From assembly GCA_021158435.1 (NCBI GenBank), contig JAGGUQ010000005.1, forward strand, positions 64,527 through 99,487: a stretch of 34,961 nucleotides of DNA, in the 5' to 3' direction. The position numbers and the translations under genes are program-made. The notes under the pieces are model-generated. The model did no database searches. It saw only the letters and a list, made by a program, of their open reading frames with translations, and had not been told where the DNA came from. This DNA comes from a bacterium (GTDB lineage: Bacteria > Patescibacteriota > Patescibacteriia > UBA2591 > MWDC01). The first letter of the stretch is position 1, and each line of letters opens with the position of its first letter. Of this stretch, positions 1-34,961 are shown in pieces.

Positions 1-434
1 AAACTGTTAACGAGAAGTTGGGGAAACATTTATTATTTTTGGATTTAGACAACTTATGTGATATTTAGCTTTAGAAATATCTGCCATAATTATTTCTTCT
101 TATAAATTGATGATTTTTCAGTAATAATCTTTTAGTAAATTCTAATGATTGTATTGTTGCAATATAATAAATTTTTGAAATTAGTAAAGTGAAAACAATC
201 AAATTATGCACCCTTTTATTTCTATTTTTTCTAAGTTCACCACACCTAATCTTTCAACTCTCTGCCTTGTTCCATTAAAAACTTGCATCGGCAAATATTC
301 AAAACAAATTCCCAAAAGTCCGTCATCCCAGAATAATCCTGGAGTCCGGAACATCCCGGAGAACATTCCGGAGGTAGTCTCCGGAGGTAGACTCCGGGAG
401 GGTCAGGAGATATCCAAACCGATAAACCCTAATG
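1..434. other. Intergenic region, no supported gene
   Basis: I see no convincing gene here. The plus-strand 93-codon ORF (206-487) reads through the GC-rich repeat and into the 3' end of the methyltransferase, so it is probably spurious. On the minus strand there are only short open stretches, for example a 26-codon ORF at 7-87 and unstarted stretches of about 40-60 codons between 88 and 400. They could be remnants of a decayed gene, but none shows a recognisable motif. The one clear element is the palindromic repeat at about 322-411. Confidence 0.6.
322..411 (+). repeat. GC-rich palindromic repeat, copy 1
   Basis: This is a GC-rich block in AT-rich surroundings, built from CCGGAG/CTCCGG units. 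It contains two overlapping hairpins, CCGGAG-GTAGT-CTCCGG and CCGGAG-GTAGA-CTCCGG, at 368-399. The 32-nt core differs at one base from the core at 25536-25567. Its left edge (GTCATCCCAGA) also occurs on the minus strand at the edge of the copy near 24831. It is a dispersed palindromic repeat of unknown function. Confidence 0.8.
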
Positions 435-1196
435 TCATTTCAATTTTATTAAACCTATACCTGCCCAATTCTGATCCCAACTTTTAACGAATTCTACGTA
501 CTTGTATTTAAATTTTATCTCGTCCCAAAATCTACTTACTTCACAGCCAGTTTCAGAAGGATGCCGGACTATATCATGCAATGCTACCACTCCTCCTTTT
601 TTAACTAAAGGGCTATACATTTCAAAATCTTTTTTTACCCCCTCATAGGTATGGTCGCCATCTATAAACAAGAAATCCAGCTTTCTATCTCCTAATATAG
701 ATTTTACCTTTTCTAATGTTCCCTTTTCGTGAGAATTTGCTCTAATTAAGCAAATCTTCTGTTTTGATGAAGCAAATGATTTAAATAAAGGTGTTAATAA
801 AGGTATTTTCCATTTTGGATAACCTTTTCTAAACTCTCCTCCTAACAAATCAACACTTATTATCGTAGCATTCTTTGAGGCAATTTTAGAAAATAAAAAT
901 AAAGTTCCCCCCTTGTCAGTTCCAATTTCAAGAATGTAGTTCAGATTTAATTTTTTTAAAAGCATTAAGAGCTGCAAAATTTCCTCTCGAACTTGGGCAG
1001 GCCTAATTAGACCCTTCCCAACAGTAAAACTAAAGTCTACCAACTCACTTAAATTGCTCGGTTTGAAATTTTTAATTCTAATTAGCCAAATTGGCAGAAG
1101 TGCTCCTTTTACTGCATATTTATGAAAAATTTTTACAAACTTGTAAAAAAATTTTTCTTTAAAAACCTTAATCCCCCTCTGACTTATTTGACGCAT
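435..1196 (-). CDS. Class I SAM-dependent methyltransferase (CmcI/Methyltransf_24-like)
   Basis: This is probably a small-molecule or glycan methyltransferase, but the substrate is unknown. The middle of the protein has a Rossmann-type SAM site: ILEIGTDKGGT is motif I, followed by a strand ending in VDLLGG. Then comes FLFIDGDHTYEGVKKDF and later GGVVALHDI, a pattern typical of CmcI-like and Methyltransf_24 enzymes. The N-terminal 60 residues are basic and unassigned. The ORF track starts at a TTG (1202); I prefer the ATG two codons in, giving 253 aa. It lies 85 nt downstream of the OB-fold membrane gene and is probably a separate unit. The GC-rich repeat sits just beyond its 3' end. The family is fairly certain; the target is not. 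Confidence 0.75.
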   Translation of the reverse strand: MRQISQRGIKVFKEKFFYKFVKIFHKYAVKGALLPIWLIRIKNFKPSNLSELVDFSFTVGKGLIRPAQVREEILQLLMLLKKLNLNYILEIGTDKGGTLFLFSKIASKNATIISVDLLGGEFRKGYPKWKIPLLTPLFKSFASSKQKICLIRANSHEKGTLEKVKSILGDRKLDFLFIDGDHTYEGVKKDFEMYSPLVKKGGVVALHDIVRHPSETGCEVSRFWDEIKFKYKYVEFVKSWDQNWAGIGLIKLK

Positions 1197-1281
1197 AACC
1201 AAATCACTTTTAGAAATCTTAATCCTTGAAACAAGTTTAGTATTCCATGCAACATAACATAAAAACTATTTTGGCTATTTT

Positions 1282-2028
1282 CTAATTTAAAAATACAATC
1301 AAAGAAAAGAATAAAATCAACAAACAACCTAAACTAATAAATAAATAATGCCTGATTGACTCTTTATATTTAGGAAGAGTGATTGTTTGTTCTTCAAGTC
1401 CTTGCTTGGTTAAATCTTTTTGAAATGAAACAAGGACTACATTAATCTCGTTGTCTTTTGGGAAAACAATCCCTTTTCCTGAAATAAAATCTCCCTGCTT
1501 AATTAACTCTTTATTCAAACCAAGCGAATCTTTAACCTCGCAAACAATTCCAAAATTTTCATTAACCCAAAGGTAAACTCTATCACTTTGTTTTTCTATT
1601 ACCTCTCCTGATACATTAACTAACTGCAATGGGTAAAAACTTTCTTTTTCTAATTTTATTGTTTCAACTGAAGATAAATCACCCTTATCAATCACTGCAA
1701 TATCCTCCTTACTTTTTATCTTTATTCTTGGATAATTAAAAGGAAAAGACAATTCCCCTTTTACTTCAATTAGATCCCCAGAATCAACTACAGGAAAATC
1801 CTGCCAGTGAGAATAAACTTCTGCCCCATCTAAATAAAAAATTCTCTTTCCTAAAACTCCTGGTTCAACAATCACCCTTGCTTTATAAAGAACTTTTGTC
1901 CCTGGATCTAAATTAGAAAAACTCTCAGGCTTAGTTATTTCTAAATATTCAATAGCAAATGCATTCTGATAAAGCCCAAAACTTAACAAAAATATAAAGA
2001 AAATAAAAAAGACTTTTATTTTTCTCAT
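1282..2028 (-). CDS. Secreted, C-terminally anchored protein with probable OB-fold domains
   Basis: I do not recognise a named family. Residues 1-26 are a signal peptide (basic start, FFIFFIFLLSF core, AFA before the likely cleavage). The middle has beta-rich stretches with G-D-x-I/L-x-V-x-G-x-L/V patterns (about residues 80-92 and again near 180), as in tandem OB-folds. The last 22 residues are a membrane helix with almost no cytoplasmic tail. The protein should sit outside the cell, held by its C-terminus. Its ATG overlaps the stop of the ECF sigma gene (ATGA), so the two are translationally coupled. That is the position where an anti-sigma factor is often found, but this topology leaves no cytoplasmic domain to bind a sigma factor. 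It may be the envelope target or sensor of that sigma factor. Confidence 0.6.
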   Translation of the reverse strand: MRKIKVFFIFFIFLLSFGLYQNAFAIEYLEITKPESFSNLDPGTKVLYKARVIVEPGVLGKRIFYLDGAEVYSHWQDFPVVDSGDLIEVKGELSFPFNYPRIKIKSKEDIAVIDKGDLSSVETIKLEKESFYPLQLVNVSGEVIEKQSDRVYLWVNENFGIVCEVKDSLGLNKELIKQGDFISGKGIVFPKDNEINVVLVSFQKDLTKQGLEEQTITLPKYKESIRHYLFISLGCLLILFFSLIVFLN

Positions 2029-2576
2029 TTATTGTCTTTGTTGCTATCTAATTTTAAATTCTTTTTCAATAACTTTATCCCCCGATGAGCTCTTTGTCTT
2101 AAAGTAGAAGGAGAAACATCCAAAATATCTGCTATTTCCTTCCAAGAAAACCCTTCAAAATAATGTAAAAGAACCGGCTCTTGATATTCCTCTTTTAATT
2201 GTGAAACTGCTTCTTTTAATTTCTTTAAATCATAATTTAAGGGCAAATCATCATCATTTTTTAATTCCCCCTCAGGAACATCATCTAAAGAATCAGTATG
2301 TTTTTTTGATCTCTCTCTGTAAAAGTCAATAATTTTTCTTCTGGCTATCTTAAAAATAAAAGCACGGAAGTTTTCAACTTCCTCTTTTTTTAAAAATTCA
2401 AAAATTTTTAAAAAGCATTCACTGGTTAAGTCTCTAGCCACATCCTCTACCCCAACTCGAATAAAAATAAATCGATAAACCGAGTCAACATATTTATCAT
2501 AGAAAAAGCTAAAAGCGCTTTTATTCCCTTTTCTTATTTCCTGAATCAAAATTTTTTCGTGAAAAGATGAAAACAT
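2025..2576 (-). CDS. ECF-type RNA polymerase sigma factor
   Basis: This is an alternative sigma factor of the ECF group, 183 aa, the usual size. Region 2 is at about residues 20-85 (FYDKYVDSVYRFIF, then DLTSECFLKIFEF and FRAFIFKIARRKIIDFYR). Region 4 is at about residues 120-175, with the helix-turn-helix FSWKEIADILDVSPSTLRQR. Region 3 is missing, as expected. It lies in a minus-strand run 63 nt after the HD hydrolase. Its stop overlaps the start of the membrane protein that follows. No zinc-binding or membrane anti-sigma factor is visible next to it, so how it is controlled is unknown. No Shine-Dalgarno site is visible before the ATG. Confidence 0.9.
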   Translation of the reverse strand: MFSSFHEKILIQEIRKGNKSAFSFFYDKYVDSVYRFIFIRVGVEDVARDLTSECFLKIFEFLKKEEVENFRAFIFKIARRKIIDFYRERSKKHTDSLDDVPEGELKNDDDLPLNYDLKKLKEAVSQLKEEYQEPVLLHYFEGFSWKEIADILDVSPSTLRQRAHRGIKLLKKNLKLDSNKDNK

Positions 2577-2639
2577 AGAACAAAAACAGCAATCTTAAAT
2601 CTAATTAAAAACCATTTTCTGCGAAGACTGCTGCCTTTA

Positions 2640-3305
2640 TTACAAAAGATTAAAATTATTAATAACTAAATTAAAGCTATAACCCAAATAATTCGCCGCC
2701 TCTCTACAATAAGCCATTCTTTCTGTAAAAATTTCAAAATATTCCATAACTGGGCAAATGTCTGTTTCAATTTTAAGCTCTAATTTTATCTTTTTCTCTT
2801 TTTTGTCAACCTCAATTTTGTTTTCTTTTGTAGCAAAATTCACTCTGTCGTGAATGTCTGCTTTTATCTGATCGCCATTTGGCTCAACCACTCGAGTAAA
2901 ATGTACATCTGATTTATCAGCCAAAACCAAGATAGCTGAAACTTTGCTTGTAAATTTCATTTCGTACTTGTCATGATTGGCTATTGCCTGAATCAAAATA
3001 CTTAAATTTTTAGGATCTAATTTATTCCCAAAAATCTGGCTAGCTAATAAAGCTCCCCAGTAATGATGCTGATTTCTTCCTAAAAAATTTCCAAAATCAT
3101 GCAAATAACCAGCAATTGCTGCCAATTCCCTTTGTTCTTTTGAAAGGCCTATTTTTTGCGCTAAAAAATAAGCTCTTTTACTAACAAGATCGCTGTGCCT
3201 CTGCCCATGTTCAGTAAAACCTAATGCTCTTAAAGCAATTTCTGTCTGTTTTATATATTCCTTAACATATGGATTGTTTTTAACCTGCTCTAGTGTTAAG
3301 TTCAT
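2640..3305 (-). CDS. HD-superfamily phosphohydrolase
   Basis: This is a metal-dependent phosphohydrolase of the HD superfamily, 221 aa; the substrate is unknown. The metal ligands read in order: His in HGQRHSDLV (about residues 33-37), His-Asp in GYLHDFGNF (about 68-71), a His pair in NQHHYWGAL, and the later NHDKYE. This is the standard H...HD...D layout. The C-terminal third has no signature and contains a Lys/Glu-rich strand pair. Its ATG overlaps the glyS stop (ATGA), so it is coupled to glycyl-tRNA synthetase. HD proteins in such positions often act on nucleotides or RNA ends, but nothing here identifies the target. Confidence 0.8.
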   Translation of the reverse strand: MNLTLEQVKNNPYVKEYIKQTEIALRALGFTEHGQRHSDLVSKRAYFLAQKIGLSKEQRELAAIAGYLHDFGNFLGRNQHHYWGALLASQIFGNKLDPKNLSILIQAIANHDKYEMKFTSKVSAILVLADKSDVHFTRVVEPNGDQIKADIHDRVNFATKENKIEVDKKEKKIKLELKIETDICPVMEYFEIFTERMAYCREAANYLGYSFNLVINNFNLL

Positions 3306-4621
3306 ACCAAAATAAATTTCTTCTCAAGATAATTTTTAATTTCAGGTATTTTAACCCTTTCCTGCTCCATTGTTTTATAATCCCGTATTGTAACTGAATT
3401 ATCTTTTAGGGTATCAAAATCTACTGTTAAACAATAAGGTGTCCCAATTTCATCCTGCCGACGGTAACGACGACCTATTGAGCCTTTCTCATCATAAACA
3501 ACTACCCAGCATTTTAAAAGATCTTTAAATATATCCTGACTTATTTTAATTAACTTAGCATCCTTTACTAAAGGTAAAACAGCAGCCTTTACTGGTGATA
3601 AAAACCAGGGCAATGATAAGAAAACTTCCGGTTGAGACTTTGAGGATTGCTTGCTTCTTCCTTTTGGAAATTCATGATAATGTTCACAAAGTAAAGCCAG
3701 AAAAATTCTTTCCAAACCTGCAGAGGGCTCAATAACATAAGGGATATATTTTTCTCCTGTTTGAGAATCAAGAAAAGATAAATCTTCTCCAGAAAATTTA
3801 GAATGAGTTTTCAAATCAAAGTCTCCTCTATTGGCTATACCTTCTATCTCCTTCCACCCCCAAGGAAATTTATATTCAATATCAACAGTTGCTTTAGAAT
3901 AATGAGCTAATTCCTCATGACTATGCTCTCTAAATCTTAAATGCTTTGAATCAAAACCCATTTTTATATACCAATCCATCCGCTCTTTTTTCCATTTTTC
4001 AAAAAATTCATCTGCTTGTTCAGGTTTTACAAAATATTCTAATTCCATCTGTTCAAACTCTCTTAAACGAAAAATAAAATTACCAACTGTTATTTCATTT
4101 CTAAAAGACTTACCTATTTGAGCAATCCCAAAAGGAATTCTTGCTCTTTGAGTTTGATAAACATTCTTAAAATTTATAAAAATGCCCTGAGCTGTTTCTG
4201 GTCTTAAATAAACAAGGTTCTCTGAACCCTGAACTGGCCCAAGGTAAGTTTCAAACATTGTTCTAAATTTACGCGGAGGAGTTAATTCTCCTGAACAAAC
4301 TGGGCAACGAGTATCATTTATTTCATCCTTTTTAAATCTTTGATGGCACTTTTTACACTCAACTAAATCATCTGTAAAATTTGCTAAATGCCCTGAAGCC
4401 TCCCAAACCTTAGGGTGTAAAATAATAGCTGTATCTATTGGATATACTTCTGGGTGCTCAGTAACTACTTTTTTCCACCAAAAAGACTTAATGTTATTCT
4501 TCAACTCCACTCCTAATGGACCAAAATCATAACTTGCTTGAAGCCCACCATAAATTTCTGAGCTAACAAAAACAAATCCGCGTCTTTTAGTTAAAGAAAC
4601 AATTTTATCAATCAAATTCAT
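3302..4621 (-). CDS. glyS: Glycyl-tRNA synthetase, single-chain (eukaryote/archaea-like dimer type)
   Basis: It charges tRNA-Gly with glycine in the cytoplasm. It is a class II synthetase of the single-chain alpha2 form, 439 aa, not the alpha2beta2 GlyQ/GlyS form of E. coli. Visible signatures are SSEIYGG and YDFGPLG near the N-terminus, a zinc module with cysteines 89, 92, 106 and 109, motif 2 around RPETAQGIFINFKNV (140-154), and the glycine-specific EIEGIANRGDFDL. Motif 3 is EPSAGLERIFLALL. The C-terminal 100 residues are the anticodon-binding domain (YCLTVDFDTL). It lies between murB (37 nt upstream) and the overlapping HD gene. 'glyS' here means the single-chain enzyme, sometimes named glyQS. 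Confidence 0.95.
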   Translation of the reverse strand: MNLIDKIVSLTKRRGFVFVSSEIYGGLQASYDFGPLGVELKNNIKSFWWKKVVTEHPEVYPIDTAIILHPKVWEASGHLANFTDDLVECKKCHQRFKKDEINDTRCPVCSGELTPPRKFRTMFETYLGPVQGSENLVYLRPETAQGIFINFKNVYQTQRARIPFGIAQIGKSFRNEITVGNFIFRLREFEQMELEYFVKPEQADEFFEKWKKERMDWYIKMGFDSKHLRFREHSHEELAHYSKATVDIEYKFPWGWKEIEGIANRGDFDLKTHSKFSGEDLSFLDSQTGEKYIPYVIEPSAGLERIFLALLCEHYHEFPKGRSKQSSKSQPEVFLSLPWFLSPVKAAVLPLVKDAKLIKISQDIFKDLLKCWVVVYDEKGSIGRRYRRQDEIGTPYCLTVDFDTLKDNSVTIRDYKTMEQERVKIPEIKNYLEKKFILV

Positions 4622-4658
4622 ATTTAATATTTTACTAATTTCTTTAAAAAAGAAAAGG

Positions 4659-5600
4659 CTAAGCTAAATAAACAATTTCTTCACAAAGTTGAAGACCAAA
4701 CTTTGTTCTTACTTTTTGTTTTATCAAAGAAATTAAAATTAAAACATCATCAGCAGTTGCTCCACCCAAATTAACAATAAAATTTGCATGCTTTTGACTA
4801 ACCTGCGCTTTACCAATAGTTTTTCCTTTAAAGCCCATTCTATCTAAAAGCCAACTAACAGGAAGAACTCCTTTTTTACAAAATTCTTCAGGAAAACCAA
4901 ATTCCTTTTTTATTTTCTCCAAACTAGAAGGAGGTATTTCCTTTAAATTAATATTTTTAAATACACAACCAGCGCTGGGAAGACTTGGTAGATTAGCCCT
5001 TTTTTGCCTATATTCTGCCATTAAAGCTTTAATCTTGTCTTGGCTTGAATTTTTCATCTTTAGTTCAATTTGAGTAATCACTCCTTGCTTTTCCTGAAAA
5101 CAAGAATATCGATAAGAAAAATCACAATCTTTATTTAAGTAGCACCTAATCTTTAAAGAATGATAATCCAAAAAATAAACACTTTGAACTAAGTTAGAAA
5201 TAAATTGATTAGATAAACCAGCATTAGCAAAAACAGCCCCACCTAAAGTTCCAGGAATTCCTACAAGAAATTCTCCCCCACTTAATTCATTAACTAAAGC
5301 AAATTCTAAAAATTCTGATAAAAACACCCCACTCCCGGCAATAATTATATCTCCTCTTTTTTCTAATTTTTTAAGCTCATTCTTTATTACTAAGCCAGAA
5401 AAACCTTTATCTGAAACTAAAATATTACTTCCACCACCTAAAATAAAAAAGGGCAATTTTTTTTCTTTTGCCCAAATTAATGATTGTTTTAAAATCTCTA
5501 AATTTAAAGCACGAACAAAATATTCAGCTGAACCACCAATCTTAAAAGTCGTCAAAGAAGCCAAGCTTACATTTCTTTGAATAAATTTAGGAATATCCAT
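4659..5600 (-). CDS. murB: UDP-N-acetylenolpyruvoylglucosamine reductase MurB
   Basis: It reduces UDP-GlcNAc-enolpyruvate to UDP-MurNAc, the second committed step of peptidoglycan synthesis, using FAD and NADPH. At 313 aa it is close to type II MurB. The FAD domain shows GGGSN (55-59) and GIPGTLGGA (114-122). The substrate part shows YRYS (163-166) and the proton-donor loop SAGCVFKN, with Cys212 where E. coli has Ser; a Cys variant is known in the family. The catalytic Glu is near the C-terminus (EEIV, 307-310). A signature KHANFIVNLGGATADDV follows the conserved WLLDRMGFKG. It starts 6 nt after the small DUF5663-like gene. Confidence 0.95.
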   Translation of the reverse strand: MDIPKFIQRNVSLASLTTFKIGGSAEYFVRALNLEILKQSLIWAKEKKLPFFILGGGSNILVSDKGFSGLVIKNELKKLEKRGDIIIAGSGVFLSEFLEFALVNELSGGEFLVGIPGTLGGAVFANAGLSNQFISNLVQSVYFLDYHSLKIRCYLNKDCDFSYRYSCFQEKQGVITQIELKMKNSSQDKIKALMAEYRQKRANLPSLPSAGCVFKNINLKEIPPSSLEKIKKEFGFPEEFCKKGVLPVSWLLDRMGFKGKTIGKAQVSQKHANFIVNLGGATADDVLILISLIKQKVRTKFGLQLCEEIVYLA

Positions 5601-5606
5601 TTAAGT

Positions 5607-5918
5607 TTATCTACCTAAAGAAGCAAAATACTCTTGCGAAAAGTCTTCTAATGCTTTTGCTACTTTTTGAGGATAATCAGGAATGCGGGAAGAAAAAAAC
5701 TCTCTTACCTTTTCAACATCAGGATTCTCCTTTAAAAGATTTTCAAAATCAGCCAATCCTTTTTCATCTAAATAATTCAAAGAAATCAATCCTAGTCTCC
5801 TCTGTACTTGTTCAACTAGCCTTTTCTTGTAAGTTTGCAATTCCTCTTCAGGTAGGGTTATTTCTGCCTGTTTAACTAACTCGTCAACAAATTTTACAAT
5901 TGGATCTTGTTCTGCCAT
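5607..5918 (-). CDS. Small helical protein, DUF5663-like
   Basis: The function is unknown. The sequence is all-helical and acidic and has a pattern L-x-Y-L-x-E-x-G-L-x-x-F-E-x-L-L then I-P-D-Y-P-Q-K-V, which resembles DUF5663 proteins seen in CPR genomes; this assignment is from memory. The track starts it at a TTG (5939). I prefer the ATG at 5918 (MAEQDP...), giving 103 aa and removing a non-family-like hydrophobic prefix. It lies between the LysM-like coiled-coil gene (41 nt) and murB (6 nt), so it is probably co-transcribed with cell-wall genes. Confidence 0.6.
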   Translation of the reverse strand: MAEQDPIVKFVDELVKQAEITLPEEELQTYKKRLVEQVQRRLGLISLNYLDEKGLADFENLLKENPDVEKVREFFSSRIPDYPQKVAKALEDFSQEYFASLGR

Positions 5919-5959
5919 AAAAAGATAAGTTAAAATCAATAATTAAAATATAATTAAAC

Positions 5960-7363
5960 CTATTTTGAAGTGGATTTTAATTGTGACTCTAAGGGGTTCT
6001 TTTCAACCAATTTCTTTAATAAATCCAAATCAGTATCTTGTTCAAGTCTAAAAATCTGTTTAGTTGCAGCTTCTGGGCTTAATGTTTCTAATCTATTTAC
6101 TGCATTGTAATAACGATTTCTTAATTCATTAAAGAAATTAAACTTATTTTGGACTTCAGTATTAAGCCTGTTAAATTCTTCAGTTATTTCCGTATAATCT
6201 TTTTTAAAACCTGGAATCTTTTCTATTATCTTACCAAAAAATCCTTTCCTCCTAGCTAAAAGGTCTTCTACTGTTTTAATTGCTTTTTCCTTTTCATCTA
6301 TTATTTTACACAAATCGCTATAAGCTTTACTAATATAAGGTTTTGTTCCTTGTATTTTTTCCTGCAAATCCTGAACGCGCTGATTTAATTCTTTAACAAG
6401 GCCGGAAGGAGCATTTTCTGCCCCGCCCATTATGTCAATAGCCTTAACCAAATCACTATCAGCTAATTTATCAACTGGTTTTGCAAAAACTTCTTCTAAA
6501 AATTCCCTATTTTCCGTAATATTACTTATTTGCTCTGGGCTAAGACTTAATGCCTTATTTTGCACTTCTTCTAATAAAGAAGGATTTTCATGGAGAAAAG
6601 AAAAATCAATTTCTGCCCCTGGCTGGATCATATTTGGATCTTCCAACCCTCCTTCTGCCATTATTCTATCCTTTATAGAATCAATAATATAATCTTTTTG
6701 AGCTCTTATTTCCTCTTCTGTTCCTTCTAAATTATTAAATGCTCCGGTTTTTTCTAAATGTTTTTCAACCACATCCCAAAGGCTTTCTCCTTTATTAACT
6801 TGCTCTATAGGCTCCACCCCAACAGTGGAAACTTTTTCTGCTTGCTCTACTGGGACAGCTTGCTCTTCAGCTTTAGCAGGATGAACAATATCTTCTAAGG
6901 CTTCCCCAATTAAAAACCCACCTGCTGCACCAGCAACTTTCCCAAGGGCTGAAAATACTTTTGCTTGTTTTTCTTTAGAAATCCTTCTTTTAACTAATTC
7001 TTCATAACTTTTTGTTGTTTTTTCTATATTGTACTCTGATTCTTTAATTTTTGCGCTTTCAATCTTAAAAATTAATTCTCTCAATCTAGCTGCTTCAGAA
7101 GGATTTGCTTTTTCCCAATCTTTATCTAAAAGTTGGGCTTTTGCTAAATGAAGCAAGCGTTCATTAATCTCTGCTAAATTCTCTTTTTCTAAATTTTGAG
7201 CATTTATTTGCCTTAAAATTTCAAATCTCTTTGATTTTTTAACTAAGGCACTTACTCCTGCTTCTCCCAGTTTCATTCCTGCATAAGCAAGCAAAACATT
7301 TCTTACTCCTGGGCAAGCTCGAGCTAAAAGTCCTGCAAAGGAAAAGATAGCTGCTGTTACCAT
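5960..7363 (-). CDS. Coiled-coil protein with LysM-like segment
   Basis: No named family is recognised. A hydrophobic N-terminus (AAIFSFAGLLARACPG...VLLAYAGM) could be a membrane segment. A coiled-coil follows (about residues 45-140), then a glycine/alanine-rich segment (LGKVAGAAGGFLIGEAL). About residues 187-256 read like a LysM domain with a long insert: VNKGESLWDVVEKHL at the start and NMIQPGAEIDF at the end. The C-terminal 180 residues are coiled-coil. LysM domains bind peptidoglycan, so a role at the envelope is likely. The track begins at TTG 7393, overlapping the upstream gene; I prefer the ATG at 7363, 4 nt after that gene's stop, giving 467 aa. It forms a pair with the next upstream gene. 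Confidence 0.6.
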   Translation of the reverse strand: MVTAAIFSFAGLLARACPGVRNVLLAYAGMKLGEAGVSALVKKSKRFEILRQINAQNLEKENLAEINERLLHLAKAQLLDKDWEKANPSEAARLRELIFKIESAKIKESEYNIEKTTKSYEELVKRRISKEKQAKVFSALGKVAGAAGGFLIGEALEDIVHPAKAEEQAVPVEQAEKVSTVGVEPIEQVNKGESLWDVVEKHLEKTGAFNNLEGTEEEIRAQKDYIIDSIKDRIMAEGGLEDPNMIQPGAEIDFSFLHENPSLLEEVQNKALSLSPEQISNITENREFLEEVFAKPVDKLADSDLVKAIDIMGGAENAPSGLVKELNQRVQDLQEKIQGTKPYISKAYSDLCKIIDEKEKAIKTVEDLLARRKGFFGKIIEKIPGFKKDYTEITEEFNRLNTEVQNKFNFFNELRNRYYNAVNRLETLSPEAATKQIFRLEQDTDLDLLKKLVEKNPLESQLKSTSK

Positions 7364-7367
7364 TTTA

Positions 7368-8660
7368 TCACTTACCCTTTCCCCCTCCAGCAAGAGGCTT
7401 TAAAACTGCCTCCATTTTTTTGCCAGCTTTATTTAAGAAAGTATTATGCTTTCTTTCAAATTTTAAAGCTAAAATATTATTATTCCCTTCCAAATACAAA
7501 AGGGAATGTATTGCATCAACTCTATCTCTAATTTCTTCTTTAGAAAGCCCTTCTTCTTCTAAGTATTTTTCTAAAGATTCCCTATAAAGGATTCTCTGCT
7601 TTGCATATAATTTCTTTAAATCTTCTAATTTCTTGGTATTTCCTTTTAAAAATTCCTCTTCTGCTTGACGAATTTCTTGCCCTAAATCTGAATTTCCCTT
7701 TTCTTTTCCTTCAATTTGTTCTTGCTTAGCTACAGCTAATTCAGCAAGGATATTTTTTCTAATTTCCCTTTTTAAATCCAAAACTTCTGGGCTTTGTCCC
7801 TGGCAAAGCTCCTTCATTTCTAATTTTGCAGCTTCTTGCTCTTTTTTAGACTTCTTTCCTTTCCACCATGCTTCAGATAATCTAACTCCAGCAAGGGCTA
7901 AACCTGCACCTATACCCCCAGTTAAAGCACTTAATCCAAAGCCTGCTCCAATGTATAAGCCTAATCTTCCTATTGTTTTTAAAATTCTTTTTGCTTTTGC
8001 TGGTTTATTTTTTGCCTGAAACCAATCTAAAGCTGTTTGCTCTATTTTTGATTTTTGATTTTTAAAAACCTGAGAAACTACTTCCTCAGGCAAGTCTAAA
8101 TCTTTGGCTAATTGTTCAATATCTTCTTGGTCAGGTTCAGCTATGTCTTTAAATAATTTATGAATTGCCTCATCAATCTGTTTTTCTAATTCTTCTTCAG
8201 TTTCAATTTCCCTTGAATCTACAAATTTAAGTGTCTTTTTTAACCTTTCTTTTTCTTCTTCTGGAAGGTTGCTCTCTTCTAACTTTGCCAAATAAATCAA
8301 TTGCTTGTCGGACAAAACCTCTTTTTCTTTTATTTCTTGTTCTTGTTCTTTTTCTTCTCCTAATTCTTCTTTTTTTTGTTCTTGTTTTTCTTCTGGATGC
8401 TTTTTTCTTTCTAAATCATAGATCTCTTTTTCTAAAATTGAAATCTGCCTTTCTATTTCTTCTCTTTCGTCTTTTCCTTGGGCAGATTTCCAGGATTGTT
8501 CTAAATCCTTAATTTCTTTTCTAAGATAACTGTGTCTTGCTTGATAATAATCATCAAAATTTGCTTCTCCTAAAATAGTTTCCTTTTGTTCTTCCTGCAT
8601 CTGCTCTTGCTCCTCTGTTTTCTCTTCAGGAATGTTTTTAGAAAAGGATTCTTTAAACAT
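7368..8660 (-). CDS. Glu/Lys-rich coiled-coil protein with central hydrophobic hairpin
   Basis: No family is recognised. The first 220 residues are extremely rich in Glu, Lys and Gln (EEKTEEQEQ, EEKEQEQEIKEKE) and predicted coiled-coil. About residues 226-268 form a glycine-rich hydrophobic hairpin (LGLYIGAGFGLSAL and GGIGAGLALAGVRL) that looks like a membrane or glycine-zipper segment. The rest is again charged helix. It is the first gene of a long minus-strand run and precedes the LysM-like gene by 4 nt. The two proteins share a layout (coiled-coil, glycine-rich hydrophobic segment, coiled-coil), so they may act together at the cell envelope. No Shine-Dalgarno site is visible before its ATG. 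Confidence 0.6.
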   Translation of the reverse strand: MFKESFSKNIPEEKTEEQEQMQEEQKETILGEANFDDYYQARHSYLRKEIKDLEQSWKSAQGKDEREEIERQISILEKEIYDLERKKHPEEKQEQKKEELGEEKEQEQEIKEKEVLSDKQLIYLAKLEESNLPEEEKERLKKTLKFVDSREIETEEELEKQIDEAIHKLFKDIAEPDQEDIEQLAKDLDLPEEVVSQVFKNQKSKIEQTALDWFQAKNKPAKAKRILKTIGRLGLYIGAGFGLSALTGGIGAGLALAGVRLSEAWWKGKKSKKEQEAAKLEMKELCQGQSPEVLDLKREIRKNILAELAVAKQEQIEGKEKGNSDLGQEIRQAEEEFLKGNTKKLEDLKKLYAKQRILYRESLEKYLEEEGLSKEEIRDRVDAIHSLLYLEGNNNILALKFERKHNTFLNKAGKKMEAVLKPLAGGGKGK

Positions 8661-8755
8661 AAAAGTATAATTAATGCAAATTATTATTTATCACCTTCTC
8701 TTATTTTGAACAATAGCATTTTTTAAAAAAAAGTCAAGGTTTTCAACAATTAGGC

Positions 8756-8783
8756 TTGTTTTATAATTTTCAGATATTATAAT
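8756..8783 (+). promoter_or_regulatory. Candidate promoter for the corA-cysS unit
   Basis: A perfect TATAAT (8778-8783) lies 6 nt before the corA ATG, with a weak TTGTTT 16 nt upstream of it. Another TATAAT lies at 8762-8767. If the nearer box is used, transcription would begin at or next to the ATG, making corA leaderless. This agrees with the absence of a Shine-Dalgarno sequence. Confidence 0.4.
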
Positions 8784-8789
8784 ATTAAC

Positions 8790-9719
8790 ATGAATAAAAC
8801 ATCTATTCAAGAAATCAAAAAGAACAACATTCGCTGGATTAATGTCAATCGTATTACTGAATGGGAAATCAAGTACCTTGAAAACAGGTTTCATTTTCAT
8901 ATTCTTCATCTAAATGATTGCTTATCTTTAAGCCAAAAGCCGAAAATCGAAAAATACCAAGACTATATTTTTATGGCAATGATTTTCCCTATTTATCATA
9001 ATAAGCAAAGGAAGATCATTCCTACAGAAGTAGATTTTTTTATTGGGAAAGACTTTTTAGTTACTGTTCATAGAAATGAACTAATTCCTTTAATTAATTT
9101 CTTTAATTTATGTAAAATTGACTCTTCTCAAGCTGAAAAGTATATTTCCAACAGCCCCATTCACCTTGTTTATGCTATTTTAAAAAATATTGCCGACTAT
9201 TGTCTTCCTATTCTTGATACTCTTAATTCTAACATCTCTAATATTGAAGAAAATATAATCAAAGGATATGAAAAAAACATGGTTAAAGAAATTCTCGTTG
9301 TTAAGAGAAATATTATCAGCTTTAGACAAATCACCCAAAGTTATCGTTTAATTATTTCTAGGTTAATAAAAATATGCGAGGAATTCTTTTCCCTTAATTC
9401 ACTTAAAATATACCTTCAGGAATTATTAGAAACAACTGAGGAAATTTGGTTTGCTTTAGAAAATTTAAGCCAATGTATTGAAACCATTGAAACTACAAAC
9501 AATTCTTTAATATCTTTCCGACTTAATGAAATTATCAAAATCCTTACAATCATTTCGGTAATATTTCTTCCTCTTACCCTACTCAGCTCCTTGTTTGCTA
9601 TGGAAGTTCCTAACCTGCCTTTTAGCAAAAACCCCTATGGATTCTCAATTATTCTTTCAATAATGGCTGGCGTTTCCCTTCTTATGATAATTGTGTTTAA
9701 AAAGAAAAAATGGTTTTAA
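8790..9719 (+). CDS. CorA-like divalent cation transporter with altered GMN motif
   Basis: This is a CorA/MgtE-type channel-like protein of the CorA superfamily, 309 aa, probably a pentamer in the inner membrane. The N-terminal 200 residues are the cytoplasmic domain (VDFFIGKDFLVTVH is the usual CorA strand pattern), followed by a long helix. TM1 is IIKILTIISVIFLPLTLLSSLF and TM2 is near the C-terminus, ending in the typical KKKKW basic tail. The signature YGMN after TM1 is replaced here by FAME (residues 269-272), although the flanking residues align well. Mg2+ transport by classical CorA needs GMN, so the substrate or mechanism may differ. The stop overlaps the start of cysS by 10 nt. Confidence 0.85.
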   Translation: MNKTSIQEIKKNNIRWINVNRITEWEIKYLENRFHFHILHLNDCLSLSQKPKIEKYQDYIFMAMIFPIYHNKQRKIIPTEVDFFIGKDFLVTVHRNELIPLINFFNLCKIDSSQAEKYISNSPIHLVYAILKNIADYCLPILDTLNSNISNIEENIIKGYEKNMVKEILVVKRNIISFRQITQSYRLIISRLIKICEEFFSLNSLKIYLQELLETTEEIWFALENLSQCIETIETTNNSLISFRLNEIIKILTIISVIFLPLTLLSSLFAMEVPNLPFSKNPYGFSIILSIMAGVSLLMIIVFKKKKWF

Positions 9720-11146
9720 AATTTTATAATACTTTAGGGAGAAAAAAAATGGTCTTTTCTCCTATAAAGGACAAAAAAGTTGGACTTTATACATGCGGTC
9801 CAACTGTTTATAATTATGCCCATATTGGCAATTTAAGAACTTACATTTTTGAAGATATTTTAAAACGAGTCTTACTTTTTAATGGGTACAAAGTAAAGCA
9901 TATAATGAATATAACTGATGTAAGTCATTTATCTCAAGATGAAGGAGAAAGAGGAGAAGATAAAATGATTCTTGCTTTAAAAAGAGAAAATAAAGAATTA
10001 ACTCCAAAAGCTTTGTTTGAAATTGCCAATTTCTATACTAAAGCATTTAATCAAGATATAAAAAAACTAAATATTCTTAAACCAACAAAACAAATTAAAG
10101 CAACCAGCTGCATTAAACAAATTATCAAACTAATCAAAAAAATAGAAAAAAATGGATATACTTACCAAACCTCTTTAGCCCTTTATTTTAACGTCAAAAA
10201 ATTTAAAAACTATACCCAATTAGCTGGGCAAGAATTAGAAGAAAAAATAAAAGCAGCAAGAAAAGAAATTGTTGTTGACCCAGAAAAGAAACATCCTGCT
10301 GATTTTGTTCTTTGGTTTAAATTAGCTGGCCCTCATAAAAATCATATTCTTCATTGGCCATCTCCTTGGGGAGAAGGATTCCCTGGATGGCACATTGAAT
10401 GTTCAGCAATTAGCCTGGCTAATTTAGGTGTTCCTTTTGACATTCACTGCGGAGGAATTGATCATATTCCTGTTCATCACACTAATGAAATTGCCCAAAA
10501 CGAGGCTGCTTATGGAAGAAAAACAGTTAATTTTTGGATGCACGGAGCTTTCCTTTGTTTAGATAAAGAAAAAATGGCTAAATCTAAGGGCAATTTTCTT
10601 AACTTGAATGAACTCATTAAAAAAGGATATCACCCTCTTGCTTACCGATATCTAACTTTAACTGCTCATTATCGGCAACCACTAAATTTTTCTCTTGAAT
10701 CACTAAATTCTGCTCAAAATGCACTTTTTTCACTTTGGCAAAGTTTAACCACTTTCCCAAAGCCTACAAGAATATCTAACAATTATCTCAAAAAATTTAA
10801 GGAAGCTGTTAATGATGACTTAAATATGCCCAAAGCCATTTCACTAACCTGGGAATTAGTTAAGTCAGAAATTCCAAATAGTGAAAAATTGGCTACTTTA
10901 TTAGAATTTGATAAAGTTCTTGGTTTGAATTTTAAAAAAGTTTGGAGCAATTATAGAAAAATACCAAAACAAATAATCAATCTTGGTAAACAAAGAGAAA
11001 AATTAAGACAAAAAAAAGAATTTGAAAAAGCAGATAAAATAAGGAGAAAAATAAAAGACCTTGGATATTCTGTAGAAGACACATCTCAAGGTCCTATATT
11101 CAAAAAAATATTTAAACCAACTGACTTAATAAAACTTAAAGACTAA
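9710..11146 (+). CDS. cysS: Cysteinyl-tRNA synthetase
   Basis: It charges tRNA-Cys with cysteine. It is class I, 478 aa (normal length about 460). Visible signatures are [13 protein letters not shown], with zinc ligand Cys29 and the HIGH-like HIGN (38-41), [10 protein letters not shown] with zinc ligand Cys231, HHTNEIAQ with His256 and Glu260, and the KMSKS-like loop KMAKS (288-292). The C-terminal third is the helical tRNA-binding part, with [20 protein letters not shown] typical of CysRS. The start lies inside the end of corA, so translation is probably coupled. The gene converges on rplA and the two coding regions overlap by 11 nt at their 3' ends. Confidence 0.96.
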
Positions 11147-11807
11147 TCTTAATTCCTGGTCCCATTGTTGATGATATAGTTATACTCTTTATATAATTCT
11201 TCTTCACTTTTGGCGGCTTTAAGTTCTGTACTTCTTCAATAGCTGCCTTTATATTTTCTATAATTTTCTCTTTATCCCAAGACAATTTCCCAACTGGCAA
11301 ATGAACATTGCCGCTTTCATCATTTCTAAAGTTTATCTTTCCTTTTCTAAAACTTTCTACTGCTTCTGAAAAATTACTCGTTACAGTCCCAGCTTTAGGT
11401 GAAGGCATCAAACCTTTTGGACCTAAAATTCGAGCAATGATTGCCAAATCACTCATAATATCTGGATCAGCTAAAGCAATATCAAAGTCTGCCCTTCCTG
11501 TTTCTTTTATTTCTTCTATTAATTCCTTGCCCCCAACAATATCTGCTCCTGTCTTTTTTGCTGATTGGATATTTTTATCAGAAGAAAAAATTGCAATTCT
11601 TCTAGACTTCACTGGTCCATGAGGCAAACTAATACTTCCTTTTACTAATTGTAAAGTTTTGCTTGGATCAATCCCTAATCGAAAATGTATTTCTACTGTC
11701 TCGTCAAACCGAGGCTTGTAATTATTCTTTAAAAAATCTACTGCCTCTTCTAAAGAATAAGTTTTATCTTCTAATTCCTTTTTCAATCTTTTGTTTTTTT
11801 TAGTCAT
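11136..11807 (-). CDS. rplA: Ribosomal protein L1
   Basis: This is the large-subunit protein of the L1 stalk, which binds 23S rRNA and helps release deacylated tRNA. The length of 223 aa is typical. Recognisable parts are FDETVEIHFRLGIDPSK near the N-terminus, the RNA-binding loop GPKGLMPSPKAGTV and the C-terminal [12 protein letters not shown]. It is the last gene of secE-nusG-rplK-rplA, 16 nt after rplK. In many bacteria L1 represses its own operon through an mRNA mimic of its rRNA site; I did not identify such a site here. rplJ and rplL do not follow it. cysS converges on it instead. Confidence 0.97.
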   Translation of the reverse strand: MTKKNKRLKKELEDKTYSLEEAVDFLKNNYKPRFDETVEIHFRLGIDPSKTLQLVKGSISLPHGPVKSRRIAIFSSDKNIQSAKKTGADIVGGKELIEEIKETGRADFDIALADPDIMSDLAIIARILGPKGLMPSPKAGTVTSNFSEAVESFRKGKINFRNDESGNVHLPVGKLSWDKEKIIENIKAAIEEVQNLKPPKVKKNYIKSITISSTMGPGIKISL

Positions 11808-11823
11808 ATTTTCTTAACTTAAT

Positions 11824-12249
11824 CTAATCAACTATCTCAATACCCATTTGTCTGGCTGTGCCAGCCACAATCTTTATTGCCTGGTTAATATCATTGGTAT
11901 TTAAATCAGGCAATTTTTTTAAAGCAATTTCTTTAAGTTGCTCCTTAGTTATTTTCCCTACTTTTTTCTGTAAAGAATTTGGCGACCCTTTTTCTATCTT
12001 TGCTGCTTTTTTCAACAAATCAGAAGTCAAAGGAGTTTTAACATGAAAACTATATGTCCTATCTTCATAAACCTCAATCACTACCGGCAAAACACTCCCT
12101 TTTTGTTCTTGAGTTTGTGCATTAAACTTAGAACAAAATTCGCCAATATTAAGACCATGCTGGCCTAAGGCAGGCCCAACTGGAGGGGCTGGGTTTGCCT
12201 CACCTGCTGGAATTTGAAGTTTAATTACTGCTTTTACTTTTTTTGCCAT
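11824..12249 (-). CDS. rplK: Ribosomal protein L11
   Basis: This is the large-subunit protein of the GTPase-associated centre, 141 aa as usual. The N-terminal domain has [20 protein letters not shown] and [12 protein letters not shown]. The C-terminal rRNA-binding domain carries [15 protein letters not shown] and the ending [12 protein letters not shown]. It lies 2 nt after nusG and before rplA. No Shine-Dalgarno site is seen before its ATG (AAGAAAATATAAATATG). Confidence 0.97.
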
Positions 12250-12251
12250 AT

Positions 12252-12794
12252 TTATATTTTCTTAACTTGGAGAAAATCCAAATCTAAAGGAGTTTCTCTC
12301 CCAAACATATCAATTAAAACCTTTACCCTGCCTTTTTCTTCATCTACTTCTGCTACTTTCCCTTCAAAATTTTTAAAAGGTCCATCAGTTACTTTTACAG
12401 TTGTTCCTGGAATTAAATCAATTTTGTATTTAGGCTCTTCTACTCCCATTCTTTTCATTATTGCTTCAACCTCTTCTTTTTTTAAGGGTGTAGGAATAAC
12501 ACCTGAGCCAATAAAGCCTGTAACATTAGGGGTATTTCTTACTACATACCAAGAATCATCTGTAACAATCATTTCAACCAAAACATAACCAGGGAAAATT
12601 TTTTCTCTAACTACCTTTCTTTTCCCTCCTTTTATTTTTATTCTTTTTTCTGTAGGAACTAAAATATTAAATATCTTATCTCCCATATCCATAGATTCAA
12701 CCCGCTGACGCAAAGCTTCAGCTACTCTTTCTTCATAACCAGAATAAGTATGAATAGAATACCATCTTCTTCCTTGCTGTATTTGTTTAGCCAT
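12252..12794 (-). CDS. nusG: Transcription termination/antitermination factor NusG
   Basis: It binds RNA polymerase and couples transcription to translation or Rho. At 180 aa it is the normal bacterial length. The N-terminal NGN domain shows [20 protein letters not shown] and [11 protein letters not shown], then [12 protein letters not shown]. The KOW domain is at the C-terminus ([30 protein letters not shown]). It sits between secE (2 nt upstream) and rplK (2 nt downstream), the standard bacterial order. Confidence 0.97.
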
Positions 12795-12796
12795 AA

Positions 12797-12982
12797 TTAA
12801 GCAATTATTAACTGGAAAATTTTAGTTAAAATAAAGTCAAGCAGACCTAAAAAACCAGCCAAAACTAAACTAACACTTATAACAAGCAAAGTATATGTCA
12901 TTGCCTCTTTTTTTGAGGGCCAAATTACCTTTTTAATTTCCTCTTTAGATTCCTTAATATAATTTACAACCTTTTTAATCAT
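12797..12982 (-). CDS. secE: Preprotein translocase subunit SecE
   Basis: This is the small stabilising subunit of the SecYEG channel. At 61 aa it is the short, single-helix form. The conserved cytoplasmic amphipathic part reads SKEEIKKVIWPSKKEAMTYT, followed by one transmembrane helix (LLVISVSLVLAGFLGLLDFILTKIF). It is the first gene of the secE-nusG-rplK-rplA unit and has a good promoter 33-60 nt upstream. Confidence 0.95.
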   Translation of the reverse strand: MIKKVVNYIKESKEEIKKVIWPSKKEAMTYTLLVISVSLVLAGFLGLLDFILTKIFQLIIA

Positions 12983-13014
12983 ATAATTAGATTCTATTAA
13001 AAACTAGTAAAAAT

Positions 13015-13042
13015 ACTATAGCAAAAAATAGAAATTTATCAA
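13015..13042 (-). promoter_or_regulatory. Promoter of the secE-nusG-rplK-rplA operon
   Basis: On the minus strand TTGATA (13042-13037) is followed after 16 nt by TATAGT (13020-13015). The -10 is preceded by TGC, an extended -10 (TGCTATAGT). It lies in the short gap between the parA stop and secE, about 33 nt before the secE ATG. Confidence 0.65.
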
Positions 13043-13048
13043 GTTGCC

Positions 13049-13813
13049 TTATTTATTCTCTACCTCTAAGTAGAAAATAAACTCTTCTCCCAAACGGCGG
13101 TAAGCTTTTGCTCCTCGACAAAATGAATTATAATCAAAAATGCACAACCCAAAACTAGGTGCTTCTGCCAACCGAATATTTCTGGGAATAACTGTCTTAA
13201 AAATCCGATAAGGGAAATTTTTATGTAAATTCTCCAGAACTTCCTGGGGTAATCGAGATCTTTCATCATACATTGTTAAAACAGCCCCTAATATAGAAAT
13301 GTCCGAAGAAAAATTATTCTGAACCAATTTTATAGTGTTTAAAAGCCCGCTCAATCCCTCCAAGGCATAATATTCTGCCTGAACTGGTATCAAAACTAAT
13401 GAACTAGCAACCAAACTATTAATTGTCAAAAGACCCAAAGAAGGAGGGGTGTCAATAAAAACAAAATCAAAATCCTGAGGAATATTTAAAATAAAGTTTT
13501 TTAAAATTTTCTCTCTTTGCTCAAGATTAACCATTTCTATGCCTGCTCCAGCTAAATCAGAATTTGAAGGAATGATAAATAAATTTTCTTTTACCTTTCG
13601 GATTACATCTTTGTAAGAACTCTTTCCACTTAAAGCTTCATATATTCCTGGTTTTAAATCTCTTATCCCTAAACCAGAACTAGCATTCGCCTGCGGATCA
13701 AAATCAATTATTAAAACCTTCCTCCCTATTAATGACAAATAAGCAGCTAAATTTATAACTGTTGTAGTTTTTCCTGTACCTCCTTTTTGATTAACAGCTG
13801 AAATTATTTTCAT
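13049..13813 (-). CDS. ParA/Soj-family ATPase
   Basis: This is a chromosome-partition type P-loop ATPase, 254 aa, the usual Soj length. It has the deviant Walker A KGGTGKTTT (residues 10-18), the LIIDFDPQANASSGLG switch, the Walker B-like FVFIDTPPSLG, and the VIPRNIRLAEAPSFG region typical of chromosomal ParA. It would act on the nucleoid with ParB and parS. No parB lies next to it in this window: downstream is secE and upstream the divergent tRNA-Leu. No Shine-Dalgarno site precedes the ATG. It could also be an orphan ParA that positions another cargo. Confidence 0.9.
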   Translation of the reverse strand: MKIISAVNQKGGTGKTTTVINLAAYLSLIGRKVLIIDFDPQANASSGLGIRDLKPGIYEALSGKSSYKDVIRKVKENLFIIPSNSDLAGAGIEMVNLEQREKILKNFILNIPQDFDFVFIDTPPSLGLLTINSLVASSLVLIPVQAEYYALEGLSGLLNTIKLVQNNFSSDISILGAVLTMYDERSRLPQEVLENLHKNFPYRIFKTVIPRNIRLAEAPSFGLCIFDYNSFCRGAKAYRRLGEEFIFYLEVENK

Positions 13814-13855
13814 AGTTTTATATTTTTATTTTTAATTTAAACAAAAAAACACTCC

Positions 13856-13883
13856 TTGACAAGGGGCTTAATCTTTTTATACT
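13856..13883 (+). promoter_or_regulatory. Promoter of tRNA-Leu, overlapping a divergent -35 for parA
   Basis: TTGACA (13856-13861) and TATACT (13878-13883) are separated by 16 nt, and the tRNA starts 13 nt after the -10. The -35 sits in CCTTGACAAGG, which read on the other strand is CCTTGTCAAGG, so it also supplies a TTGTCA for parA in the opposite direction (17 nt to a weak TAAATT). Confidence 0.7.
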
Positions 13884-13895
13884 TAACAAAAGTAA

Positions 13896-13979
13896 GGGGA
13901 TGTGTTGGAATTGGTAGACAAGGAGGTCTCAAAAACCTCTGGACGCAAGTCCATGTGGGTTCGAGTCCCACCATCCCCA
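13896..13979 (+). tRNA. tRNA-Leu (anticodon CAA)
   Basis: It folds as a class II tRNA of 84 nt. Acceptor GGGGATG pairs with CATCCCC, and the discriminator is A. The anticodon arm is GAGGT-CTCAAAA-ACCTC, giving anticodon CAA (Leu, codon UUG). A long variable arm and the TTCGAGT T-loop follow. No CCA is encoded; the next bases are CTTAA. It has its own promoter and is followed by a hairpin terminator. Confidence 0.95.
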
Positions 13980-14011
13980 CTTAAAATAAATAATGAATTT
14001 AGTTTTAAAAC

Positions 14012-14046
14012 AAAAAGGAAAACCAGTACCTGGTTTTCCTTTTTAT
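14012..14046. terminator. Bidirectional hairpin terminator
   Basis: A long perfect stem, AAAAAGGAAAACCAG / CTGGTTTTCCTTTTT with loop TAC, lies between tRNA-Leu (+) and the last pilin-like gene (-). It has T-runs on both strands, so it can end transcription from either side. Confidence 0.85.
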
Positions 14047-14070
14047 ATACTATCTGTTTTTCTATTTAAC

Positions 14071-14496
14071 CTATTCTCTAGATGGAGTAGTAGTCAGAAT
14101 ATCACTTTGCAGTTTGTCCAAAACAAAACTAACAATACTAAAAGCAAAAACTACAATTAACAAACCTATAATACCACTTACAATTATCTTTTTTGCCTTC
14201 ATTATCTTTTCTTCATTACCCCCAGATGTACCCCAAAGTATTCCAGCATAAATTATCATTATCACCAAAATCAATCCTAAAAAACTTAAAACCAGTCTGC
14301 CAATATTTGCCACCAAAATAAGAGGGTCTACTTTTTTCATTCCTGCTCCTGCAGCTACTTGTTCCAGTTCTTCTTGCTGAGCAAAAATTGGGCTAAAACA
14401 GCTAAACAAAAGCAAACCAGTCAACAAAATTATTTGAACCTGCTGTTTTTTAAACACATTAAACAAATTAAATAAGTTTAGAATAAACTTACCCAT
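14071..14496 (-). CDS. Pilin-like two-helix membrane protein (TSGG family), paralog 4
   Basis: This belongs to the T4SS-pilin-like family (PF18895 type) by pattern, 141 aa. A signal peptide (IILLTGLLLFSCFSPIFAQQ) is followed by a short loop and two membrane helices separated by the conserved turn WGTSGGNEEKIMKAKK. The second helix is IIGLLIVVFAFSIVSFVLDKL. It is the last of four tandem relatives (36 nt after paralog 3). Family resemblance to VirB2/TrbC is in the two-helix layout only. No VirB4 or VirB6 gene is in the window. Function in pilus, secretion or DNA uptake is therefore only inferred. Confidence 0.75.
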   Translation of the reverse strand: MGKFILNLFNLFNVFKKQQVQIILLTGLLLFSCFSPIFAQQEELEQVAAGAGMKKVDPLILVANIGRLVLSFLGLILVIMIIYAGILWGTSGGNEEKIMKAKKIIVSGIIGLLIVVFAFSIVSFVLDKLQSDILTTTPSRE

Positions 14497-14532
14497 TCTT
14501 TTTAGATATTCTTACGTATTATCTTATTTCTT

Positions 14533-14919
14533 CTATTCTGTAGTCAAAATCTTTTCAGAAAGGATATTAATAACAAAAGCAGCAATAGCGTAAGCTAAAA
14601 GACAAATAACTAACCCAATTAAACCATTAATCATTAATTTTTTAGCGTTACTAATCTTTTCTTCATTTCCTCCTGATGTCATCCACTGGAAACCACCGAT
14701 AATTATAATGATTGTGGCAACTAAACCCAAAAATCCAATTATAACCTTAACAACATTACCAATTACTGTAACCAAGTTTGTTTCTGGTAAACCAGTTGTT
14801 TGGGTAAATTCTTCTAAACCTTGAGTTAAAACTAAATCAGCCTTAGCTATTTGAGGGCCAAAAACAATCGCCAAAACTAAAACTCCAGCAAAAATTGGAA
14901 CAATTTTTTTCATTTTCAT
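14533..14919 (-). CDS. Pilin-like two-helix membrane protein (TSGG family), paralog 3
   Basis: 128 aa with signal peptide (IVPIFAGVLVLAIVFGPQIAKA), a short linker and two helices joined by WMTSGGNEEKISNAKK. It is the closest match to paralog 4 around the TSGG turn. Two in-frame ATGs lie 6 nt apart (14919 and 14913). An AGGA sits 9 nt before the second, which may be the real start. A promoter-like TTGACA lies upstream in the 94-nt gap, so this gene and paralog 4 may form their own transcript. Confidence 0.75.
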   Translation of the reverse strand: MKMKKIVPIFAGVLVLAIVFGPQIAKADLVLTQGLEEFTQTTGLPETNLVTVIGNVVKVIIGFLGLVATIIIIIGGFQWMTSGGNEEKISNAKKLMINGLIGLVICLLAYAIAAFVINILSEKILTTE

Positions 14920-14977
14920 ATTTCCTTTCTATACTTTGTTAAAACCTTCAATTCCGACCTTTTTAAAATTATATATT

Positions 14978-15006
14978 CATATTAATAAGGGATACTTTTT
15001 TGTCAA
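14978..15006 (-). promoter_or_regulatory. Candidate promoter before pilin-like paralog 3
   Basis: TTGACA (15006-15001) is followed after 16 nt by TAATAT (minus strand). It lies in the 94-nt gap between paralogs 2 and 3. The same TTTTTTGTCAAGAAA context recurs upstream of thyX. The -10 is only 4/6, so this is moderate evidence. Confidence 0.4.
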
Positions 15007-15013
15007 GAAAAAA

Positions 15014-15379
15014 TTATCCTGCTTTTACAAAAGTATCTAATATAAAAGAAAGGAATGAATAGGCGAAAAAAATAAAAGCAAGTCCTAAGATTGCCCACAA
15101 GATGGTGTCCTTTCCTTTTTTTACTTTGTCAACACTTCCTCCAGAAGTCATCCAAAGAATACCCCCATAAATAAACATTACTAAAGCTATTACACCTGTT
15201 AAACCAAAAATTTTTTTTAAAAGCCCACTAACTACAGTAGTAATAGACTTTCCCTGCAAAGGATTAATTAACTTCGGTGACTCTCCTCCAGCTGCTAAAG
15301 CTTTAGAGCTAAGAGAAAAAACTAAAACGCAAACTAAGATTAAACAAAGGAATAAAGTTTTTTCTTTTGAAAAACGCAT
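15014..15379 (-). CDS. Pilin-like two-helix membrane protein (TSGG family), paralog 2
   Basis: 121 aa: signal peptide (LFLCLILVCVLVFSLSSKALA), a linker, then helix 1 (IFGLTGVIALVMFIYGGILW), the turn MTSGGSVDKVKKGKD and helix 2 (ILWAILGLAFIFFAYSFLSFIL). The turn differs from the other paralogs in having SVDKV in place of NEEKI. It lies 26 nt after the PG-binding paralog, in the same transcription unit as the solute-binding protein. Confidence 0.75.
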   Translation of the reverse strand: MRFSKEKTLFLCLILVCVLVFSLSSKALAAGGESPKLINPLQGKSITTVVSGLLKKIFGLTGVIALVMFIYGGILWMTSGGSVDKVKKGKDTILWAILGLAFIFFAYSFLSFILDTFVKAG

Positions 15380-15405
15380 AGTAAAGAGAAATTTATTAAA
15401 AGATA

Positions 15406-16269
15406 TTAAGGCTCAAGATCGAAATCAAGATCAAAATCTACATCAAGGCTTTCTGCTTCTTTTTCCAAGTACTTCTCATATGTATCTGGCCCAACTATAC
15501 CATCAGCAGTTAAGCCTTCATCCCTTTGAAATTCTTTAGTACATTCCTTAGTCTTCGGGCCAAACTTACCATCTGCTGGCCCGCAGTCATATCCTAGTTC
15601 ATTTAACAACTCCTGATAGTCAGCTACTTCTTGAGATTGGCACCCTCTATCTACTCCAGTCCAGGTACAGCCATAACACCAAGGTCTTGTCTTTGTTGGC
15701 GGGCTAGGACAAATTGGCCATCCTTGAGCTGGCTCTGATGGAACATATTCAGACGCTCCTATAGCATCTAAAACTGTATCAATTATAAAAGAAGAACCAA
15801 TAATAATTATTAACCCAATCACAGCCCCCTTAATAATATTTTTCCCTAAACCTATCTTTTCTGGAGCTCCGCCTGAGGTCATCCATATAATACCACCAAT
15901 AACAAAAAGAACAAGGGCAACTACACCCATATAGCGAAAAATAATATTAGCAACATTTGCTCCTATCCAAAGAAAATCATCCAAAGAACAATCTCCACAA
16001 CAAGCACAATCAGGATTATTATTCAACCAACCAACTTGGCAGGGTTTTGCAGAAGTAAATTGGCATACATTCTCATCACTACAATAACGGCATGTCCCTA
16101 AACACTCCCAAACAAACTCCCCTTTCTGCTGACAGTACCAAGCATCTTCCCTGTCTGGATTAACTCTAATTTTTGAAAACTTAGCAAAAGCCTGATGATA
16201 AGGAAAAACAAGAGAAAACAAAAGGGAGATGAGAAAGAAAAATAAAAATATTTTTTTAAAATTCAACAT
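15406..16269 (-). CDS. Pilin-like TSGG protein fused to Cys-rich and peptidoglycan-binding domains, paralog 1
   Basis: 287 aa with an unusual architecture. After a signal peptide (about 1-29) comes a Cys-rich region with ten cysteines (about 46-94). Then come the two helices with the shared turn WMTSGGAPEKIGLGKN, and four more cysteines (PICPSPP...WCYGCTW...GC). Last is a PG_binding_1 domain (about 212-270: LLNELGYDCGPADGKFGPKT and FQRDEGLTADGIVGPDT). It ends in an acidic tail, DVDFDLDFDLEP. There are 16 cysteines in all, an even number that fits disulfides outside the membrane. It begins 2 nt after the solute-binding gene. The domain order suggests a pilin-like subunit tethered to the cell wall. 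Confidence 0.8.
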   Translation of the reverse strand: MLNFKKIFLFFFLISLLFSLVFPYHQAFAKFSKIRVNPDREDAWYCQQKGEFVWECLGTCRYCSDENVCQFTSAKPCQVGWLNNNPDCACCGDCSLDDFLWIGANVANIIFRYMGVVALVLFVIGGIIWMTSGGAPEKIGLGKNIIKGAVIGLIIIIGSSFIIDTVLDAIGASEYVPSEPAQGWPICPSPPTKTRPWCYGCTWTGVDRGCQSQEVADYQELLNELGYDCGPADGKFGPKTKECTKEFQRDEGLTADGIVGPDTYEKYLEKEAESLDVDFDLDFDLEP

Positions 16270-16271
16270 AT

Positions 16272-17654
16272 CTACAAAGTTAATGCTATTTTCTTACCAT
16301 AAAATTCCAATGCCTCTGATATACTCATTGTCCCCTGTTTTATACTTTTAATCATCTCTCTCAAAGCCTCTCTCACTATATTGTAATCTTTTCCTTTATA
16401 CCAACATTTAGCAGTTAAAACACTTTGAGCAAAAGGTTCTAACTCATAATCTTGCACTTGCCACTCAATCAAATCTCTATGAGCTGTTGGATATTTAGTT
16501 TTTGCTAAAAATGACTTGACTATTTCTGGGTTAAGTAATTGCAAAAGAAAACCCCAAGCTTCATCAGGGTGGGCAGTTTTAAAAGAAACTGTTTCTAAAT
16601 AATAATTAGCTAAATTAACTGATCTTAAACTACCAGCAATTTGAGGGACAGGCGCTGAATCAAAATTTAATTTTGGAGCCATTTGCCTTATTCTCTCCCC
16701 ATCAGAAGCAAGGCCAAAATAAAAAGCTAATTTACCAGAAATAAAAGCATCAAAATCATTAGGCATTGAATCATTCCAGGTATAAGTTTCTTTCCCTTTT
16801 TGAGAAAAACTTAAATAAAACCTAACTGCTTCTTGGCCTGGGAAGTAAGAAGGATCATCAGAAGCAGGCAAATTAAAACCTACTTTATTCTTTTCAGTTA
16901 TCATTGTTGTCCCATTCTGAAGCATTAACAAAGAAAGAATTTCTGGTAAATAACTAACATTATCAACCCCTCCTAATGCAGCTCCTGATTGAATGAAATT
17001 TCCTTTTGCATCTTGAATGGTTAACAATCTAACATCTTCAACAAATTCTTGCCAAGTTAAAGGCGGGTGAGCTATTCCGGCATTATTTAAAAGATCTCGA
17101 TTATAATAAAGAACTAAAGTATCCACAGCTAAAGGTAAACCATACAATTTATTATCTTGAACAATCCCTGAAGACACAGCATCAATAAAAGTCTCTCTAA
17201 GATCTCTTAAATTAGGCACTTTAATTTTATCAATAGTAATTTTAGTTTGTTTTTTAATTGTCCCAGTTGTATATTTACGACCAAGTTCTGCTGAAGCTCC
17301 TAATGGGACAGCAAAAATTTTACTTCTATACTTTTCCAAAATAGTAACTGGAATCGAAAAAATATCCGGGCCTCTATCTTCTGCCCAAGCTTCAAGTAAA
17401 GCTCTTTCATACTCTTCTGGCTTAATCTGTTTTACAACCACAGAAATATGCGAATAACGTCGATGAAAATCAGCAATAATATCAGAAATATCTCCTGGTG
17501 TATCAGTGGTACGCCAATAAGTTAAAGTAACAGGTTCAACTTTTTTGCTTAATTCTTTGTTTTCGCCTACTTTCTGAACAGCTGCATAAAGAATCAACGC
17601 CCCAATCAGAAGAAACACCAACAAAATACTGATTATGACAAGTTTTTTAGACAT
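16272..17654 (-). CDS. Family 1 extracellular solute-binding protein, membrane-anchored
   Basis: This is a periplasmic-binding-protein fold of the sugar (MalE-like, SBP_bac_1) type, 460 aa. The typical run is VTLTYWRTTDTPG, then SVVVKQIKPEEYERALLEAWAEDRGPDIFSI, and LYGLPLAVDTLVLYYNRDLL with the hinge and ligand region. An N-terminal membrane helix (LVIISILLVFLLIGALILYAA) lacks a lipobox cysteine, so it is held by the helix. No ABC permease or ATPase lies nearby. Instead four pilin-like genes follow directly (2 nt to the next). It has a good promoter and no visible Shine-Dalgarno site. Confidence 0.85.
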   Translation of the reverse strand: MSKKLVIISILLVFLLIGALILYAAVQKVGENKELSKKVEPVTLTYWRTTDTPGDISDIIADFHRRYSHISVVVKQIKPEEYERALLEAWAEDRGPDIFSIPVTILEKYRSKIFAVPLGASAELGRKYTTGTIKKQTKITIDKIKVPNLRDLRETFIDAVSSGIVQDNKLYGLPLAVDTLVLYYNRDLLNNAGIAHPPLTWQEFVEDVRLLTIQDAKGNFIQSGAALGGVDNVSYLPEILSLLMLQNGTTMITEKNKVGFNLPASDDPSYFPGQEAVRFYLSFSQKGKETYTWNDSMPNDFDAFISGKLAFYFGLASDGERIRQMAPKLNFDSAPVPQIAGSLRSVNLANYYLETVSFKTAHPDEAWGFLLQLLNPEIVKSFLAKTKYPTAHRDLIEWQVQDYELEPFAQSVLTAKCWYKGKDYNIVREALREMIKSIKQGTMSISEALEFYGKKIALTL

Positions 17655-17703
17655 ACAAAAACTTTTTGTTTTAAATTTCCAATAATTCTGCTATACTATA
17701 GTT

Positions 17704-17732
17704 ATTATATAAAAACAAAGAAAATTTGACAA
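17704..17732 (-). promoter_or_regulatory. Promoter of the solute-binding/pilin-like operon
   Basis: On the minus strand TTGTCA (17732-17727) is followed after exactly 17 nt by a perfect TATAAT (17709-17704), about 50 nt before the solute-binding gene. A plus-strand TATACT (17692-17697) in the same gap may serve the divergent PBP gene. Confidence 0.7.
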
Positions 17733-17744
17733 TGAAAAATTTCT

Positions 17745-20549
17745 ATGGCTAAGTGGAAAACTAAAAAACTGAAAAACAAGAAAAAATCAAAGATAAAATT
17801 CTTTGCTATTGGAATAGCCTCCTTAATAGTTATAACAGTTCTAATTGGAGGAATTACTTTTATTTGGCTAAAAACTACACTTCCCAGCCCAAACAAACTT
17901 TTAGAAAGAGAAATCCCTTTATCAACAAAAATTTATGATAGAACAGGAAAAACATTGCTCTATGAAATCTTTTCTCAGCAAAGAAGAACTTTAATAAAAC
18001 TTGAAGATATTCCTCCTTATCTTATTCAAGCAACTTTAGTAGCTGAAGACAGAGATTTTCTTAAACACCCAGGATTTGATTTTCAATCAATGATTAGAGC
18101 AATTATTATTGACATTTTTAAAGGAGGAAAGGTTCAGGGTGGTTCAACTATTACCCAGCAGTTCATTAAAAATGCGTTTTTAAGTCCAGAAAAAACAATC
18201 CTCCGTAAAATAAAAGAATTATTCCTGGCCTATCAAATTGAAAAAAAGTTTTCAAAAGAAGAAATTCTCCAAATGTATTTTAATGAAATTCCTTATGGAG
18301 GAACAGCTTATGGTGTTGAAGCCGCTTCTCAAATCTATTTCCAAAAATCAGTAAAAGACCTAACTTTAGATGAAGCTGCTCTTTTAGCTGCTTTACCTAA
18401 AGCTCCAAGTTACTATTCGCCTTGGGGGAGCCACAAACAAGAGCTTATCAATCGTCGAAACTATATTCTTAATTCAATGGCTGAATTAGGATATATAACT
18501 CAAGAACAAGCTAATCAAGCAAAAGCAACAAATACTTTAGAAAAAATCAGAGAGTTTAAAGATAATATTATTGCCCCTCACTTTGTTTTTTATGTTAAAC
18601 AACTTTTAGTTGAAAAATATGGAGAAAAATTAGTTGAACAAGGAGGGCTAAAAGTTATTACCACTTTAGATGTCCAAGCTCAAAAAAAAGCTGAAGAAAT
18701 AATTGACAATAATATTAAAAAAATAAATCAATGGGGAGGCAACAATGCCTCTCTTTGCAGTATTGATGTAAAAAAGGGAGAAATTTTAGCTATGGTTGGC
18801 TCAGCTGATTTTTGGAACAAAGAAATTGATGGGCAAGTCAATGTTGCTTTAAGCCTTAATCAACCAGGATCCTCCTTTAAGCCTATTGTTTACTCAGCAG
18901 CATTTGAAAAAGGCTACACTCCTGAAACAATAGTTTTTGACGTAGAAACAGATTTTGGACCAAGTGGAAATTCAAAACACTATATTCCTCATAATTATGA
19001 CTTAAAACAAAGAGGACCTGTTACTTTAAGACAAGCCCTTGCTGGATCTTTAAACATTCCAAGCGTTAAAGTTGCTTATTTAACTGGAATTAATGAAATT
19101 ATAAATTTAGCCCAAAGATTTGGTTACACTACCCTTAAAAACCCCTCTGCTTACGGACTTTCTATTGGCTTGGGAGCAGCTGAGGTAACCCTTCTTGAAC
19201 ATACAGCTGCTTACAGTGTTTTTGCTAGGGAGGGGATATCAATTCCTCTTACTGCTATTCTTGAAGTTCAAGACAGCAAGGGAAGGATTTTAGAAAAAAA
19301 ACAAGATAACAATTTAGAAAAATTCAGAGTTATTGAACAAAACACAGCAAGGATTATTTCTGACATCCTTTCAGATAAACAAAGCCGAGAAGCTGTTTTT
19401 GGAGCAAATCCAAATTTTCTCTTGTCTGACCGTCCAGTAGCTGTAAAAACAGGAACTACAAATGACTCAAAAGATGCTTGGGCTGTTGGCTATACCCCTG
19501 AGATTGTAACTGGTGTCTGGGTAGGTAATACAGATAACTCTCCAATGAAAAAAGGAGCAGATGGAGCAAGATTAGCCTTACCTATCTGGCATGATTTTAT
19601 GGCAGAAATAACAAAAAAATACCCTCCATCTAAATTTAATCCCCCTTCAACCATCCAGGTAGAAAAACCTATTTTAAAAGGAGAAATTCCTGATGAAATT
19701 ACTTTAAAAATAGACCGTATTTCTGGCAAGCTAGCTACTGAATTTACTCCTAAAGATTTAATTGAAGAAAAAACATTTAAGGGATACCACTCCATTCTTT
19801 ACTGGGTAGACAGAGATAATCCTCAAGGCCCTGCTCCAGAAAATCCTTCAATAGATCCTCAATTTAACCAATGGGAACAAGCAATACAAAAATGGCTTAA
19901 AGAACAATCAGAAGAAGAATTTGCTATAGCTCCAACAGAGTATGATGATGTTCATACCTTAGCTAATATCCCTAAAGTAGAAATACTTTCTTTAAACTAT
20001 TCTCAAGGAGAAAATCTTTCTTTTGAAATAAAAGCAGAAGCTAACAGGCCCCTTTCTCACATTTTAATTTATTTAGATGACATACAGGCTAAGTTTATCC
20101 AAGCCGAAGCTAATAAAAACATTTACAAAGGCAATGTCTACTTAGGTGGAGCAAAAAAAGGTAAACACTTGGTCAAAGTAGTTGCCTTTGATGATGTAAA
20201 AAATCAAGGACAAGCTGAAAAAACTTTTAATTTAAATAAAACCCTGCCAATGAAAATAATTTTTGAAAATATTGCTGATCAAGCTAGAATAAACAGCCAA
20301 TCATTTCCTTTAAAAATCACCTTTTCTTTGCCAATTGCAAAGTTTAAAATTCTCAGATTTTACATTGAAAACAAAGAAAGTAATAAAAAAACACTTGTTT
20401 CTACTTTGTTCCCTCCTTTTAACAATCAGTCAGAAGAATCTTTAACTTGGCAAAAAGCTGAACCTGGAGAATATATACTTCTACTCCAAGGACAAACTGA
20501 AAGCGGAGAAATTATTAATTCTGATGAAACTTCTATTATCATTTATTAA
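17745..20549 (+). CDS. Class A penicillin-binding protein (PBP1A-like)
   Basis: This is a bifunctional peptidoglycan synthase, 934 aa, anchored by one N-terminal helix (residues 19-42). The glycosyltransferase domain (GT51) has catalytic Glu101 in AEDRDFLKHPGFD and QGGSTITQQ (131-139). The transpeptidase has SSFK (catalytic Ser376, Lys379), SLN (435-437) and KTG (568-570). After residue 650 comes a linker and then a C-terminal extension. It includes an Ig-like region with EIKAEANRPLSHILIYLDD and VKVVAFDDVKNQGQAEKTF, which probably sits outside the cell. It is divergent from the solute-binding gene and followed 8 nt later by recG. Confidence 0.95.
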   Translation: MAKWKTKKLKNKKKSKIKFFAIGIASLIVITVLIGGITFIWLKTTLPSPNKLLEREIPLSTKIYDRTGKTLLYEIFSQQRRTLIKLEDIPPYLIQATLVAEDRDFLKHPGFDFQSMIRAIIIDIFKGGKVQGGSTITQQFIKNAFLSPEKTILRKIKELFLAYQIEKKFSKEEILQMYFNEIPYGGTAYGVEAASQIYFQKSVKDLTLDEAALLAALPKAPSYYSPWGSHKQELINRRNYILNSMAELGYITQEQANQAKATNTLEKIREFKDNIIAPHFVFYVKQLLVEKYGEKLVEQGGLKVITTLDVQAQKKAEEIIDNNIKKINQWGGNNASLCSIDVKKGEILAMVGSADFWNKEIDGQVNVALSLNQPGSSFKPIVYSAAFEKGYTPETIVFDVETDFGPSGNSKHYIPHNYDLKQRGPVTLRQALAGSLNIPSVKVAYLTGINEIINLAQRFGYTTLKNPSAYGLSIGLGAAEVTLLEHTAAYSVFAREGISIPLTAILEVQDSKGRILEKKQDNNLEKFRVIEQNTARIISDILSDKQSREAVFGANPNFLLSDRPVAVKTGTTNDSKDAWAVGYTPEIVTGVWVGNTDNSPMKKGADGARLALPIWHDFMAEITKKYPPSKFNPPSTIQVEKPILKGEIPDEITLKIDRISGKLATEFTPKDLIEEKTFKGYHSILYWVDRDNPQGPAPENPSIDPQFNQWEQAIQKWLKEQSEEEFAIAPTEYDDVHTLANIPKVEILSLNYSQGENLSFEIKAEANRPLSHILIYLDDIQAKFIQAEANKNIYKGNVYLGGAKKGKHLVKVVAFDDVKNQGQAEKTFNLNKTLPMKIIFENIADQARINSQSFPLKITFSLPIAKFKILRFYIENKESNKKTLVSTLFPPFNNQSEESLTWQKAEPGEYILLLQGQTESGEIINSDETSIIIY

Positions 20550-20557
20550 TTATCAAA

Positions 20558-22621
20558 ATGCCTTTTAATTTAAAAACAAAACTTTCAGAAGTAAAAGGAA
20601 TTGGCGCTGCCAAACAGAAAATTTTAAAAAAATTAGGAATACAAACAATTGAAGACCTAATTTATTATTTCCCTCGCGCTTTTGAAAACAGAGGGAATAT
20701 TTTAAGTATTAGCCAATTAAAAAAAATAGGCAAAGGGTGTATTAAATCTCATGTTAAATTAATTCATCAAAGAAGATCTTATAAAAAAAGGATTTTTTTA
20801 ACTGAAGCAATAGTTTCTGATGGAAAAGATTCTCTAAAAGTAATCTGGTTTAACCAGCCTTTTCTTAAAAGGGCTTTAGAAAACAAACAAGTTTATTTGT
20901 CCGGGCAAATAAACTCTGATCCTTCTTATGGAATAGCCTTGATTAACCCTGTTTGGGAAATAGTAAAAAAAACTCCACCAATTCATACTCAAGGGCTTGT
21001 CCCTATTTACCCCTTAACTGAAGGTATAAGTCAAAAACAAATTAGAAGTTTAATCTGGCTTACTCTCTCAAAAATACCATCTTTAAAAGACTGGCTCCCT
21101 GAAGAAATAAAAAAACAATATGGCTTAATTGATTTAAAAAAAGCACTTTCCCAAATTCATTTCCCAAAAAACGTAAAAGAGCTTGAACAGGCAAAACAAA
21201 GGCTCAAATTTGACGAATTGTTTTTACTTGCTCTAAGCAACAAAATAATTAAAAAGAAAATAAAAGAAAAATCAGCTCCAATTATAAAATTTCAAGAGCA
21301 AATAACTAAAAATTTTGTCCAAAGCCTTAAATTTAATCTTACCTCTTCCCAAAAAAGAGAATCCTGGAAAATCCTAAAAGAAATGGAAAAGGGCAAACCA
21401 ATGAACCGCCTTATTATTGGAGATGTTGGCAGTGGGAAAACTGTTGTTGCTCTTATTGCTGCTTTAAACTGTTTAGCCAATGGATATCAAGTTGTTTATA
21501 TGGCTCCAACAGAAATTTTAGCCCAACAATTTTTTGATAGAGCAAAGCAATATCTGAAAAAAGTAACTAAAAAAAATATCTGCCTATTAAGTAAAAATAA
21601 TTATCTTTTTAACAACAAAAAAATAAAAACAAAAAGAACATTAGTTAATTATATCAAACAAGGTAAGGCAGATTTAATTGTTGGAACTCACAGCTTAATC
21701 AGCCAAAAAAATCCTTTAACATTCAAAAATCTTGGATTGATTATAATTGACGAACAACATCGCTTTGGCGTTGAACAAAGAGCAAAATTAGTTACCAAAG
21801 AAAAAAAGGATTTCCTTCCCCACTTTTTGTCCTTAAGCGCAACTCCAATTCCTAGAACACTAGCTTTAACTCTTTATGGCGACATTGATATTTCTTATAT
21901 CTCAGAATTACCAGCTGGACGTAAAGCAGTTATTACTAAAGCTTTTAAAGAAGACGAAAAAGAAAAAGCCTTTGAACTTATTGCTCAAAGACTAAAAAAC
22001 AAAGAGCTTGTTTTTATTGTTTGCCCTTTAATTAATCCCTCTAGCAAATTGGAAATTCGCTCAGTTAAAGAAGAATATGAAAATATAAAAAAGAGGTTCT
22101 CTGAATATAAAGTAGCAATTCTTCATGGGAAAGTGAAAAGTGAAGAAAAAATTAAAACCATTAAAGATTTTAAAAGGGGTAAAATAAATATCCTAGTTAC
22201 AAGCAGTTTAATAGAAGTAGGCATAGACATCCCTAAAGCTACAACAATGTTGGTTGAAAATGCTGAAAGGTTTGGATTAGCTCAACTTTACCAATTAAGA
22301 GGAAGAATTGGTCGGAATAAAAAGCAAGCTTATTGCTTTCTTTTTTATAAGAATGTTGGAAATGCTGAACAAAGAATTCAAGCTTTCCTTAAAGCAAAAA
22401 CAGGCATAGAAATTGCTGAAAAAGACCTGCTTCTTCGTGGTCCAGGTGAACTTTTTGGCTATGCTCAGTCAGGAAAAAGTGTTAAATTTAAATTAATTGA
22501 TTTTAAAGAAACAGAATTAATTGAACAAACAAGAAAAATAGCAAATCTTTTTCTAAAAAAACATCAAGATATTAAAAAATTCCCTCTCTTATGGAACAAA
22601 ATAAAAGAATATCTCAAATAA
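20558..22621 (+). CDS. recG: ATP-dependent DNA helicase RecG
   Basis: It reverses stalled replication forks and processes Holliday-type junctions. At 687 aa it is the normal RecG length. The wedge (OB) domain is at about residues 50-150. Helicase motifs are GDVGSGKTVVAL (Walker A), YMAPTEILAQQFF, GTHSLI, DEQHRFGVEQR (motif II as DEQH, typical of RecG), SLSATPIPRTLAL and the later QLRGRIGRNKKQAYC. An initial helix-hairpin-helix-like segment (LSEVKGIGAAKQKILKKLGIQTIEDLI) fits the family. It overlaps the next gene by 31 nt. Confidence 0.96.
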   Translation: MPFNLKTKLSEVKGIGAAKQKILKKLGIQTIEDLIYYFPRAFENRGNILSISQLKKIGKGCIKSHVKLIHQRRSYKKRIFLTEAIVSDGKDSLKVIWFNQPFLKRALENKQVYLSGQINSDPSYGIALINPVWEIVKKTPPIHTQGLVPIYPLTEGISQKQIRSLIWLTLSKIPSLKDWLPEEIKKQYGLIDLKKALSQIHFPKNVKELEQAKQRLKFDELFLLALSNKIIKKKIKEKSAPIIKFQEQITKNFVQSLKFNLTSSQKRESWKILKEMEKGKPMNRLIIGDVGSGKTVVALIAALNCLANGYQVVYMAPTEILAQQFFDRAKQYLKKVTKKNICLLSKNNYLFNNKKIKTKRTLVNYIKQGKADLIVGTHSLISQKNPLTFKNLGLIIIDEQHRFGVEQRAKLVTKEKKDFLPHFLSLSATPIPRTLALTLYGDIDISYISELPAGRKAVITKAFKEDEKEKAFELIAQRLKNKELVFIVCPLINPSSKLEIRSVKEEYENIKKRFSEYKVAILHGKVKSEEKIKTIKDFKRGKINILVTSSLIEVGIDIPKATTMLVENAERFGLAQLYQLRGRIGRNKKQAYCFLFYKNVGNAEQRIQAFLKAKTGIEIAEKDLLLRGPGELFGYAQSGKSVKFKLIDFKETELIEQTRKIANLFLKKHQDIKKFPLLWNKIKEYLK

Positions 22622-23412
22622 TCATTATTACCTGTGCCCTTATTTTGAGTTTATTTTTATTCTCCAAAATAAAAAATACTAGTCCAGAGCAAACCATTCC
22701 CCAAAACCAATTACCTTTACCTAATGAAGCAAATAAGCAAAACGAATTATTAAATAATCAATCTAAAAACACAGAAAATAAATCCTCAGAAAAACCACTC
22801 CCAGAAAGTCTCCCTTCAAAAGTTGACATCCCTGTCCCCTTTACTCCTCAAGCCCCTTTTGCTGTTTGGGATGATGACCACAATGAAGCTTGCGAAGAGG
22901 CCGCACTAATAATGGTAAAACATTTTCAAGATAACACTCCTTTAGATAAAGAAACTGCTGAAGTAGAAATTTTAGACTCTATTGCTTGGCAAAAAACAAA
23001 CTGGAATGGGCATTTTAATCTCAGCGCTGAAAAAATTGTTCAATTAGCTGAGACTTATTTCAAAATTAAAAATATCTATTTAGAAAAAAATCCCTCTATA
23101 GAGGATATTAAAAGACACTTAGCTAAAGGAGAAATCATTATTGCACCAACCTATGGGAGAGAATTAAAAAATCCTTATTTTAGAGGGCAGGGTCCTATTT
23201 ATCATGCTTTAATTATCAGGGGCTATAATAAAGACAAATTTATTACCAATGATCCAGGAACAAAAAGAGGAGAAAAATTCACCTATAGTCAAGATAACCT
23301 CTATAATGCAATTCATAGCTGGCCAGGGGAATTTCAAAAACATTATTCAGAACAAGAAGCAGTTCAGTTAATAAAACAAGGAGAAAAAACAATCATTGTT
23401 GTTGGCAAATAA
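22591..23412 (+). CDS. C39-like cysteine peptidase, membrane-anchored
   Basis: This is a probable Peptidase_C39_2-type protein, 273 aa. An N-terminal helix (IIIITCALILSLFLF) anchors it, followed by a Pro/Asn/Gln-rich linker to about residue 80. The catalytic core shows VPFTPQAPFAVWDDDHNEACEEAAL with Cys101, GPIYHALIIRGY with His205, and TNDPGT with Asp221, giving a C-H-D triad. The target is unknown; in this setting an envelope or secreted substrate is likely. The start lies inside the recG 3' end, so translation is coupled. A strong terminator follows. Confidence 0.75.
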   Translation: MEQNKRISQIIIITCALILSLFLFSKIKNTSPEQTIPQNQLPLPNEANKQNELLNNQSKNTENKSSEKPLPESLPSKVDIPVPFTPQAPFAVWDDDHNEACEEAALIMVKHFQDNTPLDKETAEVEILDSIAWQKTNWNGHFNLSAEKIVQLAETYFKIKNIYLEKNPSIEDIKRHLAKGEIIIAPTYGRELKNPYFRGQGPIYHALIIRGYNKDKFITNDPGTKRGEKFTYSQDNLYNAIHSWPGEFQKHYSEQEAVQLIKQGEKTIIVVGK

Positions 23413-23435
23413 ATTTATATTTAAAACAAATTAAA

Positions 23436-23470
23436 AAGAGCAGTAACTTCTGTTACTGCTCTTATTTTTT
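23436..23470. terminator. Bidirectional hairpin terminator (recG unit / thyX)
   Basis: A perfect 12-bp stem, AAGAGCAGTAAC / GTTACTGCTCTT with loop TTCT, is followed by ATTTTTTT on the plus strand. On the minus strand a run TTTTTAA follows. It ends the PBP-recG-C39 unit and convergent thyX. Confidence 0.9.
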
Positions 23471-24189
23471 TAAAACTTCTTTTCAAAAAATAGAATCCCA
23501 TTTTTATCCACTCCTGCTTGTACAAAATCCTGGAAAATAGCTGGGACAATAGACTTCAACTTTAGAAGAAGTTTAGACATTACTGACCGAATTTCCCAGT
23601 GAGCATATCGGCTAGTTCTTAATTCAAAAATATGCCGCCATTCTCGAAAATTAGCTGATACTACAATCTCAGATTTCAATCCAATTGGCAAAACTTGTCG
23701 AGCGTCTTCTGGTGGCCAGCCTGCCTTCCTTAATGCTCTGTAAAATTTTTCATATTCCCCAAACATCTCCTTAATTGACATTTCTCTACCATCTGGCAGT
23801 TGAACTTTTTTATTTTCATCTTGATGAGGGGGAACTATACATTTTATTTCAAATCTTTCTAAATCAACATCCTCACCCTTTTTAGCATAATCCACGTATC
23901 TTGTTGATTCCTGAGAAAAAGCACATAGCCTATGTCTCACCATTTCATGCGTAAAACCGCGAGAAATGTTAATAAACAAAACTGTTAACAAGGAATGCTC
24001 TAAAACACTTTCATGCCCCCTTTTTATCAACATAGAAACAAACTCAGCAGCTGTTTTTTCAGTTATTTTCCTTCCAAAATATGATTGATAACACGTTCTT
24101 CCTGCTCTTTCAATCCTTAAAAATTGTTTTTTTAACTCTTCTTGAGGGGTTAAAATTTTAAAGGAGCCGGCATTTTTTAGAACCTTCAT
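23470..24189 (-). CDS. thyX: FAD-dependent thymidylate synthase ThyX
   Basis: It makes dTMP from dUMP with methylenetetrahydrofolate, FAD and NADPH; 239 aa, a normal length. The ThyX motif RHRxxSxNxxSxR appears as RHRLCAFSQESTR (85-97), so Ser and Asn at the middle positions are Ala and Ser; FSQES-type variants are known in the family. HESVLEHSLLTV (59-70) and the late ANFREWRHIFELRTS are also typical. A clear Shine-Dalgarno AGGAGG lies 7 nt before the ATG, one of few in the window. glyA elsewhere in the window can supply the folate methylene group. Confidence 0.95.
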   Translation of the reverse strand: MKVLKNAGSFKILTPQEELKKQFLRIERAGRTCYQSYFGRKITEKTAAEFVSMLIKRGHESVLEHSLLTVLFINISRGFTHEMVRHRLCAFSQESTRYVDYAKKGEDVDLERFEIKCIVPPHQDENKKVQLPDGREMSIKEMFGEYEKFYRALRKAGWPPEDARQVLPIGLKSEIVVSANFREWRHIFELRTSRYAHWEIRSVMSKLLLKLKSIVPAIFQDFVQAGVDKNGILFFEKKF

Positions 24190-24222
24190 TCTTGATCCTC
24201 CTTTTTTTATTTTCTATTTTTA

Positions 24223-24251
24223 GAGATAACACTTTCTCTTTTTTTTGTCAA
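24223..24251 (-). promoter_or_regulatory. Candidate promoter of thyX
   Basis: TTGACA (24251-24246) is followed after 17 nt by TATCTC (minus strand), 34 nt before the thyX ATG. The -35 is perfect and the -10 weak (3/6). The flanking sequence TTTTTTGTCAAGAAAA matches the one upstream of pilin-like paralog 3. Confidence 0.45.
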
Positions 24252-24272
24252 GAAAATGAAAATGACTTGAAA

Positions 24273-24743
24273 TTATGTGTTTTTTGTCGTTGCAAATCCG
24301 CCATGATAGCTTAATCTATAAACCAGCTGCTCTTTGTAAGAAACTGTTTCTTCCCCTTTGAATTTTTCAACTATTCCCTCAACTTTGTTAATATATTCGA
24401 AATCGCCTTTTTTAAAATTATCGGGTCCTCTAAACGGTTTATCGTCTGGAATTTTTTTCAACGCTTCTCGAAGGAACTGATAAATACTTTTTGCCGAAAT
24501 AATCTCTGAAACAATTTCTCCATAGTAATTCATACCCCAAACTACTTTTCCATTTTGCCAAACAATTTCTTCACCAATGAAGGGGTTAAATCCAAAATAT
24601 CTATCTCGGTATTTAAACTCTCTTTCTTCAAATTTAAATTCTTTACTTCCATCGGGAAGCATTTTCCCCTCACCCTCTCCACTTGAAGCATAAGTGTTAA
24701 TTTTCGCTTTTACTAAAAATTTGCTTAGTTGTTCTATGTCCAT
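24273..24743 (-). CDS. DUF5680-like protein
   Basis: 156 aa, function unknown. It resembles DUF5680 from memory: an N-terminal LSKFLVKAKINTYASSGE, then FKYRDRYFGFNPFIGEEIVWQNGKVVW followed by GMNYYGEI, and a C-terminal YRLSYHGGFA. The fold is probably a compact alpha/beta domain with many aromatic residues. DUF5680 domains also occur at the C-terminus of some XRE regulators; no helix-turn-helix is present here. It lies 83 nt upstream of thyX in the same direction. A GC-rich palindromic repeat sits just upstream of its start, so it may mark the edge of an accessory segment. Confidence 0.65.
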   Translation of the reverse strand: MDIEQLSKFLVKAKINTYASSGEGEGKMLPDGSKEFKFEEREFKYRDRYFGFNPFIGEEIVWQNGKVVWGMNYYGEIVSEIISAKSIYQFLREALKKIPDDKPFRGPDNFKKGDFEYINKVEGIVEKFKGEETVSYKEQLVYRLSYHGGFATTKNT

Positions 24744-24761
24744 AATAGTGTTTTTTAATTC

Positions 24762-24835
24762 TATTCGGAAGCCTCGGAGGAAATCCCGGGGAAGAAATCC
24801 CGGAGGCTGCCTCCGGGATATCCTCTGGGATGACT
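24762..24835 (-). repeat. GC-rich palindromic repeat, copy 2 (inverted)
   Basis: The core is a perfect 10-bp inverted repeat, ATCCCGGAGG-CTG-CCTCCGGGAT (24797-24819), flanked by further CCCGGG and CGGAGG units. Read on the minus strand it begins GTCATCCCAGAGG, matching the edge of copy 1, and continues with GGAGGCAG like copy 3. It lies inverted relative to copy 3, with the toxin-antitoxin pair between them. Confidence 0.8.
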
Positions 24836-24842
24836 GCTTTTT

Positions 24843-25111
24843 TTATTTATAGGCGTCTCCTCGCCAATCAATTCCTTCAATTAAAACTGAAAAATTATGA
24901 AAATCAAACTCACAAATTACTCTTAACTTCCCCTTTCTAATTCTATAAAAACCGAACCATTTACCTTTAAGTTTCTTTACATCAATATTAATCTTTTCTC
25001 CTTGAAATTTTCTAATCGCTTCTCTAATAAGTCCAAAAATTTCTCTTCCGGAATTTTATTTCTCTCCAAGAACTTATAAGCATTACTAGTTAATTCTATT
25101 TTCCAAATCAT
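24843..25111 (-). pseudogene. Frameshifted RelE/ParE-like toxin
   Basis: This is absent from the ORF track. Frame 1 starts at an ATG that overlaps the antitoxin stop (ATGA) and reads MIWKIELTSNAYKFLERNKI. After a run of five T's (about 25035-25039) the frame that continues the protein is shifted by one. It reads FQGEKINIDVKKLKGKW, then GFYRIRKGKLRVICEFD, and ends in IEGIDWRGDAYK. This is the core of RelE-superfamily mRNA interferases (LKG-x-W-x-G-x-YRIR-x-GKLRVI). Adding one T would give 89 codons, the normal size. It is either inactivated or a homopolymer error in the assembly. I see no convincing slippery heptamer for programmed frameshifting. Confidence 0.75.
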
Positions 25112-25302
25112 ATCTTAATTTTGTAATTCTTTTCCACTTTTCGGAAAGGTTTTTTATAAAATTTTTCAATATCTTTTTGCTCCTTGTCTGAAACATAAGG
25201 TACTAAAAAAGCTCTCAATTTCATAAATTCAGAACTAATCGCTTCTTTCACGCTCTCTTTAATCAACAATTTCAATTGTTTTTCTTCTATCTTAAAATTC
25301 AT
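25108..25302 (-). CDS. Antitoxin partner of the RelE-like toxin
   Basis: 64 aa, all-helical: IEEKQLKLLIKESVKEAISSEF, then MKLRAFLVPYVSDKEQKDIEKFY. This pattern resembles short antitoxin proteins encoded just before RelE-type toxins in archaea and bacteria, but I cannot name a family with certainty. The pairing is the strongest evidence: its TGA overlaps the toxin ATG. A TTGACA/TAATAT promoter lies 62-89 nt upstream. Its ORF is intact although the toxin is frameshifted, as expected if the toxin is lost first. It could still neutralise a related toxin encoded elsewhere. Confidence 0.65.
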   Translation of the reverse strand: MNFKIEEKQLKLLIKESVKEAISSEFMKLRAFLVPYVSDKEQKDIEKFYKKPFRKVEKNYKIKI

Positions 25303-25363
25303 ATTATTATTTTTTCTCTTTTTAAGTTAAGATTTGACCTTTAAACTTTTGAACTTTATCTTT

Positions 25364-25391
25364 ATATTATTAAAATAGAAATGGATGTCAA
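25364..25391 (-). promoter_or_regulatory. Candidate promoter of the toxin-antitoxin pair
   Basis: TTGACA (25391-25386) is followed after 16 nt by TAATAT (25369-25364) on the minus strand. It lies 62 nt upstream of the antitoxin ATG with no other gene between. Confidence 0.45.
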
Positions 25392-25521
25392 ATTTTACTC
25401 TCTTAAATATGTTTTTGGAGTTTTAGAATTATTCCCTATTTTCTCCAATTTGCTCTGAATTTACTCTAAACATTTTACTTCCAAGTCTATCCCATATAAA
25501 ATTTTCATTCCATTATACAAA

Positions 25522-25591
25522 TCCAGAGGCTACATCCGGAGGCAGTCTCCGGAGGTAGACTCCGGGATAAGCCTTCGGGATTAGGTGAGAC
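25522..25591 (+). repeat. GC-rich palindromic repeat, copy 3
   Basis: It contains two overlapping hairpins: CCGGAG-GCAGT-CTCCGG and CCGGAG-GTAGA-CTCCGG (25536-25567). The 32-nt core matches copy 1 at 31 of 32 positions. It lies between the antitoxin and tRNA-Arg, inverted relative to copy 2. Confidence 0.85.
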
Positions 25592-25654
25592 TACTTTTCA
25601 GTAGAGCGAGGATTATAAAAATAGGGTTGGCACCATTTGTCAAGAAAACAAAAA

Positions 25655-25727
25655 TGCCCCTAGCAGGAATCGAACCTGCACTCTTGGGTTCCGCAAACCC
25701 ATGTTTTATCCATTAAACTATAGGGGC
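25655..25727 (-). tRNA. tRNA-Arg (anticodon GCG)
   Basis: A 73-nt cloverleaf: acceptor GCCCCTA/TAGGGGC, D-arm GTTT...AAAC with GGA in the loop (A20, an arginine identity base), anticodon arm TGGGT-TTGCGGA-ACCCA giving GCG (codon CGC), and T-loop TTCGATT. The discriminator is A and no CCA is encoded. Its 5' end directly abuts the TAG of the upstream gene (25728-25730), so it is probably cut out of a joint transcript. Confidence 0.93.
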
Positions 25728-26252
25728 CTATAACCCAAGCCAACGATTTATTTTCTCAATCCAACCCTCATAAGGCCTGGAAACATCCTCTGGAATATAT
25801 TTCTTTAGAAATGAACGAATTTTCATTGGGTTTTGATCTTTCAACAAAACAGAAATATTAGCTGATAATGGGACTCTTAAATCAAAATATATTCTTTTTA
25901 CTCCTTCTGGCTCATAAATTATTCTAAAATTTTTTATCTCTTCCCAGGGATAAAACTTTTCATTCAAACTTATTCCATCCTCAAATATACAAAAAGAAAT
26001 CTCTGATTTATCTTTCCACTCATTCAAAATAATTACAAAAAATAAAATTAAAAGTAAAGCAAAAAGAAAGTTGCCTGTAAGAACTGCCCAAATCAAAAGA
26101 ATTAGCCAAATCGTTATCAGAAGAAGGTAGTAACTTTTTGTTCTTTTTCTTTCTTCTGCATAAGAAAAATTCCAGGAAAACTTTGCTTTTTTATCCTTCT
26201 TGCTCTGATTAGTTAAATTAGAATTTTTATTTTTAGATTCTGCAGTTGACAT
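25728..26252 (-). CDS. Two-helix membrane protein with cytoplasmic PH-like domain
   Basis: 174 aa, function unknown. A polar Ser/Asn/Lys N-terminus (about 1-40) is followed by two adjacent membrane helices (YYLLLITIWLILLIWAVL and LFALLLILFFVIILNEW). A C-terminal domain follows with CIFEDGISLNEKFYPWEEIKNFRI, the strand pattern of bacterial PH-like (DUF5673/bPH) domains after a helical hairpin. It is transcribed toward tRNA-Arg, with its stop codon touching the tRNA. It is divergent from the SIMPL gene across a 66-nt AT-rich gap. Confidence 0.6.
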   Translation of the reverse strand: MSTAESKNKNSNLTNQSKKDKKAKFSWNFSYAEERKRTKSYYLLLITIWLILLIWAVLTGNFLFALLLILFFVIILNEWKDKSEISFCIFEDGISLNEKFYPWEEIKNFRIIYEPEGVKRIYFDLRVPLSANISVLLKDQNPMKIRSFLKKYIPEDVSRPYEGWIEKINRWLGL

Positions 26253-26318
26253 AATTATTAAGTTAAAATAAACTAAGTAAATTAAAGGTTAATATATATT
26301 TTATTTAATAACACTTTT

Positions 26319-27092
26319 ATGAAAGAATTAAAAGTTGAACTAAAAATTATTTTAGGGGTTCTTATTTCTGCTTTACTTATTGCTCTAACAATTTTTATTG
26401 CTGTAAACACTCAAAATGCTATAAAACAAGGAAGGTACATTGGTCAAGGAATTGAACCTACATATCACATTAGCGTTTCGGACAAAGCAGAAATTTATGC
26501 CAAACCTGATCTTGCTTTAATAGACTTTTCTGTAATAACTGAAGGAAAAACTCCGGAAAAAACAATGGAAGATAACACATTAAAAATGAATAAAGTAATA
26601 GAAATTGTTAAAGAACTTGGTGTAGAAGAAAAAGATATAAAAACTACTCAGTTTACTATTACTCCTCGTTATGAATATACAAGAGAACCCTATCGCCAAA
26701 ACCTTATTGGTTATAGAGTTACCCAAACTTTATCAGTAAAAATTAGAAATTTTGACAAAATAGGCGAAATTATTGAAAGTGCAGTTGAACAAGGAGCAAA
26801 TCAAGTTGGAGATCTTCAATTTACTATTGATAATCAAGATGAACTAAAAAGACAAGCAAGAAAACAAGCAATTGAAAAGGCAAAAGAAAAAGCAAAACAA
26901 ATAGCTTCTGATTTAGGGGTAAGCCTTGGCCGAATTATTGATTTTAGGGAAACAAGCAGAACACCAATTATTTACCCACGACTTGAATTTACTGACAAAG
27001 CTCTTGGTAGCATTGAAGAAGAAAATGTCCAAATACAACCTGGTGAAAATAAAATTGAGGTTAATGTAACTATTACTTACGAAATAAACTAA
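26319..27092 (+). CDS. SIMPL-domain (DUF541) membrane-anchored protein
   Basis: 257 aa, exported and held by an N-terminal helix (IILGVLISALLIALTIFIAV). The SIMPL domain fills the rest: ISVSDKAEIYAKPDLALIDFSV at the start, KDIKTTQFTITPRYEY in the middle, and QARKQAIEKAKEKAKQIASDLGVSLGRII at the end, the usual helix of the family. The length is typical. Biochemical function is unknown for most members, though oxidative-stress and ring-forming roles are reported for some. It converges on trxB: its TAA overlaps the trxB TAG in the sequence CTAA. Confidence 0.9.
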   Translation: MKELKVELKIILGVLISALLIALTIFIAVNTQNAIKQGRYIGQGIEPTYHISVSDKAEIYAKPDLALIDFSVITEGKTPEKTMEDNTLKMNKVIEIVKELGVEEKDIKTTQFTITPRYEYTREPYRQNLIGYRVTQTLSVKIRNFDKIGEIIESAVEQGANQVGDLQFTIDNQDELKRQARKQAIEKAKEKAKQIASDLGVSLGRIIDFRETSRTPIIYPRLEFTDKALGSIEEENVQIQPGENKIEVNVTITYEIN

Positions 27093-28012
27093 TTAAATTT
27101 TTTAAGATATTCCAAAGCAGAGTTAACAGCAATGGCTCCTTCAGCCATTGCTGTTATTATTTGCTTAAAACCATTAGACCCAGAACTTACATCCCCAGCA
27201 GCAAAAGCTCCTTTTACATTTGTTTGCTGGGCTTTATCTACTTTAATTAATCCTTCTGAGTCTTTATCTAAAGAAAAATCCATTTTTGGCAAATTAGCCA
27301 CCCCTCCTATTTCAATAAACAATCCATTTAACTCAAGTTCTTTATCTTTGTTTCCAGATTCTATAACAATTGCTTTTAAGTTTTCATCTCCTATTAATTC
27401 CTTAACCTGAGCATCCCAAAAAATTTCTATTTTTTTATTTTCCAAAACTTTATCAATCCAAACAATTTCAGCAGGCAATTCCTGCTTATTTTTTTCCAAA
27501 CAAATTAAGTAAACTTTCTTGGCAAGATTAGATAAATATAAGGCTGCTGTTAAAGCAGCATTGCCACCCCCAACTACACCAACTACTTTATCTTGGTAAA
27601 AAAAACCATCACAAGTTGCGCAGTAATGAACACCCTTACCTTGCAATTCCTTTTCTTTTTCAAGTCCTAATTTTTTTCTTTTAGTACCTGTAGCCAAAAT
27701 TATTGTTTTTGCCTGAAACTCTTCCTGGTTGGTTTGAACTAAAAAGCCTTTTTCTGTTTTTTTAATAAACTCAACCTTTCCTAAAAGAATATTTGCCCCT
27801 GCATTTTTAACATTATCAAACATCTTTTGAGCCAACTCAACTCCTAAAATTTCTTTTTCCGTTGGAATGTTGCAAATTTTAAAAGCAAAACCAACCTGCC
27901 CTCCTTTTATTTCTCCAATTGCTAAATGGTTTAGCTTATACCTTGTTGCATAAAGCGCAGCACTAAGTCCAGCTGGCCCAGTGCCAACAATTAAAACATC
28001 ATATTGATTCAT
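27089..28012 (-). CDS. trxB: Thioredoxin reductase-like flavoprotein
   Basis: It reduces thioredoxin or a related disulfide protein with FAD and NAD(P)H; 307 aa. Motifs are GTGPAGLSAALYATR (FAD, 10-24), the redox pair CATC (131-134), the pyridine nucleotide loop VGGGNAA (147-153), and AAGDVSSG near the end. The NADPH-type motif HRRxxxR after the second nucleotide-binding strand is missing. The sequence there is LICLEKNKQELPA, with an acidic Glu where NADH-preferring enzymes often have one. A 14-bp hairpin lies inside its 3' coding end. It follows the MBL-translin cassette in the same direction. Confidence 0.93.
   Translation of the reverse strand: MNQYDVLIVGTGPAGLSAALYATRYKLNHLAIGEIKGGQVGFAFKICNIPTEKEILGVELAQKMFDNVKNAGANILLGKVEFIKKTEKGFLVQTNQEEFQAKTIILATGTKRKKLGLEKEKELQGKGVHYCATCDGFFYQDKVVGVVGGGNAALTAALYLSNLAKKVYLICLEKNKQELPAEIVWIDKVLENKKIEIFWDAQVKELIGDENLKAIVIESGNKDKELELNGLFIEIGGVANLPKMDFSLDKDSEGLIKVDKAQQTNVKGAFAAGDVSSGSNGFKQIITAMAEGAIAVNSALEYLKKFN
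27124..27163 (+). terminator. Hairpin inside trxB, possible terminator of the SIMPL gene
   Basis: A perfect 14-bp inverted repeat, TAACAGCAATGGCT / AGCCATTGCTGTTA with loop CCTTC, starts 32 nt after the SIMPL stop. It is followed by TTATTT on the plus strand. It encodes the conserved TrxR segment TAMAEGAIAV on the minus strand. The T-run is imperfect, so termination is only probable. Confidence 0.5.
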
Positions 28013-28033
28013 TATATATATTGTTAAAAAAAC

Positions 28034-29209
28034 TTAATATTCTTTACCATGAAAAATTACTTTCTCCTGATGTAATCCAGGAAACTCTGTTTCAATTGAT
28101 TCTAACATTGCCCTTATTTTCAAAACCAAAGAATCAACTAATTTACCATAGCCTTCATATTCACGGGCAATTACTCTTAAAGAGTTTTCTATTCCTATTA
28201 AAGCATAAAAAGACAACTTTGCTGAAAAATTTGCATCTCTTTGCAAAAGCTTATTAAAAACCTCTTTTTCTTTAATTCCTGATAAATATTTACTAAGCAA
28301 TGCCCGATAAAGTTTTGTCTCAAGAATGTTAATATCCCAACCTATTTCGCTAAGAACACCTAAATTCTTTCTAGCTAAGGATTCCCGACGAGAAAAAAAG
28401 TCTAAAAAAATAGCTGTTTCTAAAACAATTTGATGCCCCTTCTCCCACAAAGGAAACTCACTTGCCTGAGGATAATCTCCATTTTTTAGAGAAAATATCT
28501 CATTTAAATCAATACCCTTTTTAATAAAATATGCTTCCATTTTTTCCTGAACTCTTTTAAAACTCAACTGCACATCTTTGAAAAACTGCTTCCAAGAAAC
28601 ATAGTTCTTACCTTCAATTATATGATTAACTCTTAAAAGCAAGAATTCTTTAAAAAAGGAACATTGCGAATACTTTGGACATTCTTGACACCTCCTATCA
28701 CAAAGAAAAAAGGGCATTTTCTTGAAAATTTTTTCCGGTGATTCCAATAAATCTTTAGGAAAGCCTATTTTTTTCTTAACTGAATCTTTTTTGCTTTTGG
28801 TTTTCTGGGTAAGCATATCTAATTCTTGAAGGGTAACTTTAGCCCACTCTCTCATTTCCCTATCTTTTTCCTTCTGAAGATAATCTTTTATGATCTTTTT
28901 TGAATACTGCGTCCCATCACAAGCCAACAAAATTAAGGACTCTTTTTTCTTTGAATTGGACTTAGATTGATACAAATCCTTTGCCAACTTCTTTCTTTTT
29001 GCTTGATCTAATCCTAGTGCCTTTTTCAAAACTTTCCTCTTTAAAGAAAAATAATTATTCAAAAGCCTTACTTCTGGGCTGTCTGGGCCAACCAAGAGAA
29101 TTTCGCCATTTATTCCCATTTTTTCAATTTCCTTCATTGCCCTTTTTAGGGCTTTAATTATCTGTCTGTTTATATCTTTTCCATTATTTTTATTATTTTC
29201 TGGCCTCAT
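28034..29209 (-). CDS. Unrecognised helical protein with four-Cys motif
   Basis: 391 aa, no family recognised. The N-terminal half is basic and helical. Residues 170-183 hold CDRRCQECPKYSQC, a C-x3-C-x2-C-x5-C cluster that could bind zinc or an iron-sulfur cluster. The C-terminal half is helical and soluble (EKGHQIVLETAIFLDFFSRRES and SFYALIGIENSLRVIAREY). No membrane segment or signal peptide is seen. It overlaps the 91-aa membrane gene by 17 nt and is the last gene of the MBL-translin cassette, 21 nt before trxB. Its company suggests an RNA- or redox-linked role, but this is only inference. Confidence 0.6.
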   Translation of the reverse strand: MRPENNKNNGKDINRQIIKALKRAMKEIEKMGINGEILLVGPDSPEVRLLNNYFSLKRKVLKKALGLDQAKRKKLAKDLYQSKSNSKKKESLILLACDGTQYSKKIIKDYLQKEKDREMREWAKVTLQELDMLTQKTKSKKDSVKKKIGFPKDLLESPEKIFKKMPFFLCDRRCQECPKYSQCSFFKEFLLLRVNHIIEGKNYVSWKQFFKDVQLSFKRVQEKMEAYFIKKGIDLNEIFSLKNGDYPQASEFPLWEKGHQIVLETAIFLDFFSRRESLARKNLGVLSEIGWDINILETKLYRALLSKYLSGIKEKEVFNKLLQRDANFSAKLSFYALIGIENSLRVIAREYEGYGKLVDSLVLKIRAMLESIETEFPGLHQEKVIFHGKEY

Positions 29210-29468
29210 TTTTTAAACGATTTGTAATAATTTTATAAATGTTTTCCAAAAAATCCCCTCCTGCATAACCAATTACAAAAGGAAATATAACACCTTTTAC
29301 CTGAAAAAGCAAAGAAACTACACCTCCAATAACACCACAAATAAGAGATAAAGCCAAAAAATACAAAAGGTCAAATTTTACATTTTTGTAAGAAAGCTGA
29401 TGTTTAACAAAACCAGTCAGCCCTCGAATAATCCCTCCACTAAAACCTAACAAAAAATTTATCAACAT
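29193..29468 (-). CDS. Small hydrophobic protein, two to three membrane segments
   Basis: 91 aa, no family recognised. Hydrophobic, glycine-rich stretches are FLLGFSGGIIRGLTGFV, LLYFLALSLICGVIGGVVSLLF and IFPFVIGYAGGDFLENI. The C-terminus is basic (ITNRLKNEARK). GG pairs suggest tight helix packing. It lies 10 nt after the translin gene and overlaps the Cys-motif gene by 17 nt, so it is translated as part of that unit. Confidence 0.6.
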   Translation of the reverse strand: MLINFLLGFSGGIIRGLTGFVKHQLSYKNVKFDLLYFLALSLICGVIGGVVSLLFQVKGVIFPFVIGYAGGDFLENIYKIITNRLKNEARK

Positions 29469-29478
29469 AAATTTAGAT

Positions 29479-30036
29479 TTATCTTTTTGTTTTTATTTCA
29501 TAAATTATTTGCTCTGCCTTTTCTAAATTCCTTTTTGCCTCATCATATTTATGACGCAAATATCCTGTTAAATTAATTTTTGTTAATTCTCCAACAATAT
29601 CAGCTACTATATTTTTTACTTTTTCTACTTCATCAAACCTCCCATTTGTAGACAAAACAATCATCCTTCTAACTAACTCGCCTGTTAAATCACAAAGTCC
29701 AGCTAAATAATCATCAAATCTTAGCCACTTCTTGTTTATCAACTTGATTTTATTAAATTTTAAAACCTGCCAGAACAATTTAGCTTCTACATATTCCTCT
29801 ACTGCTGCTTTATAAGCACCATTAAAACGAAGATCCAATGCCTGATTTAGCTTTTTTTGAAGAGAACTTAAGATCTTTTCTGCCTCATTTAATATCTTTT
29901 CCCCTGAAGAAATCTCTTCTCTTTGAAAACAAAAAATGGCCTGCTTTGCTTTATGAAGGGCTAAATTAGCCTGATTAATAACAAAAATTCTAATTTTCTC
30001 ATAAATTTGATATTCTTTTCTCAATTTAGAAAACAT
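29479..30036 (-). CDS. Translin-family protein (C3PO-like RNase candidate)
   Basis: 185 aa, all-helical, matching translin from end to end. The clearest parts are EEYVEAKLFWQ (80-90), LRFDDYLAGLCDLTGELVRR (105-124) and the C-terminal GYLRHKYDEAKRNLEKAEQII. Translin and TRAX form ring-like C3PO RNases in eukaryotes, and archaeal translins can also be RNases. The catalytic acids of TRAX (E126, E129, D193, E197) have counterparts here: Glu81 and Glu84 in EYVEA, Asp116 and Glu120 in DLTGE. The spacings (3 and 4) agree. It is coded 3 nt after an MBL-fold hydrolase. Translins are mainly known from eukaryotes and archaea, so a bacterial copy suggests transfer or an old CPR acquisition. Confidence 0.8.
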   Translation of the reverse strand: MFSKLRKEYQIYEKIRIFVINQANLALHKAKQAIFCFQREEISSGEKILNEAEKILSSLQKKLNQALDLRFNGAYKAAVEEYVEAKLFWQVLKFNKIKLINKKWLRFDDYLAGLCDLTGELVRRMIVLSTNGRFDEVEKVKNIVADIVGELTKINLTGYLRHKYDEAKRNLEKAEQIIYEIKTKR

Positions 30037-30039
30037 AGT

Positions 30040-30690
30040 TTAAAAAATTTTAAATTCTTCTTTGTCTTTGGCTACTTCAATTTTTACTAAACCACCTCCT
30101 ATTTTCTTTAATTCTTTTAAAAGCTTCCTATTTCCCATTTGGCATGGCTGCTTGCCAAAATGAGTAAAAATAACCCAAGGAATATTATGCTTCTTAACCC
30201 ATTGAAGCTGAGTTTTCATACTTGCATGGCCAAAAATCTGACCAGTTTTTTTATTCTTCCTAACCAAATCTCTTTTCAAGCTTGACCCATCACCAATATA
30301 TAAATCAAGATGTTCTAATGCTTTGTCCCTATCTTTTATCCACAAAACATCTGGGAAATATCCTGCTTTAAATCCTTTATACTCAAAACGAAAACCATTG
30401 GCTGGACATCTAATAGAATGCAAAACAGGAAAGGGAACTATTTTCAACCCCTTTATTATAAGGGATTTCTTTAAAAGATATTTTTCAGGATTTTCTATAC
30501 CCCTACTATGATCTGGATGTAGATGAGTAATAAAAATTTTATTCGGTTTATATTTTAAAAAAATACTTTCCCCGCAATCAAATAAAACTTTGTAGTGAGG
30601 AATTTTTATTAAAAGAGAAGAATAATGTTTATGAGAATAATTAGATTCTTCAATATATCCTTTTGTTCCTAAGAACTTAAGAATTAACAT
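30040..30690 (-). CDS. MBL-fold metallo-hydrolase
   Basis: 216 aa with the metallo-beta-lactamase fold. Metal ligands are in THLHPDHSRG (His56, His58, Asp60, His61), with Asp134 in YIGDGSS and His155 in FGHAS, and His177 in FTHFGKQ. The first strand reads LKFLGTKGYIEE and the FDCGES segment follows. This resembles PhnP/RNase Z-like phosphodiesterases more than beta-lactamases; the substrate is unknown. It is the first gene of the cassette with translin (3 nt), the 91-aa membrane protein and the Cys-motif protein. That suggests RNA or nucleotide phosphodiester chemistry. Confidence 0.8.
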   Translation of the reverse strand: MLILKFLGTKGYIEESNYSHKHYSSLLIKIPHYKVLFDCGESIFLKYKPNKIFITHLHPDHSRGIENPEKYLLKKSLIIKGLKIVPFPVLHSIRCPANGFRFEYKGFKAGYFPDVLWIKDRDKALEHLDLYIGDGSSLKRDLVRKNKKTGQIFGHASMKTQLQWVKKHNIPWVIFTHFGKQPCQMGNRKLLKELKKIGGGLVKIEVAKDKEEFKIF

Positions 30691-30731
30691 TATATTTTAA
30701 TATTTTTTAAAAATATAACAAGGAATTGCTC

Positions 30732-31976
30732 CTACTTTTTAAAATAAGGAAACTTCTTAGCTAAAGCAATAACCTGCTTTTTCACATCTTCTTTCACCTT
30801 TTTGTTCTTAGGATTTTTAAGAATCCGAACAATCAACTGACCAATAAGCTTCATTTCCCTTTCCTTCATTCCCCTAGTTGTTAAAGCTGGTGTTCCTAAA
30901 CGTAATCCAGAAGGGTTATTCGGAGAAGCATCATCAAAAGGAATTACATTTCTATTAGTATAAATCCCTGTTTCTTCTAAAATCCTTTCTGCTTCCAGGC
31001 CTGAAATTTTTAGTGGCCTTAAATCAATGAGTAAAAGATGATTATCTGTGCCTCCTGTTATTAACCTTATATTTTCCTTTAACAGAACTTTAGCTAACTG
31101 ACGAGCATTTTTTATAACTTGCTCTTGGTATTTTTTAAAGCTTAAGGTCCTTGCTTGTTTAAAACAAACTGCTTTTGCAGCAATTACATTTTCAAAAGGT
31201 CCACCTTGAATTCCTGGGAAAACCATCCTATTAATTATTTTCTCAAATTTTTTCTTGCCCAAAACAACACCCCCTCGCGGGCCTCTTAATGTTTTTTGGG
31301 TAGTTAAAGTTACTAAATCTACCCAAGGAAAGGGGTTTGGATGCAATCCAGCAGCAACCAATCCTGCGATATGAGCAATATCTGCAAGATGATAAGCTCC
31401 ATATTTATGGGCAATATTATTAATTAAACGAAAATTAATTTTTCTTGGGTAAGAAGAAGCTCCACTAACAATTAGTTTTGGTCTATATTTTCTTGCTAAA
31501 ATTTCTACTTGCTCGTAATCAATTAATTCTGTTTCTTTTTTCACTCCATAATGAATAAAATGAAAAAACTTACCAGAAAAAGAAACTTTAGCTCCATGTG
31601 AAAGATGGCCTCCAGCGTTCAAATCCATAGATAAAACTCTATCCCCCTTCTTTAATAAAGCAAAATAACAAGCCATATTAGCTTGCGTCCCAGAATGAGG
31701 CTGAACATTAGCAAAGTCAGCTTTAAAAAGCTCTTTGGCTCTTTTTATGGCTAAGATTTCAATCTTGTCAATATATTTATTCCCGCTATAATAGCGAAAA
31801 TTAGGATATCCTTCAGAATATTTATTAGTTAAACAAGAACCAAGTGCTTCTAAAACAGCTAGTGAAGTAAAATTCTCTGAAGGAATCATCACTAATCCCC
31901 TTTTTTGTCTCTGCTCTTCTTGTTTAAGAAAACGAAAAACTAAAGAATCCACTTTTCTTAACTTTGCCTCTTGCAT
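30732..31976 (-). CDS. glyA: Serine hydroxymethyltransferase
   Basis: It converts serine and tetrahydrofolate to glycine and methylene-THF, feeding thymidylate (thyX) and purine synthesis. At 414 aa it is normal length. PLP motifs are IPSENFTSLAVLEALGS, NVQPHSGTQANMA, DIAHIAGLVAAG and the lysine loop LTTQKTLRGPRGG (Lys228). The residue before the lysine is Gln227, where most SHMTs have His (E. coli His228). The gene is 41 nt upstream of the MBL gene in the same direction, so it may be part of the same transcript. Confidence 0.95.
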   Translation of the reverse strand: MQEAKLRKVDSLVFRFLKQEEQRQKRGLVMIPSENFTSLAVLEALGSCLTNKYSEGYPNFRYYSGNKYIDKIEILAIKRAKELFKADFANVQPHSGTQANMACYFALLKKGDRVLSMDLNAGGHLSHGAKVSFSGKFFHFIHYGVKKETELIDYEQVEILARKYRPKLIVSGASSYPRKINFRLINNIAHKYGAYHLADIAHIAGLVAAGLHPNPFPWVDLVTLTTQKTLRGPRGGVVLGKKKFEKIINRMVFPGIQGGPFENVIAAKAVCFKQARTLSFKKYQEQVIKNARQLAKVLLKENIRLITGGTDNHLLLIDLRPLKISGLEAERILEETGIYTNRNVIPFDDASPNNPSGLRLGTPALTTRGMKEREMKLIGQLIVRILKNPKNKKVKEDVKKQVIALAKKFPYFKK

Positions 31977-32027
31977 AAATTTTATTTTTTATTATATTTA
32001 ATATACACTGATAAGAATAAAAATAAA

Positions 32028-32103
32028 GGGCAGTTAGCTCAGTTGGTAGAGCGTCACGTTGACGTCGTGAAGGTCATAGGTTCGAATCCTATACTGCCCA
32101 CCA
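32028..32103 (+). tRNA. tRNA-Val (anticodon GAC), with encoded CCA
   Basis: A standard cloverleaf: acceptor GGGCAGT/ACTGCCC, D-arm with GTTGGTAGAGC, anticodon arm TCACG-TTGACGT-CGTGA giving GAC (Val), and T-loop TTCGAAT. The 3' CCA is encoded, unlike in the tRNA-Leu and tRNA-Arg of this window. It is followed by a terminator. Confidence 0.95.
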
Positions 32104-32116
32104 TCTTAAAAGCAAA

Positions 32117-32152
32117 AAGACCCCTACTATTAAATAGGGGTCTTATTTTTTA
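32117..32152 (+). terminator. Terminator of tRNA-Val
   Basis: The stem AAGACCCCTA / TAGGGGTCTT with loop CTATTAAA is followed by ATTTTTT. It lies 13 nt after the tRNA CCA and also sits next to the stop of the convergent 69-aa gene. Confidence 0.88.
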
Positions 32153-32359
32153 ACGAGACGGAACAACCTTTATTTCAAAGTCGCGTCCTTTAGAATCAAA
32201 AACCTTCGTCACTTTTAATAAATCTTCTTCGTAAAAAACCATTTCTCCTTCAAAACCCATTTCTCCTTTTCTTGTAGCCTTTACTGCTTCATAATCATTT
32301 TCTGCGGCAAACAAATAAACGCTGTTCTTCATTCTATCAAAAAAGAGATAAACATTCAT
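32150..32359 (-). CDS. Small hypothetical protein, 69 aa
   Basis: No family is recognised. The sequence is a mixed alpha/beta domain (NVYLFFDRMKNSVYLFAAENDYEAVKA, ending FEIKVVPSR), cytosolic, with no signal or membrane segment. A strong Shine-Dalgarno GGAGG lies 5 nt before the ATG, which supports it being a real gene. It follows speD by 13 nt and probably shares its transcript. Confidence 0.65.
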   Translation of the reverse strand: MNVYLFFDRMKNSVYLFAAENDYEAVKATRKGEMGFEGEMVFYEEDLLKVTKVFDSKGRDFEIKVVPSR

Positions 32360-32372
32360 TTCTCCCTCCTTT

Positions 32373-32738
32373 CTATCTTTTAATGATTTTTACTTTTATT
32401 TTTTCTGGTTCAAAAAATTTAGCTATTTCTTCAAAAACTTTTTTACAACCCTTGCTATTATCCTTTGAGTAATTGCAAATATATACATCCAAAGTTAGAA
32501 GCCCTAACTCTGGCCAAGTATGAATTGCTACATGTGATTCAGACAAACAAATAACTCCTGTAAAACCTTTGCCTCCTGGAAACTGATAGTAAAAAGATCC
32601 CAGTTCATGAAATCCATTTTGTTTAATAGCTTTAGAAATATGTTTTTTTACTTGAGATAATGACTGCAATTTTTTTATTTGTTTTGTCTGAATTGTTCCC
32701 AAAACATGGGTTCCTGTGGAAACTTTCTTTTTTGTCAT
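32373..32738 (-). CDS. speD: SpeD-type pyruvoyl decarboxylase (AdoMetDC family)
   Basis: It self-cleaves to make a pyruvoyl cofactor; the family member is S-adenosylmethionine decarboxylase of polyamine synthesis. At 121 aa it is the short bacterial class. Catalytic residues match Thermotoga SpeD by spacing: Ser68 in LSESHV (cleavage Glu67-Ser68), His73 in AIHTWPE and Cys88 in YICNY. CPR genomes also contain SpeD homologues that became ornithine or arginine decarboxylases, and no speE is in the window, so the substrate is open. The ORF track begins at a TTG; I prefer the ATG at 32738, although the GGAGG before it is only 2 nt away. Confidence 0.88.
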   Translation of the reverse strand: MTKKKVSTGTHVLGTIQTKQIKKLQSLSQVKKHISKAIKQNGFHELGSFYYQFPGGKGFTGVICLSESHVAIHTWPELGLLTLDVYICNYSKDNSKGCKKVFEEIAKFFEPEKIKVKIIKR

Positions 32739-32740
32739 AG

Positions 32741-32745
32741 CCTCC
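32741..32745 (-). promoter_or_regulatory. Ribosome binding site of speD, short spacing
   Basis: GGAGG lies 2 nt before the ATG at 32738, closer than the usual 5-9 nt. The TTG start in the ORF track would overlap it and is less likely. Confidence 0.5.
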
Positions 32746-32813
32746 AAAACTTAAATTTACTGACTTGCTTCCTAAAATCCCTAATAAAAAAGAAAATATC
32801 AATAATTTCTTCA

Positions 32814-32841
32814 AAAATACAGAATTATTCTAGAAAGTCAA
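32814..32841 (-). promoter_or_regulatory. Promoter of the speD unit
   Basis: TTGACT (32841-32836) is followed after 16 nt by TATTTT (32819-32814) on the minus strand. It lies between the DUF72 stop and speD, with a leader of about 70 nt before the speD ATG. Confidence 0.55.
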
Positions 32842-32843
32842 GA

Positions 32844-33605
32844 TTAATTTTTTAAAATTTCAAGAAGTTCTTTGGCATTTGCTAATGCGTAGCCATGAAA
32901 ATCATTATTAAAGTAGCAATAAATAAAAGAACATTCTTTTTGCCATCTTTTTATTTTTTTTGCCAAGGAAATTAAATCTTTTTTTGTATATTTTGAAGAG
33001 AACAAAGCATCAGGTCCATGCATTCTGATATAAGCAAAGTCAGCAGTGATTTGATCATCTCTAGGATATCTACTTGAATCAGCAATAACCCAGGCAACAT
33101 TATATCTTTTTAAAAGCTGATAAATACTTTTTTGAAACCAAGTTAAATGTCTAAACTCCAAAGCAAGACATATTTTCTCGCCTTTTTTGTTCAAAGGAGC
33201 ATATTTTAAAAACTTCTCTAACCTTTCAATATTTTCTTGACTTGCCTTAAAAGAAGGAGGGAACTGTAATAAAATTGGACCAAGCTTTTGTTTTAAAAGA
33301 ATGGCCCCTTTTAAAAAATTTCTCCAAGGTGTTTTAACCTCCTTCAATCTTTTTATATGAGTAATAAACCTAGATGCTTTTAAAGAAAAAAGAAAATCAG
33401 GGGGAGTTTGTCTAAACCATTCTTGATAAGTGCTTGTCTTTGGTGAGTGATAAAAAGAATAATTTATCTCTACAGTTTTAAAATGTTGAGAAAAATATTT
33501 TAACCTATTCTTTGGTGGCAAATCCTTAGGATAAAATATTCCTTGCCAGTGATCATAAGCCCAGCCAGAAGTGCCAATGTAAATTTTGGCTATTTTTTTT
33601 GCCAT
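32844..33605 (-). CDS. DUF72 family protein
   Basis: 253 aa with the DUF72 (TIM-barrel-like) pattern: YIGTSGWAYDHWQGIFYP at the start, then KTVEINYSFYHSPKTSTYQEW, FLFSLKASRFITHIKRL, GPILLQFPPSF, and RMHGPDALFSSKYT with the final YCYFNNDFHGYALANA. The biochemical role of the family is unsettled. It is divergent from tyrS across a 148-nt gap and is probably not part of the speD unit, which has its own promoter. Confidence 0.9.
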   Translation of the reverse strand: MAKKIAKIYIGTSGWAYDHWQGIFYPKDLPPKNRLKYFSQHFKTVEINYSFYHSPKTSTYQEWFRQTPPDFLFSLKASRFITHIKRLKEVKTPWRNFLKGAILLKQKLGPILLQFPPSFKASQENIERLEKFLKYAPLNKKGEKICLALEFRHLTWFQKSIYQLLKRYNVAWVIADSSRYPRDDQITADFAYIRMHGPDALFSSKYTKKDLISLAKKIKRWQKECSFIYCYFNNDFHGYALANAKELLEILKN

Positions 33606-33691
33606 ATTATTAAAATTGAATTTTATTAACCATTTTTAGCTTAGCAAATTCAATCAACAAATCAAAGGGAGGATTCATAAAATTTACTTTG

Positions 33692-33720
33692 TTGACTATT
33701 TAAACTGATTATATTATCAT
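33692..33720 (+). promoter_or_regulatory. Promoter of tyrS
   Basis: TTGACT (33692-33697) and TATCAT (33715-33720) are 17 nt apart. The tyrS ATG is 34 nt after the -10. No Shine-Dalgarno site precedes the ATG (AACAAGATG). Confidence 0.55.
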
Positions 33721-33753
33721 ATGACTAAAGAGTAAGCATTAAAACTAAACAAG

Positions 33754-34961
33754 ATGAAAAAAGTTATTTCAAGTCCTAAAGCAATAAAAGAAGTGCTTGA
33801 TTCTTTTTCCAGAACTACTGAAGAAATTTTTTCTTTGGAAGAATTAAAAAAATTACTTTCCAAAGGACGACAATTAAGAATGAAATTTGGGGTTGATGTT
33901 ACTGCTCCAGATTTACACATTGGACATGCTGTAAACTTATGGATGTACAGAAAACTTCAAGACCTTGGGCATAAGGTTATTTTTCTTATTGGTGATTTTA
34001 CAACCCAAATTGGCGACCCTACAGGGAAAAATAAAACTCGCCCAATAATTCCTTTAAAAGAAATAAAAAAGAATGCAGAATCTTTTATAAAACAAGCAAA
34101 ATTAGTCTTAAAAAATGACCCAAACTTAATAGAAATTAGAAGAAACTCCGAATGGTATGACAAAATGTCAGCAAAAAAATTGCTATCATTAATGTCAATG
34201 GTTACCCATAATCGCCTAATGACTCGCGAAATGTTCAGGAAAAGATTGCAACAAGGTAAAGAAATTTACGAGCATGAATTAATTTATCCTATTTTACAAG
34301 GTTATGATTCAGTAATGCTTAAAGCTGACCTCACTATTATTGGGTCTGATCAACTTTATAATGAAATGATGGGGCGTTTTTTTCAAGAAAAATTTGGCCA
34401 AACACCTCAAGTAATTATTACAACTAAGATTACTCCTGGTATTGATGGTAAAGAAAAACAAAGCAAAAGCCTAGGCAATTATATTGGCCTTAACCATTCA
34501 CCAAGAGAAAAATTTGGCCGAGTAATGAGTATCCCTGACAGCTTAATTATTGAATACTTCAAAATCTACACAGAAATCCCTCTTACAGAAATATCCCAGA
34601 TAGAAAAAAAATTATCCTCTGATCCTATGAAATTTAAACTTTTGTTAGCTAAAGAAATAGTAAAGCGATATCACGGAGAAAAAATTGCCGACCAAGAATT
34701 AAAATGGTTCAAAAAAACTTTCAGCGAAAAACAAATACCTAAAGATGCACCTGTGGTTTCTTTAGGTTCTAAATCAGCCAGCGCTTTTAAAATTCTGAGA
34801 AAATGCTTCTCCCAAAAAGAGAAAAGCAATAGTGAAATCAGGCGCCTTATCAAACAGGGTGCAGTAAAAGCAGATAACAAAATTATAAAAAGTTCTGAAG
34901 AAATAATTTCTTTGCCAAACTATCTTAAGGTCGGCAAAAGAAACTGGTTTAAGATTGTGCC
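33754..34961 (+). CDS. tyrS: Tyrosyl-tRNA synthetase (partial, runs off window)
   Basis: It charges tRNA-Tyr. It is not in the ORF track because no stop lies inside the window; 402 codons are present. It is class I: FGVDVTAPDLHIGHAVNL has the HIGH motif, ELIYPILQGYDSV and GSDQLYNEMMGR are the tyrosine pocket, and GIDGKEKQSKSLGNYI is the KMSKS loop, here KQSKS. The C-terminus from about residue 340 is an S4-like RNA-binding domain (SNSEIRRLIKQGAVKADNK). Start chosen as the ATG at 33754, with the promoter just upstream. Only the last few residues are likely to be missing. Confidence 0.93.
   Translation, partial: MKKVISSPKAIKEVLDSFSRTTEEIFSLEELKKLLSKGRQLRMKFGVDVTAPDLHIGHAVNLWMYRKLQDLGHKVIFLIGDFTTQIGDPTGKNKTRPIIPLKEIKKNAESFIKQAKLVLKNDPNLIEIRRNSEWYDKMSAKKLLSLMSMVTHNRLMTREMFRKRLQQGKEIYEHELIYPILQGYDSVMLKADLTIIGSDQLYNEMMGRFFQEKFGQTPQVIITTKITPGIDGKEKQSKSLGNYIGLNHSPREKFGRVMSIPDSLIIEYFKIYTEIPLTEISQIEKKLSSDPMKFKLLLAKEIVKRYHGEKIADQELKWFKKTFSEKQIPKDAPVVSLGSKSASAFKILRKCFSQKEKSNSEIRRLIKQGAVKADNKIIKSSEEIISLPNYLKVGKRNWFKIV

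Follow-up and report, generated by a model that had tools for sequence, protein, structure and literature searches.

C3PO ribonucleases of eukaryotes are heteromers of translin (TSN) and TRAX, with two paralogous genes. Human TRAX acts together with translin in a hetero-octamer (PDB 3pja, 3qb5), in which translin is the non-catalytic subunit. Among the catalytic acids, Trax and translin have just Glu197 in common (PMC9246224). A role in tRNA processing has been ascribed to the translin-TRAX complex, acting as a ribonuclease (Li et al. 2012, as cited in PMC5085120). Archaea offer simpler versions: Trax on its own degrades RNA in Nanoarchaeum equitans (PMC9051087), and AfTraX of Archaeoglobus fulgidus is a homomeric C3PO for which the title of Parizotto 2013 gives recognition and cleavage of duplex RNA. 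Eubacterial proteins of the translin superfamily were already the subject of a 2012 title (Gupta, Kale & Kumar, J Mol Evol 75:155, PMID 23188094; cited in PMC3834833, PMC5424206 and PMC8762117), so bacterial occurrence alone is not new.

Here we analyse a gene of this superfamily in a Patescibacteria genome, within a window (the whole stretch of DNA studied) of 34,961 nucleotides. An initial annotation had described it as a bacterial translin with the catalytic acids of C3PO kept, and had suggested that such a form would widen the known range of the enzyme. The bacterial gene is real and common in its class (below); the novelty of a bacterial form as such does not stand in view of the eubacterial reports from 2012. 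The proteins reported at that time, said to be bacterial, single-gene and TRAX-type, reportedly come from Chloroflexi, a different phylum from that of the present gene.

A single TRAX-type gene

29479..30036, minus strand: TRAX-type translin-superfamily gene, 185 aa (PF01997 match, AlphaFold2 model, Foldseek)

The coordinates given in the initial annotation hold, with the strand now specified: the minus strand of 29479-30036 is an open frame of 185 codons, and the plus strand is closed by many stops. The claimed full-length match to translin was borne out by an HMM search, in which Pfam Translin (PF01997) scored 65.5 bits against a cut-off of 25.9 bits (E 8.4e-18), covering residues 30-182 of the protein and positions 17-202 of the 205 in the profile. 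The same profile matched 35/35 scanned relatives. That the protein comes from a single gene was likewise correct, as the genome (552 kb, 98% complete) contains no other PF01997 match. A weak Pfam match to FliS, below cut-off, was dismissed as similarity between helical bundles.

Identity to characterised proteins is only about 24%. A phmmer search of solved structures with the window protein found the N. equitans protein NEQ131 and TRAX (E about 1e-5). A profile built from 35 relatives retrieved C3PO, translin and TRAX chains only from the PDB, the best being NEQ131 (E 1.8e-24), AfTraX (E 6e-21) and human TRAX (E 1e-20), with translins weaker. The NCBI models that match the translin family (NCBIfam NF011156-NF011161, PRK14562) carry the name 'haloacid dehalogenase superfamily protein', a label that is apparently misleading and because of which the TRAX-type family has likely been overlooked in annotations.

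The catalytic acids are invariant

29794..29796, minus strand: Glu81 codon, counterpart of Glu126 in human TRAX
29785..29787, minus strand: Glu84 codon, counterpart of Glu129 in human TRAX
29689..29691, minus strand: Asp116 codon, counterpart of Asp193 in human TRAX
29677..29679, minus strand: Glu120 codon, counterpart of Glu197 in human TRAX

In the profile alignment, E126, E129, D193 and E197 of human TRAX fall one to one on E81, E84, D116 and E120 of the window protein, the TRAX residue numbers having been counted along the alignment printout and the codon coordinates computed as 30036-3*(n-1). The four acids lie at the positions given in the initial annotation. NEQ131 and AfTraX have E, E, D and E in these columns, whereas human translin has R, F, I and E. 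With three of these acids absent from human translin, the window protein is TRAX-type and not translin-type; the earlier name was right about the superfamily but not about the subtype. Human translin (PDB 1j1j, 4wyv) shares the fold and the equivalent of Glu120.

Each of the four acids is invariant in 115/115 bacterial relatives, as are E80, G119, R123, R161 and K163. Nine of the 185 positions are therefore invariant, and four of these nine are the predicted acids (chance 2.7e-6, or 4e-4 when the test is confined to the 25 acidic residues). Because part of the 115-sequence set had been recruited by a DNA pattern that includes EEY.EA, we repeated the count on 45 sequences recruited by profile alone, with the same result. 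The median pairwise identity in this smaller set is 36%, which makes the invariance of the four acids informative. The neighbouring column of Glu80 holds Glu in 115/115 bacteria versus Gln in all five archaeal and eukaryotic rows, and the EE at positions 80-81, next to the putative active site, may be a mark of a bacterial subfamily.

Predicted structure

Modelled as a single chain by AlphaFold2 with an alignment, the protein forms seven helices with a mean pLDDT of 96.7 and a pTM of 0.91. All of the 50 PDB matches listed by Foldseek are C3PO, TRAX or translin chains, and the best fits among them are the archaeal homomeric C3POs. The all-helical translin fold is thus predicted with confidence. 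Helix 73-94 of the model carries E81 and E84, and helix 107-130 carries D116 and E120; as the members of the first pair are three residues apart and those of the second four apart, both residues of a pair point to the same side of their helix.

The closest comparison is with NEQ131 (PDB 5jr9, 5jrc, 5jre), also single-gene and TRAX-type, which has the four acids aligned and superposes on the model with TM 0.87-0.88 and rmsd 1.8-1.9; unlike the window protein it is archaeal, shares about 24% identity with it and reads QE rather than EE at the first catalytic Glu and the residue ahead of it. AfTraX (PDB 3zc0, 3zc1) is again the product of a single gene with the four acids aligned, and fits at TM 0.89-0.91, but it is archaeal and about 21% identical, and for the window protein both oligomer and activity are putative. 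Human TRAX differs further in its hetero-octameric partnership with translin and in a longer linker between the acid helices, whereas the window genome has one gene.

Proposed function

By analogy with these systems, the protein is most likely a metal-dependent, homo-oligomeric RNase that trims small or structured RNA without Argonaute. In the model, the seven-helix protomer would bring the E81/E84 helix and the neighbouring D116/E120 helix together, and the exact alignment with solved TRAX and C3PO structures suggests that the four acids form a divalent-metal site. Identical subunits may then assemble into a closed barrel, as in single-gene archaeal C3POs, and short or structured RNA held inside the barrel would be cleaved, as in archaeal C3PO. 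The genome encodes bacterial 16S RNA and an RNase P RNA of type A, and a search of it for a Piwi domain (Argonaute) found none. The protein therefore cannot serve RNAi of the eukaryotic type, and we speculate that its substrate is likely ordinary cellular RNA rather than siRNA passenger strands. This could be pre-tRNA leaders released by RNase P, or other small RNA fragments; pre-tRNA fragments are the natural first guess, given the tRNA-processing role of translin-TRAX and a genome without Argonaute. Taken as a whole, from metal site and barrel to RNA cleavage and an ordinary cellular substrate, a homo-oligomeric C3PO ribonuclease of TRAX type in this ABY1 Patescibacterium seems to us a probable reading.

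The protein might instead be a translin-like scaffold or chaperone that binds nucleic acid and has no meaningful RNase activity, the acids being kept for folding or for a metal-supported structure. Eukaryotic translin, with one of the four acids, does work without catalysis (PMC9246224), and the basic residues R123, R161 and K163 are as invariant as the acids. Yet precisely those three acids that are missing from human translin are retained here without exception, and the nearest solved homologues are single-gene archaeal C3POs. We consider a non-catalytic scaffold unlikely and retain the ribonuclease.

Genomic neighbourhood

30040..30690, minus strand: MBL-fold hydrolase, weakly RNase Z-like, upstream (Lactamase_B_2 E 1.7e-8; RNase_Z TIGR02651 E 5e-12, a match well below cut-off)
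29193..29468, minus strand: small protein of 91 aa, membrane-like by eye, downstream (no Pfam match)
28034..29209, minus strand: protein of 391 aa without an assigned family, third gene of a genus-conserved trio (no Pfam match)

The MBL gene and the TRAX-type gene nearly form one frame: at 30034-30042 a single codon (ACT) separates the TAA stop of the former from the ATG of the latter, which is in the same frame. This near-fusion suggests translational coupling, and the two genes are probably co-transcribed. A conserved operon of the two was nevertheless rejected, for a genome of the same genus (G001) has a different gene upstream and no MBL gene there. What the two genomes share lies downstream, where the 91-aa and 391-aa genes follow the TRAX-type gene in the same order (locus L130 in G001).

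Archaeal TRAX often adjoins SepRS, endonuclease V or TYW1 (PMC8762117). By that precedent, the gene could belong to a dedicated operon for tRNA processing or modification, with the RNase Z-like MBL protein or TsaB as partner. The MBL gene lies directly upstream in the window, a TsaB-like gene occupies the same position in two further families of the order, and TRAX-SepRS operons exist in archaea (PMC8762117). But the same-genus genome is without the MBL gene, and the genes commonly found beside the TRAX-type gene over 80 loci are a type II/IV secretion (T2SS/pilus) ATPase, MltG/YceG, a P-type ATPase, a Mur ligase (these last two named by eye) and a phosphoesterase, each tied to its own lineage. 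No stable RNA-related partner was found among the neighbours across these 80 loci, and we judge a dedicated tRNA operon quite improbable. The immediate neighbours in the window have no Pfam match to the SepRS, endonuclease V or TYW1 families.

Two further observations concern nearby genes. A homologue of the 91-aa protein lies directly upstream of RNase J at another locus (L134:625-2528), and the minus-strand frame at 32373-32747, with a TTG start, resembles by eye a short S-adenosylmethionine decarboxylase proenzyme (SpeD).

Distribution and origin

Relatives that carry the gene include Falkow-, Magasanik-, Uhr-, Komeili-, Kerfeld- and Buchananbacteria, which belong to class ABY1 in GTDB, and on the strength of these names we assign the window's genome to the same class. 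There the gene occurs in 205 of 381 sampled genomes (54%), or in 192 of 335 when the best class genomes are counted, nearly always in one copy; its distribution in the window's own order is patchy. An even sample of the phylum yielded it in 26/380 genomes, only four of them outside the class. Elsewhere it was found in 2/199 genomes of Elusimicrobiota. Viral contigs (two scans), phages and plasmids held no relative of the gene, and we thus see no sign of mobile carriage.

A tree with archaeal and eukaryotic translins had been proposed in the initial annotation, and in one of 74 rows, made by a quick method with long outgroup branches and only two archaea (the solved ones), a single branch separates the whole set of bacterial rows from the five archaeal and eukaryotic rows. 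Members of a family cluster for the most part. The two Elusimicrobiota sequences are nested inside a Falkowbacteria group, so their gene was likely acquired by transfer, and we interpret the whole as ancient vertical inheritance within ABY1, accompanied by losses and by a single transfer into Elusimicrobiota. Although the closest relatives of known structure are archaeal, contamination by archaeal DNA, or a transfer from an archaeon in the very recent past, is scarcely credible and was rejected, given the same-genus copy at 61% identity with common flanking genes, the presence of the gene in more than half of the sampled class, a tree that follows families and splits bacteria from the five archaeal and eukaryotic rows (two archaea only), and the bacterial Glu80 against Gln in all five of those rows.

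In the literature searched, no paper mentions translin together with the candidate phyla radiation, and the phrase 'bacterial translin' had no relevant use; the class-wide distribution in ABY1 appears undocumented there. The present contribution is the systematic presence of a C3PO-type protein with an intact catalytic site across one Patescibacteria class, in over half of the genomes sampled. That these streamlined genomes keep the gene implies a useful role, and such small single-gene proteins are suited to asking what C3PO does without translin and Argonaute. More tentatively, and at a level of belief a little short of even, the invariant EE at 80-81 may define an ancestral, bacterial-specific TRAX subfamily, a single-gene C3PO independent of RNAi that would serve Argonaute-less ABY1 with reduced genomes as a general RNA trimmer. 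If this is true, a whole bacterial class would rely on a naturally RNAi-independent C3PO for RNA trimming in general.

A TRAX-type gene like those of ABY1 also occurs in a record titled Lysobacteraceae (L108; about 0.7 Mb in all), which is probably a mislabelled Patescibacteria genome.
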